A DNA stretch of 64,000 nt from NCBI RefSeq assembly GCF_012927085.1, contig NZ_JABBFX010000005.1:124001-188000 (forward strand), given 5' to 3'. The stretch's first letter is position 1, and every line of letters begins with the position of its first letter. The notes beneath the pieces are model-generated. The model did no database searches, was not told the origin of the DNA, and saw only the letters and a list, made by a program, of their open reading frames with translations. Positions 1 through 64,000 of this stretch are shown one piece after another. A program made the translations under genes and the position numbers. The stretch comes from Ramlibacter agri (GTDB lineage Bacteria > Pseudomonadota > Gammaproteobacteria > Burkholderiales > Burkholderiaceae_C).

Positions 1-3000
1 CCGCCGGCCGGCAGGTGCGCAGCGTCAGCTACGCCAAGCCCATCGACCTCGCGAATCTGGGCCTCACGCCCACCGCCGCCCAGGTGCAAGCGCTGCTGAT
101 GCCGCAAACCGCAGCCGACCAGGTGGAGAACCGCGTCTACGATCGCGACGGCCGTGTGGCTGCCACGGTGGACGGCCTGGGCGCCGTGGTCATTTACGGG
201 TACGACGCCAATGGCAATGTCGTCAACCGAATTGCCTACGCGAACCCACTGGCTTCGTGGACACCCGGCACCATGCCGGCGCCCACACCCAACTACCCTT
301 GCGACCAGCAGGTGCGGACGGTCTACGACGCCCTGAACCGCGCCATCTACACCATGGACGCGATGGGCGATGTCGTCGCGCAGACCTACGACGGCAACGG
401 CCGCGTGCTGACGCGCACGGCCTACGCGACGCCCGTCGCGGCCGGGACGCCGGCGACCCAGGCGGGCATCGCGGCGGCCGTTGCCAGCATCGCCAATTCC
501 GCCCGCGATGCAAGCGTGCGCAACGTGTACGACGCCGCGGGCCGGCTGTGCTGGAGCGTCGATGGCACCGGCGCGGTGACGCAGCGCATGTACGACCGCA
601 ACGGCAATGCGGTGCGCCTGGTGGAATTCGCGCAGGCCTTGCCGCAAGGCGCCGATCCCGCCTCCGTCGCCATCAGCACCGGCGACCGCGTGACCGCCAT
701 GGCCTACGACGCAGCGAACCGCCTGGTGTTCCAGGTCGATGCGCTGTCCGGCGTGACCGAGCAGGCGTACGACGGCAATGGCAACGTGGTGCGGCGCACC
801 GAGTACTCGAACCCCTGTACCAGCTTTCCCGCCCAAGGCGCGAACGCCAGCGCGATCAAGGCGACTGTGCTGCCGGACACGGCCAACGACCGCATCACCG
901 CGTACAGCTACGACGCCACCGGCCGGCAGGTGCTGGTGATCAGCGGGGAGGGCTCCGCGGTCGGGACCGCCTACGACGCCGCGGGCCGCGTAGTGGCCGT
1001 CACGCAGTATGCGGTGCCGGTCACGAGCTTCGCGGCGGCCGCCCTTTCCTCCTCCCCGCGAGACCGCGTCACACGTACGGCCTACGACGCCGCCGGCCGC
1101 GTCGCCTTCGTCGTCGATCCGCTCGGCGCCGTGACGGCCAGGCAGTACGACGGGATCGGGCGGCTGAAGCAGTCCATCCGCTACCTGAAGACCATGGATC
1201 CGACCCTGGCGAAGAGCGCCAGTGCCATCGCCACCGCCATGGTGCCGCTTTCTGATTCGGCCGTGGACCAGGTCGATTCCTTCTCTTGGGACGCCGCGGG
1301 CCGCCAGATCCAGCACACCGATGCGACCGGCGTGGCGGAGTTCTTCGGCTACGACGCCGTGGGCAACAAGGCGTTCTTCACCAACAAGAAGGGATCGGTG
1401 TGGACCTACACCTACGACGCGGCCGGCCGCCTACGGACCGAGACGACGCCTCAAGTGACGCTCGGTACCGTGGCTCCGACCGGACTCGGCGGCGGATTGG
1501 TTGCCACGGCGCAGTCGGCGGCCGCCTCCATCGTCACGCGACTGGACTACGACGCCCTGGGCAACCTCACGCGTCGCATCGAAGCCGAGGGACGGCCGGA
1601 GGCGCGCACCACCTGGTATGCCTACGATGCCGTGGGGCGGCAGGTCTGGGTGCTGCACTCGTTCATCACGATCTACGACGCACCGAACGACGACGTGCTT
1701 GTCAACGGCGCGATGGCCACCGCGCTGCGCCGCGACAAGCAGGCTGCGCCGGAGACGCGCACCTACTACGACGTCCTCGGCAACGCCGTCGCCAACTACG
1801 ACGTGCTGATCGGCGCGCTGACGCAGAAGGTCTACGACCGGATGGGCCGCGTCGTCTACGACATCGACGCGCTTGGACACCTCACCCGCTATACGCGCAA
1901 TGCCTTCGGCGAGGTGACGCAACAGCTGCAGTACGCGGCGGAGACCACGCTCGCCAATCGCAGCGTGACGCAAGCTTCCGCCGCGGCGACGCGGGCCCAG
2001 GCCGACGCGGTGCTGGCTGACGCGAGTGTCGATCGCACACTTGCGACCGCCTACGACCGGGCGGGGCAGGTGACGCAGCTCACGGGAGCGGTCGAGTACA
2101 TCTTCGAGCTGGATGCCAACGGCAATCGCATCAGCGGCGACAAGGCCGCGATCACCCGCAAGCGCTACGACGCCTTTGGCGAGGTGGTGCAGGAATGGAG
2201 CCTGCGCAATGCGATCGATCAATGGTCGCTGACCACGCACTACTACGACCAGGCCGGCCGCGAGGTCGCCACGGTCGACCCGCTCGGCTACCTCACGGAA
2301 CGCAGTTTCGACGGCCGCGGCAACCTGAAGCGGCTGACCGAGTACGCGACGGCCGTGGCGTCGTGGTCGGACTCGGCGTACGCCGCACCCGTGGCCGTCG
2401 TGGACGACCGCATCACCGACTACGGCTACGACCGCGCGGACCGCAAGACCATGGAGAACCGGCGCAACGTGGAATACGCCACGGGTGCGGACGGCAATTC
2501 GGTGCGGGGCGACGTGATCACCCGTTATGGCTACGACGTCCTCGGCAACCTGGTGAGCGTGACCGACGCCTACGGCGGCATGACGGCCACCTCCTATGAC
2601 GTGCTGGGTCGCGTCTCGGCAATCACGACGCCGGAGCGGCCCGTCGACACGGGCGACGGCGTGCCCGTCGCCCTGACGCCACTCACCACTTTCATCCGCG
2701 ACGCCTACGGCAATGAGCTGGGGAAGACCGAGTACGCGCGTGGCGCCACTCCGGGCACCTTCGCGCCCAAAGCGCCGCTGCTGGATGCTGATCGCACGAC
2801 GGCCAGCCTGTACGACACGGCTGGGCGCCTGCTGCAGACGACCGATGCCACGGGCGCCAACCTCTACTTCTCCTATGACGCCCAGGGGCGCGTGGCGAAG
2901 CAGTGGCAGGGCGTGACGGGGCTCGACAAGGTGGCGCACACCAAGTTCCAGGTCAACGTCTACGACAAGGGCGGAAACCTTCTCGAGACTTGGACGCCTG

Positions 3001-6000
3001 CTTCGACGACGGCGCTCCAGAGCGGGGCCATCGTCGATCTCACGCGGCAGCAGGCGGGAAAAGTCGTCACCAAGATGCAATACAACGCCTTCGGTGACCT
3101 CATTCGCCGTGGCGTCGGCACCACCCTGGACGAGTCCTTCGACTACGACAAGGCGGGCCGGCTGTGGCGCACGAACAGTGGCGATGGCGTGGTTCGCGTG
3201 CTGCTGCACGATGCGCAAGGGCACGTGACGGCGGAGATCCGGAGCTCGGGAGACGGCTACTACGTCGATCTCAGCAAGAAGGACGCTCGAGCGGCCGACA
3301 CAGCTACGTGGACGGGCAGGACGCAGACCCGCTACGACGCGGACGGACGGGTGGTGGCGACCTGGCTGCCGGGCCGGTTGCCCAGCACGGCGGACAACGT
3401 CGTTTCGCTGCACCGGCAGTACGTTGCGGGCAGCATCCTCGAGTCGACCTCTCCTGGGTATGTCGACCCGACCCTTCCCCCCGTGGTGGTCCTGAAAACG
3501 AACCGCGTCACCCTGTCCTGGAACAGCCTGCGCTACCTGGGTAGCGGCGACATCAAGGTAGTCCTCGAATACACCACGCTCTCGGGGGCGTCCGCTTCCA
3601 TGCAGTCCGAAGTGTTTACCGCGGAGCAGGCCGATTCGACAGTCACGCTTGCCTGGAAGGAAGCGGTGACGGCCCCCGACTTCGGCATCACCGGCATCAA
3701 CCGCGTTACCGTCTACAAGAAGGACGTCAGCGGCAACTGGCAGACCGTGATCTACCAGGCGCCCGGCTACGGCCCCAACGAAGTGGATGTGGCCGCACCG
3801 CCGGAACACGACGCCGCCATCCAGCTCGAGATGCGAGCCGCTGGAACCCAGGGTACCGGTGGCTGGTGGGCTTGCGGGCTGGTGAACTTCGGGGACCGCC
3901 TGGCCTTCAACGCCCAAGGGCTGGGCGCCGGCACCTACGAGTACCGGGTGCGAGTGACGCCCCCGGGTGGCTCCGAACGGATCATGGGCACGGGGACCGT
4001 GGCCGTTCCCGCACCCAATGGCCAGGACGTGCAGGCCGCCGGATTGAACAGCGACGTGCAGTGGCGCTGGCCCTACGTGGCGCAGAAAACCGACCGCTGG
4101 GGCAACGTGGTGGAAAAGACCGACCCGCGATCGGCCTACTGGAAGACCACCTACCGGTACAACGCGAACAACCAGCTGGTGCAGCAGACGCTGCCGGACG
4201 ACGCCGGGCAGACCAGCGCCAACAGCCCGGTGACGACCATCTACTACGACAAGCTCGGGCGCCAGGCGGCCGTGCGCGACGCGAACGGGCGCGTCACCGG
4301 TCAGGGCTTCGACTCGGGTGGCAACCTGGCGGTGGACGTGCAAGCCGACGGCTGGCTCGTGCGCCACACCTACGACATCTTCGGCGACGAGCTCCGCACC
4401 ACGAGCGCCGAGGGCCGCACCGTCGTCTACACCTACGACAAGGCCGGCCGCAAGTTGACCGCCACGCATGGCGTCGCCGCGGTCTACCAGGCGAGCGGCC
4501 AGTGGGCGTCGCAGGTCGACTATCGCAACATCATCGAACGTTGGACCTACGACGAACTGGGGAACAAGCTCAACGCGATCAACGGCAACTACGAGGAAAC
4601 GCAATACATCTACGACGTGCAGGGCAACCTGCTGCAGACCCGGTTGCCGCTCGGTATTTCCACCCGTGCCGCCTATGACGCGCAAGGCCGCAAGATCGCG
4701 GAGGTCGATGCGGAGGGCAAGTCGTCGCAGTGGACGTACGACTACTTCGGCCAGCTGAAGACGCACGTCGACCAGGGCGGCGGCATTTACCAGTACACGT
4801 ACGACGGCGTGCGCCAGCTGGTGAGGGAAGTCATCACCCGCGGCGCCCCGGCAACGACGCTCTTCTTCTCCTACGACTCCGCGGGCCAGGTCACCGAGAT
4901 GTACGACTCGGCGGTGGACAAGACCACCAGGTATTGGTACGACCTGAGCGGCAGGCGCGTCCGCGAATGGACGATGCAGGCAGGCGTCACCTACCAGGAC
5001 AACCACCTCGCCTACGACGCTCGCGGCAACCTGCGCGACGTGGCCGATTCGCGGGTGCACATCGCCATGGAGTACGACAAGGTCGGCAACCGCACGCACA
5101 TCGCGAGCTATGTCGACTACCGCGGGGTGAATGGAGCGGAGCAGCAGCCGCCGATCAGCGACCGTTGGTTCCGCTACGACGAGATGAACAGGCAGGTCAT
5201 CGTCGATGGCGTGGACGCGCTGAACATCGGCCAACAAGGCCACTCGATCGCGTACGACCACGATGGCAATCGCATCAGCGACCTGGCCTGGGGCAACCGC
5301 ATCGTGCAGTCTGGCGGGCAGGCAGTGCTGGTGGGTTTCAACTCGGACGACACCGCGGTCTACGGCACCACGCCAGTGACATTCAGCGCCGGTTCGGGCT
5401 ACAGCACCGAGGTCTATCGCTACGACGCGTTGTCGCGTTTGACGAGTGTCGTCAAAGACGGCGTCCAGATCGACATGCGCTTCTACGACGGCGCCGACCG
5501 CGTAATCCAGTCCGGCCCGGTGGTGGCGCTGCCGAGCACCAATTACGGCGACCTGATCAACCAAGGCGTTGCGCCCGGTGACATGAACGGCAAGGAGCGC
5601 CGGCTGAACCGCTATGACGCGAACGGACGCTTGCTGCAGCAGGCGGTCTACACGCCAAGTGGAAGCACGAAGGTGGTCATCCACTGGGGCCCCGGCGACG
5701 CCGTCGAAGGCAAGGATCCGGATGGCTACGACCGGGCGGGCAACGTGAAAGGCTACGTGGTGCAGAACTACGAAGCCGGGGAGGTGACCGAGTTCACCAA
5801 CTCGCCGGCCTACTACGAGGGCGCGGTCGTGCAGACGACGGTCGGGAATTCCTCCAAGCGCGGAACGGCGACCACCACGCAAAGCTACGACGCGAACGGG
5901 TACCTGGTCGGCCTTGTCGACTCAGGCCAGCACGCCAACGACCGGATCTTCGTGAACGACGCTAGCGGGCGTGCCCTGTTCGTCAATCAGGGCGGCAATG

Positions 6001-8249
6001 TGCAGCGCCAGTTCATCGTCAACGGCGAAGTTCTGGGCATCTATGGCGCGGCCGTCAACCCGCTAGCCAGCGGCAGCACGCCGCAGTTCGCCAACCTGGT
6101 GGATTTCGACTTTGGCTATGCGCGCATCAGCGCGAGCTATCCGCTGCCAAGCCCTGGCGCGTATACGGTGCGCACCGGCGACACGCTCCAGAGCATCGCC
6201 CAGGGTGCCTACGGCGACAGCAGCCTCTGGTACCGCATCGCCGAAGCCAATGGCCTCGCATCCGCCAAGGACCTGAAGGTCGGCACGACGCTGAACATCC
6301 CGAACCGGGTGTCCAGCATCCACAACAACGCGAGCACGTTCGAGCCCTACGACCCGAGCCGGATCGAGGGGGACAAGACGCCGACGATGCCGATGCCGCA
6401 GAACAAGCATGGCTGCGGGGGTGTGGGGACGTTGGTGATGGTGATCGTGGCGGTTGCCGTGACGGCCATGACCGGCGGAGCCGGTGGCGTCATAGCGCAA
6501 GCCCTGATCGATATGGGCATGGCCGCCATAGCGGATGTGGGTGCCTTCGTGATCGGAGCAGCGCTGGGCAACATGGCGGGGCAGGCCGTTGGCATGGCCA
6601 TCGGTGCTCAGGACCGATTTGATTGGAAGTCGGTGGGTCTAAGCGCGGCGTCTGCCGCCTTCACGGCTGGTATCGGAGTCGCAGCCAATACACCTGGGGG
6701 AGTCCTGTCCGACACCTTCCTTTCAGGGAGTGAGACCCCGGCGATCATGGGACGTGCGGCGGTGAGCAACCTGGCAACGCAGGGTTTGGGGGTCGCTACT
6801 GGCCTGCAAGATCATTTCGACTGGCGCGGGGTGGCAGCGTCCTACTTCGGCAGCGGGCTCAGTAACGACGTGGCCGGGCAGGTTGGAGACTTTGGCGGTA
6901 CAGCTGCCGGACTGTTTGCGAACCGCGCGGTCAGCGCTTTCGCCGGAGGGACCCTTGCGCAGCTGATGCGCGGTGGGCGGGTGGTCGTGCAGCAGGTGGC
7001 GGTGGATGCGTTTGGGAACACCATAGGCGAGAGTCTCGCTGCAGTAGCCCACGACCAGATCGTCTTCAACTTGTCAAACTCCGGAAACGAAAGTGCAGCA
7101 GGAAGCCAGATCGGTGCAGGTCCAAATCGCAATATCGACGGAGAAGGTTGGGATCTAAACGTCGTCGCTCGGCGCGCCGAGAGAGATCCGTATGGGATAC
7201 GCCAGAACGGTGCAGATGCTGCATCAGTCATGCGTCGAGCCAAGGCGCTCTGGGGCACCGAGGTCGTCGGTGGGTTGAGCGATTCCTCGACGGAGTCTGA
7301 TGTGCTGGCCGTTCAAATGAGGGCCGCCGGATTTCAAGACGATGTCATGTTAGTGGGAGGTGCAAGCGTACGCGTAACGCCGCGCACGGGTGCCGTCTCG
7401 GGTGAGATCAATGGGATAAGTGTTAACGCACGCGCTGATGCAGCGTTTCAGGCTGCCGGAGACTTACTTGGTATGGGAGACCTCTATCGAGACTACAAGC
7501 TGCTGGGATCGCTCATGAGCGACCTTCAACAGACCGCGACGCTCGACAAGCTTAAAGGCGCACTTCAGGAGAAGCTTGGAATGATGCGGGTGGTGCCTTC
7601 TCCCGAAGCCTTAGGGGCCACATCGAACCTCGGAGATGACGGCGTCGTTCGGTACAACAATGCGGAACTAATCGACCGATATGCGGATGCGCTTCGGAAG
7701 GTTGAAATGTGGAAGCGAGGCATCGTTGAACTAGATACACGCAGCATGTTGATCACGTCGATTGGCAATCAGCGCATGAGCCCGACACAGTGGGTCGAGG
7801 AAAACACGCAACGCTATCAACGTGCGTTCGCTGCCGCTGTCGAGGATGGACGCCAAAAGTACGCCCAAGGCGCGCTGCCATATCCCTCCGAAATGCCGGA
7901 GCAACTTCAGGTTGGCGTATTCGGTCACCAACAGGCTGAGCGAGTGATTGTTCGCTATAACACTGCACTTGGCGTTCCTGAGGGACCAGGCCAGTTGATC
8001 GTCATGAATAGGTGGGCATATGATCCAGCAGGGACTGGAACGACGATACGGCCAGACATGCTCCTGGACTTGGGGCCGAATCGGCCAGGGCAAGTCCTGC
8101 GCTTCGTGGTGGATGGCAAATCTTCTCTCGTAGAGGCCCAATCCTCAAATTCGCAATTCAGTCGTGCGAGTGAGTGGCTTGGCACGCGATCGATTAGGGC
8201 TGCAACTCCTGAAGGATTGTGGTCATGGACACCTACGAAACGGAGGTGA
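1..8249 (+). CDS. RHS/YD-repeat protein with LysM domain and probable toxin tail (5' truncated)
   Basis: Reading frame open from nucleotide 3, so the start lies upstream; residue numbers here count the GTG at 15 as 1. Residues 1 to about 2040 are dense YD repeats (YDxxGR, YDANGN, YDxLGN), which in RHS proteins wrap into a beta cage. They are interrupted at about 1142-1349 by a stretch without YD repeats that looks like beta-sandwich. A LysM domain (YTVRTGDTLQSIA) covers about 2050-2096. I see no DPxGL motif of the usual RHS core end. A Gly/Ala-rich hydrophobic segment (about 2138-2197) follows. The last 400 residues look unlike the rest and use less GC-rich codons. They end in a PD-(D/E)xK-like arrangement: E2642, RPD with D2681, and DGK at 2700-2702. 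I infer a secreted polymorphic toxin whose tail is a nuclease. The family call is sure; the toxin activity is inference. Confidence 0.85.
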   Translation, partial: AGRQVRSVSYAKPIDLANLGLTPTAAQVQALLMPQTAADQVENRVYDRDGRVAATVDGLGAVVIYGYDANGNVVNRIAYANPLASWTPGTMPAPTPNYPCDQQVRTVYDALNRAIYTMDAMGDVVAQTYDGNGRVLTRTAYATPVAAGTPATQAGIAAAVASIANSARDASVRNVYDAAGRLCWSVDGTGAVTQRMYDRNGNAVRLVEFAQALPQGADPASVAISTGDRVTAMAYDAANRLVFQVDALSGVTEQAYDGNGNVVRRTEYSNPCTSFPAQGANASAIKATVLPDTANDRITAYSYDATGRQVLVISGEGSAVGTAYDAAGRVVAVTQYAVPVTSFAAAALSSSPRDRVTRTAYDAAGRVAFVVDPLGAVTARQYDGIGRLKQSIRYLKTMDPTLAKSASAIATAMVPLSDSAVDQVDSFSWDAAGRQIQHTDATGVAEFFGYDAVGNKAFFTNKKGSVWTYTYDAAGRLRTETTPQVTLGTVAPTGLGGGLVATAQSAAASIVTRLDYDALGNLTRRIEAEGRPEARTTWYAYDAVGRQVWVLHSFITIYDAPNDDVLVNGAMATALRRDKQAAPETRTYYDVLGNAVANYDVLIGALTQKVYDRMGRVVYDIDALGHLTRYTRNAFGEVTQQLQYAAETTLANRSVTQASAAATRAQADAVLADASVDRTLATAYDRAGQVTQLTGAVEYIFELDANGNRISGDKAAITRKRYDAFGEVVQEWSLRNAIDQWSLTTHYYDQAGREVATVDPLGYLTERSFDGRGNLKRLTEYATAVASWSDSAYAAPVAVVDDRITDYGYDRADRKTMENRRNVEYATGADGNSVRGDVITRYGYDVLGNLVSVTDAYGGMTATSYDVLGRVSAITTPERPVDTGDGVPVALTPLTTFIRDAYGNELGKTEYARGATPGTFAPKAPLLDADRTTASLYDTAGRLLQTTDATGANLYFSYDAQGRVAKQWQGVTGLDKVAHTKFQVNVYDKGGNLLETWTPASTTALQSGAIVDLTRQQAGKVVTKMQYNAFGDLIRRGVGTTLDESFDYDKAGRLWRTNSGDGVVRVLLHDAQGHVTAEIRSSGDGYYVDLSKKDARAADTATWTGRTQTRYDADGRVVATWLPGRLPSTADNVVSLHRQYVAGSILESTSPGYVDPTLPPVVVLKTNRVTLSWNSLRYLGSGDIKVVLEYTTLSGASASMQSEVFTAEQADSTVTLAWKEAVTAPDFGITGINRVTVYKKDVSGNWQTVIYQAPGYGPNEVDVAAPPEHDAAIQLEMRAAGTQGTGGWWACGLVNFGDRLAFNAQGLGAGTYEYRVRVTPPGGSERIMGTGTVAVPAPNGQDVQAAGLNSDVQWRWPYVAQKTDRWGNVVEKTDPRSAYWKTTYRYNANNQLVQQTLPDDAGQTSANSPVTTIYYDKLGRQAAVRDANGRVTGQGFDSGGNLAVDVQADGWLVRHTYDIFGDELRTTSAEGRTVVYTYDKAGRKLTATHGVAAVYQASGQWASQVDYRNIIERWTYDELGNKLNAINGNYEETQYIYDVQGNLLQTRLPLGISTRAAYDAQGRKIAEVDAEGKSSQWTYDYFGQLKTHVDQGGGIYQYTYDGVRQLVREVITRGAPATTLFFSYDSAGQVTEMYDSAVDKTTRYWYDLSGRRVREWTMQAGVTYQDNHLAYDARGNLRDVADSRVHIAMEYDKVGNRTHIASYVDYRGVNGAEQQPPISDRWFRYDEMNRQVIVDGVDALNIGQQGHSIAYDHDGNRISDLAWGNRIVQSGGQAVLVGFNSDDTAVYGTTPVTFSAGSGYSTEVYRYDALSRLTSVVKDGVQIDMRFYDGADRVIQSGPVVALPSTNYGDLINQGVAPGDMNGKERRLNRYDANGRLLQQAVYTPSGSTKVVIHWGPGDAVEGKDPDGYDRAGNVKGYVVQNYEAGEVTEFTNSPAYYEGAVVQTTVGNSSKRGTATTTQSYDANGYLVGLVDSGQHANDRIFVNDASGRALFVNQGGNVQRQFIVNGEVLGIYGAAVNPLASGSTPQFANLVDFDFGYARISASYPLPSPGAYTVRTGDTLQSIAQGAYGDSSLWYRIAEANGLASAKDLKVGTTLNIPNRVSSIHNNASTFEPYDPSRIEGDKTPTMPMPQNKHGCGGVGTLVMVIVAVAVTAMTGGAGGVIAQALIDMGMAAIADVGAFVIGAALGNMAGQAVGMAIGAQDRFDWKSVGLSAASAAFTAGIGVAANTPGGVLSDTFLSGSETPAIMGRAAVSNLATQGLGVATGLQDHFDWRGVAASYFGSGLSNDVAGQVGDFGGTAAGLFANRAVSAFAGGTLAQLMRGGRVVVQQVAVDAFGNTIGESLAAVAHDQIVFNLSNSGNESAAGSQIGAGPNRNIDGEGWDLNVVARRAERDPYGIRQNGADAASVMRRAKALWGTEVVGGLSDSSTESDVLAVQMRAAGFQDDVMLVGGASVRVTPRTGAVSGEINGISVNARADAAFQAAGDLLGMGDLYRDYKLLGSLMSDLQQTATLDKLKGALQEKLGMMRVVPSPEALGATSNLGDDGVVRYNNAELIDRYADALRKVEMWKRGIVELDTRSMLITSIGNQRMSPTQWVEENTQRYQRAFAAAVEDGRQKYAQGALPYPSEMPEQLQVGVFGHQQAERVIVRYNTALGVPEGPGQLIVMNRWAYDPAGTGTTIRPDMLLDLGPNRPGQVLRFVVDGKSSLVEAQSSNSQFSRASEWLGTRSIRAATPEGLWSWTPTKRR
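3440..4060 (+). other. Non-YD insert inside the RHS protein
   Basis: About 200 residues without YD repeats interrupt the repeat array. They hold alternating hydrophobic/polar strands (VTLSWNSLRY, YEYRVRVTPPGG) suggestive of one or two beta-sandwich domains such as fibronectin type III or carbohydrate-binding folds. The YD repeats resume with YRYNANNQLVQQ. The fold is inferred from strand pattern only. Confidence 0.4.
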
Positions 8250-8253
8250 GGAA

Positions 8254-8649
8254 ATGGGGAAGAAGGAAGTGAGAGAGTTCGAGGATGAACTCGTTGGCGT
8301 GCAGGGAGGCATATCATTGTTCCGGAAGGGAATTGATGAGTTCTTCCTTTCGCACGGTTTCTTGATTGCGAACGACAAGCTGCAGGCCGCGCGCAAGGAT
8401 TTGGAGGCGCTTGGGTTGTTCGAGCGGTGCAGTCAGGCGCTCCGACGCACAGAGGAACTCGTGAAACTTGGTCCGGCGCACGACCAGGAGGCCGAGATGC
8501 TGATCCTCGAGACCGCTCGCGCTCTGATGAAGGCGTCTGGTACGCATGACGCCATGCGCAAGATGCTCCTCCAGAAGCCCACTGCTTCAGTTGAAGACTA
8601 CAAGCCCGATCCAGATGCGTGGGCGCGAGAAGATCGGCAGAACAAGTAG
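8254..8649 (+). CDS. Candidate immunity protein for the RHS toxin tail
   Basis: A 131-residue protein starting 4 nt after the RHS stop codon. The start is chosen because a GGAGG ribosome-binding site (8242-8246), which overlaps the RHS 3' end, lies 7 nt upstream of this ATG; an in-frame upstream extension lies wholly inside the RHS gene. The product has no signal peptide or membrane segment, is rich in charged residues and looks mostly helical. Like the toxin tail it is less GC-rich than the surrounding genes. I do not recognise a family. Small cytoplasmic proteins directly behind the variable tail of RHS proteins are normally immunity proteins, so the role is inferred from position, size and codon use. 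Confidence 0.6.
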   Translation: MGKKEVREFEDELVGVQGGISLFRKGIDEFFLSHGFLIANDKLQAARKDLEALGLFERCSQALRRTEELVKLGPAHDQEAEMLILETARALMKASGTHDAMRKMLLQKPTASVEDYKPDPDAWAREDRQNK

Positions 8650-8789
8650 AGACAGCGCTCAATGTCCCTCGAGTCAGATCCAATGTGCGGTACTGCCAAG
8701 GTCTCTAGCGGGCAGTTGCTAGCGCGATAGAGATCGCGACTAGCACCTTTAGATGCGGTGAGCGTTCGCCTGAAGTGACGCAAGCCCTC

Positions 8790-8819
8790 GCACGGCGCCG
8801 AGCCCCCTCGGCGCCGTGC
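8790..8819. terminator. Perfect 13-bp hairpin downstream of the immunity candidate
   Basis: The arm at 8790-8802 pairs without mismatch with 8807-8819 around a CCCC loop. No T-tract follows, so it may be a transcript-stabilising stem or a weak terminator for the RHS/immunity transcript rather than a classical intrinsic terminator. Confidence 0.45.
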
Positions 8820-9014
8820 TGGCCACTGCCGGCACACCTGACGACGCCTATCCCTCGCACCGGCGGATGCGCGTGGCCAAGCCGCAGTGGTCAGGCGTTG
8901 GCGGGCATGCGGGGTCGATTGGATCGGTCGGCGGTGTGCGTCCCTCCCTGAACCAATACATCCGCGGCTGGACGAAGAAGTTTAGAAGCGAGGCGACGAA
9001 CGGTAGTGGGCGAG

Positions 9015-9050
9015 CCCTCACCCCAACCCTCTCCCCAGAGGGGCGAGGGA
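9015..9050. repeat. C-rich dispersed intergenic repeat (REP-like)
   Basis: The segment begins CCCTCACCCCAACCCTCTCC and folds back on itself: CCCTC-T-CCCC (9027-9036), loop AGA, GGGG-C-GAGGG (9040-9049). Elements of this sequence are scattered between genes in many beta- and gammaproteobacteria. This is the only clear copy I see in the window. Confidence 0.6.
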
Positions 9051-9104
9051 GGAAAACGCGCAACAACGGCCCCGCCGAACTGAGCAATAGTTGGCACGCC
9101 ACCC

Positions 9105-9133
9105 TTCCGCATTCGACCGTCGATTCCTATCAT
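9105..9133 (+). promoter_or_regulatory. Possible promoter of the DUF805 gene
   Basis: A weak -35 (TTCCGC, 9105-9110) lies 17 nt before a good -10 (TATCAT, 9128-9133), 36 nt upstream of the start codon. An inverted repeat TCGAC-C-GTCGA (9113-9123) lies in the spacer and could be an operator. Confidence 0.35.
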
Positions 9134-9169
9134 CCCGCCGGGGACTACCCCCACAAGGAGAAGAAAAGA

Positions 9170-9535
9170 ATGACGTTCATCGATGCCGTCAAGGCCTGCT
9201 TCGGCAAGTACGCCACCTTCTCGGGCCGCGCCGGGAAGGCGGAATTCTGGTGGTTCGCCCTGTTCCAGTTCATCGTCCTTCTGGTGCTCGGCATGTTCAG
9301 CAACCTTCTCTATGGCCTGGCCAGCCTCGCCCTGCTGCTGCCGGCGCTGGCCGTGGGCACGCGCCGCCTGCACGACATCGGCAAGAGCGGCTGGTTCCAG
9401 CTGATCTGGCTGGTCCCCTTCGTCGGCTGGATCTTGCTGATCTACTGGCTGGTGCAGCCCAGCGGGCCGGCCAACGCATACGGCGACGGGCCCGATGCGC
9501 CGTTGCCGGAGGATGTGGTGCCCGGGGCGCAATAA
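9170..9535 (+). CDS. DUF805 family inner-membrane protein
   Basis: A 121-residue protein of the DUF805 (YhaH-like) family, small membrane proteins of unknown function. It opens with the family hallmark of a short amphipathic start and a Gly/Arg-containing segment (KYATFSGRAGKAEFWWF). Several hydrophobic segments follow (about 25-75 and 80-105), with the typical RRLHDIGKSGW loop between them. The ATG at 9170 is preceded by AAGGAG (9155-9160). The gene stands alone between the non-coding stretch and a strong terminator. Confidence 0.85.
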   Translation: MTFIDAVKACFGKYATFSGRAGKAEFWWFALFQFIVLLVLGMFSNLLYGLASLALLLPALAVGTRRLHDIGKSGWFQLIWLVPFVGWILLIYWLVQPSGPANAYGDGPDAPLPEDVVPGAQ

Positions 9536-9556
9536 GAGCCGAGGTCGCACAGGCAG

Positions 9557-9584
9557 AAAGGGCCGGATTCAGTCCGGCCCTTTT
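9557..9584 (+). terminator. Intrinsic terminator of the DUF805 gene
   Basis: An 11-bp perfect stem (9557-9567 with 9573-9583) around loop TTCAG, ending in TTTT. The A-run on the 5' side lets it also act on the minus strand for xylG, whose stop lies at 9604. Confidence 0.85.
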
Positions 9585-9603
9585 CATTGGCGCGAAGGAG
9601 AAC

Positions 9604-10367
<764 letters not shown>

Positions 10368-10371
<4 letters not shown>

Positions 10372-11615
10372 TGCAGGCGCTCCCCGGTGCGGCGGCGGTA
10401 GATCACGTCGAACACCACGGCGACGATCAGCACCTGCCCGATGATCAGCATGCGGTTGCCCACGCTCACGTCCAGCAGCAGCAGCCCGCTTTCCAGGAAC
10501 TGGATGACCAGCGCGCCGAGCACCGTTCCCAGCACCGTGCCACTGCCGCCGGACAGCGCGATGCCGCCGATCACCGCTGCGGCGATAGCGTACAGCTCCA
10601 TGCCCGTGCCCAATGAATTCGTGCCGGCATTCAGGCGCGAGACGGCGACGACCCCGGCCACGGCCACCATCGTCCCGAGCAGCAGGAAGCTTTTGAGCAT
10701 GACCCACTTCACCGGGATACCTACCAGCGCCGCGGCTTCCGGGTTGCCGCCGATCGCATAGATGTAGCGGCCGAAGCTGGTGCGGTTGACGATGAAGGCG
10801 ACCAGCGCCACGACGCCACCCCAGATCAGCACCGGGTTCGGGATGCCTTGCGGCACGTCCTTGCTGGGGATGCGGTACGCGCACATGGTGGCGACGAAGG
10901 CCAGCACCGCCACCGCGAAGAAGCCGGTGTACAGCACGTCCAGCAGCAGCGGCCGCGGCGCGAAGCCGTGCTGCACCGCCAGGCGCCGCCGCTGCATGGT
11001 GCTCCACGCAAGCCACGCACACACGGCGATGCCAAGCACCCAGCTCGCCGTGACGCCGATGGCGCCATCGATGCCGCCGCCGATCAAGAGGAAGGTGGCG
11101 TCGGTGACCGGCTGCGTGCGCCCATCGGAGATCAGGTAGGCCACGCCGCGGAAGGTGACCAGGCCGCCCAGCGTCACCACGAACGATGGCACGCCGATAT
11201 AGGCCGTCAGCCAGCCCTGGTACAGCGCGATCACCAGCGCGACCACCCATCCCGCCAGGCACGCGGGCACCCAGTGCCAGCCCTTGGTGTAGATCAGCCA
11301 GGCGACCAGCACGCCCACCGTGGCCAGCACCGAACCCACCGACAGGTCGATCTGCCGCTCCACGATCACGAGGCCGATGGCCGCTGCGACGATGCCGACC
11401 ACCGCCGACTGCTGCGCGATGTTGTACAGGTTCTCCGGCGTGATGAAGTTGCCGGTGACGACGTGGAAGGCGATCGCCATGACCGCCAGCACGGCGGTCA
11501 TGATCGCCAGCCGCAAGTCGAGCGAGCTGATATGCAGGCGCTCGTTCAGCGGCAGGGACGGGGCTCGCGTCCCGCCCTCCGCCAAGGCCTGCGTTCCCTC
11601 CGCCGGCTGCGCCAT
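10368..11615 (-). CDS. xylH: Sugar ABC transporter permease (XylH-like)
   Basis: A 415-residue inner-membrane permease of the ribose/xylose (BPD_transp_2) family. It has about ten hydrophobic segments and the family's central conserved stretches ([15 protein letters not shown] near residue 85; the [14 protein letters not shown] cytoplasmic loop in the C-terminal third). A soluble N-terminal tail of about 35 residues precedes the first membrane helix. The ATG at 11615 is preferred over the adjacent GTG at 11618. It starts 13 nt after the binding-protein stop and overlaps xylG by 4 bp, so the three genes are translationally coupled. Confidence 0.85.
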
Positions 11616-11628
11616 CACGACCCGGAGG

Positions 11629-12651
11629 TCACTTGCAGGCTGCCGGCCCGGTGGCCTTGTCGACGCCGCGGCAGGCGTCGTCCTTGCTGATCCAGCCGGC
11701 CTTGATGACGACGTCGAGGTTGCTCGCCGTGATCGGGATCGGCTTCAGCAGGATGGCGTTCATCTTCACCTTCTTCTCGCCGCCTGCGAAGCTGGTGGCG
11801 TTCGGCACCTTCTGGCCCTTGGCCAGCGCCACGGCCACGGTGGCGGCTTCGCGGCCGAGGTCGCGCGAGTCCTTCCACACGGAGACAGTCTGCGTGCCCA
11901 GTGCCACCCGGTTCAGCGCCGCATGGTCGCCGTCCTGGCCCGAGACCGGCACGCCCTTCAGCCCGCGTGCGGACAGCGCCGCCACCACGCCGCCGGCCGT
12001 GCCGTCGTTGGAGGCCACCACCGCGTCGACCTTGTTGCCGGACTTGGTGAGGATCTGCTCCATGTTCTTCTGCGCCACTTCGGGCTTCCAGCCGTCGGTG
12101 TATTCCTCGCCCACGATCTTGATGTCGCCCTTCTTGACCGCGTCGCCGATCACCTCCTGCTGGCCTTCGCGCAGCAGGTTGGCGTTGGGGTCGGTGGAGG
12201 AGCCCTTGATCATGGCGTAGTTGCCCTTGGGCTTGACCTTGAAGATGGAGCCCGCCTGCAGGCGTCCCACCTCCTTGTTGTCGAAGGAGATGTAGAACAC
12301 TTCCGGCGCCTCGATCAGGCGGTCGTACGCCACCACGGGAATGCCGCGCGCCTTGGCCTTGGCGAGGGCAGGGGCGATGGCGTCCTTGTCGTAGGCCAGG
12401 ATGATGAGGACCTTGGCGCCCTTGTTGATGAGGCCTTCGACATCGGCGATCTGCTTTTCAGCCGAGGCGTTGGCGTCCGCGCTGACGTAGCTGGCGCCGA
12501 GCTTGGCGAGTTGGTCCTTGATGGCCTTCTCGTCGGTCTTCCAGCGCTCCTCCTGGAAGTTGGACCAGCTGACGCCGACGACCTGGGCGAAGCTGGTCGA
12601 ACACGCACCGGCCACGAGGGCCGCGAACAGGAGCTGAAACTGCTTCTTCAT
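11629..12651 (-). CDS. xylF: Periplasmic sugar-binding protein (XylF-like)
   Basis: A 340-residue type I periplasmic binding protein that captures the sugar for the XylGH transporter. A signal peptide ends near residue 22 (STSFA/Q). The mature part opens with [17 protein letters not shown], the XylF-type first strand and ligand loop. It continues with the family's hinge stretches ([33 protein letters not shown]). The ATG is preceded by GGAGG with suitable spacing. First gene of the operon; its promoter should lie within 12652-12779. D-xylose is the best guess from similarity to XylF. Confidence 0.85.
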
Positions 12652-12703
12652 GGCTCTTCCTCCACTGTGGATGCGGAGCGGAGATTCCAGCACGTTTTGC
12701 CGC

Positions 12704-12719
12704 GCCCCGGAAGCGGGGC
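12704..12719 (-). other. Small hairpin between the kinase gene and xylF
   Basis: GCCCCG (12704-12709) pairs with CGGGGC (12714-12719) around a 4-nt loop. It lies 60 bp downstream of the kinase stop and about 50 bp upstream of xylF. No T-tract follows on the minus strand, so it may be a weak terminator or part of the xylF leader. Confidence 0.3.
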
Positions 12720-12779
12720 ATCGCCATAGGGAATACGCCGAACGCGGCCCAGGAAAGACCGGGCGCGGGGCCCGGGTTC

Positions 12780-14729
12780 TCATGCGCCTTCGCCAGCCGC
12801 CTCGGCCGCGGCTTCCACCGCGGACGCGAGCGGGAGCCACAAGGTGAAACAGGTGCCCTCCGGACCCGAGCGCCATTCGGCCCGTCCCCCGACCGCTTCC
12901 GCGCGCCGCAACTGGTTGCGCAGCCCCCGCCCGGTGCCCTCCGCCCGTGCCTTGCCGACGTCGAAACCGTGGCCGTTGTCTTCGATGCAGACCTCCACGC
13001 CGCCGTCCGCGATACCGGTGGCCACGTGGATCTCCGTGGCGCGCGTATGGCGCAGGATGTTGGTGACCGCTTCCTGCAGGATGCGCAGGACGTGCAGCGC
13101 GGTCGAAGCGTCGAGCCACGGCAGCGGGGGGATGTCGCGCACCTCCCAGCGCAGCGTGAGGCCCGCGCTCTCGATGCGCGGCTCCAGCCGGAAACGCAGC
13201 GTCGCCAGCAGCAGCAGCAGGTCCGGCTCGACCTGCTCCATCGAGTCGATGGCGAGCTTCAGGTCGTCCATGCAGTCGGCGAGCAGCTGCGCCACGTCGG
13301 CGTCAGTCAAGGTTCCGCGTTCCACCGAACGGATGGCGCTCGTGAGCGAGGAGCCGAGGCCGTCGTGCATGTCCTGCATCAGGCGTTGCCGCTCCTCGTG
13401 CAGCACCTGCCGCTGCTCCACGGCCCGCAGCCTGTCGTAGCTGAGAGCCAGCTCCGCCTCGCGGGCCGCCAGGCGGTGCGCCAGGCCGGCGTTGACGCTC
13501 TCCACCTCGCCGATCGCGCATACGTAGCGCCGCAGCATGATGAACATGAGGGCGGCAAGGTGAAATGCGGGAATGTAGGGCGTGAGGTAGAACCACTCCA
13601 TCGGCAGCAGGTGCTGGGCCAGCACCCAGTCGTAGACGCCGGCGACCAGGGCGAGGACGATGGTGGCGCAGAGCAGCATGCCGTCCCAGGAGCGGCTGCG
13701 CGCCGAATGCCACAGGCCCGCGACGAGGACGATCGTCACCAGCGACATCTGCAGCACCTGCAGGGCCGGGCGCAGCAGCAGCAGCGCGGGGAGCGCGCCC
13801 AGGGGCAAGGTGAGCACCGTGAAGAAGGACGTGAGCACCACCAGCGCCAGCGTCAGCCGCGGCATGGGCCGGCCGTGCAGCAGTTGCAGGAAGGCATGCA
13901 TGATCACGATCTGCCAGGCCAGCGCGTTGACGGTGATCCAGCCGAACCAGGCATCGCTGACCGGCAGCGCTTCCAGCCCCGTGTGGAAGTGCCAGCGCCG
14001 CACCACCTGCAGCAGGGAGAAGCCCGCCAGCAGCAGGTACAGCGGTTCGCCGCGCAGCCAAAGCGACACGCCGAGGCAGAACAGCCCCACCGCCAGGAAC
14101 GCCGCGCTGCTCATGAAAGGAACCTGGTATTCGAACCACTCCCGCACCGTGTACTGCGAGAGCAGGGCCCGCGCGCTGCCCACGTAGAACGACGACAGTC
14201 CGCCCCCCGCGCCCTGCACGCTGTCCATGCGGACCAGGATCTCGCGCGGCACGGGCTCCGAGGGCGTGCGGCTCAGGGGAACGAGCAGTCCGGGGTGCCG
14301 GAACACGTGCCACGCGGGGCTGCCGACCGAACGATGGACCAGGCGGCCGTCCGCATACACGGCGATCTGGCCCGCGGTCTGCCAGCGCTTGACGTACAGG
14401 CTGGCCGTGTCGCCGGGGTTGTCCAGGGCCGGTACCTGTACGCGGAACCAGCGCGTGGACACACTCGGTGCATCGGGATTCAGGATCACCTCGCGCGCGA
14501 ACGTGAAGGGCAGCGCCACCTCGCGCCAGCCCGCGGCCAGGCGCTGCGCCTCGACGCGGTCCTGCAGCGGCGCCGCGGGGCCTGGCACTTCCAGCTCCTG
14601 CGCGGAGGTGAAGTGCGCGACGGGGCCAGGGGCTGCCTGCGCCCAGGCCATCCCGCAGGCCAGCAGCAAAGCCGCGGCGATCAGCGCTCGCAAGGTGGCA
14701 ACCACGGCAGGGGGCCTCATGGCCCGCAT
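12780..14729 (-). CDS. 7TMR-DISM-type membrane sensor histidine kinase (copy 1)
   Basis: A 649-residue NarL-family kinase. A signal peptide (about 1-33) is followed by a periplasmic sensor region (about 35-200) resembling a jelly-roll DISM extracellular domain. About seven membrane segments (about 205-410) and a short coiled coil lead to a HisKA_3 dimerisation domain with phospho-acceptor H455 in MHDGLGSSL. The ATPase domain has an N box ([12 protein letters not shown]) and G boxes ([18 protein letters not shown]). The start is the ATG at 14729, behind a GAGG; a second ATG at 14720 is possible. It begins 11 nt after the stop of its paralogue and should phosphorylate the response regulator upstream. 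The ligand is unknown. Confidence 0.85.
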
Positions 14730-14740
14730 TGTGCTCGGCC

Positions 14741-16657
14741 TCAGGTTGCGCCCTCCCGCACCAGGGGCAGGCGCAACACCAGCACCGAGCCGCCCGGAGT
14801 GGATTCGTAGCGGACGTCGCCGCCCACCGCCTGCGCCCGCCGCTGCTGGTTGCCCAGGCCGCGGCCACCGGCTTCCAGCGCCTGCGCCACGTCGAATCCG
14901 CGCCCGTTGTCGACGATGCTCACCGTCACCCAGCCCGCCGCGGTGTCGGTGCGCAGGCGGATCTCCGTGGCGTGGGCGTGCTTCAGCGCGTTGGCGAAGG
15001 CTTCCTGCACGATGCGCAGCACGTGCAGCGCATTGCGCGGGTCCAGCCAGGGCAGCGGCGGCACCTCGTGCACGTCCCAGTGCAGGGTGATGCCGGTGCC
15101 ATCGAGGCGGCTCTCCAGGCGGAAGCGCAACGTGGCGAGCAGCAGCAGCAAGTCCGTGTCGATCGTTTCCATCGAATCGATGGCGAGCTTCAGGTCGTCG
15201 ATGCAGCTGGCGAGCAGCACTTCCACTTCGGCCGCGTCCAGACGGCCCTGGCGCGCGGCGCGCAGCGCGCTCACCAGCGAGGAGCCCAGCCCGTCGTGCA
15301 TGTCCTGCATCAGCCGCTCGCGCTCGTCGGCGATCATTTGCCGCCGCTCGACCGCCCGCAGGCGCTCGTGGCTGGCGTTGAGTTCGGCTTCGCGCTCCCG
15401 CAACCGGTGTTCCAGGCTCGCGTTCGCCAGCCTCACGTCGTCCATCGCTCCCATGTAGCGGCGGTACATGATCAGCATGAAGATCAGGAAGGCCCCGATG
15501 CCGGCATACGAACCGAGGTAGCTGCCTTCGACGTCGACCCGGTTGTTCTGCAGCGCCCACTCGTAGGCGCCCAGGACGAGCGAGACGAGGCTCCAGCCCG
15601 CCAGCAGCAGCGCATCGCGCGAGCGCGTGCGCCGCGAACTCGCCAGGCCGAAGCCGAAGGCCACGATGCTCACCGCCAGCAGGATGCCGTAAAGCAGCGG
15701 CGCCAGCAGCGTCGCGCCCGGCAGGCCCGAAGGCAGCGCCGGCAGCGTGGCCAGGCTGACGGCCGCCGCCACGCCCAGCACCGTCTGGTCAAGCCAGCGC
15801 CGGCGTTCGCCGTGCAGCCGCACCAGGAAGAAGTGCGCCGTCGCCACCAGCCAGAACAGCGAGGCCACGGTGAGCCAGCCGAACCAGGCGTCGGACACCG
15901 GCAAGCGCTCCAGGCCCACGTAGTAGTGCAGGTTGCGCACGAACGACGCGGCCGACATCAGGAAGAACAGCAGGTACAAGCGCTCCTGCCTGCGCCGAAG
16001 CCACACCAGGAACGCGAACACGCCTACGGCCAGGAAAGCGGCGCTCGTCATTCGCGGCAGCTGGATCTGCAGCATGTCGCGCACGCGGTAGCGCCAGGCA
16101 ATGGCCGCCTCATCGCCCAGCCACAGGCTGGAGATCGCGCCGCCGGTGTCGTGCAGCCGCTGGATGCGCAGCACCACGGTGGCGGGCAGCGGGCCCGCGG
16201 TGGCGCCGTCCAGCGCGATCCACAGGGGATGGTTCGAACCGTTCCACAGCAGGTTGGCGTGGGACCGGTAGACGAGGCGGCCGTCGGCGTACACCGCGAT
16301 CTGGCCGTCGGTCTTCCAGCGCGGCACGTACAGGTAGGCGGGGCCAGCCAGCGCGCCGGCCGCGGCAGCCGGCACCTGGGCCCGATACCAGGTGACCACG
16401 GTCCGCGCCGCGCCACCTTCCGGTTCGGGCAGCAGCTGCGGCGGCAATGCGTGGGGCAGGGCGACAGGCTGCCAGGCGCCGTCCGGTCCTTGCGGCGCGA
16501 TGGCGTGCGGGGGCGGCGAGAAGCCGCGGCCTTCCACCGTGAGCAGCTGCGCCTGCGTGATGCGCAGGCCGCCCGCTGCCGCCGGTGGCGCGAGGAGCAG
16601 CAGCGCGGCGAGGCAGGCGACGCTAGTCGCCCAGCAGCCCTTGCGTGCGTGCCTCAT
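14741..16657 (-). CDS. 7TMR-DISM-type membrane sensor histidine kinase (copy 2)
   Basis: A 638-residue kinase with the same architecture as its downstream neighbour: signal peptide (1-28), periplasmic domain, about seven membrane segments, coiled coil, HisKA_3 with H454 in MHDGLGSSL, and an ATPase domain (VQEAFANALKHAHATE, VDNGRGFD, GRGLGNQQRRA). The two proteins match along their whole length, including [18 protein letters not shown] against [18 protein letters not shown], so they arose by tandem duplication. Its start overlaps the end of the response-regulator gene by 35 bp. The membrane and periplasmic parts differ more than the kinase core, suggesting different inputs to the same regulator. 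Confidence 0.85.
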   Translation of the reverse strand: MRHARKGCWATSVACLAALLLLAPPAAAGGLRITQAQLLTVEGRGFSPPPHAIAPQGPDGAWQPVALPHALPPQLLPEPEGGAARTVVTWYRAQVPAAAAGALAGPAYLYVPRWKTDGQIAVYADGRLVYRSHANLLWNGSNHPLWIALDGATAGPLPATVVLRIQRLHDTGGAISSLWLGDEAAIAWRYRVRDMLQIQLPRMTSAAFLAVGVFAFLVWLRRRQERLYLLFFLMSAASFVRNLHYYVGLERLPVSDAWFGWLTVASLFWLVATAHFFLVRLHGERRRWLDQTVLGVAAAVSLATLPALPSGLPGATLLAPLLYGILLAVSIVAFGFGLASSRRTRSRDALLLAGWSLVSLVLGAYEWALQNNRVDVEGSYLGSYAGIGAFLIFMLIMYRRYMGAMDDVRLANASLEHRLREREAELNASHERLRAVERRQMIADERERLMQDMHDGLGSSLVSALRAARQGRLDAAEVEVLLASCIDDLKLAIDSMETIDTDLLLLLATLRFRLESRLDGTGITLHWDVHEVPPLPWLDPRNALHVLRIVQEAFANALKHAHATEIRLRTDTAAGWVTVSIVDNGRGFDVAQALEAGGRGLGNQQRRAQAVGGDVRYESTPGGSVLVLRLPLVREGAT

Positions 16658-17327
16658 AGATCGCTTCGGCCTTGGACTTGACCTTGAGCTTCACGTAGAT
16701 GCGGCGCACGAAGGTCAGCACGGTATAGCGCGAGAGCTCCATCAGCCTGGCGATCTCGTCCGCCGTGAAGCCCTTGGTGATGAAGTCCAGCACTTCGCGC
16801 TCGCGCGGCGACAGCGAGATCGGCGTGTCCGGCGCGGCTTCGGCCGGCGGCGGGGCTGCGTTGACCGCATCGCCGGCGACGGGACGAAAGCGGCGCAGCA
16901 CCTGGCGCGCAATGATCGGGCTGATGGGGCTGCCACCGGCCGCGAGGCTGCGGATCTCGGCGACCATCCTGCCCGGCGCGGCGTCCTTCAGCAGGTAGCC
17001 CGCGGCGCCCGCCTCGATCGAGCGCATCACGTTGGTCTCGTCGCCGAAGGTGGTGCTCACCATGATTCCGCAGTCCGGCCAGGCGCGCGCCGCGGCCTGG
17101 ATGACGTCGATGCCCGAGCCATCGGGCAGGCCCAGGTCCACCAGCAGCACGTCGGCCGGCGTGTCCCGCAGCAACGCGAGGCCCTGCGTGCGCGTGGCCG
17201 CCCGGCCGGCGAGCGCCATGTCGTCGGCGGCCTGGACGGCGCGCGCCAGCGCGCCCTGGAACTCCGGGTCGTCATCGACGATGGCCACCCGGATCGGAGC
17301 GTTCGCTGGGACTGCGGAAGAAGTCAC
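16623..17327 (-). CDS. NarL/LuxR-family response regulator
   Basis: A 234-residue two-domain regulator. The receiver (about 13-130) has the acidic pair in VDDD (18-20), phospho-acceptor D64 in VDLGLPDG, the switch Thr (STT) and the Lys in LLKD. A linker rich in Ala/Pro leads to a LuxR-type helix-turn-helix (about 170-232: LSPREREVLDFITKGF, then TADEIARLMELSRYTV). The GTG at 17327 gives the normal family length; an ATG at 17408 would add 27 residues without receiver character. First gene of the regulator-kinase-kinase operon and divergent from the secretion genes, which it may control (inference). Confidence 0.85.
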   Translation of the reverse strand: MTSSAVPANAPIRVAIVDDDPEFQGALARAVQAADDMALAGRAATRTQGLALLRDTPADVLLVDLGLPDGSGIDVIQAAARAWPDCGIMVSTTFGDETNVMRSIEAGAAGYLLKDAAPGRMVAEIRSLAAGGSPISPIIARQVLRRFRPVAGDAVNAAPPPAEAAPDTPISLSPREREVLDFITKGFTADEIARLMELSRYTVLTFVRRIYVKLKVKSKAEAIYEARTQGLLGD

Positions 17328-17416
17328 GGAGCCGATTGTGCGCAAGACAGGCGGGGCCTGCTGTAGATAGTTCTTGCGACATACAGGCCGCGGGGCGCTT
17401 CCTAGCATCCCGCCCC
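17328..17416. promoter_or_regulatory. Divergent regulatory region between response regulator and secretion operon
   Basis: An 89-bp gap holds both promoters. It contains nested inverted repeats: GGCCTG (17355-17360) with CAGGCC (17384-17389), and CTGTA (17361-17365) with TACAG (17382-17386). This symmetry marks a plausible operator for the adjacent regulator. I could not assign convincing -35/-10 pairs. Confidence 0.4.
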
Positions 17417-19093
17417 ATGCCCGAGAACGCCCTGTTCCCCAGCAGCCTGCTGCCTGCCCTCGCCGCGGCGGGCCTCGCCGCGCCCTTCACCGTGCTGGCG
17501 CAAAGGCTGCCCGATGCCGGCTCGCTGCTGCAGGAAGTGCGGCCGCCGCCGATCACGGTGCCGCGCGCCGACCCGCCGGTGCTGCCGCAGGCGCCGGCGC
17601 TGCGACCGGCCATGCCGGCGGGCGGGCCCAAGCTCGCGCCGCGGCATTTTCACATCACCGGTGCCACATTGTTCACGCAGGCGCAGTTGTTGCCGCTGGT
17701 GCAGGACGGCGTCGGTCGCGAGATGGACCTGGCCGGCCTGGAGGACCTGGCCGCGCGCATCAGCCGCTTCTACCGGGCCCACGGCTACACCGTTGCCCAC
17801 GCGTACATCCCGCAGCAGGACGTCACGGACGGCACGGTGGAGATCGCGGTCATCGAAGGACGCTACGGCGCCATCACGATCCAGGGCCCCGCGGCCGGCG
17901 CCGCGCCCCGCTCGCTGGGGGGCGTGAACGTGGGCGACGTGGTGGCCGACGCGCCGCTGGAGCGCGCGCTGCTGCTGCTGGCGGACCGGCCCGGGATCGC
18001 GACCCGCGCCACGCTGCAACCCGGCGCCTCGGTGGGTACCAGCGAACTGGTGGTCGACGTCCAGCCGGGCGAGCGCTTCACCGGCCGCGTGGATGCCGAC
18101 AACTACGGCAGCCGCGCGTCCGGCAGCGAGCGCCTTGGCGCTTCGCTCGCCGTGAACAACGCCACGGGGCTGGCGGACGTGGCTGGCCTGAACCTGCTCA
18201 CCACGGGGGAAGGCATGCAGTACGGGCGCGCCGCATGGCAACTGCCCGTGGGCAACCGGGGCACCAAGGCGGGCATCGCCTATTCGGACATGCGCTACAA
18301 GCTGCTGCACGAATTCGAGGTGCTGCAAGCGAACGGCAGCGCGGGCATCGCCAGCGCCTTCGTCGCGCACCCGTTGCTGCGTTCGCGCGGCGCGAACCTG
18401 AATGCGCAGGTGGCGCTGGACGACAAGCGTATCGAAGACCGGATGGATGCGGTCGCCGTCGCGACCTCGAAGACGGCGCGGGTGCTGAACTTCGGCCTCT
18501 CCGGCGACGCCATCGACGATTTCGGCGGGGGCGGCTCCACCGCCGCATCGGCAACCTACTCGCAGGGACGGCTGGAGATCCGCAGCCCCACGGCCGCCGC
18601 CGCCGATGCCGCCACAGCGCGGACGCAGGGCCACTACGACAAGTTCTCGCTGAGCGTGCTGCGCCTGCAAAGCCTGGGCGGAGCCACCAGCCTGTATGCC
18701 AGCTTCATCGGCCAGTGGGCCGGCAAGAACTTGGATTCCTCCGAGAAGCTGCCGCTGGGTGGCCCGACCGCGGTGCGCGCCTACCCGCAAGGCGAAGCGT
18801 CGGCGGACGACGCGCAGATCCTCACGCTGGAACTGCGCCAGTCCGTCTCGGCGGCCTGGCAGTTCGTGGGCTTCGTCGACGCCGGCCGCGCCACGATCAA
18901 CCAATCCCTCTGGGCGGGCGCGACCGGGGTCAACCGGCGCCATCTCTCGGGCGCCGGCATCGGCGTCAACTGGGCCGACCCCAGCGGCTGGACCGCCCGT
19001 GCCGCTTATGCCCACCGCCTCGGCAACGAACCCGCCACCTCCGAACCGGACAGCAGCAGCCGCTTCTGGCTGCAGGTCACCCGCAACTTCTGA
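17417..19093 (+). CDS. Two-partner secretion outer-membrane transporter (ShlB/FhaC/HecB family)
   Basis: A 558-residue Omp85-superfamily TpsB protein that moves the adjacent exoprotein across the outer membrane. Signal peptide about 1-28 (FTVLA/Q), then a proline-rich linker. Two POTRA domains follow: the first from RHFHITGATLFTQAQLL (about 75-150), the second from ITIQGPAAGAAPR (about 152-225). The C-terminal beta-barrel (about 230-558) ends in phenylalanine (LQVTRNF), as outer-membrane barrels do. The VRAYPQGEASADD stretch matches the conserved barrel-lumen loop (VRGY/F) of FhaC. It lies 11 nt upstream of the exoprotein gene, so the pair forms one operon. Confidence 0.9.
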   Translation: MPENALFPSSLLPALAAAGLAAPFTVLAQRLPDAGSLLQEVRPPPITVPRADPPVLPQAPALRPAMPAGGPKLAPRHFHITGATLFTQAQLLPLVQDGVGREMDLAGLEDLAARISRFYRAHGYTVAHAYIPQQDVTDGTVEIAVIEGRYGAITIQGPAAGAAPRSLGGVNVGDVVADAPLERALLLLADRPGIATRATLQPGASVGTSELVVDVQPGERFTGRVDADNYGSRASGSERLGASLAVNNATGLADVAGLNLLTTGEGMQYGRAAWQLPVGNRGTKAGIAYSDMRYKLLHEFEVLQANGSAGIASAFVAHPLLRSRGANLNAQVALDDKRIEDRMDAVAVATSKTARVLNFGLSGDAIDDFGGGGSTAASATYSQGRLEIRSPTAAAADAATARTQGHYDKFSLSVLRLQSLGGATSLYASFIGQWAGKNLDSSEKLPLGGPTAVRAYPQGEASADDAQILTLELRQSVSAAWQFVGFVDAGRATINQSLWAGATGVNRRHLSGAGIGVNWADPSGWTARAAYAHRLGNEPATSEPDSSSRFWLQVTRNF

Positions 19094-19104
19094 AACGCGA
19101 CGCC

Positions 19105-22100
19105 ATGAACCACGTCTACCGCATCATCTGGAACGACAGTACCGGGGCCTACCAGGCGGTGGCCGAGACGGCGGGCGGGCGCGGCAAGAAGAGCCTGGGC
19201 AAGAAGGCACGCGCGGCGCGGCTGCTCGGGTTGGCGGGCCTGGTGGCCGGCAGCGCGCTGGCCGAGCCGACGGGCGGGCAGATCAGCGCGGGGCAGGGCA
19301 GCATCCAGCAGGCCGGGCCGGTCACGACCATCCGGCAGGACAGTTCGAAGCTGGCGATCAACTGGCAAAGCTTCAGCGTGGGCACGCAGGAGACCGTCAA
19401 CTTCGTGCAGCCCGGCGCCAGTGCCATCGCACTCAATCGCGTGGTGGGCACGGACGGCAGCAGCATCCTGGGCAACATCAACGCCAACGGGCAGGTGTTC
19501 CTGCTCAACCCGAACGGCGTGCTGTTCGGCCGCTCGGCGCAGGTCAACGTGGGCGGACTGCTGGCGTCGACGCTGTCGATGTCGGATGCGGACTTCCTCG
19601 CGGGCCGCTACGTGCTGCAAGGCAACGGCACGGGCGTTGTCCGCAACGAGGGCACGCTGAACGCCGCGCCGGGCGGCTACATCGCGCTGGTCGGCGCGCA
19701 GGTGCAGAACAGCGGCACGATCACCGCGGACAAGGGCACCGCGGCGCTGGCTGCGGGCAACAAGGTGACACTGGACTTCGCCGGCGATGGCCTGCTGCGC
19801 CTGTCGGTCGACGAAGGAACGCTGAACGCGCTCGCTGCCAACGGCGGCGTGATCCGCGCCGACGGCGGCACCGCGGTGCTGACCGCGCGCGCGGCCGACA
19901 CGCTGGCCGCCACGGTGGTCAACAACACCGGCCTGATCCAGGCGCGCACGCTGGAGAACCGCAACGGCACGATCAGGCTGCTGGGCGGATCCAACGGCGG
20001 CACCGTGCAGGTGGACGGCACGCTGGACGCGAGCGCGCCCAACGGCGGCAACGGCGGCTTCATCGAAACGAGCGGCGCGACGGTGAAGGTGAGCGACAGC
20101 GCGCACATCACGACGCAGGCGGCGCAAGGCCAGACCGGCAAGTGGCTGATCGACCCCACCGACTACACCGTGGCTGCCTCCGGCGGCGACATGACGGGCG
20201 CGGCCCTGAGCAACGCGCTCACCACCACCGACGTGGAGATCCAGAGCACGGCCGGCGGGAGCGCCGGCAGCGGCGACGTCAACATCAACGACACGGTGAG
20301 CTGGAGCGCCAACACGCTCACGCTGAACGCGCAGCGCAACGTCAACATCAATGCGGTGATGAGCGGCAGCGGCACCGCGGGCCTGGCGCTGTGGTACGGG
20401 CAGGGCGCGGTGGCCGCGAACAACACGGCGAGCTACAACGTCAACGCGCCGGTGGACCTGGCCAGCAGCGGCAGCTTCCAGACCAAGCTGGGAAGCGACG
20501 GCACGCCCATCAACTGGACCATCATCACCAGCCTGGGTGCGCAGGGGTCCACCACGGGTACGGACCTGCAGGGCATCAACGGCAACCTGGCAGGCTACTA
20601 CGTGCTGGGGTCGGACATCGATGCCAGTGCCACGGCGGGGTGGAACGGCGGGAAGGGGTTCGAGCCGCTGGGCAATCCGTCCAGCAACGTGCTCTATGCA
20701 ACGCAGTTCACCGGTGCGTTCGATGGCCTGAATCACAGCGTCAAGAACCTCACGATCAACAACACGGTCGATCCCGGCAGCTACCAAGGAGGCTTCTATG
20801 TCGGCCTCTTCAGCTGGATCGGCTATGGCTCCGTGGTGCGCAACGTCGGACTGGCCGGAGGCTCCATCGCGGGGGACTACGGCGTGGGGGCGCTGGCCGG
20901 CGAAAACGACGGCACGATCAGCAACGTCTATTCCACCGCCAACGTCACCGGCAGTTCCAGTGCTGGGATCGTGAACTTCTTCGGCGCCAACAGCGACTAT
21001 GTCGGCGGGCTGGTCGGCTTCAACTACGGCAGCATCAACCAGGCCTACGCCACGGGCAACGTCAACATCGTCGACAACATTGGCTATGCCTCGGCCAGCA
21101 ATGTCGGTGGCCTGGTCGGTGTCAGTTCCGGCAGCATCAGCAACAGCTACGTCACGGGCTCGGTCTCGGGAGCGGGCGTGGGATGGTTCTGCGGACTGAC
21201 CTGCGGCGGCGCCACCAGCAACAGCTTCTACGCCACGACGGATGCCGCCGGCAATGCCATCAACACCGGGAGCGCCGACTACTACTACGGCACCACCAGC
21301 CTCGGCAGGACCTACGCCGATCTCCAGAGGCTCAGCACCTTCTCGTCCTGGGGCAGCAGCATCGCTGCGCAAGGCGGCTCGGGCGCGGCCTGGCGCATCT
21401 ACGACGGGAACACGACGCCCCTGCTGCGTTCCTTCCTGAGGCCTTACGTCGTCACGGTGACGCCGGACTACGACGGCTTGACCACGTCCTTTGGCAGCAT
21501 CGCGAGCTTCACGTACACCGGCAACATCAGCGATCCGCTGATCCTGGGCACGCTCACCAGCGGCGGCACCGGCGGCACGCTCACGCTGAGCGGGGGCGCG
21601 GCCGGCAGCTACGTAGCCACGCTGGCAACCAGCCTCGACGGCGTCTATTCCACCCAGCAGGGCTACGACCTCAGCTTCAAGGGAAGCCGCGTCATCAGCA
21701 CCGCCGACACGGCGGGCGGCGCCGCGGGTGACGTGGTGCTGCCCTCGGGCGGACTGAGCTGGACCAGCGGCACCCTGAACATCAACACCAGCGGCAACGT
21801 CAGCGCCAGCGCGGCCCTCAACGGCACCAGCCTGAACATCAGCGCCGCGAACGTCGCGCTGGCCGGGGGCAGCCTCAGCAACAGCCTGACGGTGAATACC
21901 GCCGGCACCCTCAGCAACATTGCGCCCCTGAGCACCGCCGCCGCCACCATCACGGCACCGGACATCACCGCCACCTTCCTGGACAACCTCCCGGTCAGCG
22001 GCAGCCTCACGCTCAACACCAGCGGCTCGCTCGTGCTGCCGTCGTACAACCTCGCCAGTCTCACGCTCAACGCCGGCGGCACCATCACCGAAGACCACGC

Positions 22101-25100
22101 GGTGACCGTGTCGGGACTCTTCGACCTGCAGAACGGCGACTGGGTGCAGAACAGCGCCACGCTGCCGGCTTTCAGCGCCGGCGACTTCCGCTTGACCGGC
22201 GGCAGCTTCCTGCGCGTGCAGGGCGGCGACGGCAGCAGTGCTTCGCCGTACCGCATCGCCGACGTCTACGGCTTGCAGAGCATGGCCCAGAGCTGGCTGC
22301 TGGGCGACAGCTTCGTGCTGACGAACGAGATCGACGCCAGCGGCACGGCCAACTGGAATGCCGGCGCGGGTTTCGTTCCCATCGGCAACACCACCACTGC
22401 ATTCACGGGCAGTCTCGACGGCCAGAGCCACAGCATCAGCGGCCTCACGATCTACCGGCCCGGCAACGAAGGCACGGGGCTGTTCGGCGTCATCCAGAAC
22501 GCCACGGTGGAAAACGTCGGCGTGGCGGGTGGCAACATCACGGGCGGCGGCAAGACCGGTGCGCTGGCAGGCGCGGCCTACGGCAGCAGCAGCTTAGCCA
22601 ACGTGTACGCCACGGCGAACGTCGGCGGCACCGGAGACCGTGTCGGCGGCCTGGTGGGCTACGACGAAGGCAGCATCAGCAATGCCTACGCCGGTGGCAA
22701 CGTCAATGGCGCAAGCTACGTCGGCGGCCTGGTGGGCCAACAGGTGTACGGCAGCATCAGCAACACCTACGCGAGCGGCAGCGTCGGCGGCTCGGCATCG
22801 CTGGGTGGCCTGGTGGGTTCCATGGGATTCATCGATGCCTCCAACACCTTCAGGGGCATGCCAACCCTCGCCAACAATTTCTATGCCACGACCGACAGCA
22901 ACGGCAATGCGATCAACAACGGCGGCGGCTATTCCGGTGCGTGGGGCGGCAACTACCCCTACTACAACAAGATCACGGGCCTGACCCGCGCGCAGCTCCA
23001 GAGCCTGGGTTCGTACGCCACCTGGGGCAGCAGCATCGATGCGCAGGGCGGCACGGGCAGCACCTGGCGCATCTACGACGGCCTCGCCACGCCCTTGCTG
23101 CGCTCCTTCCTGACGCCGTACACCCTCAGCGTGGTGCCGGATTTCGACGGCTCGGGGACCGCACTGGGCAATGTCGCCAGCTACTCCGGCGGAACGAACG
23201 ATCCCCTGCTGGTGAACACCAACCGGCTGACCCTGACCGGGCTGGCCGGCGGCAACGGCTACACGGCCAGCCTGGCCCTGTATTCCACCCAGCAGGGCTA
23301 CGACCTCAGCGGCGCCGCGGTTCGCACCATCAGCACGCCGGGCACGGCAGCGGGCGACGTGTCGCTGGCCAACGGCGCCAACTGGACCAGCGGCACCCTG
23401 GTCATAGCCACCGCGGGAACGGCAACGGCCGCGGGCAGCATCCAGAGCAGCAACGGCAGCTTCGTCATGAACGGCGGCAACTGGGTGCAGAACAGCAGCA
23501 CGCTGCCATCCTTCAGCGTGAAGGACTTCAGCATCGCCGGCGGCAGCTTCCTGCGCGTGCTGGGGGGCGATGGCAGCAGCAGCTCGCCCTACGAGATCGC
23601 CGATGTCTACGGCCTGCAAGGCATGGCGTCGACCTCGCTCCTGAGCCGGAACTTCGCGCTGGCGAACGACATCGACGCCAGCAGCACCGCCAGCTGGAAT
23701 GCGGGCGCGGGCTTCGCTTCCATCGGCACTGCGTACGACCCATGCAACGGCGGCTGCCTCGCCTATCGGCCCTTCACCGGGACGTTCGACGGCCAGAGCC
23801 ACGTCATCAGCGGCCTCACCATCTACAGGCCCAGCGCCAGCTACCAGGGGCTCTTCGGCATCACCCAGAACGCGACGGTGAAGAATGTCGGGCTCGCGGG
23901 CGGCTACTTGACGGGGCGCAGCAACATCGGGCCGCTGGTCGGCTACGCCATGGGCGGGACCGTCATCAACAACGTCTTCGCCACGACTGGTGTCCACAGC
24001 GCCGGCGGCGGCGGCAGCATCGGCGGCCTGGTCGGCTCCAACGCGGGCAACATCAGCAATGCCTACGCGACGGGCACCGTCAACGCGGACGATACCTATC
24101 GCGTCGGGGCGCTCAATGTCAGCTACAGCTACAACTCCATTGGCGGCCTGGTAGGCTACAACAACGGCGGCATCAGCAACAGCTACGCGGCGGGCAGCGT
24201 CCGTGTCTACGCCCCCTCCACCAGCAACCCGACCTGGGCCTACTACATCGGTGGCCTGGTGGGCAGGAACGACGGCGGCGTCGCCAACAGCTTCTATGCC
24301 ACCACCAACAGCGGCGGCGGCACCGTCAACAACGGCGGCTCCGCCATCCAGAACGGCGACTATTTCTGGACCGGCAACACGGTCTCCGGCGCGACCGGCC
24401 TGACCTACGCCCAGTTGGAGAACCTGGGCACCTATGCCGCCTGGGGCGGCAGCATCGATGCGCAGGGCGGCACGGGCAGCGTCTGGCGCATCTACGACGG
24501 CCTCACGACGCCCTTGCTGCGTTCCTTCCTGACGCCGTACAACCTGCAGGCGACCTTCGACGGATCGGGCACGGCGATGACCAACATCGCGAGCTACGAG
24601 CCGGTCGCCACCAACCCGGCCAACCGTCCCGACGCCATCCAGGGCAGCTTGACGGACGGCACCTCGCTCACGCTCACCGGACTGGCAGGAGGCGGAGGCT
24701 ACACGGCGACCGTCGGCGGCGCCACCGCCGCCCTCTACTCGGGCCAGCGTGGCTACGACATCGTCAACGCCGGCCGCGTCATCAGCACGCCGGGCACGGC
24801 GGCGGGCGAGGTGTCGCTGGCGAACGGTGCAACGTGGACCCAGGGGACGCTGAACATCAGCACCACGGGCAGCGTCAGCGCGGGCGCGGCGCTCCATGGC
24901 GTCACCCTGACCATTGGCGCCCACGATGTCTCGCTGGCTGGAGCGACGACCAGCGGCAGCCTGACCATCAATGCCACGGGCGACGTCGGGTCGAGCGCCG
25001 CACTCAGCGGGACCAACCTGGCCATCGCCGGCGACGATGTCTCCCTGGCCGGAGTCACGGCCAGCGGCAACCTGACGCTAAACGCCGGCGGCACGATAGG

Positions 25101-28100
25101 CAACAGCGGCGCGACGAACGTCGCCGGCATCTTCACGCTGCAGAACGGCGACTGGATGCAGGACGGCAGCACGCTGCCGTCCTTCAGCGTCAACGACTTC
25201 CGCCTCGCCGGCGGGAGCTTCGTGCGTGCCCTGGGTGGCGACGGCAGCAACGCGTCGCCCTATCGCATCGCCGATGTCTATGGCCTGCAGGGCATTTCCT
25301 CCCTGCTCGGCGCGAGCTTCGCGCTGGCCAACGACATCGACGCGACCAGCGCCGGCACCTGGAATGCCGGCGCTGGTTTCATCCCCATCGGCACGGCGGC
25401 AAACCCCTTCACTGGCAGCCTGGACGGCCAGGACCACGCCGTCACCCACCTGGTGATGAACCGTCCCCAGGACAGCGAAGTCGGCCTGTTCGGGCACGTG
25501 GGAACGACCGGCAGCCTGAGCAACATCGGCGTGAGCGGGAGCTCGTTCGTCGGCGGGCGCGCGGTCGGCCCGCTGGCCGCCCAGAACGACGGCACCATCA
25601 CCGACGCCTATGCCGACAGCAGCGTCAGCGGCGCCGGCGTCCAGTTCAGCTACTCCTTCGTCACGCCCACGAACAACGTCTCCAACGTCACCTACACGCC
25701 AAGCGCCAGCCTCGACGCCACGCGCATGCTGGGCGGGCTGGTGGGCGTGAACACGGGCACGGTCAGCCGTTCCTACGCCAGCGGCAGCGTCAGCAACAGC
25801 TTCCAGGCGTCCTTCCAGGTCGGTGACGTATTCGCGCGTCTCACGACGGTCAATGCCAGCTTCAGCGTGGCGGGTGACCAGTATCTCGGGGGGCTGGTGG
25901 GCCAGAACCTGGGTCGCGTGAGCAGTGCCTATGCCACCGGCAGTGTCACCAATGACTTCCGGATCAACTACGGCACCGGGATCATCGATTCCTCCCAGCT
26001 CAACTTCGGATCGGCCAGCTTCAACATCAGCAGCAACAGCTTCGTCGGTGGACTGGCGGGGGGCGGAGGCACCATAGACCAAAGCTACGCCACCGGCACG
26101 GTCAGCGGCACCCACAGCGTCGTGTCAACGTTCCAGCAACCCCGGCCCGGGTACACGTTCGATCGCTCCTTCTCCGTAGCGAACCAGGCGGGCAGCATCC
26201 AGAGCGTGGGCGGCCTGGCCGGCAACGGCACCGCCAGCAACAGCTTCTACGCCACGACCGCCGATGCCGCCGGCACTACCGCGATCAACAACGGCGGCAC
26301 CGCCGGCGGCGACTGGAGCGGCAACAGCGTCGGTGAAGCCCGGACGCTGGCGCAGCTGCAATCGCTGTCCAACTATGCCTCCTGGGGTAGCGATATCGAC
26401 AACGCGGGCGGCACCGGCAGCATCTGGCGCATCTACGACGGCAACACGACGCCGCTGCTGCGCAGCTTCCTCAAGCCCTATGCCGTCACGGGCGTGGGCG
26501 TCGCGCCCGTGTACGACGGCTGGACCACGCTGGCCATGGGCGACATCGGCGCCGTGACGCTCACGGGCCTCAACTTCAGCAGCAGCGATCCGCTGGTCTT
26601 CGGCACGGCCACCGGCTTGGGGACTGGCGGAGGAACGCTCACACTGAGCGGCGGCGCGGCGGGCACCTACACGGCCACGGCCTCCGTGGCCATGAGCGGC
26701 GTGTACTCCACGCAGCAAGGCTACGACCTGGTCCTGACCGGCAGCCGCGTCATCAGCACACCGGACACGGCGGGCAGCGCGGCGGGCGATATCGTGCTGC
26801 CGTCCGCCGGCCTGAGCTGGACCAGCGGCAAGCTGGTCGTCGACACCACCGGCAACGTGAGCGCCGGCGCGGCGCTCAGCGGCCTCGCGCTGGACGTCCA
26901 GGCGCACAACATCGCCCTCGCCGGCGCGAGCTTGAGTTACGGCTTGTCGCTGACCGCCACGGGCAGCCTCAGCAGCAGCGGGATGCTGACCAGCCCGGTC
27001 GTGAGCGTCACCGCACCCGCGATCACGCAAGCCCTGGTTTCGCAACTTGCGGTCAGCGACCACCTCGCGCTCGACACCAGCGGCTCGCTCGCGCTTTCCA
27101 CGCTCAACGTCAACGACGCCACGATAGCCGCCGCGGGGGATGTGACCATCAGCGGCGCCGTGACCGGCCACAACCTGGACATCACCGCCAGCAACGTCTC
27201 GCTGGCGGATGCCGCCGTCAGCGACCTGCTGCGCGTGCGGGCCACCAACGACGTCACGAGCAGCGGCCTGATCTCCGGAGCCCACCAGGACATCAGCGGC
27301 GGCACGATCTCGCTGGCCAGCGTCAACGCGGGCAGCGACCTCAAACTGGCGGCAACCGGCTCGATCACCGCGAGCGGAACACTGAGCGGGGATCGCCTGG
27401 ACATCGCCGGAAACAGCATCGCGATGGCGGGTGTGACGGCCACCGGAACCCTGACGCTGAATGCCACCGGCACCATCACCAACAGCGGTGCGACGAACGT
27501 CGGCGGCCTGTTCACACTCCTGGGTGGCAACTGGGTGCAAAACGCCAGTACGCTGCCCAGCTTCAGCACGGGGGACTTCCGCATCGCCGGCGGCAGCTTC
27601 CTGCGCGTCGTGGGCGGGGACGGCAGCACGGCTTCGCCCTACCTGGTCGCCGACGTCTATGGCCTGCAAGGCATGGCCTCCACGCCGTTGCTGGGCCAGA
27701 GCTTCGCATTGGCGAACGACATCGATGCCAGCGCCGCGGCAGCCTGGGATGGGGGCGCGGGCTTCACGCCGATCGGCAACGGGACCCACTATTTCACCGG
27801 CAGCTTCGACGGGCAAGGCCATGTCATCGGCAACCTGGCCATCAACCGGGCAGGCAACAACGGCACGGGCCTGTTCGGCGTCATCCAGGACGCGACGGTG
27901 ACGAACGTCGGCCTGGCGGGCGGCAACATCGTCGGCGGTGACAACACGGGCGCGCTGGTAGGCGTGGCCCTCGGAACCAGCAGCATCGACAACGTGTACG
28001 CCACGGCCGGCGTCCAGGGCGGCGGCCATGTCGGCGGCCTGGCGGGCTACAGCGAGGGCAGCATCAGCCGCTCCTATGCCACGGGTGGCGTCAACGGCGA

Positions 28101-31100
28101 CAAATGGGTTGGTGGCCTGGTGGGCTACATGCAGGGCGGTGCCCTGGACAACTCACATGCGGCGGGCATGGTCGGTGGCAACGACTTCGCCGGTGGCCTG
28201 GTGGGCTACCTGGCGGGCGGAAGCGTCAGCACGGTCTACGCGACGGGCAATGTCGCGGCCCCCAGCGATGCGGGTGGCCTGATAGGCGCCATGATGGGGG
28301 GCGGGGTCTCCACCGCGTTCGCGACGGGCGATGTCGTCGGCGACGCGCACGGCGGATCGAACACCGGCGGGCTGGTGGGCTACATGAACAGCGCCAGCAT
28401 CCTCGATGCCTATGCGACAGGCAACGTCAGCGGCTTCGTGGGCGTGGGCGGACTGCTCGGCCAGGCCGTCTACGGCAACATCACCAATACCTATGCCACG
28501 GGCGGTGTCACCGGCAGAATCGCGGCTGGAGCGCTGACGGGCGCTACCGCGGGAACCAATCTTGCCGCCAACTTCTCCGACGGCAGCCTCACCACCCAAT
28601 CGAGCACCTATGCCGGCGCGGGCTGGAGCATCGACGCAGAAGGCGGCACGGGCAGTACCTGGCGCATCTACGAAGGCAGCACCTTGCCGCTGCTGCGCGC
28701 CTTCCTCACGCCGCTGACCGCGACGCTGCAAAGTGGCCTGGGCAAGACCTACGACGGCAGCGCCGCCAGTGGCAGCGCCGGCTACACGCTCAGCGACGGC
28801 ACCGCGAGCGTCAGCGTCAGCGGCAGCGCCAGCATCAACTACGCCACCGGCAGCAGGAACGCGGGCGCCTACAGCGTCGCCGGCGGCAACCTGGCGGTGA
28901 GCGGCGACCTGTATTCCGGCCAGCTGGGCTACGACATCAGCTACGCCGGCAGCTACGCGATCGCGCAGAAGCAGGTCACGGGCACGGTCACCACGAGCGA
29001 CAAGGTCTATGACGGCACCACGGCGGCGTCGGTGAGCGGCACGCTGAACACCGCGGGCATCGTCAGCGGCGACGTGGTGAGCCTGAAGACCGATGGCGGG
29101 AGCTTCGCCGACAAGAACGTCGGCACTGCCAAGGTGGTCGACGTCAGCAGCGCGCTGCAGGGCGCGGACGCCGGCAATTACGTACTGGTGAATACAGGCG
29201 GCGCCTTGACCGCGAACATCACGCCCGCAGCGCTGACGGTGAGCGGCGTCACGGCGCAGGACAAGGTGTACGACGCCAGCACAGTGGCGACGCTGAATAC
29301 CGGCGCGGCCGTCCTGGGCGGCCTCATCGCGGGCGACGTGGTGACGGTCTCGGGCTTGACGGGCGGCTTCGCGGACAAGAACGCGGGAACGGACAAGGCC
29401 GTGGCGGTCAGCGGCGCCACGCTGGGCGGCGCCGACGCCGGCAACTACACGGTGAGCAACCCGACGGGCCTGACGGCCAGCATCACGCCGGCGACGCTGA
29501 CGGTGACTGGCGTGACGGCGCAGGACAAGGTGTACGACACCACGACGGCGGCCTCGCTCGCCGGGACCGCGAGCCTGCTTGGTGTTCTGGGAACCGATTC
29601 CGTGAGCGTGGGTGGCCTTTCCGGCAGCTTCGCCGACAAGAACGCGGGCACCAACAAGGACGTCACCGTGGCCGGTGCCACGCTGGCCGGCATCGACGCC
29701 GGCAACTACACGGTCAGCAACCCGACGGGCCTGACGGCGAGCATCACGCCGGCAGCGCTCACGGTGAGCGGCGTGACGGCGCAGGACAAGGTTTACGACC
29801 GCAGCACCGCCGCGTCGCTGGACACGTCCGGCGTCACGCTCAACGGCGTGCTGGGAAGCGACTCGGTCAGCGTGTCGGGCCTGGCCGGCAGCTTCGCGGA
29901 CAAGAATGCAGGCACCAACAAGGCGGTCGCGGTCAGTGGCGCGACGCTGGGCGGAGCCGACGGCGGCAACTATGTCGTGAGCAATCCCACCGGCTTGACC
30001 GCAAGCATCACGCCTGCGTCGCTGGCGGTGAGCGGTGTGACCGCGCAGGACAAGGTGTACGACACCACCACGGCCGCCGCGCTGAACACCAGCGCCGCGA
30101 GCCTGTCCGGCGTCATCTCCGGCGACGCGGTGAGCGTGTCCGGCATGACGGGCAGCTTCGCCGACAAGAACGCCGGCACGAACAAGTCGGTGACGGTCGC
30201 CGGCGCCACGCTGGGCGGGGCCGATGCCGGCAACTACACGGTGACCAACCCGACGGGCGTCACGGCCAGCATCACGCCCGCCTCGCTGACGGTTGGCGGC
30301 GTCGTCGCACAGGACAAGGTGTACGACCGCACCACCGCCGCTTCCCTGGACACGTCCGCTGCCACGCTCTCCGGCGTGCTGGCAGGCGACACGGTGAGCG
30401 TGTCGGGCTTGAGCGGCAGCTTCGCCGACAGGAACGTGGGCACCAGCAAGGCGGTCACCGTCAACGGTGCGACGCTGAGTGGCGCGGACGGAGGCAACTA
30501 CGTCGTGAGCGCCCCCGCCGGTTTGACGGCCAGCATCGCGCCCGCTTCGTTGACGGTGAGCGGCGTGACGGCGCAGGACAAGGTGTACGACACCACCACG
30601 ACGGCCTCGCTCCTTGGTGCCGCGAGCCTGGTCGGTGTGATCGCCGGCGATACGGTGACCGTGTCGGGCCTGAGCGGCAGCTTCGCGGACAAGAACGCCG
30701 GCACGAACAAATCGGTGACAGTCAGCGGCGCGACCCTGGGCGGCGCCGATGGCGGCAACTATGTGGTGAGCAACCCGACGGGCCTGACGGCGAGCATCAC
30801 GCCTGCGTCGCTGACGGTGAGCGGTGTGACCGCGCAGGACAAGGTGTACGACCGTACCGCCACGGCGTCGCTGGACACGACGGCCGCCACGCTCAACGGC
30901 GTGCTGGGAAGCGATTCGGTGAGCGTGTCGGGCCTCGGCGGCAACTTCGCCGACAAGAACGCCGGCACGAACAAGTCCGTGACGGTGGGCGGCGCCACGC
31001 TGGCCGGGGCGGATGCGGCCAACTACACGGTGGCCAACCCCACGGGCCTGGCGGCGACCATCACGCCGGCGTCGCTGACCGTGAGCGGCGTCATCGCGCA

Positions 31101-34100
31101 GGACAAGGTGTACGACCGTACCACCACGGCTTCGCTGGACACGACGGCCGCCACGCTCAACGGCGTGCTGGCCGGCGATGCCGTGAGCGTGTCGAACCTT
31201 TCCGGCAGCTTCGCCGACAAGAACGCCGGCGCGAACAAGTCGGTGACCGTTGCCGGCGCCACGCTGGGTGGCGCCGATGGCGGCAACTACATCGTGAGCA
31301 ACCCCACGGGCCTGGCGGCAAGCATCACGCCCGCGGCGTTGACGGTGAGCGGTGTGATTGCGCAGGACAAGGTCTACGACCGCAGCACCACGGCCTCGCT
31401 GGACATGGCAGCGGCCACGCTCTCCGGCGTGCTGGCGGGCGATGCGGTGAGCGTGTCGGGGCTGGCCGGCAGCTTCGCGGACAAGAATGCCGGGACGAAC
31501 AAGACGGTGACGGTCGGCGGCGCCACGCTGGGCGGGGCCGACGCGGGCAACTACACCGTGACCAACCCGACGGGCTTGACGGCGAGCATCACACCCGCGG
31601 CGCTGACGGTCAGCGGCGTCACCGCGCAGGACAAGGTGTACGACACCACGACGACGGCGTCGCTGGGGACTGGTGCCGCGAGCCTGGTCGGCGTGCTGGC
31701 CGGCGACGCCGTGAACGTGGCTGGCCTTTCCGGCAGCTTCGCGGACAAGAACGCTGGCACGAACAAGGCGGTCACCGTCGCGGGTGCAACGCTGGGCGGA
31801 GCCGATGCCAGCAACTACACGGTGACCAATCCGGCGGGCCTGACCGCGAGCATCACGCCGGCGTCGCTGACGGTCAGCGGCGTGACGGCACAGGACAAGG
31901 TGTACGACGCCACGTCGATTGCCTCGCTGAACACGGGCGCCGCAACCCTGGTCGGCGTGCTGGCCGGCGATGCGGTGAATGTCTCGGGCCTGAGCGGGAG
32001 CTTTGCCGACAAGAACGCGGGTGCGAACAAGGCGGTGACCGTCAACGGCGCCACGTTGGGCGGGGCGGACGGCGCGAACTACATCGTGAGCAATCCCGCC
32101 GGGCTGACGGCCAGCATCACGCCGGCGCAGCTCACGATGAGCGGTGTCACTGCGCAGGACAAGATCTACGACGCCACGACGAGCGCAGCGTTGAACACCG
32201 GTGCCGTGAACCTGGTCGGCGTGATTGCCGGCGACACGGTCAGCGTCTCGGGTCTCTCCGGCAGCTTCGCCGACAAGAACGCGGGCACGAACAAAGCCGT
32301 GGCGGTCAGCGGCGCGACGCTGGGGGGCACCGATGGCGGCAATTACACGGTGAGCAACCCCTCCGGGCTGACGGCCAGCATCACGCCGGCGCAACTCACG
32401 GTGGGCGGCGTCACCGCGCAGGACAAGGTGTACGACACCACGACGGCGGCTTCCCTGAACACAGGATTCGCCAGCCTGGTCGGCGTGCTGGGAAGCGACA
32501 CCGTGAGCGTGTCGGGCCTCAGCGGCAGCTTCGCCGACAAGAACGCCGGCACGAACAAGTCCGTGACGGTGGCCGGCGCCACGCTGGCCGGGGCGGATGC
32601 GGCCAACTACACCGTGGCCAACCCCACGGGCCTGGCGGCGAGCATCACGCCGGCGTCGCTCACGGTGAGCGGCGTCACGGCGCTGGACAAGGTGTACGAC
32701 CGCACCACGGCCGCATCGCTGGACACGTCCGCGGCCGCTCTCGCCGGCGTGCTCGCGGGTGATACGGTGAGCGTGTCGGGCCTGAGCGGCAGCTTCGGCG
32801 ACAGGAACGTCGGTACGAACAAGGCGGTCACCGTCAACGGTGCCACGCTGGGCGGCGTGGACGCGGGCAACTACACGGTGGCCAACCCGGCAGGCCTGAC
32901 GGCGAGCATCACGCCAGCGCAGCTCACGGTGAGCGGCGTCACCGCGCAGGACAAGGTGTACGACGCCACGACGACTGCCGCGCTGAACACGGGTGCCGCA
33001 ACGCTGGCCGGCGTGCTGGCCGGCGATACGGTGAGTGTGTCGGGCCTGAGTGGCAGCTTCGCGGACAAGAACGCCGGCACGAACAAATCGGTGACGGTCA
33101 GCGGCGCGACGCTGGGCGGCGCCGATGGCGGCAACTATGTCGTAAGCAACCCCACGGGCCTGGTGGCGAGCATCACCCCCGCGGCGCTCACGGTGAGCGG
33201 CGTGACCGCGCAGGACAAGGCCTACGACCGCGGCACGACGGCCACGCTCGCCACGGCAGCCGCCAACCTGGTCGGCGTGATTGCCGGCGACACGGTGAGC
33301 GTGTCGGGACTTTCCGGAAGCTTCGCGGACAAGAACGCCGGCACGAACAAGGCGGTCACCGTCGCTGGTGCAACGCTGGGCGGAGCCGACGCTGGCAACT
33401 ACACGGTGACCAACCCGACGGGCCTGGCGGCGAGCATCACGCCCGCGTCGCTGACGGTGAGCGGTGTCACCGCGCAGGACAAGGTGTACGACGCCACCAC
33501 GGCGGCTTCGCTGAACACAGGTGCGGCAAGCCTGGTCGGCGTGCTTGCGGGCGACTCGGTGAGCGTGTCGGGCCTGAGCGGGAGCTTTGCCGACAAGAAC
33601 GCCGGAACGAACAAGGCGGTCACGGTCGCCGGTGCCACGTTGAGCGGTGCCGACGGCAGCAACTACGTCGTGAGCAACCCCTCCGGGCTGACGGCGAGCA
33701 TCACGCCGGCGGCGTTGACGGTGAGCGGCGTGTCGGCGCAGGACAAGGTCTACGACGCCACGACGACTGCTTCGCTGAACACCGGTGCCGCGATCCTGGT
33801 CGGCGTGATCGCCGGCGACACAGTCAGCGTCTCGGGCCTTTCAGGCAGCTTTGCGGACAAGAATGCGGGCACGAGCAAGGCCGTGGCGGTCAGCGGTGCG
33901 ACGCTGGGCGGGGCCGATGGTGGCAACTATACGGTCAGCAACCCGACGGGGATCACGGCCAGCATCACGCCGGCGTCGCTCACGGTGAGCGGCGTCACGG
34001 CGCTGGACAAGGTGTACGACACCACCACGATTGCCACGCTGAACACGGGATCTGCAAGCCTGGGCGGCGTGGTCGCCGGCGATGCGGTGAGCGTGTCGGG

Positions 34101-37100
34101 CATGACGGGCAGCTTCGCCGACAAGAACGTCGGCACGAGCAAGGCGGTGACGGTGGCTGGTGCGACGCTGGGCGGGGCGGACGCCGGCAACTACACGGTG
34201 AACAACCCTGCCGGCGTGACGGCCGGCATTACGCCCGCGACCTTGACGGTCGTCGGCGTGGGCGCACAGGACAAGGTCTACGACCGCACGACCACCGCCT
34301 CGCTGGACACGTCCGCTGCGACGCTCTCCGGCGTGCTCGCGGGTGACACCGTGAGCCTGTCCGGCCTGAGTGGCAGCTTCGCCGACAGGAACGCCGGCAC
34401 GAGCAAGGCGGTCACGGTCAGTGGCGCCACCCTGGGTGGCGCCGATGGCGGCAACTACACGGTCGGCAGCCCCACGGGGCTCACGGCCAGCATCACCCCG
34501 GCGCAGCTCTCGGTGAGCGGCGTGACGGCACAGGACAAAGTCTATGACCGCACCATCACCGCTTCGTTGGACACGTCCGCTGCCACGCTTTCCGGTGTGC
34601 TTGCGGGCGACTCGGTCAGCGTGTCGGGCCTGAGTGGGAGCTTTGCCGACAAGAACGCGGGCACGAACAAGGCAGTCACCGTCGCCGGTGCGGCCTTGGG
34701 CGGTGCCGACGCCGGCAACTACACGGTGAGCAACCCGGCAGGCTTGACGGCGAGCATCACGCCGGCGTCGCTGACCGTGAGCGGTGTCACGGCGCAGGAC
34801 AAGGTGTACGACGCCACCACCGCGGCCTCGCTGAACACTGGTGCAGCAAGCCTGGTTGGCGTGCTGGCCGGCGACGCCGTGAGCGTGTCGGGCCTGAGCG
34901 GCACCTTCGTCGACAAGAACGCAGGCACGAACAAGGCAGTCACCGTCGCCGGTGCGGCCTTGGGAGGTGCCGACGCCGGCAACTACACGGTGAGCAACCC
35001 GACGGGCCTGACGGCGAGCATCACGCCGGCGTCGCTGACGGTCGGCGGCGTGACGGCGCAGGACAAGGTCTACGACGCCACCACGGCGGCGTCGCTGAAC
35101 ACCGGTGCTGCGAACCTGGTCGGCGTGATCGCCGGCGACACGGTATCGCTTTCCGGCCTGAGCGGAAGCTTCACCGACAAGAACGCAGGCACCAACAAGG
35201 CGGTCACCGTCAGCGGAGCCACGCTGGGCGGCACCGATGGCGGCAACTATGTTGTGAGCAATCCCACGGGCCTGGTGGCGAGCATCACGCCCGCGGCGCT
35301 CACGGTGAGCGGCGTGACCGCGCAGGACAAGGTCTACGACCGCAGCACGACTGCCACGCTCGATACGGCAGCCGCCAACCTGGTCGGCGTGATCGCCGGC
35401 GATACGGTCAGCGTGTCGGGCCTGAGCGGCAGCTTCGCTGACAGGAACGCGGGCACGAACAAGGTGGTCACCGTCAGCGGTGCGACGCTGGGCGGGGTGG
35501 ACGGTACGAACTACGTCGTGAGCAATCCCGCCGGGCTGACGGCCAACATCACGCCCGCGGCGTTGACGATCACCGGCGTCGCGGCGCAGGACAAGGTCTA
35601 CGACCGCGGTGCGTCCGCCACGCTGGACACCGGTGCTGCGAGCCTGGTTGGCGTGATCGCCGGCGACGTGGTGAGCGTCGCCGGCCTGAGCGGCAGCTTC
35701 GCGGACAAGAACGCGGGGACGAACAAGACTGTCACCGTTACCGGCGCCACGCTGGGCGGGACGGATGGCGGCAACTACACGGTGAGCAACCCCACCGGCC
35801 TCACGGCCAGCATCGCGCAAGCGTCGCTGACGGTGAGCGGTGTCACCGCGCAAGACAAGGTGTACGACACCACCGCGACGGCCTCGCTGAACACGGGCGC
35901 CGCGAGCCTGGTCGGCCTGCTGGCCGGCGATGCCGTGAGCGTCTCGGGACTTTCCGGCGGCTTCGCGGACAAGAACGCCGGCACGAACAAGGCAGTCACG
36001 GTCTCCGGTGCCGCGCTGGGCGGAGCCGACGCCGGCAACTACACGGTCAGCAACCCGACGGGCTTGACGGCCAGCATCACTCCCGCGTCGCTGACGGTGA
36101 GCGGCGTGACGGCGCAGGACAAGGTCTATGACCGCACCGTCACGGCCTCGCTGGACACGGCCGGCATGACGCTCGCCGGCGTGCTGGCGGGCGACTCGGT
36201 GAACGTGTCCGGGCTGGCCGGCAGCTTCGCCGACAAGAACGCCGGCACGAACAAGGCGGTGAGCGTCAACGGTGCCACGCTGGGCGGAGCCGACGCCGGC
36301 AACTACACGGTAAGCAACCCCAGCGGGTTGACCGCAAGCATCACTCCCGCTGCGTTGACAGTCAGCGGCGTGACGGCGCAGGACAAGGTCTATGACGCCA
36401 CCACGACTGCCGCACTGAACACTGGTACAGCGAACCTGGTCGGCGTGATTGCCGGCGACACGGTGAGCGTGTCCGGGCTGGCCGGCAGCTTTGCCGACAA
36501 GAACGCCGGCACCAACAAGTCGGTGACGGTGGCTGGTGCCACGTTGGGCGGCACCGACAGCGGGAACTACACGGTGGCCAATCCCACCGGCCTGGCGGCG
36601 AGCATCACGCCGGCATCGCTGACGGTGAGCGGCATCACTGCGCAAGACAAGGTCTACGACAGCACGGCGGCGGCGACCCTCGTAGGCGGTTCGCTCGCCG
36701 GCGTGCTCGCCGGCGACACGGTGACGGTGTCCGGCCTGGCCGGCACGTTCGACACGAAGAACGTCGGCACCGGCAAGGTTGTGAGCGTGTCGGGCGCGAC
36801 GCTGGGCGGCGCCGATGCCGGCAACTACACCGTCGCCAATCCGGCCGCACTGACGGCCGACGTCACGGCGGCGACGCTGACGGTCACGGGCGTGAGCGCG
36901 AGCAGCAAGGTGTACGACAGCACCACGGCTGCGACGCTCAACGGCGGCAGTCTTGCCGGCGTGTATGCCGGCGATGCCGTCACGCTCACGGGCATGGCCG
37001 GTGCGTTCGACACGAAGAACGTCGGCAACGCCAAGCCCGTGACGGTCACCGGCGCGGCGCTCGCCGGCGTCGACAGCGGCAACTACGTCGTCGCGAATCC

Positions 37101-37830
37101 GACGGGGCTCACCGCGGACGTTACGCCGGCCAACCTGACGGTGGCCGGGCTGAGCGCGAACGGCAAGGTCTACGACAGCACCACGGCCGCGAGCTTCAGC
37201 GGCGGTGCGCTGGTGGGCGTGCTCGCGGGAGACGCCGTCACCCTGGCCGGCGCGAGCGGCGCGTTCGACACCAAGAATGTGGGCACCGGCAAGGCCGTGA
37301 CGGTTTCCGGCGTCACGCTGGCAGGCAGCGACAGCGGCAACTATGTGGTCGTCGCTCCAGCCGGCCTCAGCGCCAGCATCACGGCGGCCACGCTGTCCCT
37401 CACCGGTGTGAGCGCCATCAGCCGCGAATACGATGCCACCACCAACGTGGTGCTCGACGCGAGCGGCGCCGCACTGGCCGGCGTGCTCGCCGGCGACGCG
37501 GTGAGCCTGGACACGAGCGCCGCGCGCGGTGTGTTTGCCGATGCGAACCCCGGCCGGGACAAGCCGGTGACGGCCAGCGGATATGCGCTGAGCGGCGCGG
37601 ATGCGGCCAACTACGCGCTGCGCGATCCGGCTGGCCTGGTTGCCGACGTCACCGCCGCGCCCGCCACCGCGCCCGTTCCTGCCATCGCGTCGCTGGTCGT
37701 CGCGGCCACGCAGGCGATCCCGCAACCGACACCGCCCGCCATGCCGCCGTCGCCGGCGGATCCGGAAGAAGAAAAACGCCGCAAGTCCCTGCGGCTGGAC
37801 ATCGTGGGCGGCGGAGTGCGCCTGCCGTGA
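19105..37830 (+). CDS. Giant two-partner secretion exoprotein/adhesin with GLUG modules and YDG repeats
   Basis: A 6241-residue filamentous-haemagglutinin-type protein. An extended signal peptide region starts MNHVYRIIWNDSTGAYQAVA; cleavage is likely after ALA53. The TPS secretion domain (about 54-300) carries the hallmark NPNGVLFG near residue 134. Residues about 476-3276 hold five long modules of GLUG motifs (GGLVGYN.GSISNAYATG). A bridging YDG/MBG-like unit leads to about 33 YDG repeats (about 3296-6180), mostly 88 residues each. The C-terminus is proline-rich then basic (DPEEEKRRKSLRLDIVGGG). No VENN motif or toxin domain is seen, so I read it as an adhesin rather than a CdiA effector. 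It should be exported by the adjacent TpsB and form a long surface fibre. Confidence 0.9.
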   Translation: MNHVYRIIWNDSTGAYQAVAETAGGRGKKSLGKKARAARLLGLAGLVAGSALAEPTGGQISAGQGSIQQAGPVTTIRQDSSKLAINWQSFSVGTQETVNFVQPGASAIALNRVVGTDGSSILGNINANGQVFLLNPNGVLFGRSAQVNVGGLLASTLSMSDADFLAGRYVLQGNGTGVVRNEGTLNAAPGGYIALVGAQVQNSGTITADKGTAALAAGNKVTLDFAGDGLLRLSVDEGTLNALAANGGVIRADGGTAVLTARAADTLAATVVNNTGLIQARTLENRNGTIRLLGGSNGGTVQVDGTLDASAPNGGNGGFIETSGATVKVSDSAHITTQAAQGQTGKWLIDPTDYTVAASGGDMTGAALSNALTTTDVEIQSTAGGSAGSGDVNINDTVSWSANTLTLNAQRNVNINAVMSGSGTAGLALWYGQGAVAANNTASYNVNAPVDLASSGSFQTKLGSDGTPINWTIITSLGAQGSTTGTDLQGINGNLAGYYVLGSDIDASATAGWNGGKGFEPLGNPSSNVLYATQFTGAFDGLNHSVKNLTINNTVDPGSYQGGFYVGLFSWIGYGSVVRNVGLAGGSIAGDYGVGALAGENDGTISNVYSTANVTGSSSAGIVNFFGANSDYVGGLVGFNYGSINQAYATGNVNIVDNIGYASASNVGGLVGVSSGSISNSYVTGSVSGAGVGWFCGLTCGGATSNSFYATTDAAGNAINTGSADYYYGTTSLGRTYADLQRLSTFSSWGSSIAAQGGSGAAWRIYDGNTTPLLRSFLRPYVVTVTPDYDGLTTSFGSIASFTYTGNISDPLILGTLTSGGTGGTLTLSGGAAGSYVATLATSLDGVYSTQQGYDLSFKGSRVISTADTAGGAAGDVVLPSGGLSWTSGTLNINTSGNVSASAALNGTSLNISAANVALAGGSLSNSLTVNTAGTLSNIAPLSTAAATITAPDITATFLDNLPVSGSLTLNTSGSLVLPSYNLASLTLNAGGTITEDHAVTVSGLFDLQNGDWVQNSATLPAFSAGDFRLTGGSFLRVQGGDGSSASPYRIADVYGLQSMAQSWLLGDSFVLTNEIDASGTANWNAGAGFVPIGNTTTAFTGSLDGQSHSISGLTIYRPGNEGTGLFGVIQNATVENVGVAGGNITGGGKTGALAGAAYGSSSLANVYATANVGGTGDRVGGLVGYDEGSISNAYAGGNVNGASYVGGLVGQQVYGSISNTYASGSVGGSASLGGLVGSMGFIDASNTFRGMPTLANNFYATTDSNGNAINNGGGYSGAWGGNYPYYNKITGLTRAQLQSLGSYATWGSSIDAQGGTGSTWRIYDGLATPLLRSFLTPYTLSVVPDFDGSGTALGNVASYSGGTNDPLLVNTNRLTLTGLAGGNGYTASLALYSTQQGYDLSGAAVRTISTPGTAAGDVSLANGANWTSGTLVIATAGTATAAGSIQSSNGSFVMNGGNWVQNSSTLPSFSVKDFSIAGGSFLRVLGGDGSSSSPYEIADVYGLQGMASTSLLSRNFALANDIDASSTASWNAGAGFASIGTAYDPCNGGCLAYRPFTGTFDGQSHVISGLTIYRPSASYQGLFGITQNATVKNVGLAGGYLTGRSNIGPLVGYAMGGTVINNVFATTGVHSAGGGGSIGGLVGSNAGNISNAYATGTVNADDTYRVGALNVSYSYNSIGGLVGYNNGGISNSYAAGSVRVYAPSTSNPTWAYYIGGLVGRNDGGVANSFYATTNSGGGTVNNGGSAIQNGDYFWTGNTVSGATGLTYAQLENLGTYAAWGGSIDAQGGTGSVWRIYDGLTTPLLRSFLTPYNLQATFDGSGTAMTNIASYEPVATNPANRPDAIQGSLTDGTSLTLTGLAGGGGYTATVGGATAALYSGQRGYDIVNAGRVISTPGTAAGEVSLANGATWTQGTLNISTTGSVSAGAALHGVTLTIGAHDVSLAGATTSGSLTINATGDVGSSAALSGTNLAIAGDDVSLAGVTASGNLTLNAGGTIGNSGATNVAGIFTLQNGDWMQDGSTLPSFSVNDFRLAGGSFVRALGGDGSNASPYRIADVYGLQGISSLLGASFALANDIDATSAGTWNAGAGFIPIGTAANPFTGSLDGQDHAVTHLVMNRPQDSEVGLFGHVGTTGSLSNIGVSGSSFVGGRAVGPLAAQNDGTITDAYADSSVSGAGVQFSYSFVTPTNNVSNVTYTPSASLDATRMLGGLVGVNTGTVSRSYASGSVSNSFQASFQVGDVFARLTTVNASFSVAGDQYLGGLVGQNLGRVSSAYATGSVTNDFRINYGTGIIDSSQLNFGSASFNISSNSFVGGLAGGGGTIDQSYATGTVSGTHSVVSTFQQPRPGYTFDRSFSVANQAGSIQSVGGLAGNGTASNSFYATTADAAGTTAINNGGTAGGDWSGNSVGEARTLAQLQSLSNYASWGSDIDNAGGTGSIWRIYDGNTTPLLRSFLKPYAVTGVGVAPVYDGWTTLAMGDIGAVTLTGLNFSSSDPLVFGTATGLGTGGGTLTLSGGAAGTYTATASVAMSGVYSTQQGYDLVLTGSRVISTPDTAGSAAGDIVLPSAGLSWTSGKLVVDTTGNVSAGAALSGLALDVQAHNIALAGASLSYGLSLTATGSLSSSGMLTSPVVSVTAPAITQALVSQLAVSDHLALDTSGSLALSTLNVNDATIAAAGDVTISGAVTGHNLDITASNVSLADAAVSDLLRVRATNDVTSSGLISGAHQDISGGTISLASVNAGSDLKLAATGSITASGTLSGDRLDIAGNSIAMAGVTATGTLTLNATGTITNSGATNVGGLFTLLGGNWVQNASTLPSFSTGDFRIAGGSFLRVVGGDGSTASPYLVADVYGLQGMASTPLLGQSFALANDIDASAAAAWDGGAGFTPIGNGTHYFTGSFDGQGHVIGNLAINRAGNNGTGLFGVIQDATVTNVGLAGGNIVGGDNTGALVGVALGTSSIDNVYATAGVQGGGHVGGLAGYSEGSISRSYATGGVNGDKWVGGLVGYMQGGALDNSHAAGMVGGNDFAGGLVGYLAGGSVSTVYATGNVAAPSDAGGLIGAMMGGGVSTAFATGDVVGDAHGGSNTGGLVGYMNSASILDAYATGNVSGFVGVGGLLGQAVYGNITNTYATGGVTGRIAAGALTGATAGTNLAANFSDGSLTTQSSTYAGAGWSIDAEGGTGSTWRIYEGSTLPLLRAFLTPLTATLQSGLGKTYDGSAASGSAGYTLSDGTASVSVSGSASINYATGSRNAGAYSVAGGNLAVSGDLYSGQLGYDISYAGSYAIAQKQVTGTVTTSDKVYDGTTAASVSGTLNTAGIVSGDVVSLKTDGGSFADKNVGTAKVVDVSSALQGADAGNYVLVNTGGALTANITPAALTVSGVTAQDKVYDASTVATLNTGAAVLGGLIAGDVVTVSGLTGGFADKNAGTDKAVAVSGATLGGADAGNYTVSNPTGLTASITPATLTVTGVTAQDKVYDTTTAASLAGTASLLGVLGTDSVSVGGLSGSFADKNAGTNKDVTVAGATLAGIDAGNYTVSNPTGLTASITPAALTVSGVTAQDKVYDRSTAASLDTSGVTLNGVLGSDSVSVSGLAGSFADKNAGTNKAVAVSGATLGGADGGNYVVSNPTGLTASITPASLAVSGVTAQDKVYDTTTAAALNTSAASLSGVISGDAVSVSGMTGSFADKNAGTNKSVTVAGATLGGADAGNYTVTNPTGVTASITPASLTVGGVVAQDKVYDRTTAASLDTSAATLSGVLAGDTVSVSGLSGSFADRNVGTSKAVTVNGATLSGADGGNYVVSAPAGLTASIAPASLTVSGVTAQDKVYDTTTTASLLGAASLVGVIAGDTVTVSGLSGSFADKNAGTNKSVTVSGATLGGADGGNYVVSNPTGLTASITPASLTVSGVTAQDKVYDRTATASLDTTAATLNGVLGSDSVSVSGLGGNFADKNAGTNKSVTVGGATLAGADAANYTVANPTGLAATITPASLTVSGVIAQDKVYDRTTTASLDTTAATLNGVLAGDAVSVSNLSGSFADKNAGANKSVTVAGATLGGADGGNYIVSNPTGLAASITPAALTVSGVIAQDKVYDRSTTASLDMAAATLSGVLAGDAVSVSGLAGSFADKNAGTNKTVTVGGATLGGADAGNYTVTNPTGLTASITPAALTVSGVTAQDKVYDTTTTASLGTGAASLVGVLAGDAVNVAGLSGSFADKNAGTNKAVTVAGATLGGADASNYTVTNPAGLTASITPASLTVSGVTAQDKVYDATSIASLNTGAATLVGVLAGDAVNVSGLSGSFADKNAGANKAVTVNGATLGGADGANYIVSNPAGLTASITPAQLTMSGVTAQDKIYDATTSAALNTGAVNLVGVIAGDTVSVSGLSGSFADKNAGTNKAVAVSGATLGGTDGGNYTVSNPSGLTASITPAQLTVGGVTAQDKVYDTTTAASLNTGFASLVGVLGSDTVSVSGLSGSFADKNAGTNKSVTVAGATLAGADAANYTVANPTGLAASITPASLTVSGVTALDKVYDRTTAASLDTSAAALAGVLAGDTVSVSGLSGSFGDRNVGTNKAVTVNGATLGGVDAGNYTVANPAGLTASITPAQLTVSGVTAQDKVYDATTTAALNTGAATLAGVLAGDTVSVSGLSGSFADKNAGTNKSVTVSGATLGGADGGNYVVSNPTGLVASITPAALTVSGVTAQDKAYDRGTTATLATAAANLVGVIAGDTVSVSGLSGSFADKNAGTNKAVTVAGATLGGADAGNYTVTNPTGLAASITPASLTVSGVTAQDKVYDATTAASLNTGAASLVGVLAGDSVSVSGLSGSFADKNAGTNKAVTVAGATLSGADGSNYVVSNPSGLTASITPAALTVSGVSAQDKVYDATTTASLNTGAAILVGVIAGDTVSVSGLSGSFADKNAGTSKAVAVSGATLGGADGGNYTVSNPTGITASITPASLTVSGVTALDKVYDTTTIATLNTGSASLGGVVAGDAVSVSGMTGSFADKNVGTSKAVTVAGATLGGADAGNYTVNNPAGVTAGITPATLTVVGVGAQDKVYDRTTTASLDTSAATLSGVLAGDTVSLSGLSGSFADRNAGTSKAVTVSGATLGGADGGNYTVGSPTGLTASITPAQLSVSGVTAQDKVYDRTITASLDTSAATLSGVLAGDSVSVSGLSGSFADKNAGTNKAVTVAGAALGGADAGNYTVSNPAGLTASITPASLTVSGVTAQDKVYDATTAASLNTGAASLVGVLAGDAVSVSGLSGTFVDKNAGTNKAVTVAGAALGGADAGNYTVSNPTGLTASITPASLTVGGVTAQDKVYDATTAASLNTGAANLVGVIAGDTVSLSGLSGSFTDKNAGTNKAVTVSGATLGGTDGGNYVVSNPTGLVASITPAALTVSGVTAQDKVYDRSTTATLDTAAANLVGVIAGDTVSVSGLSGSFADRNAGTNKVVTVSGATLGGVDGTNYVVSNPAGLTANITPAALTITGVAAQDKVYDRGASATLDTGAASLVGVIAGDVVSVAGLSGSFADKNAGTNKTVTVTGATLGGTDGGNYTVSNPTGLTASIAQASLTVSGVTAQDKVYDTTATASLNTGAASLVGLLAGDAVSVSGLSGGFADKNAGTNKAVTVSGAALGGADAGNYTVSNPTGLTASITPASLTVSGVTAQDKVYDRTVTASLDTAGMTLAGVLAGDSVNVSGLAGSFADKNAGTNKAVSVNGATLGGADAGNYTVSNPSGLTASITPAALTVSGVTAQDKVYDATTTAALNTGTANLVGVIAGDTVSVSGLAGSFADKNAGTNKSVTVAGATLGGTDSGNYTVANPTGLAASITPASLTVSGITAQDKVYDSTAAATLVGGSLAGVLAGDTVTVSGLAGTFDTKNVGTGKVVSVSGATLGGADAGNYTVANPAALTADVTAATLTVTGVSASSKVYDSTTAATLNGGSLAGVYAGDAVTLTGMAGAFDTKNVGNAKPVTVTGAALAGVDSGNYVVANPTGLTADVTPANLTVAGLSANGKVYDSTTAASFSGGALVGVLAGDAVTLAGASGAFDTKNVGTGKAVTVSGVTLAGSDSGNYVVVAPAGLSASITAATLSLTGVSAISREYDATTNVVLDASGAALAGVLAGDAVSLDTSAARGVFADANPGRDKPVTASGYALSGADAANYALRDPAGLVADVTAAPATAPVPAIASLVVAATQAIPQPTPPAMPPSPADPEEEKRRKSLRLDIVGGGVRLP
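20530..28930 (+). repeat. Five tandem GLUG-type modules within the adhesin
   Basis: Each module of about 1.2-1.9 kb opens with a stretch such as GGDGSSASPYRIADVYGLQ or its equivalent. GLUG motifs follow, and each module closes with WRIYDG..TPLLRSFL and then YSTQQGYDL. Closing motifs fall near 21391, 23065, 24481, 26425 and 28660. Spacing and GLUG copy number differ between modules, so they are diverged duplications. Confidence 0.8.
28999..37650 (+). repeat. Array of about 33 YDG repeats, mostly 264 bp per unit
   Basis: Units begin at DKVYD. The first starts near 28999; from the second (near 29260) to the 29th (near 36382) the step is 264 bp with rare 261-bp steps. The last four units are about 255 bp and more diverged (SKVYD, GKVYD, SREYD). 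A unit reads DKVYD-[AT/RT/TT]T-ASLNTGAASLVGVLAGD-...-GSFADKNAGTNKAVTV-...-GLTASITPASLTVSGVTAQ. Unit types that differ in the first 30 residues are intermixed along the array. Confidence 0.9.
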
Positions 37831-37847
37831 CCTGCCCCTGAAAGCAA

Positions 37848-37877
37848 AAAAAGCCGCGGCTCTCGCCGCGGCTTTTT
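37848..37877. terminator. Bidirectional intrinsic terminator between the adhesin and groEL
   Basis: A 13-bp perfect stem (37848-37860 with 37865-37877) around loop TCTC. It is A-rich on the left and ends in five Ts on the right, so it can stop the adhesin transcript from the left and groEL from the right. Confidence 0.9.
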
Positions 37878-37905
37878 CGTTGAAGCAGGAAGCTTCAGGC
37901 GGACA

Positions 37906-39570
<1,665 letters not shown>

Positions 39571-39593
39571 TCAGTTGTGGGGTGGAAGGGGGA

Positions 39594-39884
39594 TCAGCGC
39601 TCGACGACCGCGAACAGGTCGTCTTCCTTCATGACCAGCAGCTCGTCGCCATCGACCTTGACGGTCTGGCCGCTGTACTTGCCGAACAGGACGCGGTCGC
39701 CGACCTTGACGTTGGGGGCAATCAGGTCGCCCTTGTCGTTCTTGCGGCCGGGGCCCACGGCCAGCACTTCACCCTGATCGGGCTTCTCGGCGGCGTTGTC
39801 GGGGATGACGATGCCGGAGGCCGTCTTGGTTTCTTGTTCGAGGCGCTTGACGATCACGCGATCGTGCAGGGGGCGAAGTTTCAT
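39594..39884 (-). CDS. groES: Co-chaperonin GroES (10 kDa)
   Basis: A 96-residue GroES, the lid of the GroEL cavity. It has the N-terminal [14 protein letters not shown] strand, the mobile loop that contacts GroEL ([14 protein letters not shown], about 17-30) and the C-terminal LFAVVE strand. An AGGAGA ribosome-binding site precedes the ATG. First gene of the groESL operon. Confidence 0.98.
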
Positions 39885-39969
39885 TGCATCTCCTTCAGGG
39901 AAGCTTGGGCATCAAAAAGCGCCAACCCGGTCGGCGCTCATTAACTGGTTCGTGGGGCGAGCTCTGCTG

Positions 39970-39996
39970 TTAGCACTCGGCCCCAACGAGTGCTAA
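39970..39996 (-). promoter_or_regulatory. CIRCE operator (HrcA binding site)
   Basis: A perfect inverted repeat: TTAGCACTC (39970-39978), 9-nt spacer, GAGTGCTAA (39988-39996). It matches the CIRCE consensus exactly in sequence and spacing. The heat-shock repressor HrcA binds such sites; it is not encoded in this window. Confidence 0.95.
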
Positions 39997-40023
39997 TCAT
40001 AAGGGCTTTCTTGTCGGTTGCAA
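39996..40023 (-). promoter_or_regulatory. Sigma-70 promoter of groESL
   Basis: Read on the minus strand: -35 TTGCAA (40018-40023), 16-nt spacer, -10 TATGAT (39996-40001). The -10 abuts CIRCE, so bound HrcA would cover the transcription start. The transcript would begin about 110 nt upstream of groES. Confidence 0.8.
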
Positions 40024-40082
40024 GCGCGGCCTGACATAGGAAAGCACTGACGGGGGGCCGCGGGCGCGTGCTTTTTCATGCA

Positions 40083-40133
40083 TTGGCAGGCTGGATGGAT
40101 GGGCTAGAATCCAAATAAGAATAATTCGTATTC
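40083..40133 (+). promoter_or_regulatory. Promoter with Fur-like box for the siderophore receptor operon
   Basis: -35 TTGGCA (40083-40088), 16-nt spacer, -10 TAGAAT (40105-40110). Just downstream an AT-rich island in GC-rich DNA contains GAATA-ATTCG-TATTC (40119-40133), an inverted repeat like the core of Fur boxes. Position over the transcription start fits iron repression. Confidence 0.6.
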
Positions 40134-40143
40134 GAAAGTCCCC

Positions 40144-42333
40144 ATGCCCCATCAACTCCGTCCGGTGGCTGCCGCCGCCGCCCTGGCCCTGCTCGCGTCC
40201 GGCAGCTGGGCCCAGCAACAGGACAGCGCCGCCACCCCGACCCTGTCCACCGTGACGGTGCGCGCCAGCGCCGACGCTTCCGCGCAAGGCCTGTCGCCGG
40301 CCTTCCCGGGCGGCCAGGTCGCCCGCGGCGGGCGCGCCGGCATCCTGGGGACCCAGGACAACATGGAGACGCCGTTCTCCATCACCAGTTACACCAACGA
40401 ATACATCCTCGACCGCCAGGCCAGCAGCGTCGGCGCGGTGTTGCGCAGCGACCCCTTCGTGGGCGTCGCACGCGGCTTCGGCAACTTCCAGGAAGCCTAT
40501 TTCATCCGCGGCTTCGTGGTGACTTCCGACGACACCGCCTACAACGGCCTGTACAGCCTGATGCCGCGCCAGTACATCGCGACCGAGCTGTTCGAGCGCG
40601 TCGAAGTGCTGCGCGGCGCCACCGCCTTCCTGACCGGCGCCACGCCCAGCGGCAACGGCCTGGGCGGCGCCATCAACCTGCTGCCCAAGCGCGCGCCCAA
40701 CGAGCCGCTGAATCGCGTGAGCGTCGAAACGGGCAGCGGCGGCTACGGCCACGTGTCGGCCGACATCGCGCGCCGCTTCGGCCCGGACGGCTCCACCGGC
40801 ATCCGCGTCAACGCGGGCTACCGCGACGGCGGCACCGGCGTCGACAGCGAGAAGCAGAAGACCACCGTCGCCTCCGTGGGCCTCGACTGGCACAACCGCG
40901 ACGTGCGCCTGTCCGGCGACATCGGCTGGCAGGAGAACCAGTTCAAGCAGACGCGCCCGAGCGTCACGCCGGCCGGCGCGACTTCCATCCCGGCGCCGAA
41001 TGCGAGCGTCAATTTCGCCCAGCCCTGGACCTACTCCAACGAGAAGGACCTGTTCGGCACGCTGCGCGGCGAGTGGGACATCAATTCCGCCGTCACCGCC
41101 TGGGCTGCCTACGGTGGCCGCCGCGGCGACGAAAGCAACCGCCTGGCCGGCTTCAACCTCACGAACGGCAGCACCGGCGACGGCTACACCTACCGCTACG
41201 ACAACGTCCGCGAGGACCAGGTCGACACCGGCGAACTGGGCCTGCGCGGCAAGCTGCGCACCGGCAGCGTGGGCCACGAATGGGTGGTGGCCGCCTCGCG
41301 CTTCAAGTCCACCGAGAAGAACGCCTACAAGATGGACTTCTTCAACCAGCAGGCGACCAACCTGTTCAACCCGGTGTACAGCGCGCTGCCGGCGTTCAGC
41401 GGCGCCGAATTCGCCGGCGGCAACCTGGCCGCGCCGGGCGTGACGAACCGCATCAACCTCACCAGCTACGCCCTCGGCGACACGCTCTCGCTGGTGAACG
41501 ACACCGTGCTGCTGACGCTGGGGGCGCGCCACCAGCAGATGCACACGACGGCCTACGACTTCAACACCGGCGCCGTCAATGCCAACGGCGACTACGACAA
41601 GAGCCGCACCAGCCCCGCGCTGGGCGCCGTCTGGAAGGTCAACAAGCAGTTCTCGGCGTACGCCAACTACATCGAAGGCCTGACCAAGGGCGACGTGGCG
41701 CCCCCCGGCACCACCAACGCGAACGCCGTGTTCGCGCCCTACGTCACCAAGCAGCAGGAAGTCGGCCTGAAGTACGATGCCGGCCGCCTGGGCGCCGGCC
41801 TGGCCTTGTTCTCCATCGAGCGTCCGCGCTCCACCGGCGGCGGCGTCGGCCAGACCTTCACGCAGAGCGGCAAGGACCGCCACCAGGGCGTGGAGCTGAG
41901 CGTCTTCGGCGAAGCCACCCGCGGCCTGCGCCTGCTGGGCGGCGTGACCTGGCTCGATGCCAAGCAGGTCTCCACCGGCGATGCCACAACCGAGGGCAAG
42001 CGCGTGATCGGCGTGCCGAAGATGCAGGGCTCCATCGGCGCCGAATGGGACGTGCCGGGTGTCGACCGCCTCGCGCTGGACGCACGCCTGACCGCTGGCG
42101 GCTCGCGCTACGCGGATGCGGCCAACACGCTCAAGGTGGGCGGCTGGGGCCGTGTCGACGTCGGCGCGCGCTACCTGATGGAAGTGGGCGGCCGCCTGGT
42201 CACGCTGCGCGCGCGCATCGACAACCTGGCCGACCGCAGCTACTGGGCCTCCACCGGCGGCTATCCGGGCCAGGGCTACATGGTGGTCGGCGCGCCGCGC
42301 ACCTTCTCGCTCGGCGCCAGCATCGACTTCTGA
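40144..42333 (+). CDS. TonB-dependent siderophore receptor
   Basis: A 729-residue outer-membrane receptor for an iron-siderophore. Signal peptide about 1-24 (GSWAQ/QQD). A TonB-box-like LSTVTVRAS opens the mature protein. The plug domain (about 60-170) has RGFVVTSDD and VEVLRGATAFLTGATPSGNG, as in hydroxamate-type receptors such as FhuA or FoxA. A 22-strand barrel follows, ending in the terminal phenylalanine (LGASIDF). First gene of a three-gene operon with a PepSY membrane protein 8 bp downstream, a pairing typical of iron-siderophore uptake where PepSY proteins are thought to reduce iron. The exact siderophore cannot be told. Confidence 0.9.
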   Translation: MPHQLRPVAAAAALALLASGSWAQQQDSAATPTLSTVTVRASADASAQGLSPAFPGGQVARGGRAGILGTQDNMETPFSITSYTNEYILDRQASSVGAVLRSDPFVGVARGFGNFQEAYFIRGFVVTSDDTAYNGLYSLMPRQYIATELFERVEVLRGATAFLTGATPSGNGLGGAINLLPKRAPNEPLNRVSVETGSGGYGHVSADIARRFGPDGSTGIRVNAGYRDGGTGVDSEKQKTTVASVGLDWHNRDVRLSGDIGWQENQFKQTRPSVTPAGATSIPAPNASVNFAQPWTYSNEKDLFGTLRGEWDINSAVTAWAAYGGRRGDESNRLAGFNLTNGSTGDGYTYRYDNVREDQVDTGELGLRGKLRTGSVGHEWVVAASRFKSTEKNAYKMDFFNQQATNLFNPVYSALPAFSGAEFAGGNLAAPGVTNRINLTSYALGDTLSLVNDTVLLTLGARHQQMHTTAYDFNTGAVNANGDYDKSRTSPALGAVWKVNKQFSAYANYIEGLTKGDVAPPGTTNANAVFAPYVTKQQEVGLKYDAGRLGAGLALFSIERPRSTGGGVGQTFTQSGKDRHQGVELSVFGEATRGLRLLGGVTWLDAKQVSTGDATTEGKRVIGVPKMQGSIGAEWDVPGVDRLALDARLTAGGSRYADAANTLKVGGWGRVDVGARYLMEVGGRLVTLRARIDNLADRSYWASTGGYPGQGYMVVGAPRTFSLGASIDF

Positions 42334-42341
42334 GCCTTCGC

Positions 42342-43439
42342 ATGGCATTGAGCGCGCGTGCCGTCCGCGGCTGGTCCTGGGTCCACAAGTGGTCCAGCCT
42401 GGTCTGCACGCTGTTCATGCTGCTGCTTTGCCTGACCGGCCTGCCGCTGATCTTCCACGAGGAGATCGGCGACCTGACCGGCGCCGTGGCGCGGCCGCCT
42501 GCCATGCCAGCGGGGACGCCGCACATCAGCCTGGACCGCGCGCTGGAAATCGCGCACGGCGTGCATCCGGACCGGGTCGTGCAGTTCGCCTCGCAGGACG
42601 AGTCGCATACCGACGCCTGGTACATCACGATGACGCCGACGCCCGCGCCGACCGCCGACTTCGTGCAGGTGGTGGTCGACTCGCGCACCGGCGCCGTGCT
42701 GCCGCAGCCGCCGATCGGCAAGGGCTTCATGGCCGTCATCGAAAGCCTGCACGTCGACCTGTTCGCGGGCCAGCCGGGCAAGCTGTTCCTGGGCGCGATG
42801 GGCGTGCTGCTGCTCGCGGCCATCGTCTCGGGCCTGGTGCTGTATGCGCCCTTCATGCGCAAGCTGGACTTCGGCCAGGTGCGGACCGACCGCTCGCCGC
42901 GCGTGCGCTGGCTCGACCTGCACAACCTGCTGGGCATCGCCACCCTGGTGTGGGCGCTGGTGGTCGGCGCCACCGGCGTCATCAACACCTGGGCCGAGCT
43001 GCTGCTGGATCACTGGCAGAAAGAGGAGCTGGCGGCGCTGCTGCAGCCCTACGAAGGCCAGCCGCTGGTGCCGGCGGCCGAACGCGCGTCGCTGCAACGC
43101 TCGCTGGAAACCGCGCTGGCCGCCGCGCCCGGCATGAAGGTCGCCTTCATCGCCTTCCCCGGCACGTCGTTCTCCAGCCCGCACCACAACACCTTCTACC
43201 TGCGCGGCAGCGACCCGCTGACCGCGCGCCTCAATCACACGGTGATGGTCGATGCGCGCACCGCGCAGCTCACGGCCATTCCGGCAACGCCCTGGTACCT
43301 GCTGGCGCTGCGCCTGTCGCAGCCGCTGCACTTCGGCGACTACGGCGGCATGCCGATGAAGATTCTCTGGGCGCTGCTCGATGTCGCCACGCTCGTGGTG
43401 CTGGGCAGCGGCCTTTACCTCTGGTGGAAACGGGCATGA
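42342..43439 (+). CDS. PepSY-associated TM helix protein (probable siderophore reductase)
   Basis: A 365-residue inner-membrane protein of the PepSY_TM family. The N-terminal helix (about 15-37) starts with a WSWVHKWSSLVCTLFMLLL segment. Periplasmic PepSY-like regions follow, with HISLDRALEIA and VVVDSRTGAVLPQ. Further helices lie near 148-168, 195-215 and 335-362, the last ending in YLWWKRA. Histidines next to the helices (VHKW, DLHNLLG, LHFGDYGG) could bind heme. Related proteins beside siderophore receptors (FsrB/FoxB group) are implicated in periplasmic iron-siderophore reduction; that role here is inferred from context. Confidence 0.8.
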   Translation: MALSARAVRGWSWVHKWSSLVCTLFMLLLCLTGLPLIFHEEIGDLTGAVARPPAMPAGTPHISLDRALEIAHGVHPDRVVQFASQDESHTDAWYITMTPTPAPTADFVQVVVDSRTGAVLPQPPIGKGFMAVIESLHVDLFAGQPGKLFLGAMGVLLLAAIVSGLVLYAPFMRKLDFGQVRTDRSPRVRWLDLHNLLGIATLVWALVVGATGVINTWAELLLDHWQKEELAALLQPYEGQPLVPAAERASLQRSLETALAAAPGMKVAFIAFPGTSFSSPHHNTFYLRGSDPLTARLNHTVMVDARTAQLTAIPATPWYLLALRLSQPLHFGDYGGMPMKILWALLDVATLVVLGSGLYLWWKRA

Positions 43440-43609
43440 ACGCCTTCCTGCGACTCTGGGGCTGGCCCATAGGGCTGGCCGTGCTGACGGCCTCGGGCCT
43501 GTTCACCGCGCTGGTCTCCGACGGCGCCGGCGACGTCTGGTCCTGGTTCGCCCTGGGCGTGCCGGTCGCCGTGATGCTCTGGTTCTCGCGCGGCCGCCGC
43601 CGCAACTGA
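43436..43609 (+). CDS. Small two-helix membrane protein in the siderophore operon
   Basis: A 57-residue protein whose ATG overlaps the PepSY gene stop by 4 bp (ATGA). Two hydrophobic segments (about 8-28 and 34-50) are separated by SDGAGDVWSW, with a basic end SRGRRRN. Similar short proteins follow PepSY genes in related bacteria as uncharacterised products. Translational coupling suggests it is a subunit or assembly factor of the PepSY protein. Confidence 0.65.
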   Translation: MNAFLRLWGWPIGLAVLTASGLFTALVSDGAGDVWSWFALGVPVAVMLWFSRGRRRN

Positions 43610-43654
43610 CGCAGCCTGACCGCGGCCACGCACCGGCCGCGACTCCCGCGCAAC

Positions 43655-43692
43655 GCGCCGAAAGGCGGGGCTCCCCCGTCCCTTTTCGGCGC
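43655..43692. terminator. Long imperfect hairpin after the siderophore operon
   Basis: The outer arm GCGCCGAAA-GG (43655-43665) pairs with CC-TTTTCGGCGC (43681-43692) with one bulged T; the inner part is CGGGG against CCCCCG. No clean T-tract follows. It is either a terminator for the siderophore operon or a palindromic repeat. Confidence 0.45.
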
Positions 43693-43815
43693 TTCGGCGC
43701 GCCTCCCTCGCTTCTACATTGACACCGCCGCCCAGGGCCTGGGCGCGCGGGGGCTCAAGCTTTCCGGCGCGCGGCCGAAAGCTTCGGGGACGGCAACAGC
43801 GTTCCCGAACCCATC

Positions 43816-45006
43816 ATGTCCGATACCCTTTCCGCCCCCGCCGCGCCGGTGGCCCTGCACCTCCCGCGCTGGCGGCGATGGACCCGCCTGCGCACGACCG
43901 CCCTGGCCCTGGCCGCCGCGGCGGCCATCTGGGGCGCTGGCGGCGCCCATTTCAACGCCTGGAGCGCCTGCGCGGCGGCCGCCATCGTCGCCGCCGGCGC
44001 CATCGAAGACCGGCGCCGCCTGCAGGCCGAAGCCACGCAGCGCGCCGATGTCGAGGGCTTCGTCGACGGCGCCGACCGCCTGGGCCGCGAGTTGCTCCCG
44101 ATCTGGGGCGCCCAGCTGGAAAGCTCGCGCGCGCAGATGGAGGATGCGGTGTCCGCGCTCACCGTGCGCTTCGGCGCCATCGTCGAACGCCTCACGCAGG
44201 CGCTGCAGGCCTCCATGCAGCACGGCGACCACGGCATGGCCGGCGTGTTCGAGGAGAGCGCACGCGAGCTCGGCAGCCTGGTGGACTCGCTGCGCGCGGC
44301 GCTCGCCGGCAACGCCGCCCTGCACCAGGAAGTGCAAGGCCTGTCGACCTTCGTCGCCGAACTGCAGGAGATGGCGCAGGGCGTGGCCCTGATCGCCAAC
44401 CAGACCAACCTGCTGGCCATCAACGCCGCCATCGAGGCGGCGCATGTGGGCGAGCAGGGCCGCGGCTTCGCGGTGCTGGCGCAGGAAATGCGCAAGCTGT
44501 CCGCGTCGTCCGGGGAAACCGGCGCTCGCATGGGCGACAAGGCCCGCACCATCGGCGCCGCCATCCAGGCGGCCTGCAGCAGCGCCGAGGCTTCCTCGGT
44601 CCGCGAGACCGCCGCCGTGCGCGACGCCGAACACAAGATCGACGCCGTCCTGGCCCGCTTTCGCGGCGTCACGACCACGCTGGGCAGCGCCAACGAAGTG
44701 CTGCAGCAGGAAAGCACCGCCATCCAGGGCGAGATCGTCGAATCGCTGGTGCAGCTGCAGTTCCAGGACCGCGTGAGCCAGCGCATGAGCCACGTGCGCG
44801 ACAGCATCGATAGCGTCCCGCCCCTGCTGGCGCAGGCGCGCGAGGACTTCGCCGCCGGTGCCCCGCTGCGTCCGCTGCAGCCCCGCGAGCTCGTCGAGGA
44901 ACTGGAGCGCAGCTACGCGATGGCCGACGAACGCAGCACCCACAGCGGCGGCTCGTCGCCGGCGCCCGCAGCGCCGGCCGGCGACGGCGACATCACCTTC
45001 TTCTGA
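43816..45006 (+). CDS. Short methyl-accepting chemotaxis protein without a periplasmic domain
   Basis: A 396-residue receptor-like signalling protein. Two closely spaced hydrophobic segments (about 28-45 and 50-65) anchor it with almost no periplasmic loop. The signalling hairpin tip reads [20 protein letters not shown], followed by [18 protein letters not shown], as in MCPs that dock CheA and CheW. The second half of the hairpin is atypical ([16 protein letters not shown]) and resembles chemoreceptor-like proteins associated with type IV pili. The tail ends GDGDITFF. First gene of the chemosensory operon; it may sense a cytoplasmic or membrane cue. Confidence 0.8.
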
Positions 45007-45029
45007 TCACGAACAGGGAACCAAGAGAC

Positions 45030-45398
45030 ATGGCCAAGACCATCATGATCGTCGACGACTCCGCCTCGCTGCGGCAGGTCGTCGCCATTTCGCTGCGTGG
45101 CGCGGGCTACGAGGTGCTCGAGGGCTGCGACGGCGCCGACGCGCTGAAGAAGCTCACGGGCCAGAAGGTCCACCTGATCATCAGCGACGTCAACATGCCC
45201 AACATGGACGGCATCACCATGGTGAAGGCCGTCAAGGCGCTGCCCGCCTACAAGTTCACGCCCATCGTCATGCTGACGACCGAGTCGCAAGAGGCGAAGA
45301 AGCAGCAGGGCCAGGCCGCCGGCGCCAAGGCCTGGATGGTGAAGCCCTTCAATCCGCCGCAGCTGCTGGCCGTGGTGCAGAAGCTGGTGCTGCCGTGA
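45030..45398 (+). CDS. cheY: CheY-like single-domain response regulator
   Basis: A 122-residue receiver. It has the acidic pair D9-D10 (IVDDS), phospho-acceptor D53 (ISDVNMPNMDG), the switch Thr (LTTES, 83-84) and K105 (MVKPF). It should take phosphate from the CheA encoded two genes on. It overlaps the next gene by 4 bp (GTGA). Output could be flagellar, pilus or other; the window has no flagellar or pilus gene. Confidence 0.92.
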   Translation: MAKTIMIVDDSASLRQVVAISLRGAGYEVLEGCDGADALKKLTGQKVHLIISDVNMPNMDGITMVKAVKALPAYKFTPIVMLTTESQEAKKQQGQAAGAKAWMVKPFNPPQLLAVVQKLVLP

Positions 45399-45688
45399 GC
45401 ACGCCCGTGACCGTGCTCGCCGTCGAGGGCGAGCTGAGCATCTACCGCGCGGCGGACCTGTGCGCCGAATGGCGCGAGGCCATTGCACCCGATACCGCGC
45501 TCGTCCTGGACCTGGCCGAAGTGAGCGAGTGCGACACCGCCGGCGTGCAGCTGCTGCTGGCCGCCGCGCGCCGGCTGGAGCAGGGCGGCGGCAGCCTGCA
45601 GCTGCGCGCGCCCAGCGCGCCGGTGTGCGACGCGCTCGCCACCCTGGGGCTGCAAGCCCGCTTCGCGCACGAAGGAGAACCGGCATGA
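45395..45688 (+). CDS. STAS-domain protein (anti-anti-sigma type) in the chemotaxis operon
   Basis: A 97-residue STAS domain with GTG start overlapping cheY and a 4-bp overlap into cheA. The core strand and helix read LVLDLAEVSECDTAGVQLLL; the usual phospho-site Ser is Thr here (CDTAG). In SpoIIAA-like proteins this residue is phosphorylated by a partner kinase. STAS proteins accompany CheA in some chemosensory systems, where their role is poorly known. Tight coupling shows it is made in step with CheA. Confidence 0.85.
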   Translation: MSTPVTVLAVEGELSIYRAADLCAEWREAIAPDTALVLDLAEVSECDTAGVQLLLAAARRLEQGGGSLQLRAPSAPVCDALATLGLQARFAHEGEPA

Positions 45689-47628
45689 GCGTGAACCTGC
45701 AAGACGCCCTGCAGACCTTCCTGGTCGAGGCGCGCGAGCTCCTGGACGACATGGAGGCGATGCTGCTGCGCGTGGGCGCCGAGCCCGGCGGCACCGAGAC
45801 GCTGAACGCCATCTTCCGCGCCGCGCACACCATCAAGGGATCCGCCGGCCTGTTCGGGCTGGACGCGATCGTCGAATTCACCCACGTCGTCGAAAGCCTG
45901 CTGGATGAAGTGCGTGCCGGCCAGGTGAACCTGGGCGCGCCGCTGGTGCAGCTGCTGCTGGCCAGTGCCGACCACATCGGCGCACTGGTCGATGCTGCCG
46001 ACAGCGGCGCGGCGCTGGAGCCGCAGGCTGCGGCCGAAGGCCAGCGCCTGGTGGCGCAGTTGGCTGGCTATGCCGCCGGCGGCATCGAGGCTGCCGCGAC
46101 GCACGTCGCCGCGGCAGCCGCGCCCGCCAACGGCGAACGCCGCTGGCGCATCGCGCTGCGCTTCGGCGCCGACGTGCTGCGCAACGGCATGGACCCGCTG
46201 TCCTTCATCCGCTACCTGTCCACGCTGGGCACGGTCGACGCGATCACCACGCTGGACGACCGCCTGCCGGCGCTGGCCGACCTGGACGCCGAGAGCTGCC
46301 ACCTGGGCTTCGAGATCGCCTTCCGCGGCGCCGTCGACCGGGCCGCGATCGCCGCCGTCTTCGAGTTCGTCGCCGAAGATTCCGAAATCCGCATCGAGGA
46401 GGAGGGCGCACCTGCTCCCGCAACGCCAGTGGCCGCTCCCGAAGCTGCCATGGCACGCGCCGGCACTACCCGCGAAGCGGCGCAATCCATCCGCGTCGAG
46501 GCCGACAAGCTCGATCGCCTGATCAACCTGGTGGGCGAGCTGATCATCGCCACCGCCGGCGCCAGCCTGCTGGCGCGGCGCAGCCAGCAGCTGGAACTGC
46601 AGGAATGCCACTCGGTGCTGTCGCACCTGGTTGAGGAGGTGCGCGACAGCGCGCTGCAGCTGCGCATGGTCAAGATCGGCGGCACCTTCGGCAAGTTCCA
46701 GCGCGTCGTGCACGACGTGGCGCTGGAATTGGGCAAGGACATCGCTCTCCGCATCAGCGGCGAGGACACCGAACTGGACAAGACGGTCGTCGAGAAGATC
46801 GGCGATCCGCTGATGCACCTGGTACGCAACGCCATGGACCACGGCATCGACTCCGCGGAGCTGCGCGCCGCGCGCGGCAAGCCGGTGCAGGGCACCGTGT
46901 CGCTGAATGCCTTCCACGACTCCGGCAGCATCGTCATCCAGGTCGGTGACGACGGCGGCGGCCTGGACCGCGAGCGCATCCTGGCCAAGGCCACCGAGCG
47001 TGGCCTGGTGGAACCGGGCAAGGTGCTCACCGATGCCGAGACCTACGCGCTGATCTTCGAGCCGGGCTTCTCCACGGCGGAGAAGATCACCAACCTGTCC
47101 GGCCGCGGCGTCGGCATGGACGTCGTCAAGCGCAACATCGAGGCGCTGCGCGGCAGCGTCGACATCGCCAGCGAACCGGGCCGGGGCACGACCGTCACAG
47201 TGCGCCTGCCGCTGACGCTGGCCATCATCAACGGCTTTCAGGTCGCGGTGGGCAAGGCGGTCTTCGTCGTGCCGCTGGAGCTGGTGGACGAGTGCGTCGA
47301 GTTCTCCGCCGAACCGGGCCGCGACTACACGGACCTGCGCGGCGAGGTGCTGCCCTTCATCCGGCTGCGCGAGCTGTTCGAGGTGGCCGGCGAAGCCGCT
47401 GCGCGCCAGAACATCGTGGTCGTGCGCCACGCCGGCCAACGCGTCGGCCTGGTTGTCGACGCGCTGCTCGGCGAGACGCAGGCTGTCATCAAGCCGCTAT
47501 CGCGCGTCTTCGCGCAGGTGCAGGGCATCAGCGGCTCCAGCATCCTGGGCAGCGGCGAAGTCGCCCTGATCCTGGACGTGCCGGTGCTGCTGCGGGTTGC
47601 TTCGGCCGCGGAACTGCACCAGGAGTAG
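45685..47628 (+). CDS. cheA: Chemotaxis histidine kinase CheA
   Basis: A 647-residue kinase. The P1 HPt domain (about 1-110) has phospho-acceptor H48 in AAHTIKGSAG. A linker with a CheY-binding-like segment follows (about 150-245). The P3 dimerisation helices begin near IRVEADKLDRLINLVGEL. The ATPase domain has N box HLVRNAMDHGID (near 378), G1 DDGGGL and G2 GRGVGMDVVK. The C-terminal CheW-like P5 domain (about 510-647) docks receptors. It phosphorylates CheY and CheB of the same operon. Confidence 0.95.
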   Translation: MSVNLQDALQTFLVEARELLDDMEAMLLRVGAEPGGTETLNAIFRAAHTIKGSAGLFGLDAIVEFTHVVESLLDEVRAGQVNLGAPLVQLLLASADHIGALVDAADSGAALEPQAAAEGQRLVAQLAGYAAGGIEAAATHVAAAAAPANGERRWRIALRFGADVLRNGMDPLSFIRYLSTLGTVDAITTLDDRLPALADLDAESCHLGFEIAFRGAVDRAAIAAVFEFVAEDSEIRIEEEGAPAPATPVAAPEAAMARAGTTREAAQSIRVEADKLDRLINLVGELIIATAGASLLARRSQQLELQECHSVLSHLVEEVRDSALQLRMVKIGGTFGKFQRVVHDVALELGKDIALRISGEDTELDKTVVEKIGDPLMHLVRNAMDHGIDSAELRAARGKPVQGTVSLNAFHDSGSIVIQVGDDGGGLDRERILAKATERGLVEPGKVLTDAETYALIFEPGFSTAEKITNLSGRGVGMDVVKRNIEALRGSVDIASEPGRGTTVTVRLPLTLAIINGFQVAVGKAVFVVPLELVDECVEFSAEPGRDYTDLRGEVLPFIRLRELFEVAGEAAARQNIVVVRHAGQRVGLVVDALLGETQAVIKPLSRVFAQVQGISGSSILGSGEVALILDVPVLLRVASAAELHQE

Positions 47629-47631
47629 CAC

Positions 47632-48126
47632 GTGTCCAGCCAATCCCACGACGGTCAGTACCTGACCTTCCAGCTCGCTGGCGACATGTACGCCATCGGC
47701 ATCCTCGCCATCAAGGAAATCATCGAATACCGCGGCCTCACGCCGGTGCCGATGATGCCGGCCTTCGTGCGCGGCGTGATCAACCTGCGCGGCGCGGTGG
47801 TGCCGGTGATGGACCCGCTCGCGCGCTTCGGCCGCGCCTCCAGCGTGCCCGGCAAGCGCACCTGCGTCGTGATCGTCGAGATCGACGGCGGTGACGGCGA
47901 GCCGCAGAGCGTCGGCATGCTGGTCGATGCCGTGAGCGAGGTGCTGGAAATCGGCGCCGCGGACATCGAGCCGCCGCCGCCCTTCGGCTCGCGGATCCGC
48001 ACCGACTTCATCGCGGGCATGGGCAAGGTCCGCGGGAAGTTCGTGATCCTGCTGGCCGCCGGCCATGTCCTGTCTCTCGATATCGAAGGCCTCGCAGAAG
48101 CGCGGGCCGAAGCCGCCGTCGCCTGA
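47632..48126 (+). CDS. cheW: Chemotaxis coupling protein CheW (copy 1)
   Basis: A 164-residue scaffold that links CheA to receptors. It has the CheW fold signatures [34 protein letters not shown] and [14 protein letters not shown] start at 47632, 3 nt after the cheA stop. A second cheW lies two genes on; the two proteins are similar and both carry the PPPxFGxRxRT stretch. Confidence 0.93.
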
Positions 48127-48149
48127 GGCGGCATTCCAGAAAGATTCCC

Positions 48150-49937
48150 ATGAAGCAAATCAAGCTGTTCTCGCACTGGAAGGTGTCCACCCGGCTCGCC
48201 GCCGGCTTTGGCGCCGTCATGGTGCTGTTGTTCGCGCTCGCCGGCCTCAGCCTCTGGAGCCTGGCCACCGTGCAGGGCACGACCGAGACCATCGTCCGGC
48301 AGCGCCTGCCGGCGGTGAAACTCGCCAACGAAGCCGCGGTGCTGACCGTGGACACCGGCCGCAAGATGCGCGCGCTGCTGATGGCCGTGAACGGCCTCGA
48401 AGCGAAGGAGGCCATGCAGTCGGTGGAGGCCAACCGCGCGCGGATCGCCGACGCGCTGCACCGCCTGGACGGCATGGCCGACAGCGCGCAGTCCCGTGCC
48501 CTCGTCAAGGCCGTGCGCACGGAGCACGCCACGCTGGAGCAGAAGTTCGAGCCCGTGCTGGTGCTGGCGCGCGGCGAAGACCCCAAGGCCGCGGAAGTGC
48601 TGCGCAGCGAGTTCGTGCCCGCCAACCGCCGCTTCGAGACGGCGCTGCAGGAACTGGTGAAGCACGAGTCGGCCGCAATGAATGCCTCGGCGGCCGCCTC
48701 TGCGAGCACTTACGACAGCACGCGCATCGTCTTGCTGGTCCTCGCGGCCACGGCGCTGGCGCTGGGCGCCGGCATCGCGCTGGCCATCACGCGCGGCCTG
48801 CATCGCATCCTGGGCGGCGAGCCGGCGGAAGCGGCGGGCATCCTGCGCCGCATCGCCCAGGGCGACCTGGACGTGGTGGTGGAAACGCGGGAGGGCGACG
48901 ACCACAGCCTGCTGCATGCCGTGGGCGAGACCGTGGGCCAGCTGCGCGGGCTGATGGGCGAAGTCGCCACCGTCATGGGCGGCGTCGCCGAGGGCGACCT
49001 GACGCGCACCATGGACGGCAGCTACCAGGGCGCCTTCGCGACCATCCAGGCGGACATCAACCGCTCGGTGCAGCAGTTGGCGCAGGTGGTGAAGGACGTG
49101 AACGCCGCGGCCGAGAGCCTGGTCGGCGCCTCCGAGGAAGTGAGCGCGACGGCACAGTCGCTGTCGCAAGCCGCGACCGAGCAGGCCGCGGGCGTCGAGC
49201 AGACGAGCGCGTCGATGGAGGAGATGACGGCCTCCATCGCGCAGAACACCGAAAACGCCAAGGTCACCGACGGCATGGCCACCAAGGCGGCCAGCGAAGC
49301 GGCCGAAGGCGGCGAAGCCGTGAAGGCCACGGTGGCGGCGATGAAGCAGATCGCGCAGAAGATCGTGATCATCGACGACATCGCCTACCAGACCAACCTG
49401 CTGGCGCTGAACGCGGCGATCGAGGCCGCCCGCGCGGGCGACCACGGCAAGGGCTTTGCCGTCGTCGCCGCCGAAGTCCGCAAGCTGGCCGAGCGCAGCC
49501 AGGTGGCGGCGCAGGAGATCGGCACCGTGGCTTCGTCCAGCGTGGAGATGGCGCAGCGCGCCGGCCAGCTGCTGGACGCCATGGTCCCCACGATCCGCAA
49601 GACCTCCGACCTGGTGCAGGAGATCGCGGCGGCCTCGGCCGAACAGGCCAGCGGCGTCGGCCAGATCAACGCCGCCGTCACCCAATTGAGCCAGACGACG
49701 CAGCAGAACGCGGCAAGCGCCGAGGAGCTGGCCGCGACTTCCGAAGCCATGAGCGGACAGGCCGGCAACCTGCAGCAGGCCATGGGCTTCTTCCGCGTCG
49801 GCGCGCCCACGCCCGCCGGCCAGGCGGCGACGACCGCGATCGCCGTGGCCGCCGGCAAGGCGCAGCCGCCGGCCCGGCCGCGCGCCATGCCCGCGGCTTC
49901 CGCGGCGGCGGACGAAGTCGACTTCGCCCGTTTCTGA
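48150..49937 (+). CDS. Methyl-accepting chemotaxis protein with four-helix-bundle sensor (copy 1)
   Basis: A 595-residue transmembrane chemoreceptor. TM1 about 16-38; periplasmic four-helix-bundle ligand domain about 39-188; TM2 about 190-212. A HAMP-like region follows ([20 protein letters not shown]), then a second linker ([16 protein letters not shown]) and the signalling domain. The tip is [20 protein letters not shown]. Methylation helices are rich in Glu/Gln pairs ([17 protein letters not shown]). The tail ends DEVDFARF after an Ala/Pro linker. It shares a 128-bp identical stretch with the third receptor gene. Ligand unknown. Confidence 0.92.
49314..49441 (+). repeat. 128-bp identical segment shared by two receptor genes (copy A)
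   Basis: It matches 51760-51887 base for base and covers the signalling tip. Flanking sequence on both sides is also nearly identical, consistent with duplication plus gene conversion. Confidence 0.85.
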
Positions 49938-49947
49938 AGGAACGGCC

Positions 49948-50439
49948 GTGGCTGAACCCTACCTGAGCTTCCAGCTCGGCGCCGACATGTACGCCGTCGG
50001 CATCCTGTCGGTGCGCGAGATCATCGAGTACCCCGAACTCACGCCGGTGCCGATGGCGCCAGCCGCCGTGCGCGGCGTGATCAACCTGCGCGGCGCCGTC
50101 GTGCCGGTGGTGGACCCGCAGGTCCGCTTCGGCAAGCCAGCCAGTGCGCCGGGGCGCCGCACCTGCATCGTGATCGTCGAGACCACGCTGGCCGACGGCA
50201 GCGCGCGCACCGCCGGCGTCGTGGTCGACGCGGTCAGCGAAGTAGTCGACATCGCGGCGGAGGACATCGAGCCGCCGCCGACCTTCGGCACCCGCCTGCG
50301 CACGGAACTGCTGCGCGGCGTGGCCAAGGTGCGCGGCCGCTTCGTGATCCTGCTCGATCCCGCCCCGCTCCTGGACCTCGACCTGCCCGACGAGGGCGAC
50401 TTCGATCCGCACTCCCTTCCCGAGCCCCTGGCCGCCTGA
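49948..50439 (+). CDS. cheW: Chemotaxis coupling protein CheW (copy 2)
   Basis: A 163-residue CheW with the same signatures as copy 1 ([45 protein letters not shown]). GTG start preceded by AAGGAA. It sits between two receptor genes, as if a cheW-mcp unit had been duplicated. The C-terminus is more acidic than that of copy 1 (LDLDLPDEGDFD). Confidence 0.93.
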   Translation: MAEPYLSFQLGADMYAVGILSVREIIEYPELTPVPMAPAAVRGVINLRGAVVPVVDPQVRFGKPASAPGRRTCIVIVETTLADGSARTAGVVVDAVSEVVDIAAEDIEPPPTFGTRLRTELLRGVAKVRGRFVILLDPAPLLDLDLPDEGDFDPHSLPEPLAA

Positions 50440-50463
50440 GGCCGCTCCCCGCGAAAGATTTCC

Positions 50464-52398
50464 ATGAACTGGTTCCTGCGCCTGAAGCTGGCCAACAAGC
50501 TTCTCCTCTCCTTCCTGCTATGCACTGCCGTCACGGCAGCCGTCGGCGGCTTCGCGCTGCTGCGCCTGGCCGAAGTGCGGCAAAGCCTGAAGTCGGTCTA
50601 TGAGGACAACATCCTGCCGATGCAATACCTGGCCGAGGCCAACGCGCGGATCATGGCGCACAGCCGCGGCTATTCGCGACTGGGCTCGATGAAGGACCTG
50701 GCGGAGCAGAAGGACACCATCAAGCGCGTGATCCCCCACATCGAGAAGTTCCGCAAGGCGATGGCGCAGTACGACCTGACGCACATGAGCGAGGAAGAGA
50801 AGCAGCTGAAGAAGGACCGCGAGCCGCTGCTGGTGGCTTACCTCGCCGCGAACGACAAGGTGGCCCAGCTCGCCGCCGATCGCAAGTTCGACCAGGCCGT
50901 CGAACAGAGCAACGGGCCGGCCCGCCTCGCGTCCAACGCGATCGAGGCGAGCCTCGCCAAGGCGATCGCGGAGCAGACCCGCCAGGCCGACGAGGCGAAC
51001 GCGCAGGCGGCCGCCGCCGCGCAGAGCACCCGCAACACGCTGATCGCCGTCATTGCCGCCGCCGCGATCCTGGCGATCGCCATGGGCCTGCTGGTGACGC
51101 GCGTGATCGCGCGCCAGATCGGTGGCGAGCCGGACGATGCCGCGCGGCGCCTGCGGCAGCTGGCCGCCGGTGAACTGAACGCCGACCTGCGCCTGCGCGA
51201 AGGCGACGACAGCAGCCTGCTGCATGCGCTGAAGCAGACCATCGCCCGCCTGCACCAGGTGGTCGAAGGCCAGCAGCGCGTCATCGAGGCGGCCAACCGC
51301 GGCGACTTCCAGGAGCGCGTGGACCTGGCCGGCCTGCAGGGCTTCCAGCGCGAGCTGGGCCAAGGCCTGAACAACCTGGCGGCCACCACCGGCGCCAGCG
51401 TGGGCGACGTGGTGCGCGTCATGTCCGCGCTGTCCGAAGGCGACCTCACGCAGCAGATCGACGCCGACTACGAAGGCGAGTTCGGCCGCATGAAGGAGTT
51501 CGTCAACGGCACGCTGCTGAAGCTGACGCACGTCGTGCAGGACGTGAACAGCGGCGCCGAGTCGCTGGCCGGTGCGTCGGAAGAAGTCAGCGCCACGGCG
51601 CAGTCGCTGTCGCAGGCCGCCAGCGAGCAGGCCGCGGGCGTGGAGCAGACCAGCGCGTCGATGGAAGAAATGACGGCGTCCATCGCGCAGAACACCGAAA
51701 ACGCCAAGGTCACCGATGGCATGGCCACCAAGGCCGCGGCCGAAGCGGCCGAAGGCGGTGAAGCCGTGAAGGCCACGGTGGCGGCGATGAAGCAGATCGC
51801 GCAGAAGATCGTGATCATCGACGACATCGCCTACCAGACCAACCTGCTGGCGCTGAACGCGGCGATCGAGGCCGCCCGCGCGGGCGAGCACGGCAAGGGC
51901 TTTGCCGTCGTCGCTGCCGAAGTGCGCAAGCTGGCCGAGCGCAGCCAGGTGGCGGCGCAGGAGATCGGCACCGTGGCTTCGTCCAGCGTGGAGCTGGCCG
52001 AGCGCGCCGGCCATCTGCTGGATGCGATGGTTCCCAACATCAAGAAGACCAGCGACCTGGTGCAGGAGATCACGGCGGCGTCGGAGGAGCAGACCTCCGG
52101 CGTGGGCCAGATCAACGGGGCGATCACGCAGCTGAGCCAGACGACGCAGCAGAACGCCAGCAGCAGCGAGGAGCTGGCGGCGACGGCGGAGGAGCTGAGC
52201 AGCCAGGCCGAACAGCTGCAGCAGACGATGGCGTTCTTCAAGCTGTCCGGCGGCACGGCTTCGGGCCAGGCCGCCGCCCAGGCCATCGCCGCCGCGCGCA
52301 GCACGCCGCGCAAGCGCAAGACGCCCGCGCCGGCCAAGGCCCTGGCGACCCCGCTCGCCACCGGCGGGCCGGACGAAGTCGACTTCGCCCGCTTCTGA
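50464..52398 (+). CDS. Methyl-accepting chemotaxis protein with four-helix-bundle sensor (copy 2)
   Basis: A 644-residue transmembrane chemoreceptor. TM1 about 10-30; helical periplasmic domain about 31-185, where [20 protein letters not shown] is typical of 4HB sensors; TM2 about 193-213. A HAMP region ([18 protein letters not shown]) and an extra linker (about 270-330) lead to the signalling domain with tip [20 protein letters not shown]. The tail is basic ([14 protein letters not shown]) and then ends DEVDFARF, as in copy 1. Signalling half nearly identical to copy 1, sensor half different: two inputs to one array. Confidence 0.92.
51760..51887 (+). repeat. 128-bp identical segment shared by two receptor genes (copy B)
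   Basis: Identical to 49314-49441; see that entry. Confidence 0.85.
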
Positions 52399-52408
52399 AC
52401 CCGCTGCC

Positions 52409-53209
52409 ATGCACACCATCACCGACGCCGAGTTCGGCAAGTTCCAGCAGTTCATCCACGAAGCTGCGGGCATCACCATGTCGGGCGCCAAGAAGGCGCT
52501 GGTGTGCGGGCGGCTGGCCCGGCGCCTGCAGGTCCACCAGCTCTCCAGCTACACGGCCTATTACGAGCTGCTGCGCAGCGGCAGGGCGCCGCAGGAGGTG
52601 CAGGTGGCCGTGGACCTGCTGACGACCAACGAGACCTACTTCTTCCGCGAGCCCCGCCATTTCGAGCTGCTGCGCGAGCTGGCCGCCGCCGCGCGCGGCC
52701 AGGGCCAGCCTTTCCGCGTGTGGAGCGCCGCCTCGTCGAGCGGCGAGGAGTGCTACAGCATCGCCATGGTGCTGGCCGACTGCCTGGGCGAAGCTGCCTG
52801 GGAGGTGGTCGGCACCGACATCAGCACCCGCGTGCTGGAGCGCGCGCGCACCGGCCACTATCCGCTGGAGCGCACGCGCCATATCCCGCAGGACTACCTG
52901 AAGCGCTTCTGCCTGCGCGGCACCGGCACGCAGGACGGCACGCTGCTGGTGGACCGCCGCGTGCGCGCCCGGGTGCAGTTCGCGCACGCCAACCTCAACG
53001 AAGCGCTGCCTCGCATGGGCAGCTTCGACGTGGTCTTCCTGCGCAACGTGATGATCTACTTCAACGGCGACACCAAGCGGCAGGTCGTCGAGCGCGTGCT
53101 GGCGCCCTTGAAGCCGGGCGGCCACCTCTTCATCGGCCACTCGGAAAGCCTGCACGAGATCAACGCCACGGTGCGCCAGCTCGCGCCGTCGATCTACCGC
53201 AAGCCATGA
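52409..53209 (+). CDS. cheR: Chemotaxis protein methyltransferase CheR
   Basis: A 266-residue SAM-dependent methyltransferase that methylates receptor glutamates. The N-terminal helical domain (FGKFQQFIHEAAGITM) is followed by the catalytic domain. That domain has TNETYFFREPRHFELL, the SAM loop WSAASSSGEECYSIAM and the late motif FDVVFLRNVMIYFN. It overlaps cheD by 4 bp. Confidence 0.95.
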   Translation: MHTITDAEFGKFQQFIHEAAGITMSGAKKALVCGRLARRLQVHQLSSYTAYYELLRSGRAPQEVQVAVDLLTTNETYFFREPRHFELLRELAAAARGQGQPFRVWSAASSSGEECYSIAMVLADCLGEAAWEVVGTDISTRVLERARTGHYPLERTRHIPQDYLKRFCLRGTGTQDGTLLVDRRVRARVQFAHANLNEALPRMGSFDVVFLRNVMIYFNGDTKRQVVERVLAPLKPGGHLFIGHSESLHEINATVRQLAPSIYRKP

Positions 53210-53760
53210 GCGTTCATGAGGTGCTGACGCGGACGCAGCCCACGCAGCTGGACGTGTTCCTGCAGCCTGGCGAGTACTTCGCCGGCGATGCGCAGCATCG
53301 CGTGCGCACCTTGCTCGGCTCCTGCGTGTCGGTCGTGCTGTGGAGCCCGCATGTGCGCATAGGCGCCATGTCGCACTCGCTGCTGCCCGGGCGGCCGCAG
53401 CAGGATGCGTCCGGGCCCATGCTGGATGGCCGCTACGGCGACGAGGCGCTGCGCCTGATGCTGGAGGAACTGGTCGGCCTGGGCGTGCGCCCCGCGCATT
53501 GCCGCGCCAAGATCTTCGGTGGCGGCGACATGTTCGGCGCCAGGCACCCCGGGCCCACGGTGGGCCAGCGCAATGGCGAGGCCGCGCGCGAGCAACTGCG
53601 CCGCTGCGGGATCGAGGTCGCGTCCGAGAGCCTCTACGGCGACGGCCACCGCCAGGTCGTCTTCGACATCGCCACGGGCGAGGTGTGGGCGCGGCAGACC
53701 CCGCGCAGCACGCGGCAGCTGCCCGTGCTGCCTGAATTCCGGATCGGGAGGTCCGCGTGA
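53206..53760 (+). CDS. cheD: Chemoreceptor glutamine deamidase CheD
   Basis: A 184-residue CheD that deamidates receptor glutamines to glutamates. The active-site Cys lies in [12 protein letters not shown] (C40) and the conserved His in AMSHSLLPG (H57). The GGGDMF and VGQRN stretches are typical. It overlaps both cheR and cheB by 4 bp. Confidence 0.93.
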
Positions 53761-54824
53761 ACAAGATCAAGGTCCTGGTCGTCGACGACTCCGCCGTCGT
53801 GCGGCAGGTCGTCGCCGGCATGCTGGCCGCTGCGCCGGGCATCGAGGTGATGGCCGCGGTGGCCGACCCGCTGCTGGCCATCGAGCGGCTGCGCCAGCAA
53901 TGGCCGGACGTCATCGTGCTGGACGTGGAGATGCCGCGCATGGACGGCATCACCTTCCTGCGCAAGATCATGCAGGAGCGGCCCACGCCGGTTGTCATCT
54001 GCTCCACGCTGACGGAGAAGGGCGCGAAGACCACGCTGGAGGCGATGGCCGCCGGCGCGGTGGCGATCGTGACCAAGCCCAAGCTGGGGCTGAAGCAGTT
54101 CCTCAGCGAATCGGCCGAGGAGTTCGTTGCCACCGTGCGCGCGGCGGCGCGTGCCAACGTGCGCCGCCTCGCGGCCCGGGTCGAAGCGCCGCCCGTGGCC
54201 GCGAAGCACAGCGCCGACGCCGTGCTGCCGCCCGCGCCGGCGCGCGCCATGACGCAGACCACCGAGCGCGTGGTGGCGCTCGGCACGTCCACCGGCGGCA
54301 CGCAGGCGCTGGAGGAGGTGCTGACGGCGCTGCCGCGCGTCAGCCCCGGCATCGTCATCGTGCAGCACATGCCCGAGAAGTTCACGGCCGCCTTCGCGGC
54401 GCGCCTGGACAGCGTGTGCCGCATCAGCGTCAAGGAAGCCGAGAACAACGATCGCGTGGTGCCCGGCCGCGCCCTGATCGCGCCCGGCGGCAAGCACCTG
54501 GTGCTGCGGCGCAGCGGCGCGCAGTATTTCGTGGACGTCATCGACGGCCCGCTGGTCAACCGCCACCGGCCCTCGGTGGACGTGATGTTCCGCTCGGTGG
54601 CCAAGTGCGCCGGCGGCAACGCCCTGGGCGTCATCATGACCGGCATGGGCGACGACGGCGCCGCCGGCCTGCTGGAGATGCGCAACGTCGGCGCCCGCAC
54701 CATCGCGCAGGACGAGGAAAGCTGCGTGGTCTATGGCATGCCGAAGGAAGCCATCAAGCGCGGCGGCGCGGAGCGGGTGCTGCCGCTGGACGCGATCGCG
54801 CAGGAGATCCTGAAGCAGCTGTGA
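53757..54824 (+). CDS. cheB: Chemotaxis methylesterase/deamidase CheB
   Basis: A 355-residue enzyme with an N-terminal receiver (D10-D11, phospho-acceptor D56 in [10 protein letters not shown]) and a C-terminal methylesterase domain. The latter has the nucleophile Ser in [11 protein letters not shown], the His in VQHMPEKFT and the Asp in GMGDDGA. It removes receptor methyl groups and is activated by CheA. GTG start overlapping cheD. Last gene of the operon; no clear terminator follows, only a 14-bp palindrome (CGGCTAGCTAGCCG, 54827-54840). Confidence 0.95.
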
Positions 54825-54833
54825 GACGGCTAG

Positions 54834-55478
54834 CTAGCCGCCCACGGTGCGGCCGAGGATCGGGAACAGCTTGCCCAAACCGTCGGCCATGACCTCCACC
54901 GCCAGCGCGGCGAGGATCAGGCCCATCAGCCGCGTCAGCACGTTGATGCCGGTCTGGCCCAGGATGCGCGCGATCGGGTTGGCCAGCGCGAACGACAGCG
55001 CCGTCACGAGCCCGATCACCACGCCGTAGCCGACCAGCGTCGCGAGCTGCAGCACGGTGTGCGCGCGTTCGGCATAGATCACCACGGTGGACATCGTGGC
55101 CGGGCCCGTGAGCAGCGGGATCGTCAATGGCACCACGGCGATGCTGTAGCCCATGGCCGCCTTCTCGGCGCCTTCGGCCAGGTCGTTGGTCGCGGGCTTG
55201 GCTTCGGCCGGCTTGGCGTTCAGCATGTTCAACGCGCTGGTCAGCAGCAGCATGCCGCCGCCCACCTGGAAGCTCGCCAGCGAGATGCCGAAGAACTCCA
55301 GGATGCGGATGCCCAGCAGCGCGCAGGCGGCGATCACGCAGAAGGCGGTGAAGGAGGCGACGCCGATGGTGCGGCGCCGCTGCAGCGTGCTGAAGCCCTG
55401 CGTGTAGTGGATGAAGAAAGGGATGATCGCCGGCGGGTTGACGATCGCCAGCAGCGTGATGAGCGGCTTGAATTCCAT
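54834..55478 (-). CDS. MarC family integral membrane protein
   Basis: A 214-residue inner-membrane protein of the MarC/UPF0056 family with about six helices and the family stretches LLAIVNPPAIIPFF and LTIPLLTGPATMST. Function is unknown; the old link to multiple antibiotic resistance has not held up. Its ATG directly follows the stop of the hot-dog gene (TGAATG), so it is co-translated with it. It converges on cheB with a 9-bp gap. Confidence 0.9.
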   Translation of the reverse strand: MEFKPLITLLAIVNPPAIIPFFIHYTQGFSTLQRRRTIGVASFTAFCVIAACALLGIRILEFFGISLASFQVGGGMLLLTSALNMLNAKPAEAKPATNDLAEGAEKAAMGYSIAVVPLTIPLLTGPATMSTVVIYAERAHTVLQLATLVGYGVVIGLVTALSFALANPIARILGQTGINVLTRLMGLILAALAVEVMADGLGKLFPILGRTVGG

Positions 55479-55979
55479 TCAGGACGCCGCGCGCTGCGCG
55501 TCCAGTTGCGCCAGTTCCGCGGGCGTGGCCGGCTCGCGCCGCCCGAACATGCCCCAGCCTTCCATCTCCAGCACCTTGGCGCCGTCCTGGTTGAACATCT
55601 CCCAGCGCGAACGCACCAGGCCCGTGTCGGGCCGCTTGCGCATGGCCTTCTGCTCCAGGATCGTGTGGCGCAGCGTGAGCTGGTCGCCCGGGTACACGGG
55701 CTTCAGCCACTTCAGGCTCTCGAGCCCGGGCGAACCTTTGCTGGGCGTCTTCTTCAACATGTTGTCGACGGTCAGGCGCATCGCCAGGCCGGCGGTCTGC
55801 CAGCCGCTGGCGCACAGGCTGCCGAAGATCGAATGCTTCGCCGCTTCTTCGTCCAGGTGGAAGGGCTGCGGGTCGTACTTGGCCGCGAACTCCTTGATCT
55901 CCTCCGCGGTGACGGAGGTGGTGCCGAGCTCGCGTGTGCTGCCCGGAGTCATGTCTTCCCAGTAGATGCTGAAGGCCAC
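55479..55979 (-). CDS. MaoC-like hot-dog dehydratase domain protein
   Basis: A 166-residue hot-dog fold protein. FAAKYDPQPFHLDEEAA is the MaoC/hydratase motif with the catalytic Asp and His, and LKPVYPGDQLTL is the conserved second strand. The GTG at 55979 is preceded by GGAGG at suitable spacing. It starts 2 nt after the SDR stop, so the two enzymes are coupled. The family hydrates or dehydrates enoyl/hydroxyacyl thioesters; with the SDR it would act on beta-oxidation-like or polyester intermediates. Substrate unknown. Confidence 0.85.
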   Translation of the reverse strand: MAFSIYWEDMTPGSTRELGTTSVTAEEIKEFAAKYDPQPFHLDEEAAKHSIFGSLCASGWQTAGLAMRLTVDNMLKKTPSKGSPGLESLKWLKPVYPGDQLTLRHTILEQKAMRKRPDTGLVRSRWEMFNQDGAKVLEMEGWGMFGRREPATPAELAQLDAQRAAS

Positions 55980-55981
55980 GG

Positions 55982-56731
55982 TCAACGTCCTCCCGACACT
56001 TCCACCAGCGACATGGTGGTGTAGCTCGCTTCCGGCGACAGCAGCCAGACGATGGCCTGCGCCACTTCCTCCGCCGTGCCGCCACGCTGCATCGGCACCT
56101 GGTGCTTCAGGTCCTTCACCCGGTTCGGCTGGCCGCCGGAGGCGTGGATGTCGGTTTCGATCAATCCGGGGCGCACCGCGTTGACGCGGATGCCGTCGTC
56201 CGCCACTTCCTTGGCCAGGCCGATCGTGAAGGTGTCGATGGCGCCCTTCGATGCCGCGTAGTCCACGTACTGGCCTGGGCCGCCCAGGCGCGCGGCGGCG
56301 CTCGACACGTTGACGATGGCGCCGCCGCGGCCGCCATGGCGCTTGCCCATGCGCTTGATGGCCTCGCGCGCGCACAGGAAGCTGCCGATCACGTTGACGT
56401 CGAACATCCGCTTCAGGCGCGCGAGGCTCATGTCCTCCACGCGCTGCGTGCGGTCGACGATGCCGGCGTTGTTGACCAGCGCCGTAAGCCGGCCAAGCGA
56501 CGCGTCCACCTGCGCGAACATCGCCATCACCTGGTCTTCGTCGGCGACGTCGCCGGGGACGGCGATCGCCTTGCCGCCACCAGCGCGGATGGCGGCGACC
56601 ACCTTCTCGGCCGCGGCCTGGTCGCGCGCGAAATTGACGGCGACGGCGAAGCCCTTGCTCGCGGCCAGCAGCGCGGTGGCCGCGCCGATGCCGCGGCTGC
56701 CGCCGGTGACCAACAACACCTGCTCGTTCAC
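55982..56731 (-). CDS. Short-chain dehydrogenase/reductase (SDR)
   Basis: A 249-residue classical SDR. The nucleotide site is TGGSRGIGAA (9-18), the NNAG motif lies near 87-90, the catalytic Ser in VNVSSAAA, and Tyr/Lys in YVDYAASKGA. RPGLIETDIH follows as in FabG-like enzymes. GTG start behind a run of GGAGGAGGAG. It forms an operon with the hot-dog protein and marC. The substrate is not evident; a 3-oxoacyl thioester fits the partner. Confidence 0.88.
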   Translation of the reverse strand: MNEQVLLVTGGSRGIGAATALLAASKGFAVAVNFARDQAAAEKVVAAIRAGGGKAIAVPGDVADEDQVMAMFAQVDASLGRLTALVNNAGIVDRTQRVEDMSLARLKRMFDVNVIGSFLCAREAIKRMGKRHGGRGGAIVNVSSAAARLGGPGQYVDYAASKGAIDTFTIGLAKEVADDGIRVNAVRPGLIETDIHASGGQPNRVKDLKHQVPMQRGGTAEEVAQAIVWLLSPEASYTTMSLVEVSGGR

Positions 56732-56854
56732 GGGTCTCCTCCTCCTCGCCGCGCAGCAGGCGGCGAGCCGTCATTAAAGCAAAAGCAGCCGATTGACGCG
56801 CGGGGCCCGGATGGGGGAAGCTAGCCGCCTTTGCAGCATCCACAGGAGCAGGCC

Positions 56855-57538
56855 ATGGGCCAATTCACGGAACTCAAGGCCGCCGACGGCCAGGCCATCC
56901 CCGCCTATGTCGCCCAGCCCGCCGGTCAGCCCAAGGGCGGCGTCGTCGTCATCCAGGAAATCTTCGGCGTCAATTCGCACATCCGCTCCGTCGCCGACGG
57001 CTATGCCGCCGCGGGCTACCTGGCCGTCGCGCCGGCCATCTTCCACCGGGTGCGCCCGAACGTCGAGCTCGGCTACACGCAGGAAGACATGGCGGAAGGT
57101 TCGACGCTGAAGGCCGCCACCGAAGCGTTGCCGACGCCGGGCGTGATGCAGGACATCCAGGCGGCGATCAACCACGCCGGCGAGGCCGGCAAGGTGGGCA
57201 TCGTCGGCTATTGCTACGGCGGCCTGCTCACCTGGCGCGCCGCCTGCACGCTGAAGGGCCTGAGCGCCGCGGCGCCTTACTACGGCGGCGGCATGACCAC
57301 GCCGGACGAGGTGGCGCGCAAGCCCAAGGTGCCGGTGATGGCGCACTTCGGCAGCAAGGACCACTGGATCAGCCAGGAGAGCGTGGAGCAGTTCAAGCGG
57401 GCGCATCCGGAGGTGGAGGTCCACGTCTACGACGCCGACCACGGCTTCAACTGCGACCAGCGCGGCTCGTACGATCCGGCTTCGGCGCAGCTGGCCCGGG
57501 AGCGGACGCTGGAGTTCTTCGCGAAGCACCTGGCGTAA
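56855..57538 (+). CDS. Dienelactone hydrolase family protein
   Basis: A 227-residue alpha/beta hydrolase of the dienelactone hydrolase family (EC 3.1.1.45 type). The nucleophile is C120 in GIVGYCYGG, with Asp (GSKDHW, D169) and H196 (DADHGF). VVVIQEIFGVN is the family oxyanion stretch. ATG at 56855 with AGGAG 8 nt upstream. It stands alone without other chloroaromatic degradation genes, so a broad esterase or detoxifying role is more likely than chlorocatechol breakdown. Its 3' end overlaps the convergent DUF72 gene by 92 bp. Confidence 0.88.
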   Translation: MGQFTELKAADGQAIPAYVAQPAGQPKGGVVVIQEIFGVNSHIRSVADGYAAAGYLAVAPAIFHRVRPNVELGYTQEDMAEGSTLKAATEALPTPGVMQDIQAAINHAGEAGKVGIVGYCYGGLLTWRAACTLKGLSAAAPYYGGGMTTPDEVARKPKVPVMAHFGSKDHWISQESVEQFKRAHPEVEVHVYDADHGFNCDQRGSYDPASAQLARERTLEFFAKHLA

Positions 57539-58247
57539 GGCGCTGCAGTTCCAGCGCATTCGCCGCCGCTGCGCCGCTACCGGTGTTGTCGAAGATGCAC
57601 CAGGCTTCTTCGCACTCGCGGTCGGCAAGCCGCAGCCGCGCGGCCAGCGCCTGCAGCAGCTCCGGCTCGTAAGGCGAGAAGTACATCCGCGGCGAGCCGT
57701 GCAGCCGCAGGTAGACCCGCGCCGTCCAGCCGCCAGGCGCGCGCGCTTCGTCGATGCGCACCGGATCCGCCAGCACTCGGGCGATGCGCAGCTCGCGCAG
57801 CAGCGCGTCGACGTTGTAGCCGAACCAGCTCGCATGCCTTGGCTCGCAAGCGATGTTGCCGTCGAAGCGCTCGCTCAGCAGTTCGAGGAAGGGCAGGGCG
57901 ACCGCGCTCTCGAAGGCAAAGCTGGGTGGCAGCTGCACCAGCAGCCAGCCCAGCTTCTCGCCCAGTCCCGTCACTTCAGCGAGGAAGGTGTCGAGCAGCG
58001 CCTCGCAATCCACGAAGCGCCGCTCGTGCGTGATCGCCTTCGGCAGCTTGGCGCTGAAGCGGAAGTCCGCCGGCACGCTGGCCGCCCAGCGCTCGTACAC
58101 CTTGCGCTGGTGCGGCCGGTAGAACGAGGTGTTGATCTCCACCGCCGGCAGGCGGGTGGCATAACGGGCCAGCTGGCTGTCGCCCGGCCCGAACTCCTCG
58201 CGCACCGCGCGCGGCAGCGCCCAGCCGGCGCAGCCGCTGCGGATCAT
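57447..58247 (-). CDS. DUF72 family protein
   Basis: A 266-residue DUF72 (YecE-like) TIM-barrel protein of unknown function. Family stretches are SGCAGWALP, YATRLPAVEINTSFYRPH, FSAKLPKAITHERR, WLLVQLPPSF and ACEPRHASWF. The last 30 residues are a low-complexity Ala/Pro/Arg tail past the normal domain end, read from the strand opposite the dienelactone hydrolase 3' end. The ATG overlaps the corA stop by 4 bp. Confidence 0.85.
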   Translation of the reverse strand: MIRSGCAGWALPRAVREEFGPGDSQLARYATRLPAVEINTSFYRPHQRKVYERWAASVPADFRFSAKLPKAITHERRFVDCEALLDTFLAEVTGLGEKLGWLLVQLPPSFAFESAVALPFLELLSERFDGNIACEPRHASWFGYNVDALLRELRIARVLADPVRIDEARAPGGWTARVYLRLHGSPRMYFSPYEPELLQALAARLRLADRECEEAWCIFDNTGSGAAAANALELQRLTPGASRRTPASAPGPAAPKPDRTSRAGRS

Positions 58248-59341
58248 CGCGCGCGGGCGAGGTAGCGCTTGCGCCAGAACACGAGGCCCAGGGCGATGGC
58301 CATGGTCGCCATCACGCCGACGGTCCACCACAGGCCTTCCTGGTTGTGGATCGCCGGCATGAATTCGAAGTTCATGCCGAAGAAGCCCACGATCAGGTTC
58401 AGCGGCAGGAAGATGGCCGTCAGCGCCGTCAGCGTGCGCATGATCTCGTTGGTGCGGTGGCCGACGGCGGAGAAGTGGATCTGCACCGCCGTCTCCGCGC
58501 TCTGCTCCATGCGGCGCACGTGGTGCACGACGCGCTGGATGTGCTCCACGACGTCGCGCGCCCGCGCCAGCAGGCCATCCAGCTCCGCCTGCCCCATCCA
58601 CTGCGGCGGCTGTTCGCGCTGCGTGTCCAGCCATTCCTGCACCGCGTCCTGCTGCTCCTCGCACATGTCTTCCAGCGAGTGCAGGGCGTTGCGCGCGGTC
58701 ATCAGCGACGACCAGTCGGCGCCGCGGCTGGACGGGGCGAGCAGGCTCTGCTGCCACTGGTCGAGTTCGTTGCTCAGGTCCTTGCGCAGCTCCAGGTAGC
58801 TGTCCACCATCATGTTCAGCATGCGCACCATCAGGTCCGCGGTGCTGATCGGCAGGCGGCTGCGGGCCGCGGCCGTCAGGCCCTCCGCCTGCACTGCGTC
58901 GGCCAGGTAGCGCTCGATGAACAGGCGCGCCGCATAGCAGCCGCCCGGGTGCACGGTAATCAGCAGGCGGTCGAAGACGACGAAGCCGACGGCGCGCGAG
59001 CGGATGCGGCGGAACAGTTCCAGGGGGCCCGCCCGCACGTGCGACTCGTCGCCCAGCTCCGCCTGCACTTCCGCCTCGGACGCGAGCCGCCGGAAGATCA
59101 TCAGGTCATAGACCGACGTGTAGTCGTAGCGGGCCGGGTGCGCGCGATTGCCCAGGTCCTTGACGTGCACGTCCAGCAGCTGCGATCCCCCGAGGACGTG
59201 CGCGGCGCGCTGCAGCATGGGCAGGTCCTGGTCCAGGTGCTCGCGTTCGAGGTAGATCCAGACGAAACCCCGCTCCGGCGCCTGGTGCGGGATGGTTTCC
59301 AGGAAGCGCAGCGTGCCGTTGGCGAATTCGACGATCTGCAA
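58244..59341 (-). CDS. CorA/ZntB-family divalent cation transporter
   Basis: A 365-residue protein. The large N-terminal cytoplasmic domain (about 1-290) includes a long helix (DLMVRMLNMMVDSYLELRKD). Two C-terminal membrane helices flank the GMN signature (322-324, GFFGMNFEF). The loop after GMN is MPAIHNQEG rather than the CorA MPEL, closer to ZntB-type members that move zinc with protons. It lies 21 bp after hemB on the same strand, so both are likely co-transcribed. Confidence 0.88.
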   Translation of the reverse strand: MQIVEFANGTLRFLETIPHQAPERGFVWIYLEREHLDQDLPMLQRAAHVLGGSQLLDVHVKDLGNRAHPARYDYTSVYDLMIFRRLASEAEVQAELGDESHVRAGPLELFRRIRSRAVGFVVFDRLLITVHPGGCYAARLFIERYLADAVQAEGLTAAARSRLPISTADLMVRMLNMMVDSYLELRKDLSNELDQWQQSLLAPSSRGADWSSLMTARNALHSLEDMCEEQQDAVQEWLDTQREQPPQWMGQAELDGLLARARDVVEHIQRVVHHVRRMEQSAETAVQIHFSAVGHRTNEIMRTLTALTAIFLPLNLIVGFFGMNFEFMPAIHNQEGLWWTVGVMATMAIALGLVFWRKRYLARAR

Positions 59342-59362
59342 CCGGCGTCCCTTCCCGAGGCC

Positions 59363-60436
<1,074 letters not shown>

Positions 60437-60453
60437 TCACGTAAGGCCTTGCC

Positions 60454-60482
60454 TTGAAAGGCCGAGTCCGGTTTGTTAAATT
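60454..60482 (+). promoter_or_regulatory. Strong sigma-70-like promoter upstream of hemJ
   Basis: -35 TTGAAA (60454-60459), exact 17-nt spacer, -10 TAAATT (60477-60482). The start of transcription would fall near 60489, about 130 nt before the hemJ ATG and 100 nt before a terminator. Confidence 0.7.
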
Positions 60483-60488
60483 ACGCGC

Positions 60489-60589
60489 GGGCGGCTTGCC
60501 GCTCCCCGCTTTTCCTCCCTGAGCGGGCGCCTTGATGTGTGACAGCAAAAAGGCTTCGCACCCCGGCCGGTGGCCGGGGTCTTTTTTTT
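60489..60589 (+). ncRNA. Candidate small RNA or attenuated leader between hemB and hemJ
   Basis: About 100 nt bounded by a near-consensus promoter and a strong intrinsic terminator, with no convincing reading frame. The 5' part can pair GCGGGCGGCTTGCC with nearby GC-rich segments. A C/U-rich single-stranded stretch (CTTTTCCTCCCTGAGC) and an A-run (CAAAAAGG) precede the terminator. I do not recognise it as 6S, tmRNA, SRP RNA or a named riboswitch. It could be a trans-acting RNA or a conditional terminator for hemJ. Confidence 0.5.
60560..60589 (+). terminator. Intrinsic terminator upstream of hemJ
   Basis: ACCCCGGCC (60560-60568) pairs with GGCCGGGGT (60572-60580) around loop GGT and is followed by C and eight Ts (60582-60589). 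The next start codon is 31 nt downstream. Confidence 0.85.
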
Positions 60590-60620
60590 GGTGGGTCCCG
60601 CATCCGTACACTCGGGGCAA

Positions 60621-61043
60621 ATGCTCTGGGTCAAGGCCTTCCACATCGTGTTCGTGGCCAGCTGGTTTGCCGGCCTCTTCTATCTTCCCCGCATCTTCGT
60701 GAACCTCGCCATGGTGCCGCCCGGCTCCGAGGCCGAGAGGGCCCGGCTGCTGCTGATGGCGCGCAAGCTGCTGCGGTTCACGACGATGCTCGCGGTGCCG
60801 GCCCTCGCCCTCGGCCTGTGGTTGTGGCTGGGATACGGCATCGGGCGCGGCAGCGGCTGGCTGCACGCCAAACTGGCGGTTGTCCTGCTGACCATCGGTT
60901 ATCACCACGGCTGCGCGGTGATGCTGCGCAAGTTCGAGTCAGGCGCCAGTCAGCGCGGGCATCGCTGGTTCCGCGTTTTCAACGAAGTGCCGGTGCTGTT
61001 CCTGGTGGCGGCCGTGATCCTGGTGGTGGTGAAGCCCTTTTGA
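60621..61043 (+). CDS. hemJ: HemJ-type protoporphyrinogen IX oxidase (CopD-family membrane protein)
   Basis: A 140-residue inner-membrane protein with four helices. The HemJ (UPF0093) hallmarks are present: the first-helix His in WVKAFHIVFVASWFAGLFYL, the Lys in GWLHAKLAVVLL, the His pair in GYHHG, and the end RVFNEVPVLFLVAAVILVV. HemJ oxidises protoporphyrinogen IX to protoporphyrin IX, the penultimate heme step. Automatic pipelines often call it CopD, but there are no copper motifs. Placement next to hemB supports the heme role. It overlaps the VanZ gene by 4 bp. Confidence 0.75.
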   Translation: MLWVKAFHIVFVASWFAGLFYLPRIFVNLAMVPPGSEAERARLLLMARKLLRFTTMLAVPALALGLWLWLGYGIGRGSGWLHAKLAVVLLTIGYHHGCAVMLRKFESGASQRGHRWFRVFNEVPVLFLVAAVILVVVKPF

Positions 61044-62176
61044 GCGCGCACAAGACATCGGCCTGGCCGCTGGCCGGCGCTTACACGGCGCTGGTGGTCT
61101 ACGCCAGCCTCTACCCCTTCTCCGGCTGGCGCGACCAGGAGATCGCGCCCTGGGAGTTCCTGTTCGCCGGCTGGCCCCGTTACTGGACCTGGTTCGACAT
61201 CGGCGCCAACGTCGTGGGCTACATGCCGCTGGGCTTCCTGCTGGCCTTGAGCTTCCTGAGGCGCGGCAACGTGCGCCGGTTTGCCGGCCACCCGAATGTC
61301 GGCGCGGTGGCCGTGGCGGTGCTGGCCGGCGCCGCGCTGTCGCTGGCGATGGAGACGCTGCAGAACTACCTGCCCTCGCGCGTTGCCAGCAACGTCGATT
61401 TCGGGCTCAACGTGGCGGGCACCTTGCTGGGTGCGAGCGTCGCTGCCGGCCTGGAACTGGTGGGCGCCATCTCGCGCTGGAGCCGCTTCCGCGCGCGCTG
61501 GTTCATTCCGGAGTCGCGCGGTGCGCTGGTGCTGCTGGCGCTGTGGCCGTTCGCGTTGCTGTTCCCGGCGGCCGTGCCGCTGGGGCTGGGCCAGGTGCTG
61601 GAGCGGCTCGAAGCGGGCATCGCCGACTGGCTGCAGGACACGCCCTTCCTGGAATGGCTGCCGGTGCGGGACATCGAACTGCAGCCGCTGGTGCCCGCCG
61701 CCGAATTGCTGTGCGTCGCGCTCGGTGCCTTCATTCCCTGCCTGCTGGGGTACTGCATCCTGCGCACGGTGGGCCGGCGCGCGATCTTCGCCGTCGTCGC
61801 GCTTGCGGTGGGCATCGGCGTGACCGCGCTGTCCGCCGCCCTGAGCTGGGGACCTTCGCATGCCTGGGCCTGGCTCAGCGTGGCGGTGCGCATGGGCCTG
61901 GCCTTCGGCTTCGTGCTGTCGCTGCTGATGTTGCCGGTGCCGCGCCGCGGCTGTGCGGCGGTGCTGCTGCTGGCCCTGGTGGTGCACCTCAGCGTCCTGA
62001 ACCAGGCGTCGGCCAGTGCGTATTTCACGGACACGCTGCAGGCCTGGGAGCAGGGCCGCTTCATCCGTTTTCACGGCCTGGCGCAGTGGCTCGGCTGGAT
62101 CTGGCCTTACGTGGCGCTGGTTTATGTGCTGCTGCGGGTTTCCCGCCCGGAGGCCCCTCCTACAATCCCGCAATGA
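61040..62176 (+). CDS. VanZ family membrane protein
   Basis: A 378-residue polytopic membrane protein. The N-terminal VanZ-like domain has YASLYPFSGWRD, FDIGANVVGYMPLGFLLAL, ETLQNYLPSRVASNVDFGLN and the Gly-rich helix after it. A second half with about six more helices makes it longer than stand-alone VanZ proteins. The TTG at 61040 overlaps the hemJ stop (TTGA); no better start lies before the first helix. Function unknown outside the VanZ link to teicoplanin resistance. Confidence 0.8.
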   Translation: MSAHKTSAWPLAGAYTALVVYASLYPFSGWRDQEIAPWEFLFAGWPRYWTWFDIGANVVGYMPLGFLLALSFLRRGNVRRFAGHPNVGAVAVAVLAGAALSLAMETLQNYLPSRVASNVDFGLNVAGTLLGASVAAGLELVGAISRWSRFRARWFIPESRGALVLLALWPFALLFPAAVPLGLGQVLERLEAGIADWLQDTPFLEWLPVRDIELQPLVPAAELLCVALGAFIPCLLGYCILRTVGRRAIFAVVALAVGIGVTALSAALSWGPSHAWAWLSVAVRMGLAFGFVLSLLMLPVPRRGCAAVLLLALVVHLSVLNQASASAYFTDTLQAWEQGRFIRFHGLAQWLGWIWPYVALVYVLLRVSRPEAPPTIPQ

Positions 62177-62517
62177 CCGCGCCTTCGTCTCCCCAGTACT
62201 ACGAACACCACGTCTTCTTCTGCCTCAACCAGCGCACCAATGGCGAGGCTTGCTGCGCGGACCACAACGCCCAGGCGGCGTTCGACCGCTGCAAGAAGCA
62301 GGTGAAGGCGCAGGGGCTCGCAGGCCCGGGCAAGGTGCGGGTGAACAAGGCCGGCTGCCTGGACCGCTGCCAGGGCGGCCCGATCGCCGTGGTCTACCCC
62401 GAAGGCACCTGGTACACCTATGTGGACGAGGCGGACATCGACGAGATCGTCGAATCGCACCTGAAGAACGGCAAAGTGGTCGAACGCCTGCTGACCCCGC
62501 CGCACCTCGGTCGCTGA
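62173..62517 (+). CDS. Thioredoxin-like [2Fe-2S] ferredoxin-domain protein
   Basis: A 114-residue soluble protein of the thioredoxin-like ferredoxin family. Cluster cysteines are C17 and C28 (FFCLNQRTNGEACC), then C62 and C66 (KAGCLDRCQGGP). GTWYTYVDEADIDEIVESHL is the family C-terminal helix. It overlaps the VanZ stop by 4 bp and abuts the next gene. Likely a small electron carrier; partner unknown. Confidence 0.85.
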   Translation: MTAPSSPQYYEHHVFFCLNQRTNGEACCADHNAQAAFDRCKKQVKAQGLAGPGKVRVNKAGCLDRCQGGPIAVVYPEGTWYTYVDEADIDEIVESHLKNGKVVERLLTPPHLGR

Positions 62518-63146
62518 TGAACTCCCGCACCGAGAAGCTGGAGATCGCCGGCCCGGCGGGGCGGCTGCAGGCGCTGCGCGACCAGCCGGAAGGCCCGCCC
62601 GCCGGTACGGCGGTCATCGCCCATCCGCATCCGCTGTTCGGCGGGACCATGGACAACAAGGTGGTGCAGACGCTGGCCCGCGCCTTCGTGCAATGCGGCT
62701 GGACGGCGATCCGCTTCAACTTCCGCGGCGTCGGCGCCAGCGAGGGGCAGTTCGACGAGGGCCGCGGCGAGATGCAGGACCTGCTGGCCGCCGTGCGCGA
62801 GCTGGCAGGCGCCGGTCCGCTGGCGCTGGCGGGCTTTTCCTTCGGCTCCTTCGTCACCATCCAGGCCCTGCAGGAACTGTGGGGAGCCCGCGAAATCAGG
62901 CACATCGTGCTGGTGGGCACGGCCACGGCGCGCTTCGCGGTCCCGGCGCTGCCGCCCGAGGCGCACGAGCGCACCCTGGCCATCCACGGCGAAGTGGATG
63001 ACACGGTGCCGCTTGCTTCGGTGCTCGACTGGGCCCGGCCGCAGACACTGCCGGTTACGGTCGTCCCCGGGGTCGAGCATTTCTTCCACGGACAATTGCC
63101 CCTTTTGAAGAGCCTGGTGGTCCGCCACCTGCGCGTACAGGGATGA
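62517..63146 (+). CDS. Alpha/beta hydrolase (YdeN/CocE-like small hydrolase)
   Basis: A 209-residue hydrolase. VIAHPHPLFGGTMDNKVV carries the HPHP oxyanion motif, FNFRGVGASEG follows, the nucleophile elbow is GFSFGS, the Asp is in HGEVDDTVP and the His in VEHFFHG. Such proteins act on small esters or peptides; the substrate is not known. Start and stop are interlocked with both neighbours (TGATGA upstream, ATGA into the next gene). Confidence 0.85.
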   Translation: MNSRTEKLEIAGPAGRLQALRDQPEGPPAGTAVIAHPHPLFGGTMDNKVVQTLARAFVQCGWTAIRFNFRGVGASEGQFDEGRGEMQDLLAAVRELAGAGPLALAGFSFGSFVTIQALQELWGAREIRHIVLVGTATARFAVPALPPEAHERTLAIHGEVDDTVPLASVLDWARPQTLPVTVVPGVEHFFHGQLPLLKSLVVRHLRVQG

Positions 63147-64000
63147 AACCTGCCTGGATGAGGGCGCTGCTGGCGCCCTGGATCTTCCTTTTCTGCGCCG
63201 TGGCGGCGGCCCAGGTGCCGCAAGCCCCGCAGATCGCGGCCCGCCAGTTCCTGCTGCTGGACGTGACGGCCGACCAGGTGCTGGCCGCCAAGGACGCCGA
63301 TGTCCAGGTCGAGCCCTCGTCGCTGACCAAGCTGATGACCGCCTACCTGGTCTACGACGCGCTGCGGTCCGGCAAGATCCGCCTGGACCAGAAGCTGCCG
63401 GTGAGCACGCGGGCCTGGAAGACCCCCGGTTCGCGCATGTTCATCGACCCCAAGATGCAGGTGCCGGTGGAGGACCTGATCAAGGGCATGGTGGTGCAGT
63501 CCGGCAACGACGCCACGGTCGCGCTGGCCGAAGGCGTGGGCGGGACGGTGGAGCACTTCGTCGAGCTGATGAACCAGCAGGCGAAGGCGCTGGGCATGAG
63601 CCACACCACCTTCAAGAACCCTGAGGGCCTGCCGGCGCCAGGCCACACCAGCACCGCGCGCGACCTGGGCGTCCTGGCCACCCGCCTGATCCAGGACTTC
63701 CCGCAGGACCTGCCGTACTACGCGATCAAGAAGTACCGCTACCAGGGCACGCCGACGGCCAACGACACCAACCGGAACACGCTGCTGTTCCGCGACCCGA
63801 CGGTGGACGGGCTGATGACCGGCCATACCGATGCGGCGGGCTATTGCGTCATCGCCACGGCCAAGCGCGACTTCCCCAACCTGCAGGGCCGCCGGCTGCT
63901 GGCGATCGTGCTGGGCGCCACCAGCGACTCGGCGCGGGCGAACGAAACCCAGAAGCTGCTGAACTGGGGTTTCACGGCCTTCGAGGGCCTGAAGCTGTTC
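63143..64000 (+). CDS. dacC: D-alanyl-D-alanine carboxypeptidase, PBP5/6 type (3' cut by the window)
   Basis: The first 286 residues of a low-molecular-mass penicillin-binding protein that trims the terminal D-Ala of peptidoglycan stem peptides. Signal peptide about 1-23. Active-site SxxK is S60-L-T-K63 in EPSSLTKLM, and SxN is S120-G-N122. The third motif, normally KTG, reads MTG at 225-227 (GLMTGHTDAAGYC), with ATG at 63815-63817 in place of a lysine codon. The beta-rich C-terminal domain begins near the window end. ATG overlaps the hydrolase stop by 4 bp. Confidence 0.88.
   Translation, partial: MKPAWMRALLAPWIFLFCAVAAAQVPQAPQIAARQFLLLDVTADQVLAAKDADVQVEPSSLTKLMTAYLVYDALRSGKIRLDQKLPVSTRAWKTPGSRMFIDPKMQVPVEDLIKGMVVQSGNDATVALAEGVGGTVEHFVELMNQQAKALGMSHTTFKNPEGLPAPGHTSTARDLGVLATRLIQDFPQDLPYYAIKKYRYQGTPTANDTNRNTLLFRDPTVDGLMTGHTDAAGYCVIATAKRDFPNLQGRRLLAIVLGATSDSARANETQKLLNWGFTAFEGLKLF

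Follow-up and report, generated by a model that had tools for sequence, protein, structure and literature searches.

The window analysed here is a stretch of 64,000 nucleotides from Ramlibacter agri, and an RHS/YD-repeat carrier gene occupies its beginning (15..8249, forward strand), where it is clipped by the window edge. The length of 2744 amino acids (the numbering used below) counts the part inside the window and is an artefact of its edge; uncut, the open frame has 4256 codons and the predicted protein (P0004) 4210 aa. The encoded part comprises RHS repeats (Pfam RHS_repeat, E 2.4e-82, 20 stretches), a LysM domain at residues 2050-2096, a Gly/Ala-rich pre-toxin region and a C-terminal tail; YD/RHS repeats thus precede a variable C-terminal domain. 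LysM and pre-toxin region together (6132..7064, forward strand, residues 2040-2350) are common to 233 proteins with many different tails. The candidate toxin tail is placed at 7134..8249 (forward strand): homology among relatives extends from a point within residues 2374-2386 (nt 7094-7130) to residue 2744. The tail is present in one copy in the genome of R. agri (G000), in which a second RHS-repeat locus was also seen (G000:C1:1448931-1452129, two open frames, 1141 and 849 codons long).

The carrier gene stops with TGA at 8247-8249, and a small open reading frame begins 4 nt later with ATG (8254..8649, forward strand). It encodes a 131-aa protein (P0002), predicted to be all-alpha, which is the immunity candidate of the locus. 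Its Shine-Dalgarno sequence, GGAGG (8242..8246, forward strand), lies within the end of the toxin gene, so both the spacing and the overlapping ribosome-binding site described in an earlier, sequence-only note on this DNA were found as described. Elsewhere in the window (17374-37830, forward strand) a giant ORF of 6818 aa was observed, with an ESPR signal, a TPS secretion domain, GLUG motifs, 33 YDG-domain stretches and a tandem array (264-bp unit, 29.7 copies, 29097-36929). It looks like a two-partner-secretion exoprotein; the ESPR begins at residue 578 and the true start is therefore probably near nt 19105.

The earlier note had also described the last 400 residues of the carrier and the small gene as poorer in GC than the rest. 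The GC content is indeed 0.563 in the tail and 0.573 in the small gene versus 0.669 in the RHS part up to nt 6000, with GC3 values of 0.566, 0.705 and 0.879, respectively. The fall is real but was placed too late: a single break fits the GC3 profile best at residue 2154 (nt 6477), ahead of residue 2350. From this residue, within the pre-toxin region, GC3 passes from 0.88 to 0.61 (6477-8649, forward strand), and the drop precedes the onset of tail homology by about 200 residues.

For the assessment of tail exchange, the 233 proteins sharing the pre-toxin region at E 1e-10 or better were sampled as follows: 120 matches listed of the 233 were taken together with P0006 and P0008, giving 122 carriers (113 plus 9). 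The alignment extended to the end of the pre-toxin region in 97 of them; the other 25, including P0006, a bearer of the tail, were dropped before counting, as was P0061 (12-aa tail). The remaining 96 tails (at least 40 aa) fell into 53 clusters, a count that depends on the thresholds that we set (E 1e-5, 60 residues aligned, match extending past 60% of each of the two tails), and the cluster of the window tail has nine members. Three carriers, selected for a Pfam annotation suggestive of toxins, have Tox-REase-7, YwqJ-deaminase and WHH at their ends. One pre-toxin region with many tails is a polymorphic toxin architecture, and the tail had rightly been read as exchangeable.

In the protein collection, in which proteins of comparable length were considered, the tail ends nine giant RHS proteins including P0004, the other eight being 44-64% identical to it. 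Genome contigs, when scanned, contributed five further loci: one each in Ideonella livida, Rhizobacter sp. Root1221 and a Burkholderiales MAG, and two in a Rubrivivax MAG. L002 and L008 denote the same locus and enter the count once. Tail matches were obtained in 3 of 399 genomes drawn evenly from the family of the window, one being its own genome and one a chance match, and in 2 of 399 genomes drawn from the order. Such a rare, patchy distribution is as expected for exchangeable tails. In L002, beside a relative of the pair, a further piece of RHS tail and two small genes of 98 aa that are nearly identical were noticed (2878-3880, reverse strand), unrelated by profile to the pair of the window; this stretch resembles an array of toxin/immunity cassettes kept in reserve.

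Sequence searches gave the tail no name. Pfam returned no family at E 1, and none at E 5 for the tails of L005, L007 and G627, which match no Tox-REase model; NCBIfam gave a single match below its cut-off (E 0.12). PHROGs and PADLOC gave no match, and a PDB sequence search yielded nothing convincing, with no nuclease sequence match for the tail. For the small-protein family, Pfam at E 0.01 assigned a model to 0 of 24 members (no Imm49 and no other immunity family), and P0002 alone gives Acyl-CoA_ox_N at E 0.081, below the cut-off. The suspicion that this could be an undescribed pair was in keeping with these searches.

The residues proposed earlier as a PD-(D/E)xK signature, E2642, R2679-P2680-D2681 and D2700-G2701-K2702, are present at the positions given for them. 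On its own the motif is weak: when the tail was shuffled 20,000 times, 5.2% of the shuffled sequences contained a loose E-PD-[DE]xK pattern, and weight was therefore put on conservation and fold, for which independent tests were required. Across 14 aligned tails, E2656, Q2660, N2665, R2666, W2667, D2670, R2679, D2681, D2685, K2702 and Q2714 are invariant and residue 2700 is D or E in all 14. The proposed signature thus stands for D2681 and D2700-x-K2702. It fails for E2642, which was rejected as the motif acid: the column holds E in 3 of the 14 tails and K or R in 11. Judged by conservation, the invariant E2656 and D2670 are better candidates. The D ... [DE]xK arrangement in successive strands is conserved within the tail family (14/14), with a different spacing in three sister tails.

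The putative nuclease core was modelled over residues ~2589-2744 (7779..8246, forward strand), a segment that holds the invariant E2656, D2670, D2681, D2685 and Q2714, the [D/E] at 2700 and K2702. It consists of a helix (2629-2651), three strands (2662-2664, 2682-2685, 2696-2700), a helix (2709-2722) and two strands (2727-2731, 2734-2737), and invariant residues are found where strand two ends, where strand three ends and within the helix that follows. The model shows the strand/helix order of PD-(D/E)xK enzymes, whose core fold is alpha-beta-beta-beta-alpha-beta, with moderate Z and pLDDT; the structure alignment did not include L017. Foldseek found no significant match; a structural re-alignment was headed by PD-(D/E)xK nucleases (15 of the first 18 rows). 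In the model the order of core elements resembles that of Cas4, restriction endonucleases, Can2/Card1 and TnsA, with which the best structural alignments were obtained.

We consider it very probable that the last ~360 residues of the carrier are an exchangeable PD-(D/E)xK nuclease toxin domain and that the 131-aa helical protein is its putative immunity partner. The metal would probably be bound by D2700 and by D2681, the latter together with D2685 and perhaps E2656 or D2670, K2702 would be the lysine of [DE]xK, and Q2714 would lie in the following helix. At this metal-bound site the tail may cut the nucleic acid of a rival, more likely DNA. That the same pair, with the same fold, targets RNA (e.g. 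tRNA) instead is the less likely case, though one with an appreciable chance, for the sequence itself does not settle the substrate and Can2 and Card1 figure in the structural list. RNA and DNA are both cleaved by these two enzymes. DNA is the substrate of Cas4, restriction enzymes and AddAB, which are found in that list too, and the review that describes the Tox-REases favours DNA, the target genome included, as their plausible substrate (PMC3482391).

These Tox-REases, families 1-10 in the account given by that review, are polymorphic-toxin families with restriction-fold tails on RHS carriers, with signatures such as 'E, D, ExK, Q' for Tox-REase-1 and 'GxxxE, IxD, ExK, Q' for Tox-REase-7 (PMC3482391). 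As far as that account goes, Tox-REase-1, -6 and -7 are nearest in kind, since the window tail has the same motif order (E2656, D2681, [DE]GK, Q2714). The kinship is one of kind without a sequence match: the carrier P0080 has the same pre-toxin region and bears Tox-REase-7, and its tail is absent from the hits of the profile built from the nuclease part of the window tail. A tail of some other fold or enzyme class, in which conserved acids and a lysine merely resemble PD-(D/E)xK, is in our view distinctly unlikely; it would account for the missing sequence match to any nuclease, the non-significant Foldseek search, the moderate Z and pLDDT and the frequency of the bare motif in shuffles, whereas the independent lines agree, from the placing of invariant residues at the strand ends and next helix of the model to the nucleases that head the structural rows.

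The small gene is linked to the tail, as had been supposed when it was taken for the tail's own immunity candidate. P0002 has 18 homologues besides itself, and at each of the six loci (the window and L004-L008) a relative lies directly 3' of the tail, 4-5 nt past the tail stop in the window, L004 and L005 and overlapping the stop in L006-L008. P0002 recovered four of the five partners by tblastn (5e-24 to 9e-7) and the L006 partner was reached via P0028 (5e-9). Against the family profile the six partners scored 99.87-100, which by itself proves nothing because they are rows of the profile, and the best of the other 189 of 195 entries scored 4.6. Tail identity and partner identity are correlated over the six loci, two of which come from one genome (r 0.92, reached by 8 of 720 relabellings). 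The all-helical prediction recalls Imm49, likewise an all-alpha partner of restriction-fold toxins and listed in the review for Tox-REase-1 and -6 (PMC3482391). By the searches made, tail and small protein look like undescribed families of a well-known kind of system.

A chaperone or an unrelated passenger in place of an immunity gene seems improbable to us. An all-helical fold is unspecific in a protein this small, but the gene diverges along with the tail behind which it lies at all six loci, and its 3' position is typical of immunity genes. It also persists after tail loss, which fits immunity better than a chaperone role: the family scan found it in 4 of 399 genomes, two without an intact tail, namely G177 (L015:5493-5867, reverse strand, an orphan with no tail match within 11 kb) and G322 (L016:4976-5516, reverse strand, immediately following a tail match that has decayed to 67 residues). 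The alignment of the small protein left out L015 and L016. An IS3-like transposase piece was seen by eye near the L016 gene. Very improbable is a decayed, non-functional tail on a structural RHS protein, to which the lower GC could be fitted, since the frame is intact and the motif residues are fully conserved in tails down to 36-47% identity.

The profile of the nuclease part was also compared with the 96 tails and the G627 tail. After its own members (P0004-P0012, rows of the profile, whose own scores prove nothing), three sister RHS tails that are not rows were found: P0060 (98.8% probability), L017 of G627 (98.1%; 2413-2958, forward strand) and P0083 (85%); the next candidate reached 27% over 17 columns. 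These tails keep the PD, DG and Q of the window tail, but their lysine is at D+6 (DG[ST]xGxK) rather than D+2. On sequence grounds, these tails point to a wider clade in which the lysine has migrated. By profile comparison, the gene behind the G627 tail is unrelated to the small protein of the window.

The carrier (RHS shell, LysM and pre-toxin region) would export the tail and take it into a competitor, and the 131-aa protein, probably translated from the same message as the tail, would bind it and shield the producer and its kin. The type VI sheath gene VipB (PF05943), the one T6SS part searched for, had no match in G000 (listed as 100% complete), in a search that was positive in E. coli among 14 controls. 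We put forward as a tentative possibility that the tail founds a clade of restriction-fold toxins, so far undescribed, whose catalytic lysine stands at D+2 ([DE]GK) in the window branch and at D+6 (DG[ST]xGxK) in sister branches on RHS carriers, that immunity proteins differ between the branches (here a new all-helical family) and that the giant LysM-RHS carrier is delivered by a non-type VI route.

The locus thus offers two unnamed families, one of toxins and one of immunity proteins, whose borders are clear and for which candidate catalytic residues can be named. The lysine shift among related tails is a natural case for following the migration of an active site in a nuclease fold, and the large LysM-RHS carrier group, here in a genome without a VipB match, makes the route by which such giant proteins leave the producer and enter the target a point of interest.
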